A DNA stretch of 64,000 nucleotides from Dichotomocladium elegans (lineage: Eukaryota > Mucoromycota > Mucoromycetes > Mucorales > Lichtheimiaceae), in contig JAIXMN010000046.1 of assembly GCA_025716815.1 (NCBI GenBank), positions 18,501-82,500 on the forward strand. The letters are read 5' to 3'. A model generated the notes under the pieces. That model saw nothing but the letters and a program-made list of their open reading frames with translations, was not told the origin of the DNA and ran no database searches. Every line of letters begins with the position of its first letter. The first letter of the stretch is position 1. Both the position numbers and the translations under genes were made by a program. Below, piece after piece: positions 1 through 64,000 of the stretch.

Positions 1-1
1 G

Positions 2-716
2 ACACCACTGCTCTCTGGCGCGACATACCCAACCTTGAACCTTGTAATTCTCTCATATAACCGGTTGCTTGACCATCTGGAAAACTTTGAGGAGGACTGG
101 AAAAATGTAAGCGAGGTTACAGTGAAGCGATTCCAGACACCAAACTTAATATGTTGATTCGTAGGAATGGCCCGCGCTATCAGAAGCAGCACGCTGTGGA
201 TGGGCAAAATTAAAAGGCTACTACTGCAAGGCCGAAGGACATGCCTTTGCTGTCGCGACTGCTATGGATCCACGGCTGAAATTCCAATGGTGGGAGGACG
301 AGAACTGGGGACACTTCGGTGATGTTGCGAAAGAGCAAGTGCAAGCGACCTGGGAAGCGTACAAGCCGATTGCTGGTCATGAGTCGTCCATTTGCAATCC
401 AGATGCCTTAATCAGGAGGCTGCAAAGGATTGCTGACCAGCTGCAGGCATACGTCTCCGCAAATTGTATATTTGATGAGACAAACGGTGTCAATCAGGAG
501 CTTGTTCTCAACTACTGGCGCGGCGAGGTGAACGAATGGAAAGAGCTGAAGACAATGGCGCGCAGATACCTGGCAATACCAGCATCGTCAGTCGGTTCGG
601 AGCGCACATTTTCACGAGCAAAGCATTACATTCCAGCATCAAGAAATCGGCTCAATCCTGCAAAGCTTCGCGAGAGTGTACTTGTCAACTCGTGGTGTAC
701 ATATTTCGGCGAGTAG
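2..716 (+). pseudogene. hAT transposase, 3' part, degenerate
   Basis: The C-terminal half of a hAT-superfamily transposase, truncated by the window start. The last 150 codons (264-716) are open and hold the hAT dimerisation region: AIPASSVGSERTFS, then RNRLNPAKLRESVLVNSW. Upstream, hAT-like sequence continues in other frames: SGATYPTLNLV and YNRLLDHLENF in the frame starting at base 2, ending in a stop near 156, then KAEGHAFAVATAMDPRLKF leading into the open part. At least one frameshift and one stop therefore separate the pieces, so no full protein can be made. The catalytic core lies mostly outside the window. The family call is firm; the breaks are seen directly. Confidence 0.9.
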
Positions 717-1261
717 ATGGGCGTTAGCAGGCGGCAAACTAAAAGAAGATTGTTTATGCTAGAAAGATGTCACCTTAAGCGTGAGTCTCGTAAATAAATA
801 AAAAAAGCTTTCGCGTCGCTGTAATTGCAGCAATTAACATTGATTAATAATACTTTGTTGCTGGTTTCGCAGTACAATTACATACATGGTTTCTCTGAAG
901 GCAGACCAGCTTTGAAATGTGGTGGGCATGGGTGCAAAATTAAATTGTTCAGCTTGTGACCATCACCCAGCCACAACCATAGGCATAACTAGCTAGTCTG
1001 AAGCCATTCTGCCAGACATCAGAAGCGTTCCAAATGGCTCCCGCGTCAGCAATTATACCACTTTGCCTTCTATGGATCAAACCCTCCAGCTTTTTTAATT
1101 CCTATTGGGATTTTCTGTTCTTTGACGCTTAATTTTTTGCTACAACTGCTAATGTCATCTTAAAATCAACTTCGGTTTTCACCTTTCTCCGTTCTGACAG
1201 TATTGCTGAATGGCCATATTCTTTCCAATTTCGCTCTATTGATGTGTTTTAATAAATCTCC
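717..1261. other. hAT downstream region, no gene seen
   Basis: AT-rich non-coding sequence between the hAT stop codon and the subterminal repeats. No ORF or RNA gene can be supported. Confidence 0.5.
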
Positions 1262-1439
1262 TCATTTCAGCATTACGGATCACGGATTGGGACGGATTGG
1301 GACGGATTGAAGCGGTGTGGATCCGGATTGCAATTTGCAATTCGTTTAGCAAATGGATCGGATTCAGTGTGAGCAATTCGATCTGCGGTGTGGATCCAGT
1401 TGGATCCAATCCAATCCAGATCCGCAATGAGAAACCCTA
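1262..1439. repeat. Probable hAT 3' terminus with GGATC/GGATT subterminal repeats
   Basis: Dense imperfect repeats of GGATTGGGAC and GGATCC-type words end in TGAGAAACCCTA. Read on the minus strand the end starts TAGGGTTTCTCAT, which resembles hAT inverted ends, and a similar terminus with the same kind of repeats occurs at 60348. Assignment to the hAT gene upstream is inferred from order and orientation. The 5' end is outside the window, so the 8-bp duplication cannot be checked. Confidence 0.5.
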
Positions 1440-1486
1440 ATTACACCATACACCTGGAATAAATGGACTTTAATCAGCAAACATTT

Positions 1487-2473
1487 TCAGTCACAAATAC
1501 TCATTGTATTTACCTGCTTTGACCAAAATTCTTCAATTGGATTCACGAAAGGTGAATATGGGGGTAAATAAATACAACCATACCTGCGGCCTTTGATCGT
1601 CTCTCGGATAGTTTCATTTCGATGGATAGGTGCATTGTCCATGACAAGGTTACAGCCTTTTAAATTGTGAGCATCTAAAACGTCCAGCACCCCACAGATG
1701 AACTGCTTGTAATGCTCAGTTCTAGTCCCAATCCATACATTATGAACTGTTGCCTTGCCATCATGGTTTCGTTTTTTGCTGCTAACTGCTTCTGGCTTTC
1801 GTAAGGAAACATTGATCATGCCAACGTTGCAGATTGCACCCAAAATTGTCAATGAGATCCCGCAGTTCATTAGGACAGCTGTCTTGGCTGGCATTCCCTG
1901 TTTTGAGTGGCCAAAGTTCCTGCAAATATGAAGTTTGAAGCCTGCCTCGTCGATGAACACAGCTTCTGAAAAGTTGAACTTTTCATCAGCCATCCATTCA
2001 CTAACTGCCTGGAACCATTGCTCAACAACTTGATCAGAATTTTGCGCAGCTGGCAACTTCTCTAACTTCTTTAACGTGAGGGAGCATTTCTTCACCAGGT
2101 ACTTCTGAAGACTGGCCAACGTGATAGTGAGTCCATCAAATTCAGTGCACAGTGCATCCCATGGCTGACGGAGGGTTGCCTCTGGATGGGTCTCATAATA
2201 TGATACCAAGTAGCTGCTGTGCTCATCAAACAGCTTTTGATTGCTGTTCATAGCCTTCTTTTTCTGAAGTCTTGGCACTCGCTGTTCAGGATCATTCTTA
2301 TATTTGCAGACCCAATCTTGTGCTGTTCACTCCTTCACACCACAACGTCGACCAGCTTCAGCTGCAAATGTCCCTGAGTTGATGACCATCCACAACACGT
2401 TAACTCACTGTTCGAACGTGTAGATATGATAGGGACCCCTGGGAACAGTTGCAGCAATCCTATCTTTCTCCAT
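1487..2473 (-). pseudogene. Tc1/mariner-like DD34E transposase with two stops
   Basis: Cut-and-paste transposase of the DDE_3 (Tc1/mariner/IS630) type. From ATG at 2473 there is an N-terminal helix-turn-helix region, then the catalytic core with FIDEAG (first D), VMDNAPIH (second D) and NPIEEFWSK (E), with 34 residues between second D and E. Two in-frame TGA codons break the helix-turn-helix part (2327-2329 and 2405-2407), so only 1487-2278 stays open. The C-terminus stops soon after FWSK; the bases there (AGGTAAAT) look like a splice donor, so a last exon may be missing. The putative hAT end at 1439 abuts this side and may have removed it. Family call firm, gene dead. Confidence 0.85.
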
Positions 2474-2863
2474 AGGCGCCTCTGACTCTTCTTCATTACT
2501 GTGCGGGTATTTTCTTTGGGTAAGCCCAGACTCAGACCCAGGACTGGGGTATTTTTAGGCAGGATGAGTCTGAAAAGAAATTACCTTTCTGAGAAAAATT
2601 GAACCGGCACTCCAAAAAGCTACCTAAAAATGATGCAAAAAGTATTGGTTGTCGCCAAGGAGCATATTGCAAGCTCACAGACAAAAGTCCTTGAAAGATT
2701 AAATGGACTAAGCAGTACATAAATGATCAACCACTGTTATATGGAACTCTACACTGTATATCATCAAGCTGTTGTGGCTACTTTTAAAAAAAGAAACAAA
2801 GCATCTGTTCAGAATTATATGCAGGTTGAAATTGAGACGCATATATTTATTGACTAGTTATAA
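2474..2863. other. Intergenic, no gene seen
   Basis: AT-rich spacer between the dead Tc1-like gene and the 3' end of the Crypton gene. The ORFs here are short and unconvincing. Confidence 0.5.
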
Positions 2864-5446
2864 TTAAATGTTTGATCCTTTGGCGATCTTCCTGAACTTG
2901 TCTATTGATACAGAAAGGTGGCTTCTTTTTCCCTCCAATAGCCTTGCCGCCTCCTCGTGCGATATTTGTTCACTGTCTGCTTTTTTCTTCACCATATCGT
3001 ACACCTCTTTTCTTCTGCTGTAATACCTTGATTCCTTTCTCTCCATCCTCCAAGTGGTTCCATACATTCATTCCAAGTCCCTCACAGCAGGTCCACCAGC
3101 AATACCATTAACATACTCCTGCCATACCTCTGTAATGGTGATAAGACTTCGGTTAAGGTGGTATAAGGGGATACCACCCTGAAGGGGACTGTTGTCAGGT
3201 GTTGGAGTCGCCAAGTTGACACTGGGAGTCGAGCTAATGCCAGTACCAATTGATGTCAAGGCAGACAATTGAGCAGTTGAGCTGTTGTTATTGAAGCAGG
3301 CGTTGCCAAGGGCAAAGAAATCTTTAAACCCTTGGTTCATATTATGGAACTCAGTTGCCTGGTTAGATCGAATGGCTGCAAGGGAGGAGTGGATGGATTC
3401 GAAGCTGTCATTCAAGCTTGAAATAAGCTCCGGCAAGGCTGTTTGTAGCCTTTGTGAGGCAGTGAGCGCGACTTCATCTTCTTGGAGCAATGCAAGCAGT
3501 TCTGTTTCAAATTGTTGAAATAGCTCGTGTGAGAATATGTTACAGGACCAGAGATACAGGATTTTCAAGAAGAAGTTTGCCACAAAATTTAGTTGTTCAT
3601 ATAGACCGTCTAGGTTTTTCGTTTTTTTTTTGCTTCAAATTCGAATAGAAATTTTAGTATTTCGTTTCTCTTCTTCCTTTGAAATTAGAATAAAACATAA
3701 ATGGTTGGCCTCCCAAAACTATTATGGTTCAAAAAGAGGAGAAGGAGGACTCACCTATAGCCTTGATTGAAATGTTCTTGCTGCTATTGCCTTTAAATTT
3801 GACGAAAGGGTAGCAACGAAATACTAAAATTTGTATTCGAATTTGAAGCAAAAAAAAACGAAAAACCTAGACCGTCTATATGAACAACTAAATTTTTTGG
3901 CAAACTTCTTGTTGAAAATCCTGTAGAAGTCGGGGAATTTCTTCTTTAACAACACGGCGTCCTGTCAATTATTGAATACAATATAATGAATTAGACTCTT
4001 TTTGCAATTTCAGCAGTGCAGTAAAACGTTAGCCTTAAGTACCTGAAGAAGTACAAGTCTGAGGTACCGAAGCAGCAACAAGAAGTTAGGTCCAGTGATA
4101 TCTTCTTGTACTGAGCCGTCATGCTTGTCGAGCTTCTCCTTCCATTGGTCGAGCTCAGGAAAGATCATCGCCTGTAGCTCGTTTGGCAGGATCACCAGGG
4201 CGCGAGGCAGGAAGTAGTTGCCAGGATGATTGGGGAACCCAGCTAAGCTTTTCATCGCCTTGACCAGTAAACTTGAAACATAGCAGCCGACCATTCGATC
4301 AGTTCCCCACCGTCCTACCATCCGCTGTTGATCTCCAGAGACATTCTCTTGTGCGATCATGTTGAGAGCACTTTTTCTGTTCGCATGTGTTACTTTGGAC
4401 ATATGGATCCCCAGAGTTTTGAAAGCCTCGAGGTAAACCTTGTGCTGAGCTCGATAGCTTATTGGCGTGGATTTATCTGCTCCCTTGAAAAGGATGGTTT
4501 CATACCAATTCTCGCGCCTGGTGAAGTCTGGAAAAGGTTTGTTTTCAAAGTGGAAGCGAGAAAAAAGATACATGGCCAGTGCGCCAACTGAGCATAACTC
4601 GACTTCTTTGCTCCTTATTGAAGACCTGTACTCGATTTTTCCGTGCTGGTTTGTCTTCCCGAACGTGATTGTTGCGACCAATGCCACACATTGTGAGGCG
4701 CCTTGATTATCGATCTCGAGAGAGAAAAGATCCGCAAATTGCATGCCAAGGGTAGTCTGGCTTCTGCACAGCATTGCATGGCTCAGTAGGAAGCATAGTC
4801 GATCTCTGCAGCCACTTGGATTATTTTTTCGCACAAGAAAATATTCGCTGACTTGTTGGAGCTCTTGCTTTGTATAGCCATCGTTAAGAGTGTTCTTTCC
4901 CTGGTCTTCAAAATGTTTTCACTTGTCTTTGGCCTTTTGTATGTCAATTGTCTTCAAAAAAGTTCGAACAAGTGGACCTCTTGCATGACCATGTGGATTG
5001 GCACCCAAAGTTTTCTGCTTGTTGTACAGATCCACGGCAGCTTTGACGTATCCAAGGATAGATTCCCTGCTTAATGCGATCGGGGTGTCGTCGGCATTTC
5101 TCTTCAGCTTTCTTCCATACTTCATCACGAATTCCGCAAGGAAATAGCTCAGCTTTTGATCGGTAACTGTTTCCCCATTGCTGAAGTTTTGCTCAAGACA
5201 CCATCTCTATATGCCGACAATGTTATTAGCATCATTTTGTTTTTTTGCTTAAGCTGTACAATTTGCTACCTTCCATTCTTCTTGCTTTGCCATATACGCC
5301 TTAGATGTGTTCAACGGCTGGGCAGCCATGTTCTGAGTGATAATCATCTGATTGCTGCAGTACATGGCTGCATTATTGTCGATCATGCACTGAAGTCCTT
5401 CGTCATCGACTGTCGTTGGATTGTTGACTGCTTGCGTATTGTTCAT
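2864..5446 (-). pseudogene. Crypton tyrosine recombinase with GCR1_C-like C-terminus, interrupted
   Basis: Cryptons move with a tyrosine recombinase. Exon 1 starts at ATG 5446; an intron lies near 5273-5213. The recombinase domain follows, with RDRLCFLLSHAM (first Arg), HANR (HxxR), GRWG and the downstream Tyr in VGCYVSSL. After a GT-AG intron near 4000 the C-terminal part runs through ITEVWQEYVNG, GTTWRMERKES and FRKIAKGSNI, a layout like the GCR1_C DNA-binding domain. Three lesions are visible: in-frame TGA at 4919-4921, in-frame TGA at 3068-3070, and a 367-bp MITE at 3557-3923. Removing the MITE and one TA restores the reading frame, so the MITE hit a coding exon. Family call fairly firm from the R, HxxR and Tyr pattern. 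Confidence 0.82.
3557..3923. mobile_element. MITE family M, copy A (367 bp)
   Basis: Begins CAGGATTTTCAAGAAGAAG, ends with the inverted complement, and is flanked by TA on both sides (3555-3556, 3924-3925). TA duplication and these ends indicate a non-autonomous Tc1/mariner-type element. No coding capacity. It interrupts the Crypton C-terminal exon. Confidence 0.92.
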
Positions 5447-5485
5447 TGATAAAGGGTCAGACCTTGGTGAGAAGCAAATCAACAA

Positions 5486-6256
5486 AATGACAATGCCGCC
5501 GAACGCGATTTATAAATTGCAACACTTACAGGTAAACAAGGAAATGGATATTGCATCCTTATGTAGATACATATTTCGCTCATATTTATAAGAAAATACA
5601 TATTCTGTTGGTGTAACTACGTTAGTAATCAATGCTCAAGATTATCCGAGAAGTCTTGTGTGGGCAAATACATATTCATATATTTAAAACCGGGCAAACT
5701 GATCATCAAAAACTATTACTCTTTAATAAGTTTCAGATCATGAAAGTTCTCCCAGGGCACGTTGCTTTTCAGGCACTATGAGATAAATGAATATATGAAT
5801 ATGCTACGTATTGCTATAATACGTTCAGTAGAACAGTAGATATGTATGCTGTCAAGCGTAAAAATTATCTACAGCGGCAACAAGCTGCACCAAAGTGCTT
5901 CCACTATGCATTATTCAACAGAGGGAAGCATATCGTGGTGGAGTGTAAAAACAATGCCTGTATTTGGGATTGCGATACCAAGGCAACTCTTCTATTGGAC
6001 CAATCGTTCGTGGAACCAGATGAGTCCCAGAGGGTAAATACTTTAGGTATTTTGAAGGTATTTTCCCACTTTTTCGCTGGGGACCAGAAAATACCTCTTT
6101 TTTTCAAGCCAAAATTTTCATATTCCGCAGGGTAATTTTGAGTCTCGGATGAGTTTCATGGTTCAGATACTGTCTCTTGTGTCAACAGAAACAGTACCAT
6201 TCATGGGGTAATCCTGCAAGTCCAAGTTAGTAACAATATTTTCCTTATAATACTGG
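5486..6256. other. Upstream of Crypton; one unrecognised ORF at 5842-6135 (+)
   Basis: AT-rich sequence upstream of the Crypton gene. A 97-codon plus-strand ORF (5842-6135) contains HIVVECKNNACIWDCDTKA, which reads like real protein but matches no family I know; it may be an exon of a decayed gene. No other feature seen. Confidence 0.35.
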
Positions 6257-6380
6257 CACTGCGCCCAGAGTGAGGAATACCCCACCGAAAAAGTGGGTTA
6301 TTCTTGGGTGGATTCTTGAGAATACATCAGAGAATAACACTGTGTTATTCTTCAGCCTGAAAATGAGTTCCGTAAGAATC
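6257..6380 (+). repeat. Plavaka left inverted end and subterminal repeats
   Basis: CACTGCGCCCAGAGTGAGGA followed by several copies of a GGTTATTCTTG / TTCTTGAGAATA motif, probable transposase-binding sites. The same motif recurs next to the right end. Confidence 0.8.
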
Positions 6381-7381
6381 CACTGGTGGATTCCTCAAAA
6401 CTAGTCCATAAACGGACAGGCCGGTTTTCCCATTGAACATGACCCCCCAAGTTTTATTCTGTCCATATATGGTTGTTTTGGTTATTTATAAAATCTGTGC
6501 CATATTCCCAACCTTCCATGATGGGATTATAGTTCAAAAAAACTATCCGTTTTTTCTTTTACGATGGTATCACAATGGAACTGAATGGAAGGTTTTTTTT
6601 TTCAATAAAGGAGTAGATGTAGTTTCGTTTTGGATCATAGGATTATGGGATAGTATATTGTATTTTTTATTATTTTGACTGGCAAAAGCAATAGCGACAT
6701 TTTACATGGAGCATGGCATTGAAGTAAGAAGATAATGTGGAAAGGCTATTTAGGCCGCGCTCTACTATTACCACCACCGAGGGATTCTGATCGTTACGAA
6801 ATGGGGATATTGAATGGCAGTAATGGAGATTGAACAAGTAAATGGAGCAAGTCGTTTTTATTCATTAGCCTACGAACCTCTGTAGCTTTGATTAATTTGA
6901 GTGAAGTATGAGCGAATGCAGAACTAACCTTTTACCGTAGAAGTGAAGGTGGTAATTCTATTCGAAAAGAAGAGATATCAATATAAAGAGAAGGCATATC
7001 GAAAATGTTTGCAAACATACCTCAAAGAACTATGAAAGCGATTCTGTCAAATCCAAAACTACCAGAAAGAAGATGAATGTCAAAAAGGCCTTCGTCACTA
7101 GCCCGATATCAACAAATGAAATACTTTACTTACTTGTACTGAAGAATAGACCATGATCGTGAGGGAGGTATTGAATTCGAAAGAGAAAGGAAACATCAGA
7201 ATTGCGCCCGATTCCTATTTAATACCTGAGAAAACATTTACTAAAATGGGAGTCGTGTCATCCCTGGTACCCTGTCAAGAGTACAGCCTCCGTTTTCATC
7301 CTTGTTCCCATTTACAACGCGAGTATTCAAAGTAATAATAAAGAAAAATCCATAAAAAGATCAATACTTATCTTTCCATAG
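6381..7381. other. Plavaka internal non-coding region
   Basis: About 1 kb of AT-rich sequence between the left end and the accessory gene. It has an 81-codon hydrophobic ORF at 6433-6678 with no recognisable family and weak coding character. Probably promoter and leader of the plus-strand gene. Confidence 0.45.
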
Positions 7382-8431
7382 ATGTCCTTCCATAGCAGTG
7401 CCTCCAACGACTCCACAGCTGAAGAACGCGAGCAACATGCTCGCAATCTGGAAATAGCGAACCTGCGTGCCACTATTCATCGACTTGAAAATCGACTTGA
7501 AGATGAGTGTGTCAGCTTCCAAGCTGAAAAAATGGCGCTTCGGCAGCAGCTTGGCGGTCTTGCAGCTCTCGTTGCAGCAAACCAGCAACAATCTCTGGTG
7601 GCTGTTCCACCTGCGGGTCCCCCTGCAGACTTGGTGCAAAAGGCACTGGTATGTAACTTTACGAGTGTATTCGTAGCTTCTCCATTCCATAGTAACCTCT
7701 AGAGGAAACATCCAGAGAACCATTAGCCGTTGCCATGACGCGTATGCTGCAGGCGACGGTTACAAGTATGGTGAAGTCTTCTGGTCGCGCCATAACAATG
7801 GTGTGACCACAGCGATTGCTGCATTTTGCCGCAATTCCGTGGACGGCCAAGTACTGGACGAGAAGATCTTGCGCGCCAAGATACACCAGTACGTCAAAGG
7901 CCAGAAGCGCGAGCACAAGCGTCGGCAGTGAGGGGCGGAAGGGATCACCGAGGAGGGACGCCTGAAAGTCCAGAAAAAGCGCAGCAAGCAGGTGTGGAGC
8001 GTAAGTTCATATTACGCTATCTTAAATTACGATGAATCACTTACATTGAATTCACAATAGAAACTTAGAGCTCGCAAGATTGCTCGCGCCCAAAATGCTG
8101 CTACGTTGGAGGCAGAGTTCTCCAATGGAGAGCGCCTCCTGCGCAAAGAATGCATGTCGCCGGAGATTTCCGACACAGAGTCGGGCGTCACTTACGTCCT
8201 AAAGCCGGATTCCGAAATGAGAACGTAAGACCTTTTTATAAGGATTCAACGCTGTACTAACCATTATTCGCCTTGATGTAGGTGGCACAATATTTTGACA
8301 CGTTAGATCGGCTGGCAGAGGCCAGCAAGAAGATCAAGGGGAAGAAAATGTTGAAGAGGGAGGTGGTCGTCGATGATGGTGCTGAATTGCCAAACGAAAT
8401 TAGGAGCGAGCTGCCCGAATGGGCTCAATAA
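7382..8431 (+). pseudogene. Plavaka accessory gene, coiled coil and basic region, multi-exon
   Basis: Second gene of the Plavaka element, family not recognised. ATG 7382 opens with a Ser/Thr-rich start and then a predicted coiled coil of about 60 residues (ARNLEIANLRATIHRLENRL). The next exon holds GYKYGEVFWSRHNNGVTTA and a basic stretch (KGQKREHKRRQ). Introns are visible at 8001-8060 and about 8225-8281; the first splice near 7670-7700 is uncertain. The last exon ends PNEIRSELPEWAQ at 8431. An in-frame TGA at 7929-7931 lies between basic Q and GAEGITEEG, and the last junction needs a frame change, so this copy looks damaged. A regulatory or DNA-binding partner role is inference from position in the element. 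Confidence 0.55.
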
Positions 8432-8669
8432 AATTCTTTTATTATTTTTTTTCGTGCGCTCTATTTCTTTTACCGCCATTTCTCTCTTGCTCTCTACATC
8501 TCTTATTGACACTATGCAGCAATTCTTCGCGTTAACGGGATTACAACGATCTTTGCGGTGGTGGGATTGCTTTGAGATCCATAGGTGACGACAGCAGCTT
8601 GCGAGAAAATTCGGTGGATAGGCAGGAAGCACTGGCAGTCGTCAGCCATGAAACTGTTTCGCCATTCCT

Positions 8670-11515
8670 CTAAACCTTGGTCAATGAATCGCTGTGTTGA
8701 TGCCTCTGTGCGGTACCAACGAACATAGGCAAAGTAATGCTTAACAGGAATGCGGTTGATGACAATAACATGGCTGAAATAGAACTGTACTTGTCCCGTC
8801 CAGGCGATAGCGCGGTCGTTTGAACAAATAGAGCCTGTATGTGAGATCCACGAATGGAACGGGCTGTTGCTGATCTGTATGTCTGTCCAAAGATTTCGAT
8901 CGTCCGAAACTTCTCAACTTCGCTTTGACAGTAAATTCGGCCTGCCTGTCGCGTGTTGATGCTGACGACGCCTTCGTAATGGTTTTGGTAATGCTGCACC
9001 AACAAATCATGTAGTGCTTCGCTCAAGTGGGATTTCCGGCCATCGCGCATGGAGGCAAAGGTGTCTGGTGGTATTGGTTCGCTTCCCGAAATATTAGCGT
9101 CGACATTGCACGAAAAATCCATGAATTCAAGTGGATCGAAGTTTGGAGTGTTCGTTTCAGTACAAACTAGACGTCGCTGGCCAGCAATACGCAGCAAGAT
9201 ACTGAGCTCCAAGCCACGTCCCATCAACCGACTACTAACTTCGTTATGGACAAAGTCGAGGGCACCGGTCTTCTCAATGAAGCGCTCCATGAACGTCAGT
9301 TCAAAGGAGTCCTTTTGGTTGGTTTCAACATTCTTCATATATCCGTTATACCGCTCAAAACTGAATAGCCAAAAGGCGTAGATGGGGCCAAAATCTTGGA
9401 TGGTGCGGACCAGATGCAAATGCAAATGCATATTTGGCGTTACGCTTTCAGCACCGTAAAGCTGGCAGCAACCTCGAACAAAGTCGACCAGGAAATTGTG
9501 GGCTTCATCAATGTCAGAGTATGCGATAACGGTCTTGGCGAGCAGCCGGCAGGCGGAGACAAACAGCATCCAGTGCTGGAAATAGCGAGCAGCAAGGACA
9601 CCTTTTAACACAAAGGGAGAGTAGACCAGACACCATGCCTTCCAATCGTCTGCGGTCATAAACCCGAATTTTCGCTCTATTTTGCGATTCAGGGACGGAA
9701 TTCCAGGCGGCAGCACAACTCCATCTGCAAGCTTCTGCATTTCGACACCGTCTGCGTCAGTGAGTAGCCCATGATTTCGCCATAGTCGCACCATTCGTTC
9801 AGCAGTTCCGAGAAAGAGGTTGTGCATTGGGTCAATAATGGAATCTCGAACAGGATCGAAATAATGGAGCCGATGAATCTGTGACCAGCGCGTGCCAGTA
9901 GCACGCTCAACGCGAATGCGACCCGCTGGCGTTGTCTGGGCTAACCACTCCTCCGCATTACGTGCATTAGCCGCCTTTGTTCTTAAATCGCCAATAGTAT
10001 GTCCAGAGTAGTCAAGATTCGAAGTGCCCGTGAAAACGACAAACTCGCGAGTGCACTTGTTGCATGCTCTGGTACTGTTGTGCGATGTGAATCCCCCGAC
10101 TTTGCGACTAGCTGGAATGTCGCACGCAATGTTAAACAATGCTGCGCGTATGGTTGTTCCGCTTGGAATTTCAAAGGTAGGAATTCGGATTCCATTGTAG
10201 AGTTCAAGTAAGTCATCGACAAGTGGCTGCAAATAATGGTTCATTTCGTAGGTACTCGGCTCTTTTGGCCCAGGCATGACACCAGCAAGGATCACATTCT
10301 CAGTTTTATATCGCTCTGCGCGAGGCAAGTTGTTGACGATAAGGTAGATTGCACCGCATGAATACCCACTATCAAAAGGGGCAAACCAGTCGACGTTCAA
10401 TGTAAGCATCAAGGAGCGAGGAGTTTCGACAAAAGGAAGTCCATTGTCTGGATTGTGAAGAGAATGCCATCATACGCCGTCATAAACATTGCTGAACACT
10501 CCTGGCTGGTATTGACGATGCTCCCACTCTGTTATCTTCTGCTCAAAGCCTTCTCGTTTGAAAAGCCGTGCCAAGCTTTGACGAAGTGGATAGTAGGCAT
10601 ACTGCTTGATCGGTATCCGATTATATGGATTGCTCAACGTCGACTTCAATAGTGTGGTGCCGCAAAGATCGCCATTCATGCGCCGACTTTCATTTATGCA
10701 TGTTTGGGGGCCAGGCAACGGGTAAATGGCATGGCATTTGGAGCACGCACTGTACATTTGGAGATCATTTGTGAGACGATCAAAGCCAATCCATTTTCGC
10801 AAGCTTGTGATTGTTTCTGGAACCAAGAGGAAGGGATTATCGGTAAAGGCTTGAACCAGTGCGACAGCAAAGGTGATAAGGATGGCTGCTACTCTCTCAG
10901 ACGTGTGATGTAACTGGAACAGCACGAGGAAGACAAACGCGAACAACAGAGGGTGAGGAATATGATCAAGGATGCTGGCATGGGTGGTCGGGCGCTGGTC
11001 TAATGATAATATCGTTAATCTAACCCCTTTTTTCCTTCTTTTCTTTTACAAACCCTCTTCATCGTCAACAATGCGGTCAAACTCAATGTCAACGGCTTCA
11101 TTTAAATCGTCATCTTCAGCAATGTCATGTTCAATGTCGAAACTTTCAACTGGCAGTTCTCCTGTTGTAAAAAAATCAGTATTTGTTTCTACTCGTGACG
11201 ACTGGCGTTAACATACCGTTGTCAAGTTCTGACAGATATTGCCTGGCGTCAGTCTCACTATTGACATCGCCGTCAAGTTGCATGGATGTATCACCATCTA
11301 TTTTCGGCATATCAGTTTGGCTGCTTTTAGTACCACACGCACCATTCATTATCTTACCGCCACCGTGACTTGAAGCAACGATAGCAGCAGTAGCCGCTCG
11401 CGCACTAGCCTGAATATGTTCATTATATGTTCGCTCCGTCACATACGCGTATCCCATCTCAGGATTTCGGTGCACGCATAGTGAGCAAACACAAATATGG
11501 GTTCTGTTGTTGGTC
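8670..11515 (-). pseudogene. Plavaka-type transposase, one in-frame stop
   Basis: Large transposase of the Plavaka family (CACTA-related). Exon 1 from ATG 11515 has a C-x2-C motif (CVCSLC) and an acidic linker. The middle exons (10946-10470) include CSKCHAIYPLPG and lead to VYDGV, where TGA at 10470-10472 replaces a residue; the frame continues without shift into the core. The core has LNVDWFAPF (first D), NLPRAERYKTENVILAG, MPGPKEP, CNKCTREF, SIIDPMHNLFLGT (second D) and FWLFSFERYNGYMKNVE (E). The open core is 580 codons. The TGA could derive from CGA by one C-to-T change. Exon 1 joins through an intron near 11175. Family call firm; activity unlikely in this copy. Confidence 0.85.
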
Positions 11516-12059
11516 ATGGTCGGCTGTACTCAGAAAGGTAAGAGGTAAATAATGATACAGCGTTCTTCCGGTTACAGTGCTACCATTATATACCTTTTGT
11601 CCAAGCTATAAATAAAAACCAAATACTTCAACCTGAATATCATATTGTATCTTTTCTGCCTTGGCAGACGCAATCATTCGTCTTGGCAAATGCAATCATT
11701 CGTCTTGGCAGAATATATTGGTTTCAATCGGTCATCATGGTCGAAGCTGTTGGTATTACACGTATATGACACAAACGAGCTTTTTTGGCACTTGTGCCCA
11801 TATTGGCTTGGCAGCTCTATCTATTAATAGGAAGTTTTCATCAAGCACCTTAAAACCCAACATGATCATTCCTCAGAAAGGCAAAGCGTTTATTTCTTCT
11901 CCTGTTTGTGGCTGTATCCCCATCACACAAACGTCCCTTGGCAATTTTTCTTAAAAAAAAACGGGAAGTCGCTTATGAAAGCGGCATCCACTTCCATTTT
12001 TATTCGTTGCACGTTTCACACACGCAAAATTGGCAGCCAAAAACTGACTATGGTCCCCC

Positions 12060-12123
12060 CGCTGAATATTCTCAAGAATAACACCCTTTTCCTAGTGGGT
12101 TATTCCTCACTCTGGGCGCAGTG
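12060..12123 (-). repeat. Plavaka right inverted end and subterminal repeats
   Basis: Mirror of the left end: TATTCTCAAGAATAA and GGTTATTCCTC motifs, then the inverted terminus ending GGGCGCAGTG at 12123. Confidence 0.8.
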
Positions 12124-12848
12124 TGGTGCACTTGTCGCATAGGCGATTGCAAGAGCACCAATAAAGTGAATATCCATGGCAATGATGTAAAGAACTGGAA
12201 CAACCGCAATACAGAAACATGACTCAGCCAAGGGAAACATGATCATACATAGCCACTAGATCCATATCCACAGTCTTTTCTCCTCTATTTTTTCCCACTG
12301 GGTTTTTTGAGGTTTTACTGACGTGAGGATGGTCTGGGATTCAGCTACAGGAACGAACGAAAAGTTTTCCTATGACTTGTCAAGTACCACACCCCAACAA
12401 CTCCTCTTATGGAAATTTCCAGGACAATTGACCCATGTCAAATGGGCGGAATCTATTTTATCCATAACAATATATAAACAACTATGTAGTGTAGGAGTAA
12501 ACAGACAGAAGAATTTTTCTTTCTATTAAAAAACACCTCCAAGAGTCTCATTGTACTTTGACAGTCTCTACAAACCTTATTTACCACAGCACTTATGTCC
12601 AGAGTGAGCAACTGTTGAATTCCAGACCCTTCTGGCTGCACCCATGTGTGCTGACAGATATCGACTATTTCTTCGGAAATTAACCACGATTCGTGTTGGT
12701 CACATGCATAATCAGCAAGGCAGTTCAATTCGTAGACAAACTCCATTTTGGTGTAGATTTCTTGTATGAGTATATAGTATTGTGCTTTTGCAAACCATAG
12801 ATTTCATGCATTTATATATACCAGTGAAACATTAAACAGCGCCACTGC
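12124..12848. other. Spacer; unrecognised minus ORF at 12453-12746
   Basis: Between the Plavaka element and the minisatellite. A 97-codon minus ORF contains FVYELNCLADYACDQHESW and DICQHTWVQPEGSG, which reads like part of a real protein of unknown family, possibly a host or TE exon. No further feature seen. Confidence 0.35.
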
Positions 12849-13900
12849 CCAAGGCAAGGACAATTGAATGGAAAAGTAAAGGGACAGGTTAATGGACTAA
12901 GCAGAGGACTGTGTAACAAACTCTGTAATGGACTGTGGCAAGGACGCTTGATTGGAAAAGTAAAAGGATAGGTTAATGGACGAAGTAGAGGACTGTGTAA
13001 CAAACTGCGTAATGGACGGTGGTAAGGACGCTTGATTGGAAAAGTACAGGATTTTCAAGAAGAAGTTTGCCACAAATTTTAGTTGTTCGTATAGATGGTC
13101 TAGATTTTTCGTTTTTTTTTGCTTCAAAATCGAATACAAATTTTAGTATTTCGTTTCTCTTCTTCCTTCGAAATTAGAATGAAACATAAATGGTTGGCCT
13201 CCCAAAACTATTCTGGTGTAAAAAGAGGAGAAGGAGGACTCACCTATAGCCTTGATTGAAATGTTCTTGCTGCTATTGCCTTTTAATTTGACAAAAGGGT
13301 AGCAACGAAATACTAAAATTTGTATTCGAATTTGAAGCAAAAAAGACGAAAAACCTAGACTGTCTATATGAACAACTAAAATTTGTGGCAAAGTTCTTCT
13401 TGAAAATCCTGTAAAAGGATGGGTTAATGGACGAAGCAGAGGACTGTGCAACGAACTGACCAATAGACTGTGGAAAGGATGTATAATTGGAAAATTTGTA
13501 TTTCCTTTATTTAGTCCATTAACTTTTCCAATCATGTGTCCATTACACAGGTCGTTGCACAGTCCTCTGCTTCGTCCATTAACCCATCCTTTTACTTTTC
13601 CAATCAAGCATCCTTGCCACAGTCCATTACGCAGTTTGTTACACAGTCCTCTGCTCCATCCATTAACCCATCCTTTTACTTTTCCAATCAAGCGTTCTTG
13701 CCACAGTCCTTTATGCAGTTTGTTAGACAGTCCTCTGCTTTGTCCGTCAATCTGTCCTTTTACTTTTCCAATCAAGCGTCCTTGCCACAGTGCATTACGC
13801 AGTTCGTTGCACAGTCCTCTGCTCCGTTCATTAGCCTGTCCCTTTACTTTTCCAATCAAGCGTCCCTTGTCACAGCCCTTTATTCAGCTGGTGCAAGCCT
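12849..13900. repeat. Foldback-like inverted minisatellite (about 84-bp units)
   Basis: Tandem units of about 84 bp with recurrent words TTGATTGGAAAAGTAAAAGGA, GGTTAATGGACGAAGCAGAGG and GACTGTG. The left arm (12849-13500) carries about three units in one orientation; the right arm (13505-13895) about four and a half in the opposite orientation, so the whole can fold into a long hairpin. A MITE (13047-13411) interrupts the left arm inside a GTA. Long open frames here only reflect the repeat period and are not genes. Resembles foldback-type elements; identity as a mobile element is inference. Confidence 0.8.
13047..13411. mobile_element. MITE family M, copy B (365 bp)
   Basis: Same ends as copy A, TA at 13045-13046 and 13412-13413. 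Core in the same orientation as copy A. Inserted in a minisatellite unit. Confidence 0.9.
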
Positions 13901-14210
13901 GCTAACATTTCCAATCAAATCACCTGTACCACAAATCGTTATGCAATTATTCATTTCACAAGTTGACCACCATTTGTGTGCTCTCCGCCATTTTCCTCTT
14001 TACTCTTGTGCTCACTCTTATACAACTCTCTCGTTATTTTTGCGTAAACCCACCATTTCCTATTACAGTAGGGCTTTTGTTTTCCTTACAGGGATAATTG
14101 TGACCGAGGCCACACTGGAGTTCAAATGATATAACCTTGAGCAATAAGCTTTTACAGAATATAAATATTCTGCATTTTATAGCTTTGTATAATATCATAT
14201 TTCTATACAA
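13901..14210. other. Spacer, no gene seen
   Basis: AT-rich sequence between the minisatellite and the Tc1 relic; nothing recognisable. Confidence 0.4.
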
Positions 14211-15114
14211 TGCCTCTTTTTTCTCGCCAGAATACCTCTGCTTCCTCTACTACCATTATACGCAATCGTCCAAACATGATGGAAATTGATTCTAACAGAG
14301 ATGAAGACCTCGTCGATCCTAGGCCGCCCAAGGTGGACCCACAAGAATCAAAGCATAGACTGTAGGAAATTTTGGTGTTTTACATATGCAATTTTCAAAT
14401 TTTATAACACAGTTTTTCCTACAGTAAGACAGACCACGAGCTAATCACCTTTGTACAAAGTGGTGATCATTGACCATCCAAGAGTGAGAAGCAGATAAAC
14501 GAACACAAACGATATTCAAAAGATCAAGTCATGGAGGTGCTCAAGCAGTACTATACAGGATTTTCAAGAAGAACTTTGCCACAAATTTTAGTTGTTCATA
14601 TAGACGGTCTAGGTTTTTCGTTTTTTTTGCTTCAAAATCGAATACAAATTTTAGTATTTCGTTTCTCTTCTTCCTTTGAAATTAGAATGAAACATAAATG
14701 GTTGGCCTCCCAAAACTATTATGGTTTAAAAAGAGGAGAAGGAGGACTCACCTATAGCCTTGATTGAAATGTTCTTGCTGCTATTGCCTTTAAATTTGAC
14801 GAAAGGGTAGCAACGAAATACTAAAATTTGTATTCGAATTTGAAGCAAAAAAAACGAAAAACCTAGACGGTCTATACGAACAACTAAATTTTGTGGCAAA
14901 CTTCTTGTTGAAAATCCTGTATTGAAGGCGTATCCATCAAAGAAGCTGGAAACAAAGTTGGTATCCCGAAATCAACTGCACATGTGCTTATCAAACGATA
15001 CAAGGGCCATTCAAAGCCACCTCCCAAACGACAAATGAAGGCAAAATCAACAACAGCTTTTGATGAGATGCTATGTGTTGAAATTAGATACTTGCAAATA
15101 AATCGCAGTGACTG
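14211..15114 (+). pseudogene. Tc1/mariner-like transposase N-terminal relic, split by MITE
   Basis: From ATG 14211 a short acidic exon (PNMMEIDSNRDEDLVDPRPP) is followed, after an intron-like gap, by a helix-turn-helix region: YSKDQVMEVLKQYY, then after the MITE EGVSIKEAGNKVGIPKSTA and VLIKRYKGHSK. This is the psq/Tc1 type of DNA-binding fold. MITE copy C sits in the turn of the helix-turn-helix; removing it leaves a one-base frame mismatch. The frame ends at about 15114 and no DDE catalytic core follows, so this is an N-terminal remnant. Confidence 0.6.
14556..14919. mobile_element. MITE family M, copy C (364 bp)
   Basis: Ends CAGGATTTTC and GAAAATCCTG with TA on each side (14554-14555, 14920-14921). 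Splits the helix-turn-helix relic. Confidence 0.9.
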
Positions 15115-16022
15115 AAATACTACCACATTTAATTATCTAGGAATGAATGCGCAGCTTCCATAGTTTTTCTCTCAATTGCGTGTTTTGATACTTTACACTG
15201 TCAGGCCCCCAAATCATCCTGTGACACAACAAAATATGTAGACATACCTCATCAGTGAGTTGTTATTGTGGAACACCTCGTAAAGATTTTCCTTGTTCTT
15301 CTTTGCAAGAATAAACCTTTCATTCCTGAATCCTATGACTTATTGTATCTCATACACACGCACGAAGCACATAACCAACACCACACCCACCCTTTCCTTG
15401 TACATTGCCTTTGTTCCATGTCGCTATGTTATGAGGTTGCATCGCGTGGATTAACGTGCTTCACAGGTTTAAAGGCCCTTTCATGCAATTGGTGTGACCT
15501 CATAATAGAAAGACGCTCAACGCAGGGATGCAACACAGACTATAATGCAAGGAAGGAGTGAAAACTGCTAAACGATATAATAATTTTCAAGGGCGCAGAT
15601 CAGGCAGGAGTGATCCAGTAACAAGCTTGAAGTGTCCATACCAGACCTGCAAAGTCATTTTCAGAAAGGTCGAATCATCTTTGTGATGGCACGCAATTTA
15701 GTTTTGCCCCCACCGCAAAGCTAATTTCACACCCCGCAAACAAAAAATCCTACTGGCTGAATGGCCAGGAAAAATCCAGTAGTACACTTAGCACTTCCAA
15801 AAAAATTCTGAAGCATTTGCTTGAACGCCTTTCAACTTGTAAACCTATAAATGGATAATATTTTGCTTTGCAAGATAAAGCACCTCTTTATGGAACATTA
15901 TCTTTTTAACAACATGCTTCCAAAACACCCAGATCAATTTTGCATGGTCTTTGAAAACACAAGTCAACAACCTCCCTGCCAACATGCTTGAACTCATATC
16001 AGTCATTTGGTACCTTTATAGA
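15115..16022. other. Spacer, no gene seen
   Basis: AT-rich, no supportable ORF. A short inverted pair (CTACTGG ... CCAGTAG, near 15750-15783) is the only local structure noticed. Confidence 0.4.
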
Positions 16023-16024
16023 TA

Positions 16025-16389
16025 CAGGATTTTCAAGAAGAAGTTTGCCACAAATTTTAGTTGTTCATATAGACCGTCTAGGTTTTTCGTTTTTTTTTGC
16101 TTCAAATTCGAATACAAATTTTAGTATTTTGCTGCTACCCTTTTGTCAAATTTAAAGGCAATAGCAGCAAGAACATTTCAATCAAGGCTATAGGTGAGTC
16201 TTCCTTCTCCTCTTTTTATACCAGAATAGTTTTGGGAGGCCAACCGTTTATGTTTCATTCAAATTTCAAAGGAAGAAGAGAAACGAAATACTAAAATTTG
16301 AATTCGAATTTGAAGCAAAAAAAACGAAAAACCTAGACGGTCTATACGAACAACTAAAATTTGTGGCAAACTTCTTCTTGAAAATCCGG
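16025..16389. mobile_element. MITE family M, copy D, core inverted
   Basis: Same ends as the other copies (right end mutated to CCGG), TA at 16023-16024 and 16390-16391. The core between the arms is in the opposite orientation to copies A-C. Confidence 0.88.
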
Positions 16390-16446
16390 TAATTTAAAAA
16401 CAGTGCATTTCATAGCATTAAGATTGGGAAACAATGGTAATCTAAA

Positions 16447-16640
16447 CAACCTATTTATCTTGCCTCAAAAGTTCAGTGCCCCTCCCCCATTCCAAATTTT
16501 TCCCAAAAACTTTCAGGCAATGAAAATCAGGTTTTGCTATTTGCACCACCCCACTTACACCACCCCTGTTTCAAACCCAGACGGCAGCCCAGCCCACCCC
16601 ACCCCTCATGCAAACCTCGCCTGGCGCACACCAGCAAGAA
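16447..16640 (+). repeat. Repeat family R (CAACTTACTT unit plus CACC-rich unit)
   Basis: Diverged copy: TTGCCTCAAAAGTTCAGTGC, then CAGGCAATG, then a CACC-rich part (TTTGCACCACCCC, CCCCTGTTTCAAACCC, CCCCTCATGCAAACCTCGCC). The first part equals the termini of MULE-2. Confidence 0.75.
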
Positions 16641-17978
16641 GACAATTTTGCTTCCATAAAGATCTGGTCTTAAAATTTCATGGACGCCCCTTGGTATTTT
16701 GTAAGCAAAAAAAAAAGATGAAAAAGGTTCTGTCCTTATTCCAGTTCGGCATTTTCAGCATCTCCTGCATTCAGTAATGTTTTTTGCTTCATCTTGATCG
16801 GCATTCGACAAATCTACGCGTCATTGCTTACTCAGATCTTAATGTCGCGTTTTCTCTTCATGGGGGAGGCAATGTTGGGATTTCAGCAGTTTGATCAGAC
16901 AAGCTGATTAGCTACATTGCGCAGATTATAAAAATTCTTGTTATTAAGGAAACAATCTCTAAAAGCGGTTCTGGCGATGGATGTTATTGTCCCAAAGTTC
17001 TGATCGCAAGGCGCATAATTGCTCTGATGCGCGATTCAAAATAGGAATGGCATTGTATGCGTAATCGGTATTAGAATAGACCGTTGGTCTGTATGCAAGT
17101 TAATTTACAAATATGGTTAGCCCCGATTTTCTTAAAATTTGATTTGGTTAATTTTTCTAATGAGGCTAAGGTCTGCGGTTGATGATTGGGCACAGATTAG
17201 AAAGTTGCCTGTGGTAGCATGGTTTTTATTTCTGAGGCTGTTAGACAAGTATCATATTGGTGGTGGTTTTTGAGTATTTTACCACACGTTTATGCTACGA
17301 GAAGGGTAGCTGTGATGGATTTAGAGCAGCGAAAATCATATGTTAGCTTGCGATGCAGATATTACTAATACCTTTTTCACATGTTAATTTTCCACACAGT
17401 GCTTCTTGCCGCAGCAAGAGCAGAAACAGTTGGACCATCATCACAGCAGAGGTGACCTTCTTAGATGAAACATCCAAACAGAAGCCTTGGCGTTCTTAAG
17501 TGAAGCATCCACATAGAAGCCTTGGTCTTCTAACACATGTACATAGCTCACAATAGAGGAACCGATCCTGTATATTCTAACATATGAAACTGTTTGCATC
17601 CGTGGATGTCTTACTTCTCTAAATCGAAGCTTGCTCCGAATTCATATAAATATAGATCCCATCATGCATTGGTAAACCTGAGTTTTTTCACCTATCCTAC
17701 CATTCATACTTTCTGACCTCCTCTTTCTTTTCTCATATTGCTTAGCAAAGATGGTAACTTTTACTAAGGAGTATAATCGATACGCGTGACTTTTAACCAT
17801 CATCACCAGGGGGATCAGTCTCCAGGAACCTGCATCTGCGGCTCTATCACACACACCGATCCGTCTTCAAATGATTGTCCTTTAAACGTTCATAGAGTTC
17901 GTCCAAGAACTACGGCTACTGAAGTATGTCTTATACCCTATGAAGATTCTGCTTTCAGTGGTTAACATTGACGTATAT
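16641..17978. other. Upstream of Helitron 1, no gene seen
   Basis: AT-rich sequence that may include the 5' end of Helitron 1. Only short, unconvincing ORFs. A pair of near-direct repeats around 17460-17530 (GAAACATCCAAACAGAAGCC and GAAGCATCCACATAGAAGCC). Confidence 0.4.
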
Positions 17979-20900
17979 ATGCAGGAATTTGTCTCCTTTG
18001 TCTGAACCCAAAATCAAACAGCCCCAACCTGTCCTTCCTGTGGCTCCTCTTCTCATCGGCGATCAACCCATCGCGATTGCCCTGCAAATCCACGGCGTCA
18101 ACAAGGTATTACTGAATATGCAAATATTGCGAAGAATGCCAATGTTAATTTTCAGTGTGATGCAGCTCCTGTTCCAGCCCCAGCCCCAACCCCAGCTCAA
18201 TCCTGTAGTCAATGTGGATCTCCTTCCCACAGCCGACGGACACACAGTCTATGCCCATTTAATCCACTCAACTTTCAGTCTCAACACGGCGCTCAGTACC
18301 AGATTGCACTCAGGATGCCATTTCAGCCTGAGAACATATTCGGACGTAGCATCTGCCACACCCCAGGCCCGAACTATCGACGTAGCATTTTTGGTCGGAT
18401 GGAAGCTTCTTGCCACTTTTGCAATGCGAAAATGTGGATTCACGAACGAACGGCCAATTCATCACTGATCAATCCTCGCTTTGGAATGTGCTGCACGCCC
18501 AGTGGAATTCAACTTCCTCTCCCCCGCGCTCCATCACAGGAGATCATAGCACTTCTTACCAACACGGATCCTTCTGCACGGGACTTTCGAAGATTTATTC
18601 GCGCGTACAACAATATGTTTTCCTTCGCTTCCATTAGAGGGAACTGGGACGAGCAATTGGCAAATGGGTCAAATGGTGTTTCAACTTTCAGGATCAATGG
18701 TGCCATGTACCACCGCATCGGATTGCTGAGAGCTGAGAATTACAACAACGCCAGGTTTTCACAGATCTACTTTGCCGACACGACTGACCAACTGGGGCTA
18801 AGGACATCTATGTTTGCAGACCTCAACACGGATACAATCGCACTTCTCCAGCAGGTCATGGAACGTGACAACCCCTTCGTCCGATCATACATGTCTGCAG
18901 CAGAGCGCTATCGAGATTTACCTATAGGAAGTCTCCAGGCTACCATTCACACTGCGCGTCATATGGGCAGGCGTTACGATCCGCAATCTCACCCAGAAGT
19001 CGCTGCTTTAGTTGTTGAGCAATCCACCGACGGACGGGTCGATCCACATGACATCGTGCTCCATGACAGGGCAGGTGGAGCTCTTGAGACCATCAGCTCC
19101 CTGCACTCAGCATATATTCCACTCCATTATGTTCTCATGTTCCCATTTGGAGATCAGGGGTGGTATGAAAGAATGCAATGCCGGAACAACGCTGGTGACA
19201 CTGAAGAGGTCACTCTACGTGAGTATTGCGCCTATATGCTCATGGTACGTGACGGGGCCCAAAAGACATACCACCATTATTTTGGCAGACTTTTTCAACA
19301 AATGGTGGTGGATAATTATGTCCGAATTGAGAGCAGCCGCCTCAATTATCTCCGCAGCAACCAGGACGATCTACGTAGCGAACTCTATCGTGGTATTGGT
19401 GACGGGACGGACCCTCGACAAGTTGGCCGATCTATAGTCTTACCCTCCAGTTTCACTGGAGGACCACGATATATGAAGTAAATGCTTCAAGACTCCCTGG
19501 CTATCACACACGTTCGCGGCAATCCCAGTCTCTTTATCACCTTTACCTGCAACCCAAAGTGGCCTGAGATTACCGATGAGCTTTTTCCTGGACAGACTGC
19601 CTCTGACCGCCCAGACCTTTGCGCCCGTGTCTTCAACATGAAGATGAAGCATATGATCAAGCATATGATCAAGCACATCAGAGAATCAAAATGCTTTGGC
19701 CGTGTTGAGGGATATATTGCAACTGTGGAATTCCAAAAGCGTGGTTTACCCCATGTCCATATGCTATTCATTCTCCACCGACAGGACTGACCCAGGAATC
19801 CATCCGCCTATGATAAATTTGTGTGCGCAGAATTGCCTGACCCAGTCGCTCACCCACAGCTGTATCGTACTGTCACGTTGACAATGATCCATGGACCATG
19901 TGGACCTCATAGCCGGTTTCCATGCTGTGCAGCAACGGGACGGTGCGAGAAGGGATATCCAAAAAGCTTTTGCTCAGAGACACGCGACAGCAGAGATGGC
20001 TATCCTGTATATCGGAGGCGCAATAACACCGGCCAAGGATACTTCTTGGGAGAACAGCGCGGCGAGGCAGACAATCGCTGGGTGATTCCTTACAACCCTT
20101 ACCTCAGCCATATGTATGATTCACACATCAATGTTGAAATCTGCACGACCGCCCGCGCTGTCAAGTACATTTGCAAATATATCACCAAGGGTACGGACCG
20201 AGCCCAACTTGAGATTGCTTCTGCTACTGCCACAGACCCAGAACCGGTCGACGAGATCACCCAGTATCAGAATGCCAGGTATGTTAGTAAAACCGTAGAC
20301 GTACATGATTAAGAATTTGCTAACGAAAACATCCAAGGTATATTGGCCCATCTGAAGCGATCTGGCGTACTCTTAAGTTCGACCTCCACATGCACGATCC
20401 ACCAGTTGTATGGCTACAGATACATCTTCCGTCAGAGCAGTATGTGACGTTCCATGCATCAATGTCACAAGAACAGTTCGACGCTGTAAGACAAATGGCG
20501 GCAACGGGGACAACACTCCTCGGCTTCTTTGCTCTCTGCGCCCAGGATGAATTCGCCTGCACACTCTGCTACTCGGAAGTTCCCTATCATTACACATGGG
20601 ACCAGCAGAACCGCCAGTGGAGACGACGAGCTAGAAACGAGATCGCCAACGTAGTACTGCGCATCTATTCCGTAGGGCTTTCTAACATGCCTCTCTACTG
20701 CCTTCGTTTGCTCTTACTCTGTATCCCAGGTCCAACAAGTTTTGCTGCGCTGCTTGCTAACGGTGACGATGCCCCACACCCGACATTCGAGGCAGCAGCG
20801 CTTGCACGTGGTTATTTGGAGTCTGACGAGGAATGGGATCGTGCCATGACCGAGACATCACTCACCGGATCGGCATCATCCCTATGCAGACTTTTCACAT

Positions 20901-22552
20901 GCATCCTGATGTACTGCTCACCTGCCGATCCTCTTCAGTTGTGGGACAATCACCGCGAGAGGATGGCAGACGATTATTTCTTTCAGCTCAGACGGGATAA
21001 GCAGTTGCAGAACGAACAAGACCTGGAGCAAGCCGACATTGACCGGATTTACCAGCGCACACTTGGCGACATCGACGTATGGTTACAAGCCGCAGGACAT
21101 CGGCTGTCAGATTATCCCTCCTTGCCTCAGGAATATCTGTCAACCCTTTACGAGGATGTCCTGCCTGTCCACGCACTTGCCCACGCCGAGTTTGCCGAGT
21201 ACCCTGCTGATGAACAATCCACCATCAACACGAACTTGGTGAATACACTCAATGACGATCAGCGAGCTGCATACAATACAATCGTTACTGCTATCCGTGA
21301 GCAGTCTGCCTGCCCTCCTGCTCCCCGCATCTTCTTCCTAGATGGTCCTGGCGGTACAGGAAAATCCCAGGTCTTCAAGGCTTTGTTGAGTTACGTGCGC
21401 TCTCAGCAGCAGATTGCTCTGCCGGTTGCTTCTTCTGGAATTGCTGCCATCCTGCTCCCCGGTGGTCGGACCGCGCATAGCCGTTTTAAGATCCCATTGA
21501 ATGCTGACGAGAATAGTACCTGCTATATCAGCCTCACAAGTTCGCATGCCCATCTCATAAAAGAAGCTTCTGTAATTATTTGGGATGAGGCCGTCATGAG
21601 CATCAAGCACAATTTTGAGGCGGTTGATAAGACGCTCAAGGATATCATGGGTGCCCGCAACTCCGCCTGCGAACGTGTTCCTTTCGGTGGTAAGGTTGTC
21701 GTGTTCGGTGGGGACTTTCGCCAGCTGCTTCCGATTATCAAGAAGGGAAATCGCTCTGAGATTGTTGCTGGGACAATTCAATCAGCTTCTTTTTGGAGGG
21801 ATGTTCACATCCTCCCATTGACAATCAACATGCGCATAAGAAATGCTGGCCCTGGAGCTGCTAACTTTGCTGATTTCCTCCTTGCCGTTGGTGACAGCTG
21901 ACCACTGCATGATCAGAGCATTCAGATCCCTTCAGAATGGCTCATTCAGACCGACAATAGCATGGATTTAATCCTTGCTATTTATCCTGACATTCGCGTA
22001 GCAAATCCACAGCCCGATCAGTTCCGCGACGGTGCCATCCTTGCCGCCAAGAACTCCGACGTGGATGCGATCAACCAGCAGGCATTCGAAATCTTCCCAG
22101 GCGAAGCTGTACATTACAATTCAAATGACCGCATTCTGGATGGTGACGATCCAGCTGCTGCCACAGGAGATTTCCCCCCTGAGTTCCTCAATTCCCTTGA
22201 CTGTCCAGGTATTCCTCCACATCGTCTGGAGCTCAAAGTCGGGATGCCACTGGTTCTATTGTGCAACCTCGACCCAGATGCAGGGCTTTGCAATGGGACT
22301 AAGCTCTTTGTCACAAGGCTTCTGGACAATTGCGTTGGCGTCAGGCTCTTAGCGCAAAGCAATGATGGCCCAGAGCTCTTTCTTCCGAGGATTCCGTTGT
22401 CTTCCAATGAAGGTGAGCTGCCTTTTATTCTCTGCCGCCGCCAATTCCCAGTCCGCCCTGCATTTGCCATGACCATCCACAAGGCTCAAGGACAGACATT
22501 ATCATGTGTCGGTCTTCGTCTCCACGAGCTGGTGTTTGCTCATGGGCAACTA
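17979..22552 (+). pseudogene. Helitron 1 Rep/helicase gene, broken and truncated
   Basis: Rolling-circle transposase of a Helitron. N-terminal zinc knuckles TCPSCGSSSHRRSTHRDCP and CSQCGSPSHSRRTHSLCP lie on separate exons, then CHFCNAKMW. The Rep domain has ITFTCNPKWPEI, the HUH motif in GLPHVHML and the two-tyrosine motif KYICKYITKG. An intron sits at about 20279-20337. The PIF1-like helicase has Walker A GPGGTGKS, Walker B IIWDEA, GGDFRQ and AMTIHKAQGQT. In-frame stops: TGA 18003-18005, TAA 19479-19481, TGA 19788-19790, TGA 21899-21901; all can arise from CGA or CAA by C-to-T. The C-terminus is lost: the ORF breaks after VFAHGQL where a MITE inserted at TA 22551-22552. Confidence 0.88.
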
Positions 22553-22765
22553 CAGTGGCTACCAAAAGTGTCCCAATGTTTTATATTTTGATACTATTTC
22601 ACTAATTTCTCCATGATTATTTGCGTTAGCAATCTGAAATAAAGACAGCATATTTCCTAAGATATAAACAAGCATCATTGGCTTTATCAGGTATGTAGGA
22701 CGAATATTTATTGTCCGACGCTAGTTTAAAAACTAAGGGCGCATCGGGACACTTTTGGGGCTGAT
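22553..22765 (+). mobile_element. Tc1/mariner-type MITE, family N copy 1
   Basis: Starts CAGTGGCTACCAAAAGTGTC after TA and carries near its right side GGGACACTTTTGGGGCTG, a decayed inverted end. Closely similar to 54241-54428 in reverse. It cuts the helicase of Helitron 1 just before motif VI. Confidence 0.75.
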
Positions 22766-22798
22766 CTCAATTTATTACAGATGTATAGTATATGATGC

Positions 22799-22976
22799 TC
22801 AATAACCTATCCAGTGCCCCTTTGCCTTGATAACATCATTGCAACGTTTATTCATTGACTTTATAACGTTCTGGCACTCCTCCTTGGCGATTTTATATCA
22901 CGTTTCATGGATACACTCCCAATGCTCAATCATACCAGATGGAGGAGAGGCATAGCTGGAATAGAGCCTGCGTTTT
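22799..22976 (-). pseudogene. Tc1-like transposase C-terminal remnant
   Basis: Minus-strand frame ending at TGA 22799-22801: SPPSGMIEHWECIHET, one in-frame TGA, YKIAKEECQNVIKSMNKR, then IKAKGHWIGY. This matches the end of Tc1 transposases (PP-SP-NPIEH, then ECQ, SM-R, IKAKG). Cut at 22977 by a MULE-2-type end. Beside the family N MITE, so the two may belong to one original element. Confidence 0.65.
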
Positions 22977-24190
22977 CAACTTACTTATATTGCCTCAAAA
23001 GTTCGGCACTCCCCCCCATTCCAAATTTTTTTTGGAAGTCAGACGCGTTGCCAGCCTGAAAAGTTCCCAAAAATTTTTCAGGCAATGACCAGGCTTATTC
23101 TTCCACTAATTCTCGTTACTTGTTCATCTGCATCTAGTCAGTCTTTAACAATCTGTTACCTTCAATCAATCTGACAAAAGGGAACACGATTTGGAGAGGT
23201 TTCAGCAAAACAAACGTGTACAGCCTTTAATTTTCATTATTTTTTCCGGGAACATAATTTGTATATAGGCCATTAAGCAATTTCTTTACGCGGAAAGAAA
23301 ATACCTCCTTATATGCAACAATAAAAGAACAGTGGATTGCTGCGACTCCATTGGGTCAGATGTGCGAGTTCTCTGAGCGTCGCATGGAGCACGCATTATA
23401 TGAACGATCTGGACCTTTTGCGCATATACTTCAAGTTCGTCATCACAGTTCCTTGCATCGTAACTCCATAGAAGGACAATGGTAAATACCTGCAGATCGC
23501 AAGCGTTAATTGATGCATTGGGAAAGTGCAATGGTATTATTTCATGGAATGTAAATATAACGATCTCTAATTAGAGGATCGTTTGATTCTAAGGCATGGC
23601 AAAGGCATTACATTCTCATTTTTATTATTTTCCCAATAACCAGATACTCGCCAGTAGGCATTCCATATCACATTCCTAGCAACAGTGATACTTGATATAG
23701 GCCAAGCAACCATAATACAACATCGTCCTTCTTCATAGTGGTGGGCAAGAAAGGATAGGGTTAGAGTGATCAAATTTCAATAAACAGAAGTGTGAGAGAA
23801 TAGAACCAACAAGTACTTCTGCAGTTAGACTGATGAACATCCTTCCGAAGTGGCCAATCCAGCCTCATCCATTATGACAGTACATCCTTCACAGCCCTCA
23901 GGGATTGTGCAGTCTCACGTTTTCCAGCAATACGCTCATTATTTCTGGCAGTATTTTCTAGTTCTTCTTTCCACGTACCATATAATACTTAGAATCGGTG
24001 GACTCAGTAGTCATCAATCACTAAGGGTCTGCTGGCAACAGGTCATAGGGACAACAATATATAAAAAAAAGTTAACAAGGCCGACTGGAAAAAGATTGTG
24101 TGAAAATGAGGCATCGAGAGAATCACCAAGTAGTATAGGCATTAGAACGACTGAAAACAACTGGTAATTACCTTTAGATCATTATACCGC
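22977..24190. mobile_element. Diverged left-end fragment of a MULE-2-type element
   Basis: Begins CAACTTACTTATATTGCC like MULE-2 and stays recognisably similar to MULE-2 25764-26910 (shared blocks near TTCAATCAATCTGAC, TGGGCAAGAAAGGA and GTAGTCATCAATCACTA). No transposase and no right end, so a truncated copy. The only ORFs are short. Confidence 0.6.
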
Positions 24191-24268
24191 GGCTGATTCA
24201 GCTTGTAGCGTCTGATTACTGGGAGCATAAGAAGGTGATTCCTTGGCGATCAATTATTAATAATAAAA

Positions 24269-24345
24269 CTAGCAACACATCTCGCTTTGCTCGATTGTTG
24301 CGTTGGCTGGGGGCTTTGCCCCCCGCCCCCCAGCAAACATCACAA
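24269..24345 (-). other. Probable Helitron 2 3' terminus (hairpins and CTAG)
   Basis: On the minus strand downstream of the helicase stop there is a strong GC hairpin (GCTGGGGG pairing CCCCCAGC), a weaker ATC..GC AAA GC..GAT hairpin, then CTAG at 24272-24269 followed by T. Helitrons end in CTRR after a hairpin and insert between A and T, so this is a good candidate end. The 5' TC end was not located. Confidence 0.55.
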
Positions 24346-25643
24346 TGAGTAGTAAAAAATTCAGTGTAATAAATGTTGCGTCAAGTAGATGTATGCAGCA
24401 ATATTGATAATATAAATACTGTGCGTACGTGTGATATATATATATATAGGTACAGGAAGATAAGTAGAGAAGCTAATGTTAAGAATAGTAAATAATTAAA
24501 TAAGCACTTCGTTGTATACAACATTTCTAGTGTAAAGCCCTGGTCTTTCTGGAAGCGTTGAATTTTCTCGATCCATTGTAATTGATATTGATGACGGGGT
24601 GCGAACTCGAGACATAGCCACATATAGAAGACCATGGGTAAATACTGGATCAGGTAGGTATAGACCCACTTTATCAAACGTTTGTCCTTGGGCTTTGTTA
24701 ATTGTCATCGCGAAGGCCATACGTACAGGAAATTGTGTTCTTTTGAATTGTACGGGGCATCGGTTATTTGTGGGAGTCAATGTAAGGCGTGGGATTAGCG
24801 CTATTTGGCCGATGTGTGTTCCAGTTGCGATTTCTGCTTCGATGACAAAACGCTGAAATGAGCGACATATCAGTCGAGTGCCATTACAGAGGCATTGGGA
24901 GGTGTTAAGATTATGGAGGAGTATGAGTGGGCATCCTCGTTTTAGTTTAAGAGAGTGTGGTGGAAGACCAGATGGGCTGAGCGAGTTGAGAAACTCGGGC
25001 GGGTATGTGATTTGGTCTTCAGGATCATCCATGAAGTCCGCGCTCAGAAATTCTTGAGCATCTCCAGGAAATCTCTCCAGGACAGAGTCGTTGAGCACAG
25101 TGACGTCCTTGTTTTTTGGCGTTAAAATAGCGCGGGACGTGAGGAATTCTCTCGTGAGTATTGAGCTATTGTTTATATCACCAAAGATGATGTCGATCAA
25201 GGCCAGAAAATTGAATCCTGGCAAAACCATTCCATCTGGCACACGAATTTTATCCTCAGTACCTTCAGCAATAGGTTCCTGTCCGGAGCCTATGCGTAGC
25301 AGGTAATTGGAAAACTCTTGCAATGTCAAAGCGTCGTGGGTGTTTGCAGCCTGCTGAACATGCATATTTGTCTGCAAACGATGGACCTGCACGTGAGGCC
25401 AAACATTTGAACAACGCGTGAAACTCTGTGAGACAATTTGTGCTCGCGATGCGTTTGGAACAACAGGCAGCACCTACAAAATACAGGAATATATCAATAA
25501 AAGTAGTTATAGCAGAGCATATTGACTATGATAATCATACCTGCCGGAAATCACCACCAAGAACAACCAGTTTACCACCAAAAGGAACATGTTCAAGCGA
25601 TGGGTTTGTGGATTTCATCAGGTCTTGCATGCTACGATTCACA

Positions 25644-26082
25644 CAACTTACTTATATTGCCTCAAAAGTTCGGCACTCCCCCCCTCAATTCCAAATTTTT
25701 TTTGGAAGTCAGATGCGTTGCCAGCCTGAAAAGTTCCCAAAAATTTTTCAGGCAATGAAGATCCAACTTACTTATATTGCCTCAAAAGTTCGGCACTCCC
25801 CCCCCAACTCAATTTTTTTTTGAGGTCAGACGCACATCCAGCTTAGAAAATTTCAGGCAATGAATCCTTTGTCTTTTTTGCGAATTCATTTGCATCAGTC
25901 CATTCCTTAACAGTAATGCGGTAACTTCAATTCAATCTGACGAGAGAGGCGTGTGCGGATGACATTCAATGTAGGGGATGTGCGCAATCTCTTCATCTTC
26001 GTTAATTCTTTTCTTTTCAACATGGCCCAGTTTGTGCTTAAGGCAATTCGGCAATTTCCCTCAACTACAAAGACATCTTATT
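25644..26082 (+). repeat. MULE-2 left inverted repeat with duplicated end unit
   Basis: Two tandem units both starting CAACTTACTTATATTGCC (25644, 25764). The second matches the right end best through the run near CAGTAATGCGGTAACTTC. The first is closer to the solo units at 22977 and 52902 (TTCCAAATTTTTTT, GTTGCCAGCCTG). Confidence 0.85.
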
Positions 26083-27559
26083 CTCAATGTTCGATGCGAC
26101 GTTGGATCGCTGCGACATCAATAAATCCGTATGAGACATATGTCCAAGCGTCATAAGAATTATATTTCTACGCGTGCCGTGGTCATTTGGTACAGCTAAA
26201 TCAAATTCGAAATCAGGTTTCCAGATAGTCTAATTTTATTAAAATAGACAGCAACAAATAGCAGGAGATGACAAGAAGTAACAGTTGCGTGGTTAAGAGT
26301 AATAGCATTGTATCATGGGCTGGAGTGAAACGGGTCTAATTAACGTAAACTTAATTCCAAAGCTCAGCTACATTAACAAGAAAAAAGGGATACGTGTTGT
26401 ATTCCCGTTTTCATCGTTATTCACATAAGCAACCAATTGCGGATGGGCATTGGGCATTACAATTCCAGGAAACAGTAATTACTGGTATAAGCCAACCAAG
26501 CATGAATGCGTTTCTTCTTTCCTTGCTGATGGTAGTGGGCAAGAAAGGAAATGGATAAAATAACCAAAGCCAGTAAGCGGGATGTCTGGATGGAATTAAC
26601 AACACTGCAATCGTCAATTTCACGACATCTTCTCCACGTTGCCTATTTGATGCATCCATCATAAGTGCACATCATTCATAATCCTTATGGAGCATGCAGC
26701 TTCCGTTTCCATTTATTCCCTACATATGTTCTCATTCCTCCTGCCAGCACTTAACTAATCCTTATTTCACAAACCACAAAGTCCTTGGCATTTGTAGATT
26801 CTGTAGCCATCAATCACTACATGTCTCTTGGTCTACGCCTCCTATAGCGACAATATAAAGATTGCGCGGAAATGACCCGACAAATAGAAGCAGCTGATAA
26901 TTACCGACTTCCCAGGTCAATCGTGTTAATAATGGATAACGCCCTGCTGTTTATGCCTTTCTTTCTTTCACAGACACAAATTAAGATAAGTCGATTATAG
27001 GTGACGCACAACGGTCGATCTCCGTACAATGTGTAGAATGTTGTGCCCAATGGCTCTGTTGGTCTTGATGTTTGTACCAGATGTGAAGCAATTAATGCCC
27101 TCAGCACAAAAATCACCGCGGAAAATAGACAGGCTTATATTTAGAGGCCGACGTCTGTAGTTTTCTCCCTGTTTAATTTCGCGTTACAATCCTTGCCATG
27201 GAACAAGACTTTTTCAATTGCTACATTTTAGATAAACCATGCATAGTCATTGTCACAAATCACTGAGAGAAATCACCAGAGACTTCTTAGTATTCAAACG
27301 CCATCCAGCAACAGCTTTCGTCTTATATGAGATTATACTAAACTACGCGGAATCATTCTTTAGTGGTTACTGTTACGCGCATTCAGTTGCGATTGTTGAA
27401 AAAAGACCATGCTAATAAGTCACAACAGATGAATGAACTATAAAACTCTTTTGAACGCCATTCGCCGTTAAACTTGAACGTAAGTACAGCAGTCCGCTGA
27501 ACATTATCTTTCGAAAGTGATTGACGTATATTTCTGGTACATTAAACAATGCGCGAGTA
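26083..27559. other. MULE-2 internal non-coding region
   Basis: Between the left inverted repeat and the transposase stop. Short minus ORFs (26417-26662, 26901-27116) have no recognised family; the similar region in the 22977-24190 fragment shares blocks but not these ORFs, so I do not call genes. Confidence 0.45.
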
Positions 27560-29767
27560 TCAATTGTTTTGACGGCGGAAATTAGCATTTGGAGGAATGG
27601 TAAGAGCTGCGCCAATGAAGGAATTAATTGAGGAAAGCTCTTCAGTAAGGTTATTAATCCGTGTGACGGCTTCTGCAATCTTGTCAGGATCTTCAACCAT
27701 CGATCCCCCAATGCGACGTCTAAGAGCAGTGATGGATGCTGCGTGCTTCTGAAGTGCATCCTCAAGTAGCTCTTTCGCCGTTGGCGTATGCGTCAGGCGT
27801 TCTCTGGCAGAAGTAACCGGTTCATGTGGCACCTGTTGCATATATGTTGCAGAACTGTCCAAAAGTGCTGGACGGACAACTACACCGTTGACATGTTGTT
27901 GCACTAGAAACATATGCTTACATGGGCGGCGCGTTGTGCTAAACCAAGGACAAGTGCAAGCTGTAATCTGTGAACCACTGGTGTGGACCTGGTAAGAATG
28001 GTAAGAGTATGCTAGGATAAAAGGCGTGTTGAATCATGACTTCCTTACTTCATACGTGGTTCCATCCATTGAAAACGAGCTAACGATATACTCGTTTTCC
28101 GCTTGCAACGTTATCATTGCGGGTAACATGGCACGATCGACCAACTCAGCTTTTCTTTCTTCTCTGCAGAAGCGATGTTCACTAATACCCATTCGGCCAA
28201 CGTTGGCGGACAGTCGTCGAATCTCTTGTTTTATGTCGAATTCGACAACTGACGTCAAGATCTCGAGAAGCGCATCCATACGATGGACACGTTTACGCTG
28301 CAAGTAAACGGTCTTAAGCTGGTTGTGCCAAGATTCAACATAGTTGTTGGTTTCCATGTTGGTGTATACAGCTGGCTGGTGGCAGGCCGCCCAACGTTCG
28401 CATCCTTGCGCTCCTTCAACCCAGTAACGCTTAAAGTAAGTCGCGAATTCAACCTGGGTCCTGTGTATCTGTTGAGAAAGGTATCAAGAAGTTCGTTGAA
28501 CTTCTCGATATCCTTCTCATACATCAGGTCGCGCAGGTGCTGGCGGACTACTTTTCTTGCTTGCTCTGGTGTCCGTCCTTGCTCTCCAACAACTTTCGAT
28601 TGCACGTTCTTCATCCATGAGCGCATGACGTGCCATGTACAGTACTGAATGGTGCAGCTCTGCCACACCTCACAGATCGCGTTGTCCTCTGGAAGACTGC
28701 AATCTATTGTGATTCTGTGTGGGACTACGCCAAGTGAATGCAAGAAGCGGAACCAGCGAACAAGGGGATGGGATGACAGATTATTTGTCAAAAGGTAGGC
28801 AACAGGAACACCACGACCAGCTATAGGATGGCGGATGACCATGGTGTATAACACACCATCGTTGTAACGGCTGACGTCATGGGTTGCATCCAAAGAAAAG
28901 AACTTGGCACCAACGAGCAGCGTTTTCTGCCATGGAGCAGTGAAACCGAAGGCGAAGTATTCAGCAGAAAGAGCACTTCCTGCATCATCGCCATCGGTCC
29001 ATGTCTCATACCCTTTAGCACTAAGTTCTGTCAGCCACTTTTGGATCGATTCGAAATCGTTGTCGCTTCTCTCGCATTTTTGCTGACGATGTTTATAATA
29101 AACATTATAAACATCAGTGGTGCTGATATGGGCCTCTCGTTGATTACTGTTTACACCGTCGTATTCATGCTGCAGCGACGTGCGAATTTGACGAACATTA
29201 TATCCTTTGCGGATTTCAGCAAGGATGCGTGCTTTGAGCTCGTCAGAAAGTGGCAAGTACTTGACATCGTCGATAGATCCAGGGATGTGACCGGTATGCT
29301 CCTTAGTATAATGAAAAACGACCTTGGTCGGATCGTCTTTATAGCATGTAAGCTTTAAACCGGCCTCGCATCCTACTTGCTTCGATTTTTTCTGGATAGG
29401 CCGACTTCCTTGGCCCTCTTCTGATATGCTAGCTTTGCTGTCGCCGCTATGTTTCACGCGGAAACGTGTCGAGCAGTGACAGTTATAATATCGCGTCCAC
29501 AGCACTTTCTTCTTGAAATTTTTCGAGCGTTTCGGCGTATCTTAATGAACTTAACGTTATATTTCCTGTCGTGGGAATATATTTGTCTTCGTTATTACCT
29601 TCAGGGTTCATTTCCTTCGGCTGATAGATACGGTCATATACCCAGCATTCCCCGGTTTTTTGGGGAGCCTGCTTCAGAACCTCAACATAATTGTCGACAT
29701 GACATTCGGTCTCGCGCAGATCTTGGTGACGGATCGCGGAAGTGGTGGCATTGTTATTGCTGCTCAT
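27560..29767 (-). pseudogene. MULE-2 transposase with SWIM finger, one frameshift
   Basis: Mutator-like transposase. Start ATG 29767 with an N-terminal region, then exon 29505 onward: CHCSTRF and HTGHIPGSIDD (zinc and flanking region), the catalytic LDATH (first D), ITIDCSLPEDNAI (second D), CTWHVMRSW, and NNYVESWHNQLK (E). The SWIM zinc finger CTCPWFSTTRRPCKHMF follows a GT-AG intron near 28034-27985, then a coiled-coil-like C-terminus to 27560. A one-base frameshift near 28455 separates LNRYTG from EFATYFKRYW, so the copy is inactive unless read otherwise. A second frame change joins the two 5' ORFs near 29500 and may be an intron. Confidence 0.85.
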
Positions 29768-30289
29768 TTTCGCCGAGATTCTTTTGTACGATCACTTAGG
29801 TGGGAAGCAAAAAAGATATCTAGCACAATACTGCTCCGAATTTTTTTTATTGTACCGCATTTCTATTCTGTTCATGTTACATGTTCCTATATCACGCCTT
29901 TGCGAAGAAACAAGTTTCGCAGTTTAGTTAAATTACTGTAAACCTCAATGCTATGCATAAGGAATGTGCCATGAATGATTCTTTGCGCAATGTTTATTTT
30001 ACATTCCAACAATCCCTTCCCAGTATGGGTTATATGTCGCGCCAGTATCAGAGTTCCTATCCCTCCTCATCTTAGCCCTTAATCAAGGAGACCCAGCTGC
30101 CATGATCAACCTGAAAATGCTGCGTTTTTTTTTTCGCCCCACCATGGCCGTTAACATTGCATTACAAATTGTGTACTGATGGTATGATTACGAAGTCATT
30201 ATCCTTCGAAGTAAACGATCGTGTCTTATTAATCTAATTACAAAAGACATCCTAGCGTCTAAGTGATCTATTAGATGCTAAAAGATGTT
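29768..30289. other. MULE-2 promoter-side spacer, no gene seen
   Basis: AT-rich region upstream of the MULE-2 transposase; no supportable ORF. Confidence 0.4.
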
Positions 30290-30600
30290 TTCTTTGTAGT
30301 TGAGGGAAATTGCCGAATTGCCTTAAGCACAAACTGGGCCATGTTGAAAAGAAAAGAATTAACGAAGATGAAGAGATTGCGCACATCCCCTACATTGAAT
30401 GTCATCTGCACACGTCTCTCTCGTCAGATTGAATTGAAGTTACCGCATTACTGTTAAGGAATGGACTGATGCAAATGAATTCGCAAAAAAGTCAAAGGAT
30501 TCATTGCCTGAAATTTTCTAAGCTGGATGTGCGTCTGACCTCAAAAAAAAATTGAGTTGGGGGGGGAGTGCCGAACTTTTGAGGCAATATAAGTAAGTTG
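30290..30600 (-). repeat. MULE-2 right inverted repeat
   Basis: Inverted complement of 25764-26082 with a few differences, ending AAGTAAGTTG at 30600. Confidence 0.85.
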
Positions 30601-33600
30601 CGATTCACACAGTCAACAATGTCACGGCTTATCATCGATGCCTCATCCCATATTATGAGAGAAGTCAGTTTGAGCAGACGTCCAGTGTGAGATCGAGGAG
30701 TAAAGGAGCAAGTAGTGTTGCTGTAAACATCAAGCGGAATTTTGAACGTGGAATGTGCTGTGGGTCCACCTTCAAGAAGCAAAGCTGCCGTTCCACTTGT
30801 TGCAACAGCAAGGGCGATATCACCACTACGACGTACATGCTCCAGCAGTGCATTAAACAGATATGTTTTGCCGGTGCCACCTGGGCCGTCGATAAAGTAC
30901 AACTTTGTCGAGTTTGCTTGTTCCTCTAATGAGTGGCAAATTGCGTCGAAGGCTGCTTGCTGATCACTATTAAATGTGAATTCACGGGCTGGTTGGGACT
31001 GCAATGTGGCAATTATGCGGCGTTGTTCGAGAATAATGTAAGGCTCGGCGGGACCTTGGAGGTCGAGGGTGAGGCTGGGTTCCTCGGGAAGAACAAAACC
31101 TTCAAATTCCAAAAGAGACCGTGAGAGCCCAGCCATGATAGCCTCGATTGCAAGTAAACCTTTGCTGAAAATATGCTCACCCGGCTGCAATAATGGATCG
31201 CCAGCATATATTCTTTCAGAATGCAAAAAGTCTTCTGTAAGGGCACTGCGATAATGAAGCCAAAGTGCAAATGGATCCTCCGGTTGACAAAATGTCAAAA
31301 TCACGACAAATAATGAGCGGAGTGCACTGGGAAGCTGGTACATACAGGCTTGCTCAAGGCATTCGTTCCATTCCTGTTGGCCGGTTAAGAGCCCACGGCT
31401 TCTGGCAGCTGCTTGGAATGAAGGTAAAACTTCACCACTCACAGTACGCAGATCCTCAAAGCTTGTTGCCCCAGGAACATGGTATAGCAACATTCGAAGG
31501 TGGTACTTTTCGACTTGGCTTGGTGAAACAGCATAAATACGGCCGATGGTACCTCCATGGCCACGTTCACAAAGCTTCCACCGCCGTTCATTTTTTACAT
31601 AAACATGCTGTTCGGGAAAATCCGGGTATAGGATGGACGAAACAACAGGATTCTGTGCATTATAAGTGAACCATGCAGTCAGAGTTGTTTCGTGGGCACG
31701 ACTAACAACATCTGAGGGAGTGTCATCATCGTCAAAGTAGACCAATTGTTCGTTATGTAAGTGCACAGCCAAGTGCTGGTGTGCTGGAAATTCCTGATGC
31801 AACGAAAAGCCAAAAATACGCCAACACGCCTCTGATGCTGAGACGTAATGGGTGTCAATGTACTGCTGAATTTCGTCAACAGGGGGATCATCGTTACTCG
31901 TTATATTTGCATCAGGCTGCTGGTGTGTGATAACCACTGAAGCGTGGTCATGGTCTTTATACACGTACTTGTACACATATTTGATGGATGTAATCGACGT
32001 GCAAATCTCGACGTTAATATGAGCATCGTACTTTTTCATAAGAAGAGGTTGTGGGGAACAACCCATCGATTGTCAAGCGCATATCCCCGTCTTTCCACAG
32101 TATCGCCTTGGGGATTACGTCTTCTGCGGTAGATCAGATAGCCGCCATCCTCGTTCAATTGCGTCTCATCAGCGAAGTCTTTTGGGAATTGCTTGGTACA
32201 TATACCATTGTTCATGCACGGGCAAGTCGGGTTTAGTGCACCACACGGCCCATGCATCATATGCTTTTCAATAGTAGCACGCCCAACCGAGTCTTCTCTA
32301 TCTGGTAACTCCGCAGAAACAATACTGTCAACGATTGTGGTTGTTAGAGGCTTATCGTCGTTTGCGAGGATCAGCAAGATATGCGGGTGCGGCAAACCAC
32401 GCTTTTGGAACTCCACAGTATGCACGTGTGCAATGACTCGATCGAGGATTGCTCCTTTGGTAAGGTCATCCATAAGATTTTTCAATTTCAAGCAGAACAC
32501 GCGCAGTAATATCAGGTCGATCTGATGCTGATTGCCCAGCAAGAAGAGCACTCTGAATTTCCGGCCAACGCGGGTTGCAGGTGAATGTGACAAAGAGGTC
32601 GGGTTTACCAAAGCGGCGCACAATGCTCATTGCATCTTGATATAGCTGTTGCATGTGTCGAGGACCACCGTAGAATGATGAAGGCAAAATTACTCTCCTT
32701 CCAACATTACTCATGTCATTATCACCTAGATGCAAGGCATCTACAACACCACCGTAAAGATCCGCGCGTAGTTTGCTTTGGTTATGGCGGATATAACCAA
32801 GACGACCCGATCCCATCTTTGCATAGTTATCGACAATGAATTGCTGAAACAGCTTTCCAAAACGATGAAGATCATGTCTCTCAGCGTCATCATCATTGCC
32901 GCGAACCATGAGACGGTAACTATACCAATCCATGACTGTGATTTTGGTACCTTCTGGACTTCGCGCTTCAATAGTCCAACCCTCATCTCCTTTAAGAACA
33001 GATTTCAAAATATATGAGATATGCTAAAAGTTACCGAATTCAGTGTCAGCGAACCTTCAGGAAATATCAGCACATAATGAAGTGCATCATAGAAGCGATG
33101 CATCTCTGAAATTTGCTGCAACTCATTGCTACAGGTTCTTATAACAATGTCACGATTTCCAATATCTTCATGATCAGGATTATCAACAATAAAAATGCCA
33201 ATTTCTGCATCATTCAGTCGATTGTACCGGCGCGGATCAGGGGTATTTTCCGCCCTGATAATCATGGCTACATCTCGAAAGTCGCCATGACTACGTGCAA
33301 TCTCAGCCATGCTTTTAAAAGATTGCAGCAAGGGACTTATCCGATGCATCATATCCTGCAGTTCTTCGAGAGTCTCACGGCGCAGATGGGCGTTACTGAC
33401 ATTTTCACGCACCTGGAGCTCCGTCGCTGGATCATGCACATAGATTTGTGCAAACGCTGGCTGATTGTTTTCATTTGCAGGAAATAGCGAACCAATTCGG
33501 TGGTAAATGCTTCCATGAATTCGGAAATTGTAAGCACCTCCGTGCGAGTTTGCGACAGAATGATCCATACTGATACCCATCGAGGTGAAGCTTAAAGCGC

Positions 33601-34257
33601 TGTTGTATGCACGAATATACGTGCGGAAATCTTTGGAGCGCGCATCACTCCCACGTAGCAAGCGTCTGATTTCTTGAGGGGTGGAGTTCCATTGAGGGAG
33701 ACTCACTGCACCCTGCGAGCAGCACAGTGAAAATCGCAGTGAGTTGACAGCTGATCCTGAAACACGTTCTTCAATCCACATACGCGCATGACAGTAGGCA
33801 CATTCTGCATCCATCGTGCCAAAGGAATGTCTTTCTGGTTCTATACCACTTGTAACGCGGGCAATATTGTGATGCGTGAGCTACAGATTAGATAAGGTTA
33901 CTTGCCTGGACAAACTGAGCAAATGGTGATTTTTAAACTAACCGCGACTTGTGTTTCAGTATCTTGATCATTATTGGCAGGATTCATTGGGCAATTACGA
34001 TGTGAGCGTCGCGAATGGCCGAGCTGATTGCAACTCGCGCATCGTTGCTCAGATCTTCCCTCCTGCTCCTGGCTGAGATTTTCCTCGTTTTGAGCGCGGG
34101 CAGCCAAGCGTCTGGGATTTGCCAGACAATCGCGATGGCTGGTGCATTGATGGCCGGAAAGCCCACAGGTGGGGCACGTTGGTGTAGTCATTATAATTGT
34201 ATTGAAAAGATGGAGAGACTCGTCAGTTACAAAATCAGTTACAAAAGTAGAGGCCAA

Positions 34258-35215
34258 AACCTTTTAGTACTCGGGGCTATTGAGCTTATCAATCTGATCA
34301 CTTCCTTTTTTGAAAGTTAGCTTATCTAATTTTTATCTTTTTAATATAATAGATACAATCAGACCTTACCTATAGCTGAGGGGGATCAAAGCAGATGTTT
34401 AATGTGATCTGCGTTAGATGTAGATATATACATATATGAAATCCAAGACTTTCACATGAATGTTGCAGCTACGAAGAGCCATTAATATAACATGCAGAAA
34501 AAATACACGCGTAAAGGTATCCGATAAGGAGATATAGCAACAACCTCATTACAATTCTATTTATGGCAGGACAGGAACCACAGATATCGTTCCCTATTTT
34601 TTCAGCCATACGTGAGAGGAACCCGACCATATCTCAACGACCACAAACAGGTTCCCAGTGCTACCAACCTCGCCACAAAACCTTCCACGACTACTATAGA
34701 GTCTGTATGGAAGCTATCAGCAAAGCTTTCTATACTTGATTTTCCAAGAAACCATTCAAAAAATAAATTCAGCATTCTTCTAATCTATATGAAACCTGCA
34801 ATATAATAAAACCTCCAATAAACGTATAAAGATATTGACCCATCTGGCACTGCGTTATGAAGATGGAAGAATAAGTATACCACAGAAAAACGTTTTAACT
34901 TTACATGGCCAACTATAGATTGCTAAAACTTTGCGCATGTTAAATATAAAGCCAATCATGTCGCTGATTTCGTCCGCGATTACCATAAAAGGGCTGCTTA
35001 CGTAACAGAATTGTAAGTACCCTTTGTAATTTAATAGTAGATTGTTTTATGGAGAAGCGCAAAATTAAACATGCAATTACAATGATGTCTTTACTTACAG
35101 CCAAGAGAACTAGGAGGATGTTAATGCAATGATTGCTAGCAGTCAGTGCGCGTAGACTTATCAAGTCAGCTTCTTGTAACAGTTTACGGTTGATGCAAAG
35201 CAGTTAATAAAGAAA
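34258..35215. other. Upstream of Helitron 2, no gene seen
   Basis: AT-rich sequence likely containing the 5' end of Helitron 2. No gene supported. Confidence 0.4.
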
Positions 35216-35402
35216 AAATTGGGAGGGGGCTTGTGGCTGATCTTCATTGCCTGAAAAATTCTTGGGAACTTTTCGGGTTTTGCTATTTGCACCACCCCAT
35301 TTACACCACCCCTGTTTCAAACCCAGCCGGCGGCCCACCCCACACCATGCTCTTACACCACCCCTCATGCAAACCTTGCCCGGCGCGCACCACCCCCCCT
35401 CA
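35216..35402 (+). repeat. Repeat family R, CACC-rich copy
   Basis: Contains TTCATTGCCTGAAAAATTC then TTTTGCTATTTGCACCACCC, CCCCTGTTTCAAACCCAGCC and CCCCTCATGCAAACCTTGCC. Same unit as at 16538 and, reversed, at 52683. Confidence 0.75.
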
Positions 35403-35550
35403 AACTGTGGCCATTCATCTTCATAGACAGCATGGACATCGCTGGCAGATGTTTCAAATAAATGCATTACCACCTGCTGTAAAGCGTGAGTCAGTTTCTG
35501 TAATGCGTGTTTTTTTTTATTAAAAAAAGCCCTTTAAATGTAGGCAATTG

Positions 35551-36148
35551 CTATTTCAACATTCTGTCATCATCGCTTATGTTGCATGCTATCACATTCA
35601 ATCCGCCTTTAGGCATTGGTAGCACCTGGTGGGGGCCACGAGAATACTCAAATGAAGATGAGAAAAGAGACTCCCACGGATCATCTCGACCATTCCGTTT
35701 CATTACACCAACACGAAATGGGTCCACTTCAGGCGACTGGAATGGTGCATCTTCCTTAATCTTGACAAGGATAAAGTGACTCCCGATGAGTTGCAACACG
35801 ATTGGGTGCGTACTCTTCGCCTTAGCAGGATGTGTTTGGAAAGGGAGGAAGAGGTAAGTGTTACTGCCATAAACAGCAATCGGTCGCCCAAATGTGTCCG
35901 CCGCAATCTGTGAACATTCTGGGGAAATGAACCATTCCCCTGATGCCTCACTCAGCTCCTTTTCGATGCGGGCTTTTGGATACCCTACATAATCCTTATC
36001 TTGCATAGCAATAAACTGCTCGCGCATCTCCTTCTTCACGTATTCGTATTCATCTTCTGCGCCATACACAGCAAATGCAATTGCACGAAAACCACAATTG
36101 CCATCACCAAGAGGATTAAAAACCGAGTCAACAGTATGGCGTGGAATA
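35551..36148 (-). pseudogene. OTU-like cysteine protease domain, C-terminal part of FAR1-MULE-OTU
   Basis: Ubiquitin-protease-like OTU domain: FNPLGDGNCGFRAIAFAVYG holds the catalytic D and C, and GSHFILVKI the catalytic H. It ends PKGGLNVIACNISDDD near 35551; a further exon may follow at 35480-35410 (MHLFETSASDVHAVYEDEW), itself ended by a family R repeat. The start of the domain is separated from the rest of its gene: MULE-1 inserted at 36148/36149, and the frame resumes at 49709 with SDLHLVTDIIPR. Joined without one duplication the frame is open across the site. OTU domains fused behind FAR1-type MULE transposases occur in other fungi and protists; the link here follows from that frame. 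Confidence 0.85.
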
Positions 36149-36948
36149 GCAAAAATTGAATTTTGTGTCCGTAAAGGGTGGAGTTCGAAAAAATTGGGTG
36201 TGTCCCCCAAAATTTTCCGTCCAGATTTGTGACCATATTGCCTGTATTTTCTTTTTTTTTTTACTTGTTGCTCACCAAGCAAGATCTATCGCATTCCTTT
36301 CCAACTGCTGATGCATGACATTGTTCTCTGAAAGGGCAACTCAAGTAATGGCTGGCACAATGACTACTAAGCTTCGGAATTAGTGTTTCATTTCCGCGTA
36401 ATTGAGCTCGTCTGTCCGCAATTCAGTAATTTCGGTCTTACATCTTGTCTAATCGCAAAGTGCCTACCATCTGTAGTAGAATGTTGGATCTCATTCAAGA
36501 TTCGGCGCGAACATCCCTCCTGGTAAATGTCTGCCATGTTGGCAAGCGCTTTTAGATTATTAATTTATTTCGCGTAGCTCAGGCGTGTAGATTTGTACAA
36601 GTCATCTTCAAACAAACGATCCGATTTCTCCTGGAACATCCAGCATCAGGAGCATTGCTTCCTGTAGATTGACATTGTTAAGGAACGATCTGAACTTGTT
36701 ATTTATTTCCTGTAAGTAATGCGTATAATTTGACAATTCAGCATGCGTGTCCCTCCAACTATTTGAAAAAACTGCAATTTACAAAAAGACAACGCGAATT
36801 CCCACCTTTCCAATGGACACAGATAATGCGACAAATGTGCGGAATGCGACAACTGCGACGAATGTGAAGAATGTGAAGAATGCGGGGAATGTGACAGATG
36901 CGACGAATGTGAGAAGTGTAATCCCAGAATGCACGTCGTCGGTAAGTA
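36149..36948 (+). repeat. MULE-1 left inverted repeat
   Basis: Mirror of 48900-49700. Its inner end (36823-36925) is an array of imperfect GAATGTGA / GAATGCGA words, about ten in a row, a possible transposase-binding array. Confidence 0.93.
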
Positions 36949-37099
36949 GAGCAGTTAAACAATGGATTCATTATAGTCGGTGTCGCCTTAGAAGCATTAA
37001 ATCCACGGTAAATAAAATTAAAGAGCATAAAAAAGGTCCCTTTCGTCGCTAAGCAGATTTTTATTATATGTAGGATGCCACTTTTTTGAGGCACCACGT

Positions 37100-39238
37100 T
37101 TATGTCCTGCGCTGGCGGCCATGCATATCGCGAACCTGACTCTGTGCATCTTTCAAGTTGGAGAAAACTTGATTGATTTGTGACGCGGCTGCGTTGAGAA
37201 GTGCAATATGCGAATGGTTATACATGCTTCCACTGTTATGATGTATTGCGAAGGTCTCTTGATCCAGCCGTTGTGCTGCGTTTCTCAATCTATACACGGG
37301 CTTTGCAATGAGTATGAACGAAATATATCTTCTCTGAAATACTCTACCTTTCCAACGCCTCAAGAAATCGGATATTATTATCCGCAGCATCATTTACATT
37401 GGAATTTTCCGAGATTGTTTGGTTTGGATATCTGGAAGAGGCAATGGCTGATGGATGTTGTGTTGCGCGGATGCCTTCTGGGAACAGGATCCCTCCGACC
37501 CAGTTTGCGAGATACATATGCTTGCATATGGATCCTGACACCTGGAAATCAGGACAAGAGCATGACAGCATGGTATTTGAATCGTCAACTGCAAGAGCAA
37601 TTGTATGCTGTCTTTCTGGATCTGTAAATGACTGAACAGCAATATTGTTGCCCTGTCGATGCACCATCTGCTGCGCCGTATGGTCTGATTATAAATGAGT
37701 GTAAGTGTTTGAGGTCACATAAAAAGGATGGGAACATGCCTGGGATTTGTTGTGAAGCATTGTGTCGCCTTTGATCAGCTTGGTTTCTGTGAATTAACTG
37801 AAACTGAAACTCGCAGCGAACGTGATCAGTCTTAAAGTCAGGTAATACCATATCCCATAGGATATGTACTAATACATCCACACGTTGCCCAGCCATCCTC
37901 CCCAGATAACCCTCTTTTAAAAGACGGTGCCAGCTTTCAACGTAGTTATTTGTATCCGTATGATAGTGGCCCTAGATACAAAGACTAAATGAGATCATGA
38001 TATATTATATGAGAAGGTTGGGTTACCGATCTCCAAGCATGGCACCATTGTTCTTTGCTGCTTAAATAGTGCTCATCAAAATAAGCCAAGATACCAGCAA
38101 CATCCCATTGCCCTTCGTTTCCTTGAACCCAGCGACAAAAGCAATCATACTTCACTTCAAAAAGCGCAGATGATTCTGTGAACATCATTCCAACCAGATG
38201 TTCAAATGCTTGCTCCCGCTTCTCTTTCACTTCTTCTGCTGGCCGACGCATGCCTTCTAGGACTTTGACCTTTGTCCTGACCTGCTTTCGCCATGCATGG
38301 AGAATATGCCAGTGACAAATTAGAACATCCACACTGTCAGTTCCATAAGCACCATGGATGGCAGCCATTTCCGTCCTCGAGTTGTCAATCATAATCTTCC
38401 GTGGCACAAACGAATGCGTATCCTTCAGCCACAGCAGCCAATGCTTAATGGGATGCTGTGATTCGGTATTTGTGATCATCCAGCTTATTGGAACACCTTT
38501 TCCAGTGATGTGCGACTGGCTGACCAAGGTGTATAAAAAGCACGCTTCCCCATTGCGCCCAACGCATGTTTTATGCGTCGAGTCCATGCAAACAAGATCG
38601 CCGCATTCCTTGCCAATCTTATACAACGTGTCAAAATGAATAGAGCATTGCAATAGAATGTACTTACCTGAATTTGCCATTCAGACATAAAGCCAAAAAG
38701 GAATGCCCCTTCCTCAATTCCATCAAGCTGTTCATGGAGATATAGACCGCGAGAGGCACTAATTTTTGTACCCCATTGTTGAAGGCTACAGGCCATCTCT
38801 TGATGAAGATATGCCCGCCGGCGGAGTCTCTTGTTGATCGCATACTTTACAACATTGTACGTGACGCGCACTGACTGTGGCATATCTTGGCATTCTCGGA
38901 GAAGTATCTCATCCAGTTGTGCATTATCAATTCTCAGCATTGATTTGATAGACTTCCAATCAAGATGGGACTCCACTAGATCATGAACTAAACGACGGAG
39001 ACTGCGCTGAAGTGGGGCGGTGCGCATGTCTTCAATTGATCCTGGTGCATGACCATCATGCTCCCAATGATACTCAATTATAGCTTCATCGGGATTGGTT
39101 TCGTATGCCCTAATATAAACTTTTGCCTTACAACTGCAAGGCAATGGTGCAGCCTTGCGTCGCTTTGGTGGGTTCGAATTGCTTGGGATCACGGGCTTCG
39201 GGGCACCTGCTCTGTGGCATATATACACCTTAAAATAA
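37100..39238 (-). CDS. MULE-1 transposase, exons 2 onward
   Basis: Mutator-like transposase. From the splice acceptor at 39238: CHRAGAPKPVIPS, then CSCKAKVYIRAY and HDGHAPGSIEDM, the catalytic VCMDSTHK (first D), IMIDNSRTE (second D), ICHWHILHAW, and after a GT-AG intron (about 38025-37970) TNNYVESWHRLLK (E). A SWIM zinc finger CSCPDFQVSGSICKHMYL and a C-terminal region to GRQRRT near 37100 follow, with further introns near 37700 and 37350. No in-frame stop was seen within the exons, so the coding part may be intact. Its first exon is 9 kb away at 48682-48348, on the far side of the element at 39282-48337. Confidence 0.82.
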
Positions 39239-39281
39239 ACTATTTATTAAACAGCGATATGACTACTTTTTCATTTGGGTA

Positions 39282-41149
39282 CAGGATTTTCGGTTGGTTA
39301 CCGGGTAAAAGTAGAAAAGAAATAGTAAGGGGGAGATTTTTTTCGGGTAGTGCAGGAAGAGGTATAGTAGAAGCAATTATATTTTAGAGAACGAAGAGGA
39401 AAGAATATGGGAAAGAATACTTTCGTGCTAATTGGATGAATGGGAATGTAAATGTGGGGAAAGGGATTGTAGGGTAAAGTTTGTATTTCGCCTCGAGAAA
39501 GCTGCCAGTGTTAGTCCAAATGTTTGCAGTGTGAAGTCCCATTTTAGTGGTGTCCAGTTGGCAAAAGGAATTAGGCAAGTGAAGATAATTTTCGCGGCAA
39601 GGGCCATTCGCGTCCAATCGAAGACACTTTTCGTAGCACAGAAGTCGTAGTCAGTAGGAACCTATATTCGCGCCACCCACGGTTATTTTCGCGGATAGCA
39701 TTATGTTCACAAGATGCTACCTTTATTTAGTAGGGTGTAGGATATTCAGTACAAAAGAGGCTTTATGCACGCAAAGGGTTGACAGGTTTACTATAAAAGG
39801 ACATACGAAGGGGAAGACACTTCCTGAAAGAGACGACAGTAGTGTACCTTTCGCCTGCTTTGAAAACGAGAGTTTTAGGGCGTTTTCGTGAAAAAATTTT
39901 TTGCTCCTCTTCCGCTATTTTTTCATTTTCTGATTTTATTCTTTTTGTAATGCCTGAACACGAACATCCCGCATTGGACAGTCTCTGCAAGACATGTGGA
40001 GATTGACGTCTGACTCCCTTCAGACAAACTCAGAAGCGCCCAGCTCATATTCTTTGGTGCGTAGTGTAGCGAAGAATGTCGCGTGAATTAGACCTCTCCC
40101 CGATTTCCTCAGCTTCCAACGCCAATCCGCCATGTTGAATTGCCACAAAGCTACTAAGCTTTTTTTCCACCCTGCTTTGGAGAATCACTTTAACAGCAGC
40201 CAAGATATATCTTCTGCCCTACCGCAGCACACAAACAGGTGAAAGATTGGAATTATGGATGCACAGTGCAAAGGATTGTGGTAAGCTACAGGGGATTACG
40301 CGGAGAAGAATATAAAGATAACCCTTTGAAAGAAATCGAGGTCGTACTGGAATTCGAAGGGAACAATTGACGGGGACATTTCCTTGCATGAGGAACAGGG
40401 GGAACCCTCTGTCTGGATTGCTCGCAATCAAGTCGGGAAACAGAAAGCTCGTGCTGTTCTAGGATTGGGGGAGCAGTGAGTGAATGGGTCAACGGAGGTC
40501 ACATCGGTGTGGATCGCAGTTTGCTGAGCTGTGAGGAAATTGGCTTCTGAATCTACTCCAGAAGATCATTTCGTGATGGGCAAATACTAGTCTCATTCTT
40601 CGCGTGTGCGCCTTTCTTAGGCCTAGCAAGCTATGACTATAGCTCGGGTAGTAAGCACGAATGAGATGCATGCTTTTGCCAAGATAGCAAGGTTGCTCAT
40701 GCGACCTTGAGGTGCCCCAAAGCATGACTGGTCATCGTAGACGCATCGATTGAGAAAATGACAGTGAAGCGGTAGATATTTGTCATGAGGAAGGGAACTT
40801 TATAGGTAGACGGTTAAGAGCTTGTATCAGCCGTGAACAATTTATTATCGCTGGATTCTTATCATAATAAGTTTAAGTACATCCAAAAGAAGATCACGTA
40901 GAATACCGTCTCTCAAAAAGTAGACTGCGATATCCAGGTGTAGTACCAGTTTGGTCCATTGGACGGTGCAGCACCACTAGCAAATGACGATTCCAGCCAG
41001 GGCATCACATTGATCGAATGAGTTTCAGGCGTCTAATTAGATCAAGCATAGTTAGAAATGCAAATTTGAGCAATAATCAAGGACTTCGACCAATTATCTG
41101 CATCCTCCTCTTCATGGAGCACGTCGCAGGAATTGAGACGCTCACACGA
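39282..41149 (+). repeat. Giant element left terminal inverted repeat (1,868 bp)
   Basis: Exact positional mirror of 46470-48337 (coordinates sum to 87619 throughout). Short ORFs in it appear in both arms and show no family; I do not call them genes. Confidence 0.96.
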
Positions 41150-41299
41150 TTAGTAGACGCGTGCCCTGGGTCCTCAGTACCGATTTGGATGACTGGAAAG
41201 GGAAGAGAAAAAGGTTTGACCATAAAAGCTGCGTTTAGATTCCAGACGAGATTATTCATCCGTCAACCTCTTTCGCTTCCTACTCCTCGCTATCTCACT

Positions 41300-42831
41300 A
41301 TGACTAATGCAAGTGCTACAACTACTCGAATCCCTGTCCGCAGGTCTGCTAGGATTTCCAAGAAAAGACATAGGGCTAGCACCGTAAACCAAACTGCTAC
41401 TCTGCTCCGGGTTCCTAACTTAGTTAATGCAATGAGGGATCTTCAGTTGGGTTTGTAGATAAAGTATCTTACAACTTCAGAACTGGATATTTCTATGCTT
41501 ATGCCATCTACATTAATACTACATTAGGCAATGAAGAACCGGATGAATTGCTTGAAGGCGTCACAATCGAATGTTTAAGCGATCCCGATGAGCACGAAGA
41601 CGAGGATATGAGCGAATGTGAGGAGGACAATACCATGGACACAGACAATGTGCTCGATATTCCGCTTCGATCACTCATGGCTGCAATTCGCTTACGCATG
41701 CAAGAGCTTGATAGTCCTCCACCTTCACCAAGTCGTGACAGTTCGCGACATGACAGTATTGTCGATTCTTCACGTAATAAGGCAGAAAAGAAAGTTCGGC
41801 GGCGCTGCACAGTTGAGGAGAAGTTGCTTGTTGTTAACGCAGTGTATGACAAATGCCTATCTCATGCTGCCATAGCAAAGCTTTTCGGCATTGGCCAGTC
41901 CACAGTTGGCGACATTTTGAAGCAATATATCCGCGGGGATCTCAGCAATGACGCGAACAATAAACGAATCGCAACAAAATCGGGTGTTCAACGGAAAATC
42001 ACTAACGAAGGGAATGCATATATCGTTGAATTCCTTTCGAAGTACAACTCGGCCACCCTCCAGCAGATCCAGACTGCGTACCTTTCCAGATTCGGTATTC
42101 AGCTCGGTCTAACGACTATTTATGACCACCTGAGAAGACAATGCAAATTGTCTCTCAAGCGTGCCGTTTTCTATCCAGAGAAACGAAACGCTGATGAGAC
42201 CAAAGACAAGCGTCAGGCATATGTCAAGGAATGGATCTCGAGTGGAATCCTCGAGTATGAACGAAATTGCGTATTCATCGATGAGGCGTCCTATAACCTA
42301 TCGATGGGACGTAATTATGCGTGGTCTTTGGTTGGCCAGCCAGCTCGGGTCATGGTCAAGAAAATGCGCTCCCGATCCCGCACACTCCTAGCCGCTATAT
42401 CGCATGAAGGACTTGTAGGTGCATCTATCAAGGAGGGCAAAGGTGGTACCAGTAGTCCGGACTTTCTTGCATTCCTTGAGGAGGTAATGGATGATCTCGA
42501 CGGCAAAGGACGGCAAGGATGGTATCTTGTATGCGATAACGCGTCGATCCATAAAACAAAAATAATTCAGGAGGCTGTGAAGAGTAGGGGGTATAATATG
42601 GTATACTTGCCACCGTATTCACCATTCCTCAATCCAATTGAGGAATTTTTTTCAAAGGTGAAAGCAGTGTTTCGACGTGTAGCCGTGGGCCTTGATCCTG
42701 AGAACGCGCCGATGTTACAAGAGCGTCTGGCTCAAGCAATTGCGGAAGTCCGTCCCGAAGACTATGCTGGATGGGCTCGCCATGCAACCACGTTCTTCAA
42801 ACCTTGCCTTGAACGTGAGGATATGCTGTAG
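41300..42831 (+). CDS. Giant element transposase, DD34E, intact
   Basis: Tc1/mariner-type transposase, DDE_3 family. Two exons, 41300-41450 and 41528-42831, joined by a GT-AG intron (GTTTGT...TTAG) that keeps frame, give 484 residues. The N-terminal part is basic then acidic (EHEDEDMSECEEDN). A helix-turn-helix region follows (CTVEEKLLVVNAVYDKCLS, HAAIAKLFGIGQSTVGDIL), then a second DNA-binding part (SATLQQIQTAYLSRFGIQL), then the catalytic core: CVFIDEAS with D302, WYLVCDNASIH with D387, and FLNPIEEFFSK with E422, 34 residues between the last two. No stop or frameshift. It is the likely mobilising enzyme of the element; if the exon 1 start is wrong, the core is unaffected. Confidence 0.9.
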
Positions 42832-43169
42832 TTTTTCCTCGTTTATTTTTCTTTCTTTCTTTTTATAAAAATGATCTTCCTGTACACTTTTTGCTCGCTT
42901 TCCTTTCGTTTTGTTAATCGGAGTAGGAGAATAGAACGTCAACTAACATATTCCATTAGAAGTACCAGTGTAGCACAAGCGCCAAGGTGACTGTAGCACC
43001 ATTTTTAAAAAGCCAGGGATCATTGTTTGTAAAAAGTTTGCTTCTTTTTAGACAGCTTCCTCCTTAGTACCATTCTCCAACGCTACAAACCGACATGTCT
43101 TCTTACAACACCGCGAAAAACGTTAGCAAGCATGCCGCGCCTGGCCTTATCTGACAGCTGTCGAGGTCT

Positions 43170-44477
43170 ATGTCAGACATGACGATCGATGAGACTGACT
43201 CCAGTGGTATATTAATGAAGCTCCTACCGTATTCATTGTGTTTTGATCGTATATTTACAACGTAGAAGTCGACATTATTGAAAACAGCGTGGCTGAAGGA
43301 TCGTCGTCTTCCCAGCAAGGTAACAAAAGAACATTTTTGAATCGGCAGTATGGTAACATATTGGTTTTACGAAGCAGCGGCAGAAACGAGGGCTGAGCCG
43401 AAGAGAACCAGCCAGAGAAAGGACAAGGGCAAGGCCCCTAGGGCTACAGTCTATGAGAGGATGTCTAATGAGCGACGAATGCATGCACTTGCCGCGATGT
43501 TTGACACCTGTGCCACGCCTGCCACTATTGCCGCTCGAATGGGTGTTAGCGTAAGCACCCTTCGATCCATCCGCAAATGGTATATTGAGGAGGGAAGGAT
43601 TGAGCCGCTTCGGAGAGGGCGATCCGGCGAAGCAATGTTGGGTCCTGACCAGGCAAAGATCATTGTCGAAGCCATGGACCAGAACTTCGCGCTGTCTGTT
43701 TCCGAGATCGTTAACCTCTTAAAGTCAGCACACGTTCGTAATGGAGAGTTGGGTGATGTCAACTACGCTCAGACCTCTCTCATCACCTTCCTCCGCAAGA
43801 ACTGCAAGGTGGCGATGCGTAGGTGCGCTTCGTATCCAGGCGAATTTGGGCCCACTTCGAGCGAGCCTGCTTCCATGGCGGTTGAGCAAGTTCTTCGAAG
43901 GATGGAGAGAGGGCACTTGTTCCCGACGACAAACTGCGTTTTCGTTGGTGAAGCAACCTGGTTCGTCAACACGAACAAGGCCTGGAACAAGAAGCCACCA
44001 ACCAAGGTGCGTATGGAGAGCGATGATCCGGTGCCTACCCACTCGCTCTTCGTCGCCATGAATGACTACCGCATCTTGGAGATGACCATCCGCGCCCCTG
44101 CTCTCCAGACGACCGAAGAGCACCTGATGGCTTTCATCAAGAAAGTCATCGACCATTTCGATGACGTCCCGTGCGAAAAACCGAAACTGGTATTCAGCGC
44201 AATGCCAGAAAGCACGATGAACAAGGTGATGGCTCTGGCAATGGACCATGGTTTTATTACCTTCTTCCTTCCGGCTCTTGCGTCAGGCACGTTGAACCCG
44301 ACCGAGGCGATTTTCGCCAAAATTCAACAGTTGTGCCCGCGGTATAAGGAGACGAATGAGAGAGATAGAATCTCTCATCGACTTTTGGCTACTGCGAATA
44401 ATTTGCCCACCGAGGCATTTTTAGATGCCATTTGTGAAGTTCTGACGGTTGACATCCCTAGTTCACCTAGTCAGTAA
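43170..44477 (+). CDS. Catalytically degenerate transposase paralogue
   Basis: Related to the neighbouring transposase but lacking catalytic acids. Three exons (43170-43206, 43266-43319, 43378-44477) with two 58-59-bp GT-AG introns, both keeping frame, give 396 residues. N-terminus: acidic MSDMTIDETDSSEVDIIENS, then a basic patch (KRTSQRKDKGKA). A helix-turn-helix follows (RRMHALAAMFDTCATPA, MGVSVSTLRSIRKWYIEEG). The core aligns block by block: NCVFVGEATW for NCVFIDEAS (D to G221), PKLVFSAMPES for WYLVCDNASIH (D to S304 or A305) and TLNPTEAIF for LNPIEEFF (E340 kept). The ORF is fully open despite this, and the DNA-binding half is retained, so a repressor, DNA-binding partner or complex subunit is plausible. 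Function is inference. Confidence 0.85.
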
Positions 44478-45756
44478 ACATCTTTTCTTTTTCGCCTGGC
44501 TTTAAAGTTTGATCCAAAGCATAGTTCAGCTTCACCCATGTGATTCTCCATATTCCATTCCTCAAGTATCGAGATTTGTTTCGCAAATGATTATTATTCT
44601 TGCGTAGTCATCATTTGTACTAGGCGATTCACCAGGCATAATCCAACCTAGATCATTGGCATCATTTGAATAGTCTGCTGATAAGCGTAAATGGAGCCAT
44701 ATCGATAAAATAACCGAAGTACTCAATACATACCGTTGCTGATTAGTCGTACCTTTGTGATAGAATATTGTTATGTCGACAATTCAGCACTTCCACTTTC
44801 CATCGGTTGTGCATTCTCGTAGAAAATACCGATGTACGCGTAGCTTCACACTGTTCTCATTATAGCATATATCAGAGGTACGTAAGAAGAAGCGCAGCTT
44901 GGATTTGGACCATAATTTTCTGCCAAAGCGCGTAATACTACTCTATAGACAGTTTCTGCATCGCGCCAAATGAGAGATTACAACATGTATACTGTGCTGG
45001 AAAACCAAGCAAGAACGCGCCCAGGAGACTCAGAAACTTAGACAGGCAATGAAGATGTTGTGACTGGATGATGTCATATAGTTCGGCGTATTATGGAGCA
45101 CTGTCAGAGAGGACAAGACCGAAAAATACTTATGAGATTAGACGAGCTTTGGGCTTGTTTCTTAGATACACTACCGCAATACTGATCCACGGACAATTAA
45201 TGAAGCATTTACTGTCTAGCACGGCGGAAAAGATGGAGTGATAACATATATCGCAAGATGATCAATGAGAGAAAAATACTGTTCGGAATGGATTGACCAT
45301 GTAGTCATTTAAAAGAATCATGAGAGTGTAAGAGCCATGCGCCAAACCAGTCGGGAAATAAATTATTGAATGAAGTGGTTGTCTGTCAAATATGTTGTCG
45401 AGGCTTAACTCTGGCAAATCTTCTTCATCAAAGCCCCTAAATTCAAAAGCATTGCAACCATACAAAAAAAGATCATTCAGTCAATAGGTTCTCTTGATGT
45501 AAAGTCTAAGAGATCATGAGGAAATGTCTGTCTCATGTAACTGTCCGCATCTCCAATATCCAGTTCATCCCATTACTATACGTTACAATTACTGAGGTAT
45601 GAATTGATGTTGTGTTCGCCATGGGCATACATTTTTAACTCTGGGACAAACCCCTATTTCTATAGCTAACCTTGAAGGATTAGGTCGCTAATTTTTGTGG
45701 AAAAAATGTTAATCGATAAAAATGCAAGGCATCATTTATTCCAAAGGATGAGATTT
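44478..45756. other. Giant element internal spacer
   Basis: AT-rich. A 67-codon minus ORF at 45262-45465 (FRGFDEEDLPELSLDNIF) lies downstream of the 155-residue gene and could be another exon of it, but no splice was established. Nothing else recognised. Confidence 0.4.
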
Positions 45757-46284
45757 TCAAAGTTCCTTGACATCGATTGCTGGAATATTTACAGATGAAA
45801 GGAAGTGCCATCTGCTCAACAAATCCGATAATTTGATAGTGAAGTAAGTTTTAGGATGAACAATTTTTCTCTTCTTCGGTAAAGGCATGAAGGATAAAGA
45901 CGCCTCATAATCGTTGGTTTGTCTTTTCGTCTTCCCTGGACATATGAAAGCCTTTCCACGCCATGTGGTGTTGGGATGTTTCGCTACGCGCCCAGCTGCT
46001 GAATCCATACGCGGAGCAGGAGTACTGGATGCTTTATAAGAGGTAATGAATGAACATGCAAAAGAACACAGTCGCTATATGTAGTACGAACTTAATGGTC
46101 CCTCCAGGGTCAATCGTTCGAACATTTTATGGAGATGAACAGGCCGCCGCTTTTCTTGCTGTCTCACTTGGGTCTGCTGAATCTTCTTAATGGTGGCGAC
46201 AAGAGACACCAAATAACTAGATGTAGAGGAGGGGTTTGTCGATTCCGCCCTGATTGCTGTTAATTTTGGTTTTGCTTTAACCAT
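45757..46284 (-). CDS. Small basic protein, two exons, unknown family
   Basis: Exon 1 from ATG 46284 to 46092, a 60-bp GT-AG intron (GTTCGT...AAAG), exon 2 from 46031 to the stop at 45757, giving about 155 residues in one frame. The N-terminus is lysine-rich (MVKAKPKLTAIRAES); later patches are basic (RQQEKRRPVHLHK, PLPKKRKIVHPKT), the last looking like a nuclear-localisation signal. No known domain. It lies on the opposite strand to the two transposase genes, next to the right arm. A nuclear DNA- or RNA-binding accessory role is only inference; the gene itself is supported by the frame-keeping intron. Confidence 0.55.
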
Positions 46285-46469
46285 TGTAATAGGAAAAATG
46301 TTTGGAAGAACTTGGCTCTACACTTGTTGCACAGCTGGTGAATTCTTACCGTGGATCTTTTTCAGGCTTTACAACACAGCTGTATTAAGATTCCCAGTGT
46401 GGCAATGAGTTCGGAGCGAGCCTACTGCCTTTTACACTATAAGTGGCCAGAATAATCCCATCTATTCCG
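46285..46469. other. Promoter-side spacer of the small gene
   Basis: Short AT-rich spacer between the small basic-protein gene and the right arm; no motif identified. Confidence 0.35.
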
Positions 46470-48337
46470 TCGTGTGAGCGTCTTAATTCCTGCGACGTGC
46501 TCCATGAAGAGGAGGATGCAGATAATTGGTCGAAGTCCTTGCTTATTGCTCAAATTTGCATTTCTAACTATGCTTGATCTAATTAGACGCCTGAAACTCA
46601 TTCGATCAATGTGATGCCCTGGCTGGAATCGTCATTTGCTAGTGGTGCTGCACCGTCCAATGGACCAAACTGGTACTACACCTGGATATCGCAGTCTACT
46701 TTTTGAGAGACGGTATTCTACGTGATCTTCTTTTGGATGTACTTAAACTTATTATGATAAGAATCCAGCGATAATAAATTGTTCACGGCTGATACAAGCT
46801 CTTAACCGTCTACCTATAAAGTTCCCTTCCTCATGACAAATATCTACCGCTTCACTGTCATTTTCTCAATCGATGCGTCTACGATGACCAGTCATGCTTT
46901 GGGGCACCTCAAGGTCACATGAGCAACCTTGCTATCTTGGCAAAAGCATGCATCTCATTCGTGCTTACTACCCGAGCTATAGTCATAGCTTGCTAGGCCT
47001 AAGAAAGGCGCACACGCGAAGAATGAGACTAGTATTTGCCCATCACGAAATGATCTTCTGGAGTAGATTCAGAAGCCAATTTCCTCACAGCTCAGCAAAC
47101 TGCGATCCACACCGATGTGACCTCCGTTGACCCATTCACTCACTGCTCCCCCAATCCTAGAACAGCACGAGCTTTCTGTTTCCCGACTTGATCGCGAGCA
47201 ATCCAGACAGAGGGTTCCCCCTGTTCCTCATGCAAGGAAATGTCCCCGTCAATTGTTCCCTTCGAATTCCAGTACGACCTCGATTTCTTTCAAAGGGTTA
47301 TCTTTATATTCTTCTCCGCGTAATCCCCTGTAGCTTACCACAATCCTTTGCACTGTGCATCCATAATTCCAATCTTTCACCTGTTTGTGTGCTGCGGTAG
47401 GGCAGAAGATATATCTTGGCTGCTGTTAAAGTGATTCTCCAAAGCAGGGTGGAAAAAAAGCTTAGTAGCTTTGTGGCAATTCAACATGGCGGATTGGCGT
47501 TGGAAGCTGAGGAAATCGGGGAGAGGTCTAATTCACGCGACATTCTTCGCTACACTACGCACCAAAGAATATGAGCTGGGCGCTTCTGAGTTTGTCTGAA
47601 GGGAGTCAGACGTCAATCTCCACATGTCTTGCAGAGACTGTCCAATGCGGGATGTTCGTGTTCAGGCATTACAAAAAGAATAAAATCAGAAAATGAAAAA
47701 ATAGCGGAAGAGGAGCAAAAAATTTTTTCACGAAAACGCCCTAAAACTCTCGTTTTCAAAGCAGGCGAAAGGTACACTACTGTCGTCTCTTTCAGGAAGT
47801 GTCTTCCCCTTCGTATGTCCTTTTATAGTAAACCTGTCAACCCTTTGCGTGCATAAAGCCTCTTTTGTACTGAATATCCTACACCCTACTAAATAAAGGT
47901 AGCATCTTGTGAACATAATGCTATCCGCGAAAATAACCGTGGGTGGCGCGAATATAGGTTCCTACTGACTACGACTTCTGTGCTACGAAAAGTGTCTTCG
48001 ATTGGACGCGAATGGCCCTTGCCGCGAAAATTATCTTCACTTGCCTAATTCCTTTTGCCAACTGGACACCACTAAAATGGGACTTCACACTGCAAACATT
48101 TGGACTAACACTGGCAGCTTTCTCGAGGCGAAATACAAACTTTACCCTACAATCCCTTTCCCCACATTTACATTCCCATTCATCCAATTAGCACGAAAGT
48201 ATTCTTTCCCATATTCTTTCCTCTTCGTTCTCTAAAATATAATTGCTTCTACTATACCTCTTCCTGCACTACCCGAAAAAAATCTCCCCCTTACTATTTC
48301 TTTTCTACTTTTACCCGGTAACCAACCGAAAATCCTG
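46470..48337 (-). repeat. Giant element right terminal inverted repeat (1,868 bp)
   Basis: Mirror of the left arm. Noted differences: near 46915 (ACAT versus GCGA side), near 47190 (Arg versus Cys codon in a shadow ORF) and near 46484. Confidence 0.96.
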
Positions 48338-48347
48338 TACCTCATGG

Positions 48348-48682
48348 AAGCTGATATCATGAGGCCGACCCCTGCGAAGGTGACTCGCAGGTCGAGTTGT
48401 TGGCTCCTCCTCTTCTGACGCAACCATTGCTGTCCCATCATGGTTGCCAAAGCGAGCTAAGAATCTCGCATTGCTGGTACGCGAATTTGACGAAGTGCGG
48501 TTGTAAAAAGTGCAACCAAAAAGCACTTCTTGACCTTCTAGCCATGCCTTGATTTCGTTCCGCTGAATGGAAACCATTGCAGGAAGTTGATCAGAGAATC
48601 TCGGCGCCTGATCGCGATTGCCAATAGATCGCAAACTCGCAATTGCACGAGAAATGCCAGATGAATTGTTCATGGTGGACAT
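48348..48682 (-). CDS. MULE-1 transposase, first exon
   Basis: Starts at the ATG at 48682 (ACCATGTCC, good context); an in-frame upstream ATG at 48760 is possible. Contains AIASLRSIGNRDQAPRFSD, QRNEIKAWLEGQEVLF and ends HLRRGRPHDISFHE. The next bases are GGTA followed by the inserted 9-kb element; on the far side the intron continues to TTTTAAG and then GTGTATATATGCCAC, which completes ...FHEVYICHRAG in frame. So exon 1 and exon 2 belong to one gene with the large element in its intron. Confidence 0.7.
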
Positions 48683-48899
48683 GGTTACTACACAGGTGAT
48701 GCGGCGCGGTGGAAATAGCTGACAGAAGAATGAAAACGAGGACCAAAACTGTCTGAGCATACACTAAATTAAGAAAAAGTATACGGGAAACATTTTCGTG
48801 GTGCAATCATGCCATTACAGTTTATTCTTCGGCTTTGCCACAGAAACGACGTGTAAAATACAGTCAAGTCTAATACCTTGAGTATACACTAGTAATTCA

Positions 48900-49700
48900 T
48901 ACTTACCGACGACGTGCATTCTGGGATTACACTTCTCACATTCGTCGCATCTGTCACATTCCCCGCATTCTTCACATTCTTCACATTCGTCGCAGTTGTC
49001 GCATTCCGCACATTCATCGCATTATCTGTGTCCATTGGAAAGGTGGGAATTCGCGTTGTCTTTTTGTAAATTGCAGTTTTTTCAAATAGTTGGAGGGACA
49101 CGCATGCTGAATTGTCAAATTATACGCATTACTTACAGGAAATAAATAACAAGTTCAGATCGTTCCTTAACAATGTCAATCTACAGGAAGCAATGCTCCT
49201 GATGCTGGATGTTCCAGGAGAAATCGGATCGTTTGTTTGAAGATGACTTGTACAAATCTACACGCCTGAGCTACGCGAAATAAATTAATAATCTAAAAGC
49301 GCTTGCCAACATGGCAGACATTTACCAGGAGGGATGTTCGCGCCGAATCTTGAATGAGATCCAACATTCTACTACAGATGGTAGGCACTTTGCGATTAGA
49401 CAAGATGTAAGACCGAAATTACTGAATTGCAGACAGACGAGCTCAATTACGCGGAAATGAAACACTAATTCCGAAGCTTAGTAGTCATTGTGCCAGCCAT
49501 TACTTGAGTTGCCCTTTCAGAGAACAATGTCGTGCATCAGCAGTTGGAAAGGAATGCGATAGATCTTGCTTGGTGAGCAACAAGTAAAAAAAAAAAAGAA
49601 AATACAGGCAATATGGTCACAAATCTGGATGGAAAATTTTGGGGGACACACCCAATTTTTTCGAACTCCACCCTTTACGGACACAAAATTCAATTTTTGC
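48900..49700 (-). repeat. MULE-1 right inverted repeat
   Basis: Mirror of 36149-36948, including the TCACATTC / TCGCATTC array at 48925-49026. Confidence 0.93.
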
Positions 49701-52182
49701 CGTGGAATAATATCTGTGACAAGGTGAAGGTCCGACATTATGGGCGTTTGTGGGATGGTGCTAGTAGTGCCGAAACGTTCGACATGAGTGAGGATATTTG
49801 AAAGTTGGTGGTTGGTGTCACCGTTCCTATACATTTAATACATCAGTAAGGTAAGCTAGATTAATGTACTAGGCATACCAGATACTCAAAGCTTCGTGTC
49901 CTGCGATTGTTTTCGCCTTTTTGTTGCATTTTTGTTCATGGATTTCAAGAGCGATGGGTGCTCGTTTCTTGCTGCTTCTAAAATGGTTGGTGCTAGGTTT
50001 TGGCTGTTACAAATTTTCAAGGTCGATCGGTTGATCATCGACAAGTGTTCTCAGTTTGCTGAGAAAAGTGACTTTTTCTTGTTGGTTTGAGTATGTGTGG
50101 CGTAAAGGAACAAGCTGACTAAGTTCTGCATCAATCTGCTCATCAACTGTGGGCGCCATAAATGGACGAGATATAGCAATTATGCTAGGGTCCGTTATCT
50201 GTGTTTCCTGGCCTAGATAATAGATCATTGTTAGTAACAAAGTTGGTTATTATCAGAAACTGTGATTATCGCCACCTCCAACCCATATTTCTGTGAACTG
50301 CCTACCTGATAGAGGTGCAGTCTCTTCTGAGAAAAGATGCCAGCGGCGTGGAACCATTGCCAAAGGAATAACGCCTTCTGCAGGAAGTTGATGGCAGCAA
50401 GGGAGCCCATATACCGCTTTTAATGCACAACGGCATAAATTTGTCTGAAGGACGTGAAGGTGGACGAGCTCTCCTCTAATGGCATTGAATGCAAAAAGGG
50501 AGATCTTATGGCAGAGAGCCTCGAGACGTTTCTGCTGTGCCTCAGGTATATGAGCATTGGTATCAAAAGTCTCTTTGTCAACCTGCTGTTTCCATGAAGC
50601 TTCCTAATGTGCCAATATTATAAAAGATGGTACATGTAGGCTCGATATAATATATGTACCTTCATTCCATAGAATTTGTCAATTGCTTTATATGCCGTAA
50701 ACAGACTACTTGAAGCCCTGATATGCTGCTTCATGTTGGCATGTGCTCCTTCTGTGCGGTTTGTTGTCGTGTTTCCAAGATGCTGCACTCCTGCAACATA
50801 TCTTCCGACCCACTTTTCTTTCACCTGAAGCTTTCTGGTAAAGCGAACACCCAATTGAAGATGATAGGGAAAATTAGCAAAACCAATGTGAATTAGTAGT
50901 TATAGGATAGATATTACCTTTCAAGATAGTCAATAACAGCTTTGGGGTTCTTGGATTTCTTGGCAGCGTCATAATACATCTCCAGAGCCTTCTTTTCGAA
51001 CGCACTATCAGGAATGACAGTCATTCCTGATAGCTGGTCGTTCAGTGTATCCGTTGCCAGAAAGTTAAATGCCTTTTCGAGTGCTTCATAATCGGCTTTG
51101 ACCTCGAAATACTTCTGGAGGTTTGTCCGAAAGTTACGGCGCAAATGGACTCTGCAGAGGATCTTTTTGGCCGCAGGGAAAACTTCATCAAGCGCATTGA
51201 TCAAAGCCATCTCACTGTCAGTGACGAACGCCTTTGGAGACGCTGACTGATTTGCCGGCCAGACAACTTCTCTCAATGCCGAAACAAACCAGAGGTACAT
51301 GCTGTTGGTTTCTTCCAAGAGCCAGCTGCCAGCAACACCAAATGTCTTCAGTTTGGGGAACCCTATATTCCCGGTTCCAATGACATTGATGAATGGCAAA
51401 CGTTGTCTATTGGTTTGATACGTTGAATCTAGCGAAATGATTTCTGGAAAAGCCTGTGCCAGTTGGATGGCCGAGCTATGCGCAAAAAACAAGGACTGGA
51501 GATACGATTTGCCGTCTTCCTGTTTTGTTGAAAAACGGACGTCATAGCCATCATTCTCCAGAGCGCGAATAAGCTTGAACATAAGATCGCCTGGATCGTT
51601 GGTGAACCGTTTCTGGCGAAGGTTGGCAATGTCCTTTGCCTTCACTAGCGATCCTTGCTCTGTCAAGAGGGTTGCGATTGCACCATCCTTGAATCCAGAT
51701 TCAACCATCTGGATAACAAGGTGCTCAGTCTTGTTGTCAAATCGACGGTGGATTGGGTAGGTCGTGACGTCTAAGGCAGGCCGATGGTTGTGTCTATTAG
51801 TGATTGACACAACCCTCCACTCAAGGCTGTCCTTGCGCAATGGTTGTAACATAAGCTGAAAAGGACACCCATTACGCTGGGAGTGCTTTTTATTATGCTT
51901 CTTTACTTCAGTGGATGAAACGGAATTGCCTTGGCTGTCCACTATTATTGCGGTTGGACCAGGCACTGCTTCAGGAAGCTCATTTTGATTCCTGGGTACC
52001 CCGTGATGCTTGCATGAGATACGCCAATACTTCTTGCTACCTTTGTAACTGCTCTTGCAAGTGTAAAGAGCATAGCCTTGCTTTTTCGCCCATGCTTGGC
52101 AGGCCGCATAAGCAGCTTCATGGCCGGTCCAGGTACGATCCAGATCCGTGGGAATGCTACCAGAGTTTTTCATATCTGACAT
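49701..52182 (-). pseudogene. FAR1-type MULE transposase, N-terminal part of FAR1-MULE-OTU
   Basis: From ATG 52182: a FAR1 DNA-binding region (ACQAWAKKQGYALYTCKS, CKHHG, NGCPFQLMLQPLR, NRHNHRPAL), then the MULE catalytic core with ISLDSTYQTNRQ (first D), FVTDSEMALINALDEVFP (second D), CRVHLRRNF and, after an intron near 50914-50850, TTNRTEGAHANMKQH (E). A SWIM-like finger follows (CRCALKAVYGLPCCHQLP). Further exons carry SRPFMAPTVDEQIDAELSQL, then an in-frame TAA at 50007-50009 (CAA expected), PKPSTNHFRSSKKRAPIAL, and after another intron RNGDTNHQLSNILTHVERF and SDLHLVTDIIPR, where MULE-1 interrupts. The OTU domain continues at 36148. Family firm; one stop and one insertion make it dead. Confidence 0.87.
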
Positions 52183-52682
52183 GATTGATGAGATTGAGTT
52201 CTAGTAATGAGAGTATGAGGGAAAAGCATGTATTATGTATTTCCTGGGCGCAGAACTTTATTTCTTTTCCGACTATCTGACAACGAGTCTTGAAATGTGA
52301 ATTATGTTGCTTGGCGAGATGTCAATTATCCTCTTCATCAGCACATTATTGCCCTGAAATGAGTATGAAAGGCTTAAGAGGATAAAGCACAAACAATGTA
52401 TTGCATCATTACATAAAGAAACTCTGTGTTTGTAGATTTCTTCCATAAAAGCCATTTCATTCAGTAAAGTTTAAATGACCCTTCCTGATTGTGCATAAAG
52501 CTCACTTCAGACTTCAGCACCGAGTTTTCCTTGTCTAGCTGAATCATACCCCAAATATGCTCAGCATCTGGCAGAAGGATCCACCTAATTTACCATCATT
52601 GCTGCAATCTGTAAGGTGCAACACCTAATGCCATGAGATTAAACACAAGTCAATCTTCCTTGTGCAATTGTAATTAGGATAG
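52183..52682. other. Upstream of FAR1-MULE-OTU, no gene seen
   Basis: AT-rich; probably holds the end of the FAR1-MULE element and the displaced 3' end of the Harbinger gene at 52903. No terminus identified. Confidence 0.4.
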
Positions 52683-52902
52683 AGTTTGAGTTGGGGTGGT
52701 GCGCGCCGGCCGAGGTTTGCATGAGGGGTGGTGTAAGAGTGTGGTGTGGGGTGGGCCGCCGGCTGGGTTTGAAACAGGGGTGGTGTAAATGGGGTGGTGC
52801 AAATAGCAAAACCCAACTTTTCAGGCTGGCAACGCGTCTGACTTCCAAAAAAATTTGGAATGGGGGGGAGTGCCAAACTTTTGAGGCAATATAAGTAAGT
52901 TG
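52683..52902 (-). repeat. Repeat family R, long copy in a Harbinger gene
   Basis: On the minus strand starts CAACTTACTTATATTGCC at 52902, passes CCCCCCATTCCAAATTTTT and GTTGCCAGCCTG, then the CACC-rich unit (GCACCACCCC, CCCCTGTTTCAAACCCAGCC, CCCCTCATGCAAACCTCGGC). It interrupts the transposase at 52903 after IIMHNMI. Confidence 0.8.
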
Positions 52903-54054
52903 ATCATGTTATGCATGATAATGCATGCCTTCATGACCTTTTCAAGGTCGGAATGCTTCCACAATCTTGCTGGTCTGGAAATGATCTGGAAGCAGCCTTG
53001 AAGAACCCCAAAAGCTCCCTCGATATCTTTATGTACACTTTCATGGATGGTAGTAAAATACTATAAAGAAAACAACCCCATATTAGAAACAGATATACAA
53101 AAATAGTGTAGCTACATACCTGTTCGCGCTGTCCTCTTGGTTCAGCGTACGCCTGAACAATAGTCGATCATTTTGGATATATTCCATCCGCCAAATAGTA
53201 TCCCATCAAATACTTGTTGTTGTTGATAGTGAATTCGACAGGAGGGAGACATCCAGACGCGATGTTATCCATTAAATTGGACCTATTCAAGACATTGATA
53301 TCATTCAGAGTTCCAGGTTGCCCAAAAAAGGCATGCCAAATCCATAAATCGCTTGAAGCAACTGCTTCAAGGATTACTGTTGGCACTTTCTCCTTGCCGG
53401 AAAACTGGCTGTGCCATGCCGTTGGGCAATTTTTCTATACCCAATCCATGCAATCTAGCGAGCCAAGCATTCCTGGAAAGCCACGTTTGGCATTCACTGC
53501 CAGTATCTTCTCCAGGTCGGATGCATCCAGGGAGCGAAGGTACTGGGCACCAAATACATTGATAATGCCAGAACAGAGCCGCTTCATAGCCTCCAACCTG
53601 GTACTTTCTGCCATGTCAAAGTACTCGTCAAACATATCAGAGCTCGTGCCATAAGCCAGCTGCCTCATGGCCATCGTCACTTTCTGGAGAGCTGAAAGCG
53701 ACTGAGCTTTCCTGCTGCATCAGTTTTCTGACGAAAATATTCGTCATGGTCCTCCAAAGCGTTTACAATTCAGAGGAAAAGGTCTCGGCCCATCCAAAAA
53801 CGGCGCTGGAAGTGGTTGGCTGGATACCTTGGGTATTCAGCAAAGTAATCCTGATAAAGCCTTTCACTGCTCTGAACACGATTGTGGTGAATAGTGCGGC
53901 GTCCTGGTACAGATCCGCCTCTCTTAGATGGATATTCCATTTCTTCGCGTTCTGCTTCAAGCAAATTCCGGATACACTTTTGGTTATTGCGCCAGTATAT
54001 TTCCTCATCATCTGCTTCAGCAAAAAGTTCTGCTAGCTGTCTTGGGGTGGCCAT
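52903..54054 (-). pseudogene. Plant-type PIF/Harbinger transposase, broken
   Basis: Harbinger-derived transposase of the Plant_tran type. From ATG 54054: QRRFWMGRDLFL, then a shift to VTMAMRQLAYGTSSDMFDEY, GFPGMLGSLDCMDW (first catalytic D), KNCPTAWHSQFSGKEK, VASSDLWIWHAFFGQPG, NDINVLNRS (second D), YYLADGIYP and, after an intron, HKDIEGAFGVLQG (E) and ACIIMHNMI. In-frame stops follow DW (TAG) and YPK (TGA); both positions are usually Trp, so G-to-A changes explain them. The 3' end is lost to a family R repeat at 52902. Family firm, gene dead. Confidence 0.85.
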
Positions 54055-54240
54055 TTCGAAAAGTAAGAGAAAGAAAACAAAGGTCTCTCTAAATTTAGCA
54101 GAGATATACCAATGGGGAATAAAGTTTCTTAGCTAAAATGGGAAAATAGCGGACCACTAGGGAAAATTGAATTTTTTAAGGTTATTGCTAAAGATGGCAA
54201 CATGTCTCTGTGGCTTTAGAATAGAAATACCACTGGGGTT
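54055..54240. other. Upstream of the Harbinger gene
   Basis: Short spacer; no motif identified. Confidence 0.35.
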
Positions 54241-54428
54241 GCTCTTAGTTTTTAAACTAGCGTCAGACAATAAATATTTGCCCTACATACCTGATAAAGC
54301 CAGTGATGCTTTATAATATATTAGGAAATATGCTGTCTTTATTTCAGATTGCTAACGCAAATAATCGTGGAGAAATTAGTGAAATAGTATCAAAATATAA
54401 AACATTGGGACACTTTTGGTAGCCACTG
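54241..54428 (-). mobile_element. Tc1/mariner-type MITE, family N copy 2
   Basis: Inverted match to 22553-22765, ending GGTAGCCACTG at 54428 before TA. The other end is not defined; similarity stops at about 54241. Confidence 0.75.
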
Positions 54429-54444
54429 TAAGTTGTATCAGATA

Positions 54445-55203
54445 TGGTAGAGGAAGATCATAAAGTCCAGCGAGTGTAGTGCAACACACTACCCCTGAGA
54501 CACTTGCACAGGATTCTGCTAGTGAAGATGGGGACTATGAACCTGCAGTTCCACCACAGAGAAAACGCCGCCTCATAGTGGTAAGTGATATCTTTATATT
54601 AATATTATATACTTATTATATTCAAAACAAACTAGGCTTCCACCCAGACTGCTGAACCTGAGGCCAGAGATGTTACCTATACTGGAGTGTTTCCCAGGGC
54701 AGCCTCTAGTGCTTTAGTTGATGTTGATCATGCGTGCAGAGTTATGGGCAACCTATCTGCTACATTTGATGTAGCAGAGTATACACAGCAGCAGCTCCCA
54801 AGCTCTGTGGTGTTACTCTCTGCTGCCACAATTTCTAGTGGTAGAAATGCGGTTGAAGCCTTGGTGGGTCTTCACCCACCTTCTATTAAGGCATTGAACA
54901 TGCAGGCAAAGCTGTACACAAATGTGTACATTCTTAATGTATACATTTTGTACAATGCACTGCTTAGAAATGGTCAAGAACAAGAAGCACAAGAGATTCT
55001 TATTAATCAATCGATTAATAGTAAGTTAATAGCTACAAAAAAAGCAAGTCTAAAAGTACTATTGTAGTATGTGTAACACAAGACACCAGGGAGACCTTTG
55101 TGTTGTGAGGTGCTCCTCGCCTCTTCGAAATGGTGAAGATCTCACCATATGGCCTCCTCCTGCCACAGGTCTTCAGCATTACAAGCCTTGCCAGAGGATG
55201 TCA
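54445..55203 (+). pseudogene. Unrecognised two-exon gene fragment
   Basis: Exon-like ASEDGDYEPAVPPQRKRRLIV, a GT-AG intron (about 54580-54636), then ASTQTAEPEARDVTYTGVF, MGNLSATFDVAEYTQQQLP and LVGLHPPSIKALNMQAKLY to a stop at 55067. The composition (acidic linker, KRRL, helical tail) resembles TE accessory or chromatin-linked proteins but I do not recognise it. It lies between MITE family N copy 2 and MITE family M copy E. Confidence 0.4.
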
Positions 55204-55205
55204 TA

Positions 55206-55570
55206 CAGGATTTTCAAGAAGAACTTTGCCACAAATTTTAGTTGTTCATATAGACCATCTAGGTTTTTTGTTTTTTTTTGCTTCAAATTCGAATACAAAT
55301 TTTAGTATTTCGTTTCTCTTCTTCCTTTGATATTAGAATAAAACATAAATGGCTGGCCTCCCAAAACTATTCTGGTGTAAAAAGAGGAGAAGGAAGACTC
55401 ACTATAGCCTTGATTGAAATGTTCTTGCTGCTATTGCCTTTAAATTTGGCAAAAGGGTAGCAAAGAAATACTAAAATTTGTATTTGAATTTGAAGCAAAA
55501 AAAAACGAAAAACCTAGAAGGTCTATATGAACAACTAAAATTTGTGGCAAAGTTCTTCTTGAAAATCCTG
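55206..55570. mobile_element. MITE family M, copy E (365 bp)
   Basis: Ends CAGGATTTTC and GAAAATCCTG, TA at 55204-55205 and 55571-55572. Core oriented as in copies A-C. Confidence 0.9.
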
Positions 55571-55839
55571 TATATACTAGGATTCACAGTCACCAACTAA
55601 TCTTAATATTTAGACCAACAAAAAAGGGTTCAATGATGGCTTGGGACTTTGGAGAGATATTAGGTCCTCTCATTACATCAATTAAATCGATCAATTATTT
55701 CTTATAAAGGAAGGGCGCCTTTTATGGAAGTGCTGTAGATTGGAGCTCAGTAACTTTGTAAGAGTCGGAAAGCGAAAGCCTGACCATATTACTTAACCTA
55801 CCTGTGACACTTATGCACCCGCTTTAACATACCTTTAAA

Positions 55840-57420
55840 ATGGATACACACACCAACATTTCCGAACACGAGATCATCTTGACGATCGCAGACAGCATTT
55901 TGGCTCTTGAAGATGCACTCAATGACGAGATGCTTACTGTGCAAGATGCCGAGGACGAAGCCATCTTGGAGTGGCTTGTAGAAGATCTTGAGCGCCTTGA
56001 TAGCTGCCCATGGCATTTGTTCTCTTCACTCGCCATGGAAGCTGCAATTCGAACTCGAATTGTACAGAGAGATATCTTTTACGATATCTTTTATGCATGC
56101 CCAGTCTTCCTGTCAGCTGCCATAACACCAAGGGAGCGGCGTCCTCGATCGTACGAAGAGATCCGTTGGTGGACTGTTCGACATCCCCAGCTGACCGATA
56201 GCACCAGTGGTCGTAATTGATTCAAGGCGCACTATCGGATTACACGTGCTTCATTTGAGAGGCTCGTCAATGAGCTCTCAAATGATCCTGAATACATTGG
56301 TAGTGTCGCAAGAGGCGGGTATCCGGTATGGATACAAGTGGCCGTGGTCCTCTGGCGTTTTGTGAATTCGCACTTCGGCTTTCGCTTGATGAAGGAAACG
56401 TTGGGCATCGAAGACGGCTTGTACAACAACTTTACCGATCGGTTTGTGCGAGCCATGCAACGAGTAGGCCAGCGTACAATTACCTGGCCAAAAGACGACA
56501 TCCGCTGAGCAATGGCCATTGCAGAGGGGTTCAAAAGCGGTGGAACTTCAAGAAGACCCCGCCTCCCCCAGGTGATCGGGGCGATGGATGGAAAGCTGTG
56601 TGTCATCCAGAAGCCGAGTGCAAATGGAAATGCATATGTTGACCGTAAAAACAATGCATCCATTTTGTTGCTCGCTGTCTGTGATGACACTATGCGTTTC
56701 ACTTATGTGAAAGCAAGAGAATCCGGTAAGTTGCAGTCAACTGCTAGTATAGACTGGATGTAATGGCGAAGCAAAATCCGGATGTGTTTACCGATATGAA
56801 GGTCGCGTGCATGATGCGCGTTCTTTCACATCAAGTGCGCTTTACAAGAACTTGTTGATCATGCCTGAACGCATGTGCATGGGCAACACATACATCGCAG
56901 CAGGTAATTTATTGATAAAGTATTTGGTATGCCAACAATCACCAAGTTATACTTACAAGAGACAATGAATTCTATAGATTCTGCCTTCCCACTGATGTCG
57001 ACGGTTATCACTCCTTTCCCTCATGGAACTATGGTTGATAGCCAAAAACGATTCAACCTGGCTCACTCCAGCACACGTATTGCGATTGAGCATGCTTTCG
57101 GTGCCCTCTCCACCCGCTGGCGTACTTTGTGGAAGCATTTGTACATGCTCAACATAGATCGGATTGCAAATACGATCTATGCTTGCTGTGTCTTACACAA
57201 TATGTGTATTGACGCTGGTGATATCGAAGATGGAGCGGACGATGATATCGTTGAAGAATTCGAAGTGTTTGTTGGCAGTGACGCTCGCGCGGATCCGAAT
57301 AACGTGGCATTCACCAATATCAGCTCTTTGAGCGAGCAAGAAGCCAGAGAGCTGCAGAACGTTGAGCGTGAGCGAGGTCAGCAATTACGAAACGAGCTTG
57401 TCGAATCATTGCAAATGTAA
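55840..57420 (+). pseudogene. PIF/Harbinger transposase (DDE_Tnp_4), two stops
   Basis: Start ATG 55840; an acidic N-terminus, then IRWWTVRHPQ, YRITRASFERLVNEL and GYPVWIQVAVVLWRF. The catalytic core has VIGAMDGKLCVIQ (first D), GRVHDARSF (second D) and RIAIEHAFGALSTRW (E). Introns near 56727-56755 and 56901-56979 are GT-AG. In-frame TGA occurs at 56218-56220 and 56506-56508; at the second site element 2 reads CGA, so a C-to-T change made this stop. The rest of the frame, to LVESLQM, is open. A functional protein from this copy is unlikely. Confidence 0.88.
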
Positions 57421-57604
57421 GAAACATAATGTTACTGTATACATTTGTCTTCCTATCTCACGCATCATTTCCGCCCATAGACTATAGCTTTTTTTAAAAA
57501 AAACAAATATACTTAACAATATTCATATTGAATATTTTTATTCCTGTTCGTGAATACTTCCAATTAGACTAATTTGCCTGGTGACGTTACCCAGCATTAA
57601 GTTC

Positions 57605-58609
57605 TTACCTGTTCATTATGAAGGGATGCTTCATCATCTGGGGGAGGTTCTCAGGAACAATGCCACTACTCCTGAGGAGCGCATTGCTATTACGAAGGAG
57701 TTGCCGCATCACCTGGAGATGCTGCCTGGCCATCTCCTGCCGCTCATTCCGGTCTTCTTCGCGGCGTTGGCGAACCTCCCTGCAGAACTCCTCCAGCTCT
57801 GCTCTCCTCTTCACCCGCTCTCTCTCCATCGCTGCTTCAAACATCCCAACCCCTGACTCGAGAGCACGCTGAGTATTACTCAGCATGTGCTCGTCTAGTT
57901 CGCGGAAGATGTTGCGCACTGCGTCGAGGTCAAACACTGTGCGCCGTCCGCGCCCTAAACCAGGTCGAGCAGGGGCTGGGGCGTCTACTGGACCATTTTC
58001 GGCCGTCGTCGTCGCCGTCGCATCCTGGGCTTCATTCCTGGCAATGTGCATAGCACCAGTAACCCCCACATCCATTGATTCCAGGGTGATGTGGGGGTGG
58101 ATCGACGGGTCGTCGCACAGGATCTGGCCTACTTGGTCGTAGTATCGCCACTCGATGTCGGGGTGAGAGCCACCAACACCCGTGGCTCCAACGCGGCGTC
58201 TCTCGCTGTTATACTTGTCTTTCAAAGACTGCCACTTGTTCTGCGCGCGGCGCGTGTCAATCTTTGAAAGGAAGTCGCCTGCATCAAAAGAGCGGCTCTG
58301 TCCAATCTTCCTTTGGACAGAGCTTTTGATGCCCTCGACCACCGAAGCCCAAATTCGATTCCTGACGATCGTGTCTTCGGAATTCAACAACCGCATGTAG
58401 TTGCAGCTCATTTCACCCAACAGCAAATCGATCGTTTCATCGCACCAAGAGATATTGCTGCTTGATTCGCCATTGGTGCTGACAGGCACAAGATGAGCAG
58501 CACCTGTCGCTTGCTCGGAAACTGGAGCTGGCATGTTTCTGGCTTGGGACATTCCACGAAGGGAAAATTGGCCCATGCCGGGGAACGAGTTGCGATTGTT
58601 GCTGTTCAT
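57605..58609 (-). CDS. Harbinger Myb/SANT-like accessory protein, intact
   Basis: Partner protein of PIF/Harbinger elements, thought to bind DNA and carry the transposase to the nucleus. 334 residues, single ORF from ATG 58609. After a Ser/Gln-rich start comes the trihelix/Myb-like part: SWCDETIDLLLGEMSCNYMR, RNRIWASVVEGIKSSVQRK, RRAQNKWQSLKDKYNSERRR. The C-terminal half has a coiled-coil region rich in Arg and Glu (MEREQ/R type runs, CREVRQRREEDRNER). No stop or frameshift, unlike the copy in element 2. Confidence 0.88.
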   Translation of the reverse strand: MNSNNRNSFPGMGQFSLRGMSQARNMPAPVSEQATGAAHLVPVSTNGESSSNISWCDETIDLLLGEMSCNYMRLLNSEDTIVRNRIWASVVEGIKSSVQRKIGQSRSFDAGDFLSKIDTRRAQNKWQSLKDKYNSERRRVGATGVGGSHPDIEWRYYDQVGQILCDDPSIHPHITLESMDVGVTGAMHIARNEAQDATATTTAENGPVDAPAPARPGLGRGRRTVFDLDAVRNIFRELDEHMLSNTQRALESGVGMFEAAMERERVKRRAELEEFCREVRQRREEDRNERQEMARQHLQVMRQLLRNSNALLRSSGIVPENLPQMMKHPFIMNR

Positions 58610-58810
58610 GATGGTTGGATGTTGGAGTAAGAAGTTATGTGATACTATTCGTGTAGCGCCGTCCCTTTAGCAAAGCCAAAAAAGGAAGTCGTAGTAAGAA
58701 AAATTGATCGTTTTGATCAATTATTTCTTGTATTCATCTGTATCCATAAAAGGCACTCCTTCCTTTATAAGAAATAATTGATCGATTTAATTGATGTAAT
58801 GAGAGGACCT

Positions 58811-59057
58811 ATTGCCCCCACCCTCACAACACCACCCCTTTATCCACAGCTCCAACAACTTATAGATCATGCTAAGTCCATTTGATAATACAACCAAATG
58901 TTAATCAAATAAGGCACAGAGGGAAAACAGAAACACTAAGTTTCATCCATATCCAAAAATCACTCTCCCTTTAAGATCCAGCCCTGAAAATATTTTTTGG
59001 AACATGGGAGGTGATCCAGGCACCAAAAGTGAAACTGATCCACAACCTAAAAGACTA
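58811..59057. other. Spacer, no gene seen
   Basis: Non-coding sequence between Harbinger 1 and the next MITE; nothing recognisable. Confidence 0.35.
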
Positions 59058-59422
59058 CAGGATTTTCAAGAAGAAGTTTGCCACAAATTTTAGTTGTTCG
59101 TATAGACCGTCTAGGTTTTTCGTTTTTTTTGCTTCAAATTCGAATACAAATTTTAGTATTTCGTTGCTACCCTTTCGTCAAATTTAAAGGCAATAGCAGC
59201 AAGAACATCTCAATCAAGGCTATAGGTGAGTCTTCCTTCTCCTCTTTTTAAACCATAATAGGTTTGCGAGGCCAACCATTTATGTTTCATTCTAATTTCA
59301 AAGGAAGAAGAGAAACGAAATACTAAAATTTGTATTCGAATTTGAAGCAAAGAAAAACGAAAAACCTAGACAGTCTATATGAACAACTAAAATTTGTGGC
59401 AAAGTTCTTCTTAAAATTCCTG
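59058..59422. mobile_element. MITE family M, copy F, core inverted
   Basis: Ends as family M, TA at 59056-59057 and 59423-59424. Core in the orientation of copy D. Adjoins a half copy. Confidence 0.88.
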
Positions 59423-59424
59423 TA

Positions 59425-59561
59425 TTGCCTTTAAATTGACGAAAGGGTAGTAACGAAGTACTAAAATTTGTATTCGAATTTGAAGCAAAAAAAAACGAAA
59501 AACCTTAGATGGTCTATATGAACAACTAAAATTTGTGGCAAAGTTCTTCTTGAAAATCCTG
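59425..59561. mobile_element. MITE family M, right-half fragment (copy G)
   Basis: Starts inside the family core (TTGCCTTTAAATTGACGAAAG) and ends GAAAATCCTG. The start follows a TA that exists in the core, so copy F probably inserted into an older copy whose left half is gone. Confidence 0.8.
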
Positions 59562-59563
59562 TA

Positions 59564-60347
59564 TAAAACAACCCGAATTTTTAAAGTAATTGGAGTTTGG
59601 TGTCCTTCCTTTACTCTTTTATTTATAATGTCAATCGTAATAGGACTTACTGGTGTCATTACCCACGATGTAAAGTGGGTGAATTACCTGTGAATAGTTG
59701 ATGGTGTCCTGAAGGACAGCATCACTGCTACATTTTCAGGTTCAGTAGAACGAGCATTTTTCCAAGTGACAAGCAATATCCCAAGGATCCTCACATTGTT
59801 GCAAGATAACCACATCAGTGATGGCAGTGCAGTTGTTATTCAAGGAAGGCTAAGGGTGGATAGTTATCTGAACCAACGTTGTGTCAGTGTGGAATCAAGG
59901 GGTTTTAAGAATAAAAAGAGACAGAATATGATTCTGTGAGACTCGCTGAAGGATTGTTTTTTATTAAGTGCCAACAATAGGCCAATTTATAAGAAGTGCT
60001 TATCAAAAGGGTCACTCTGGAGACTGGGTGTGGATAATCATCTAGGTGGTCTCCTGGGATGGTGGACGAGTTAAAAGGTTGATGAAGAAGTTCATCATTT
60101 ACCCTTGCGATTATAACTGCGTCCTGAGACAGGTCCAGGATATAAATTATGAATCTGGATAGCGCAAGAGTAATTATGATAATGGCACTCAAAGAGTGAA
60201 ACAAAGTGTTGATGTCCCATATAAACCAGGGACACTGCTCTTAGGTAAGTAAAATAGTTGTGGATATGACATTACCCCCACCAGGTTGGATGAACTATTG
60301 ATAAGTTATCAGAGCACTAAGTAATGAGTGATGGTGTTGTCTGGAAA
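59564..60347. other. Spacer, no gene seen
   Basis: No supportable ORF. A CCTGAAGGACAGC palindrome-like pair and a TATCAGAGC word near 60307 were noted but not enough to call a retroelement. Confidence 0.4.
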
Positions 60348-60590
60348 TAGGGTTTCTCATCAAATCTGGATCTTATGATCTGATCTGGATCAAAAGGCAA
60401 TGGTGTGGATTCGGATTGACATCATCTCAGATTTTGCGGATCCAGAGTAGGACATTTGCAATCTGGATCTCATATGGATTGCACTTCATGTATCTGAACT
60501 GATCTGGATCGCATATGGATTGCACTTCGCAGATCTGTTCTGATTTGTTAGATCTGTCCAAATCAAACTAGACATTGGGTTCCAGCCATT
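60348..60590 (+). repeat. hAT-like terminus with GATCTGGAT subterminal repeats
   Basis: Begins TAGGGTTTCTCATCAAATC and carries many imperfect GATCTGGATC / GGATTGCACTTC words. Shares the first 13 bases with the minus-strand reading at 1439. The opposite end was not found. Confidence 0.5.
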
Positions 60591-60798
60591 ATAATCCTGT
60601 TAATATATAAGAGCATCCCCAATGGAGCTTCTAAACTGAAATTTATTTCCAATTAGAAGCTCAATTTTGGAATTGGTCATCCCCAACTGTCCTCCTAAAC
60701 GACCTCTTAAAATAAAAGCACCCTTGTTTTTCAGGCTCAGGGCTCCTAAAATCGTAGGCCCTGACGAGACCTTCTATTTTTCCCTTTCACACAAAGTC

Positions 60799-61484
60799 AT
60801 GTCCAACCCTGAATCTCAGCAACAATCTTCGCCTGCTATTTCAAACAGGAACCAGAACTGGGTGATTGCAGAAGATGAACAACTCTGCCGATCGTGGATC
60901 AATGTTTCCCTCGATGCAGTTGTTGGGACTGATCAGAAGAATGCCACGATGTGGCAGCAAATCCACGCTGATTTCGCCTGCTACAAGATTACCTGGATAG
61001 AATGAAATGCTACTGGGTTGGCAGCTTGCTGGGGTGTCCTCCAGCAATCAGTGTCCAAGTTTTGCGGTCTGCTCGTGCAAGGTGAGGCGCTTCAGCAGAG
61101 TGGCACAACCTTTGAAGACAAGGTATTATCTTAAGTAAATCCATCTAATAAATTACTTTGATTAAACAGGTTTGATTAAGTTGTCAAAGCTCATGAGTTA
61201 TACGAAGCGCTCAATAAAGGGCGCTTCAAGTTCGAGCATTGCTGGCGCATCGTACAAGAGGTGCCAAAGCGGGCCAAGTCAGTGGCTCCAAAGGCAAGAC
61301 CAAGCCACGCCTCTTCCCTGGTCTTGGTTGAAGCTGAAGCTACAGCTGATACCTTTGTCTTGCATCCTCCTGGAAGGAAGCAAGAGAAGGCGCGAATGAA
61401 GCACAGCCTGGACGAGGTAGAGGCTGGGGCCAGCAAGATGCTGGAGGCAATTGCGCGGCGCAGAGTGCACGCAGATGCACTTTT
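60799..61484 (+). pseudogene. Harbinger-type Myb/NAM-like accessory gene, interrupted
   Basis: Accessory-protein type found with plant-like Harbinger elements. From ATG 60799: NWVIAEDEQLCRSWINVS, GTDQKNATMWQQIHADF, an in-frame TGA at 61003-61005 (Arg expected), GLAACWGVLQQSVSKFCGLL, an intron, then HELYEALNKGRFKFEHCW, VQEVPKRAKSV and RMKHSLDEVEAGASKMLE. The frame is cut at 61484 by Harbinger 2. Upstream at about 60609 is GAGCATCCCCAATGG, a probable inverted end of the same element. Confidence 0.65.
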
Positions 61485-61685
61485 AGGTCCTCTCATTACA
61501 TCAATTAAATTGATCAATTATTTCTTATAAAGGAAGGAGTGCCTTTTATGGACACAGATGAATACAAGAAAAAATTGATCAAAACGATCAATTTTTCTTA
61601 CTACGACTTCCTTTTTTGGCTTTACTAAAGGGACGGCGCTACACGAATAATATCACATAACTTCTTACTCCAACATCCAACCATC

Positions 61686-62699
61686 ATGAACAGCAACAAT
61701 CGCAACTCATTCCCCGGCATGGGCCAATTTTCCCTTCATGGAATGTCCCAAGCCAGAAACATGCCAGCTCCAGTTTCCAAGCAAGCGACAGGTGCTGCTC
61801 ATCTCACGCCTGTCAGCACCAATGGCGAATCAAGCAGCAATATCTCTTGGTGCGATGAAACGATCGATTTGCTGTTGGGTGAAATGAGCCGCAACTACAT
61901 GCAGTTGTTGAATTCCGAAGACACGATGGTCAGGAATCGAATTTGGGCTTCGGTGGTCGAGGGCATCAAAAGCTCTGTCCAAAGGGAGATTGGACAGAGC
62001 CACTCTTTTGATGCAGGCGACTTCCTTTCAAAGATTGACACGCGCCGCGCGCAGAACAAGTGGCAGTCTTTGAAAGACAAATACAACAATGAGAGACGCC
62101 GCGTTGGAGCCACGGGTGTTGGTGGCTCTCACCCCGACATCAAGTGACGATACTACGACCAAGTAGGCCAGATCCTGTGCAACGACCCGTCGATCCACCC
62201 CCACATCACCCTGGAATCAATGGATGTGGGGGTTACTGGTGCTATGCACATTGCCAGGAATGAAGCCCAGGATGCGACGGCGACGACGATGGCCGAAAAT
62301 GGTCCAGTAGACGCCCCAGCCCCTGCTCGACCTGGTTTAGGGCGCGGACGGCGCACAGTGTTTGACCTCGACGCAGTGCGCAACATCTTCCGCGAACTAG
62401 ACGAGCACATGCTGAGTAATACTCAGCGTGCTCTCGAGTCAGGGGTTGGGATGTTTGAAGCAGCGATGGAGAGAGAGCAGGTGAAGAGGAGAGCAGAGCT
62501 GGAGGAGTTCTGCAGGGAGGTTCGCCAACGCCGCGAAGAAGACCAGAATGAGCGGCGGGAGATGGCCAGGCAGCATCTCCAGGTGATGTGGCAACTCCTT
62601 CATAATAGCAATGCACTCCTCAGGAGTAGTGGTATTGTTCCTGAGAACCTCCCCTCAGATGATGAAGCATCCCGTCATAATGAACAGGTAAGAACTTAA
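61686..62699 (+). pseudogene. Harbinger 2 Myb/SANT-like protein, one stop
   Basis: Same protein as at 57605-58609 with substitutions (GEMSRNYMQ, QREIGQSHSFD). After GGSHPDIK a TGA at 62145-62147 stands where element 1 has TGG (Trp), a G-to-A change. A length difference near 62650 also alters the C-terminus (LPSDDEASRHNEQ versus LPQMMKHPF). The open part after the stop restarts at 62220. Confidence 0.88.
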
Positions 62700-62874
62700 T
62701 GCTGGGTAACGTCACCAGGCAAATTAGTCTAATTGGAAGTATTCACGAACAGGAATAAAAATATTCAATATGAATATTGTTAAGTATATTTGTTCTTTTT
62801 AAAAAAGCTATAGTCTATGGGCGGAAATGATGCGTGAGATAGGAAGACAAACATATACAGTAACATTATGTTTC

Positions 62875-64000
62875 TTACGTTTGCAATGATTCGACAAGCT
62901 CGTTTCGTAATTGCCGACCTCGCTCACGCTCAACGTTTTGCAGCTCTCTGGCTTCTTGCTCGCTCAAAGAGCTGATATTGGCGAATGCCACGTTATTCGG
63001 ATCCGTGCGAGCATCACTGCCAACAAACACTTCGAATTCTTCAACGATATCATCGTCTGCTCCATCTTCGATATCACCAGTGTCAATACACATATTGTGT
63101 AAGACACAGCAAGCATAGATCGTATTTGCAATCCGATCTATGTTGAGCATGTACAAATGCTTCCACAAAGTACACCAGCGGGTGGAGAGGGCACCGAAAG
63201 CATGCTCAATTGCAATACGTGTGCTGGAGTGAGCCAGGTTGAATCGTTTTTGGCTATCAACCATAGTTCCACGAGGGAAAGGAGTGATAACCGTCGACAT
63301 CAGTGGGAAGGCAGAATCTATAGAATTCATTGTCTCTTGTAAGTACAACTTGGTGATTGTTGGCATACCAAACTCTTTATCAATAAATTACCCGCTGCGA
63401 TGTATGTGTTGCCCATGCACATGCATTCAGGCATGATCAACAAGTTCTTGTAAAGCGCACTTGATGTGAAAGAACGCGCATCATGCACGCGACCTTCATA
63501 TTGGTAAACACATCCGGATTTTGCTTCGCCATTACATCCAGTCTATACTAGCAGTTGACTGCAACTTACCGGATTCTCCTGCTTTCACATAAGTGAAACG
63601 CATAGTGTCATCACAGACAGCGAGCAACAAAATGGATGCATTGTTTTTACGGTCAACATATGCATTTCCATTTGCACTCGGCTTCTGGATGACACACAGC
63701 TTTCCATCCATCGCCCCGATCACCTGGGGGAGGCAGGGTCTTCTTGAAGTTCCACCGCTTTTGAACCCCTCTGCAATGGCCATTGCTCGGCGGATGTCGT
63801 CTTTTGGCCAGGTAATTGTACGCTGGCCTACTCGTTGCATGGCTCGCACAAACTGATCGGTAAAGTTGTTGTACGAGCCGTCTTCGATGCCCAACGTTTC
63901 CTTCATCAAGCAAAAGCCGAAGTGCGAATTCGCAAAACGCCAGAGGACCACGGCCACTTGTATCCATACCGGATACCCGCCTCTTGCGACACTACCGATG
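62875..64000 (-). CDS. Harbinger 2 transposase, visible part open
   Basis: Copy of the transposase at 55840-57420, on the minus strand, its 5' end cut by the window end. Visible exons hold the catalytic parts VIGAMDGKLCVIQ, GRVHDARSF and RIAIEHAFGALSTRW and end LVESLQT near 62875. The codon that is TGA in element 1 is CGA here (DDIRRAMAIA). No stop is seen in the visible exons, so this copy could still encode enzyme, depending on the unseen start. Confidence 0.8.

What the first reader, a model, noticed from the sequence alone, without database searches (positions are those of the whole stretch)
39282..48337. A 9-kb Tc1/mariner-like element with 1.87-kb inverted repeats and three genes
Seen directly: TA duplication, ends CAGGATTTTC, arms 39282-41149 and 46470-48337 mirrored base for base in position with only about three differences, and three open genes inside. 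Known Tc1/mariner elements are mostly 1-5 kb with one gene and short ends, so this looks like an undescribed large class. Near-identity of arms suggests recent insertion or ongoing homogenisation.
Basis: partly seen in the sequence, partly recalled or inferred. Interest (0 to 1): 0.9.

Follow-up and report, generated by a model that had tools for sequence, protein, structure and literature searches.

The report
Three-gene fungal transposon with long arms
A mould genome carries a family of large jumping genes with very long mirror-image ends that encode, beside the usual cutting enzyme, a conserved sister protein that has lost part of its cutting site, which suggests that two different subunits may share or control the jump.

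Summary
In detail: a 9,056-bp element flanked by TA, arms of 1,868 bp with 4 differences, three genes. The genome is probably the mould Dichotomocladium elegans. The element is neither single nor an artefact: 53 termini (reversed-pattern control 0) give 15 paired elements, 14 with TA on both sides, and four aligned paralogous sites lack the insertion and carry one TA. Gene 1 (TP1) is a DD34E Tc1-type transposase. Gene 2 (TP2) is the surprise: a full-length transposase paralogue, modelled with a Mos1/Metnase/Sleeping Beauty-like fold, without the first catalytic Asp in 8 of 8 distinct copies, yet under purifying selection (dN/dS 0.25, window against C56) and downstream of TP1 in the 21 best TP1 matches. 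Gene 3 is a small two-exon gene on the other strand. The arms differ by 0.2% within this element but by 31% between subfamilies: concerted evolution. Long arms with three ORFs are known from ciliate Tec elements, so this is not a new class; the dead paralogue and the fungal kilobase arms look new. Most likely TP2 is a non-catalytic co-subunit; rival: a repressor. Function was not tested.

The parts
39280..39281 (.). TA target-site duplication, left
   Evidence: a single TA stands at this place in 4 of 4 aligned empty-site paralogues
48338..48339 (.). TA target-site duplication, right
39282..41149 (+). left inverted arm, 1,868 bp
46470..48337 (-). right inverted arm, 4 mismatches to the left arm
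39282..39321 (+). terminal block CAGGATTTTCGGTTGG..., 86% identity to 5 other arms over these 40 bp
   Evidence: genome-wide pattern search
39682..39841 (+). subterminal arm block (arm positions 401-560), 76-90% identity to other arms; best at 481-520 (90%), where the window sequence holds TATAAAA; possible inward promoter or binding site (inference)
41548..42831 (+). TP1, Tc1-type transposase, DDE_3, catalytic D245, D330, E365 (34 residues between the last two); the open frame extends upstream (467 codons in all) and the true start or a 5' exon is not settled
43350..44477 (+). TP2, 375-aa transposase paralogue with Gly200 and Ser283 where TP1 has the first two Asp; E319 kept
46092..46284 (-). 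TP3 exon 1 (predicted)
45757..45995 (-). TP3 exon 2 (predicted) with stop codon; spliced product 143 aa with a KKRK basic motif, no Pfam match
36149..49700 (.). outer MULE element (host of the insertion): 801-bp TIRs 99.25% identical, 9-bp TSD CGTGGAATA (read by eye), MULE-like gene region interrupted by the inner element

Best explanation
This is a cut-and-paste transposon of the IS630-Tc1-mariner group with three genes and arms of about 1.9 kb kept nearly identical by concerted evolution. Shown here: structure, TA duplication, many copies, empty sites, the DD34E triad in TP1, loss of the first Asp in TP2, and purifying selection on TP1, TP2 and TP3. Inferred: TP1 cuts and joins; TP2 is a non-catalytic subunit that keeps the DNA-binding and RNase-H-like domains and assembles with TP1 on the long arms; TP3 is a small basic accessory protein; relatives that have the arms but other contents (a MULE gene, or no long gene) are moved in trans; the arms are kept alike by gene conversion or gap repair between the two copies.
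Against: No expression, binding or transposition data; that TP1 and TP2 act together is inferred from linkage, parallel divergence and selection. The tree carries a warning that the two TP2 subclades join on long branches, and the TP1 clade has only 80/78 support. The TP2 model has mean pLDDT 68, pTM 0.57, from 8 sequences. 5 of the 25 strongest TP2 rows, and 14 of all 48 given, have no TP1 row upstream within 15 kb; why was not looked into. One of three C56-type copies has a stop in TP3 exon 1, and codon-position counts for TP3 between window and C56 are weak (21/27/31). TP2 alone found no homologue at E <= 0.001 among 5.8 billion proteins and its profile found one, from what is probably the same species, so occurrence outside this fungus is unproven.
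Confidence: 0.55

Rival explanations
1. TP2 is a self-limiting repressor: a catalytically dead transposase that binds the ends or poisons TP1 multimers and keeps copy number low.
For: DNA-binding and RNase-H-like parts are kept while the first catalytic Asp is lost; only four copies of the 9-kb type were found.
Against: A repressor carried in cis should be easy to lose, yet TP2 is linked to the 21 best TP1 rows over divergent subfamilies and is under purifying selection. This does not exclude it.
Confidence: 0.3
2. TP2 is a decaying duplicate transposase with no function.
For: First catalytic Asp lost; about 24% identity to TP1.
Against: Purifying selection and open frames in several lineages, and a predicted transposase fold; Asp1 absent in 8 of 8 distinct copies rather than in some.
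Confidence: 0.04
3. The mirror-image arms are an assembly artefact.
For: Arms are near-identical; no read data were available.
Against: Fifteen paired elements with different flanks, TA at the ends, arm differences private to elements, and clean empty sites.
Confidence: 0.02
4. A typical short-TIR Tc1 element whose ends were enlarged by passive inverted duplication; the inner parts of the arms have no role.
For: Arm length varies from about 0.48 to 1.95 kb among elements, and about 0.93 kb of outer arm is all that the MULE-carrying copies share with the C56 type.
Against: Long arms recur in the C59b element (about 1.14 kb) and the C56b element (at least 1,195 bp), and arm positions 401-560 are conserved.
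Confidence: 0.2

Closest known systems
Tec1/Tec2 elements of Euplotes crassus (Tc1/mariner)
   Same: Very long TIRs (about 700 bp), three ORFs with one in complement, DD34E transposase (PMC7325037, section 8)
   Different: Tec carries a site-specific (tyrosine) recombinase; here the second gene is a transposase paralogue and TP3 has no Pfam match. Arms here reach 1.9 kb. Host is a fungus.
Paramecium Sardine, Thon and related ITm elements
   Same: Several ORFs per element (PMC5405496, passages); TIRs of 500-700 bp in Sardine and Thon (PMC3408717, passages)
   Different: An ORF2 of unknown function and, in the largest, a tyrosine recombinase; the passages seen mention no catalytically dead transposase paralogue.
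TBE elements of Oxytricha
   Same: Three genes, all with dN/dS about 0.1-0.3 (PMC4724952, passages)
   Different: TIRs of about 80 bp (PMC7325037, section 8); accessory genes are a 22-kDa ORF and a zinc-finger/kinase protein.
Tc1-like transposases of other Mucorales
   Same: TP1 is related to proteins named from Absidia, Mucor, Parasitella, Rhizopus, Circinella and Lichtheimia, at 28-40% identity among the listed 120 of 239 matches
   Different: Whether those have TP2 or TP3 partners could not be looked at here. In this genome 16 of the 52 TP1 rows given to lack a TP2 row downstream.
PiggyMac and its catalytically inactive paralogues in Paramecium
   Same: A catalytic transposase assisted by inactive relatives (one passage in PMC8354472)
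   Different: Domesticated piggyBac proteins used for DNA elimination, not genes carried together by one mobile element.
Fanzor-bearing Mariner elements
   Same: Mariner transposase plus further genes inside TA-flanked elements (PMC3627910, passages)
   Different: Accessory genes are endonucleases, methyltransferases or Fanzor.

Membership tests
Tc1/mariner (IS630-Tc1-mariner) | TA target-site duplication | tested here: met
   14 of 15 paired elements TA/TA, one TG/TA; single TA in 4 of 4 aligned empty sites
Tc1/mariner (IS630-Tc1-mariner) | DDE/DDD transposase with Tc1-like spacing | tested here: met
   TP1 DDE_3 E 1.8e-25; DD34E
Tc1/mariner (IS630-Tc1-mariner) | terminal inverted repeats | tested here: met
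Tc1/mariner (IS630-Tc1-mariner) | N-terminal HTH DNA-binding domains | tested here: met
   CENP-B_N just above its Pfam cut-off (21.8 versus 21.2), further HTH matches below theirs
Tc1/mariner (IS630-Tc1-mariner) | cut-and-paste transposition | not testable with these tools
   Near-identical copies at different sites and empty sites fit it; no excision assay
Tec (ciliate) | long TIRs and three ORFs, one in complement | tested here: met
Tec (ciliate) | tyrosine recombinase gene | tested here: not met
   No such Pfam match in TP1, TP2 or TP3; in the middle, coding-type mismatch patterns were seen only at TP1, TP2 and TP3
MULE | MULE transposase and TSD of about 8-11 bp (recalled) | tested here: not met
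   Inner element: TA flanks and DDE_3. The outer element 36149-49700 has a 9-bp TSD and a MULE-domain match below the Pfam cut-off

The most novel reading that the evidence does not exclude
A eukaryotic Tc1/mariner lineage that works with an obligate two-part transposase: a catalytic subunit (TP1) and a co-evolving, catalytically dead paralogue (TP2) encoded in the same element, perhaps with a third small factor, acting on kilobase-long arms that are homogenised within each element.
Probability: 0.42. Interest if true: 0.82.

Novelty: new variant of a known kind. Interest (0 to 1): 0.62.

Why it matters
Tc1/mariner transposases are the model of a simple one-protein mobile element. A lineage in which a dead paralogue has been kept beside the active enzyme through several subfamilies would show how a one-protein system becomes a two-subunit machine or gains built-in control, a step known so far (to my knowledge) mainly from domesticated systems. 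The arms also give a natural case of concerted evolution inside a transposon: 0.2% difference within the window element against 31% between subfamilies. The genome holds natural derivatives with only part of the arms that may show what the transposase needs to see.

Tried and rejected
Rejected: singleton, and (as far as an assembly can tell) artefact. Rejected: a conserved long third gene in 44500-45600; mismatches between window and C56 show no codon periodicity there and identity is 60-68%. Not supported: internal copies of the 24-bp terminal words as a Sleeping-Beauty-like IR/DR; best internal matches of 6 words from window and C56 arms did not exceed the shuffled maximum, while one of three C59b words scored 18 against a shuffled maximum of 16. 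Inconclusive: whether the distant TP1/TP2x clade has long arms; the 1.5 kb upstream of TP1 in the C32 copy has no listed inverted copy near itself, but the ends of that element were not read. A small basic ORF lies upstream of TP1 in that copy; homology to TP3 not shown. No homologue of TP2 outside this fungus was found (the search needs shared 5-residue words). The Foldseek search proper was never run because the machine was busy; only the second look pdb_via was.
Full report
Observation. The arms at 39282-41149 and 46470-48337 differ at 4 of 1,868 positions without gaps; the ends are CAGGATTTTC and TA flanks both sides. The window lies in contig C64 of a 39.4-Mb genome in 122 contigs. A protein found with the TP2 profile, named as Dichotomocladium elegans (Mucorales, Lichtheimiaceae), is identical over 369 of 375 residues to a TP2 relative translated from this genome, so the genome is probably that species or a close one; this rests on one protein of a mobile element.

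Copies. A search with the left arm gave 59 matches (a lower bound). The end pattern with up to two mismatches gave 53 matches, 26 forward and 27 reverse, while the reversed pattern gave none; by my reading of that table 30 of 53 form 15 elements with both ends, and 23 do not pair. In 12 loci printed with both ends, 11 have TA on both sides and one (C34) has TG and TA; C75, C2 and the window also have TA on both sides. Three kinds are seen: (a) elements of 9.06-9.27 kb with TP1 and TP2: window, C56 and C59, and C75, which holds an extra 11.8 kb (retrotransposon-like by eye, not searched); (b) seven copies (C84, C59:128442, C63, C57, C2, C46, C13) in which about 0.93 kb of outer arm, 97-99% identical to the C56 type, flanks a core with one and the same 230-residue frame, which matches MULE in Pfam where tested (the C84 copy); C13 carries further inserts and C2 was fetched in part; (c) four elements of 1.3-1.9 kb without a long frame. 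Within kind (b) the comparisons printed are 99.25-99.95% identical over the aligned length, at different sites. So these arms suffice for movement in trans, and movement was recent (inference).

Empty sites. The window element sits inside a MULE (36149-49700, 801-bp TIRs at 99.25%, 9-bp TSD). The joined flanks match 6 places other than the window over nearly their whole length. In the 4 that were fetched and aligned there is one TA and no element (identity 97, 78, 77, 77%; the last two loci give the same alignment).

TP1. DDE_3, E 1.8e-25. D245, D330 and E365 are invariant among 11 aligned sequences (6 from this genome, 5 from the database), with 34 residues between the last two. Relatives named from other Mucorales are at 28-40% identity among the listed 120 of 239 matches. 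The best solved chain by sequence profile is Sleeping Beauty (E 1.1e-6). No ATG stands at the conserved start of the frame, so a 5' exon is possible.

Pairing. Of 115 TP1 rows and 88 TP2 rows I gave 52 and 48 to the pairing script; I left out weak rows, TP2 rows that overlap TP1 genes, and second pieces of one gene. 34 of 48 TP2 rows have a TP1 row upstream on the same strand within 15 kb; of the 25 strongest, 20 do. The 21 best TP1 rows each have a TP2 row downstream; 16 of 52 TP1 rows, all weaker, have none. In a tree of 30 proteins (8 TP1, 8 TP2, 14 of the database relatives) the TP2s form one clade (100/99, with a long-branch warning), the TP1s one clade (80/78, not firm), and each splits into a window-type and a distant subclade, as expected if the pair diversified together. 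The distant TP2x copies also lack the first Asp, and the distant TP1 read in full (C72) keeps D, D and E; another (C56d) has a changed frame near its end.

TP3. The minus-strand frame 45757-46074 matches 12 places at E <= 1, 11 of them at E < 1e-6; 10 of the 11 lie within 5 kb of TP1 or TP2, the eleventh (C63) 5.6 kb away. Codon-position counts between window and C56 are weak over the whole frame (21/27/31) and better in its last 144 bases (5/7/14). Alignment of several elements shows an upstream exon and GT-AG sites that join in frame in window and C59b: 143 and 141 residues, 77 of 140 aligned identical, pN 0.28 versus pS 0.59. No Pfam match; a KKRK motif is conserved in window, C56 and C59b (its nuclear-import meaning is recalled). 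In window-type elements TP3 lies downstream of TP2 on the opposite strand; in C59b, C72 and C94 it lies upstream of TP1 on the same strand. One of three C56-type copies has a stop in exon 1.

Arms. Substitutions within an element: window 4/1,868, C56 1/1,943, C59 3/1,944, five MULE-type copies 0 or 1 per about 1,210, the short elements 8/475, 9/480, 6/769 and 3/765; between window and C56 508/1,653. Homologous arms that differ by 31% between subfamilies but by 0-0.2% inside long elements (0.4-1.9% in the short ones) must have been homogenised repeatedly (inference). Long arms recur in C59b (about 6.66 kb, arms of about 1.14 kb, 1 mismatch and 4 gap openings in 1,143 columns, TA at both ends) and C56b (at least 1,195 bp at 100%). 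Conserved arm blocks are the terminal 40 bp (86%) and positions 401-560 (76-90%); 481-520 is 90% conserved and in the window holds TATAAAA: a possible inward promoter or binding site. In the MULE-type copies a further 0.29 kb inside the shared arm is also mirrored, and TP3 changes side between subfamilies; both fit arms that grow and shrink by conversion (inference).

How it probably works. TP1 performs cutting and joining at TA. TP2, with the same domains but no first Asp, most likely assembles with TP1 on the arms as a structural or regulatory subunit (about 0.5), less likely acts as a repressor (about 0.3). TP3 is probably a nuclear accessory protein (a guess from the basic motif).

Known or new. 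Long TIRs and three ORFs, one in complement, are known from Tec (PMC7325037, section 8 read), and multi-gene ITm elements from Paramecium and Oxytricha (PMC5405496, PMC3408717, PMC4724952; passages seen). A catalytic transposase helped by inactive relatives is known for the domesticated piggyBac system of Paramecium (PMC8354472, passage). The listings of ten literature searches showed no title or abstract start describing a Tc1/mariner element that itself carries a dead transposase paralogue, or a fungal one with kilobase arms and three genes; only open-access papers were searched. Hence: new variant of a known kind.

Noticed in passing
window 36149-49700: Outer MULE with 801-bp TIRs (99.25% identical) and 9-bp TSD CGTGGAATA; its gene region is interrupted by the 9-kb element.
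   Followed up: partly
L011 to L017 (C84, C59:128442, C63, C57, C2, C46, C13): Hybrid elements: Tc1-type outer arms around a MULE gene with its own mirrored 0.29-kb stretch, recently spread; C13 carries further inserts including another Tc1-like gene.
   Followed up: partly
window 16634-17065: Copy of the inner-end segment found in the hybrid elements (98% and 94% identical).
   Followed up: no
C46:1908800, C73:22328, C101:518929, C69:59593, C59:109343, C93:34528, C56:23877: Probable internal-deletion derivatives in which part of TP1 is followed at 73-210 bp by part of TP2.
   Followed up: no
C59:93544-94203 (L003, L025): Fragment 98% identical to part of the window arm: remnant of a second window-type copy.
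   Followed up: no
L058 (C32), upstream of TP1: In the distant clade a small basic ORF (begins MAKVNITKGKER) precedes TP1; possible TP3 counterpart, homology not shown.
   Followed up: partly
window 50914-52182: MULE-type transposase gene on the minus strand outside the finding (MULE domain E 5.2e-17).
   Followed up: no
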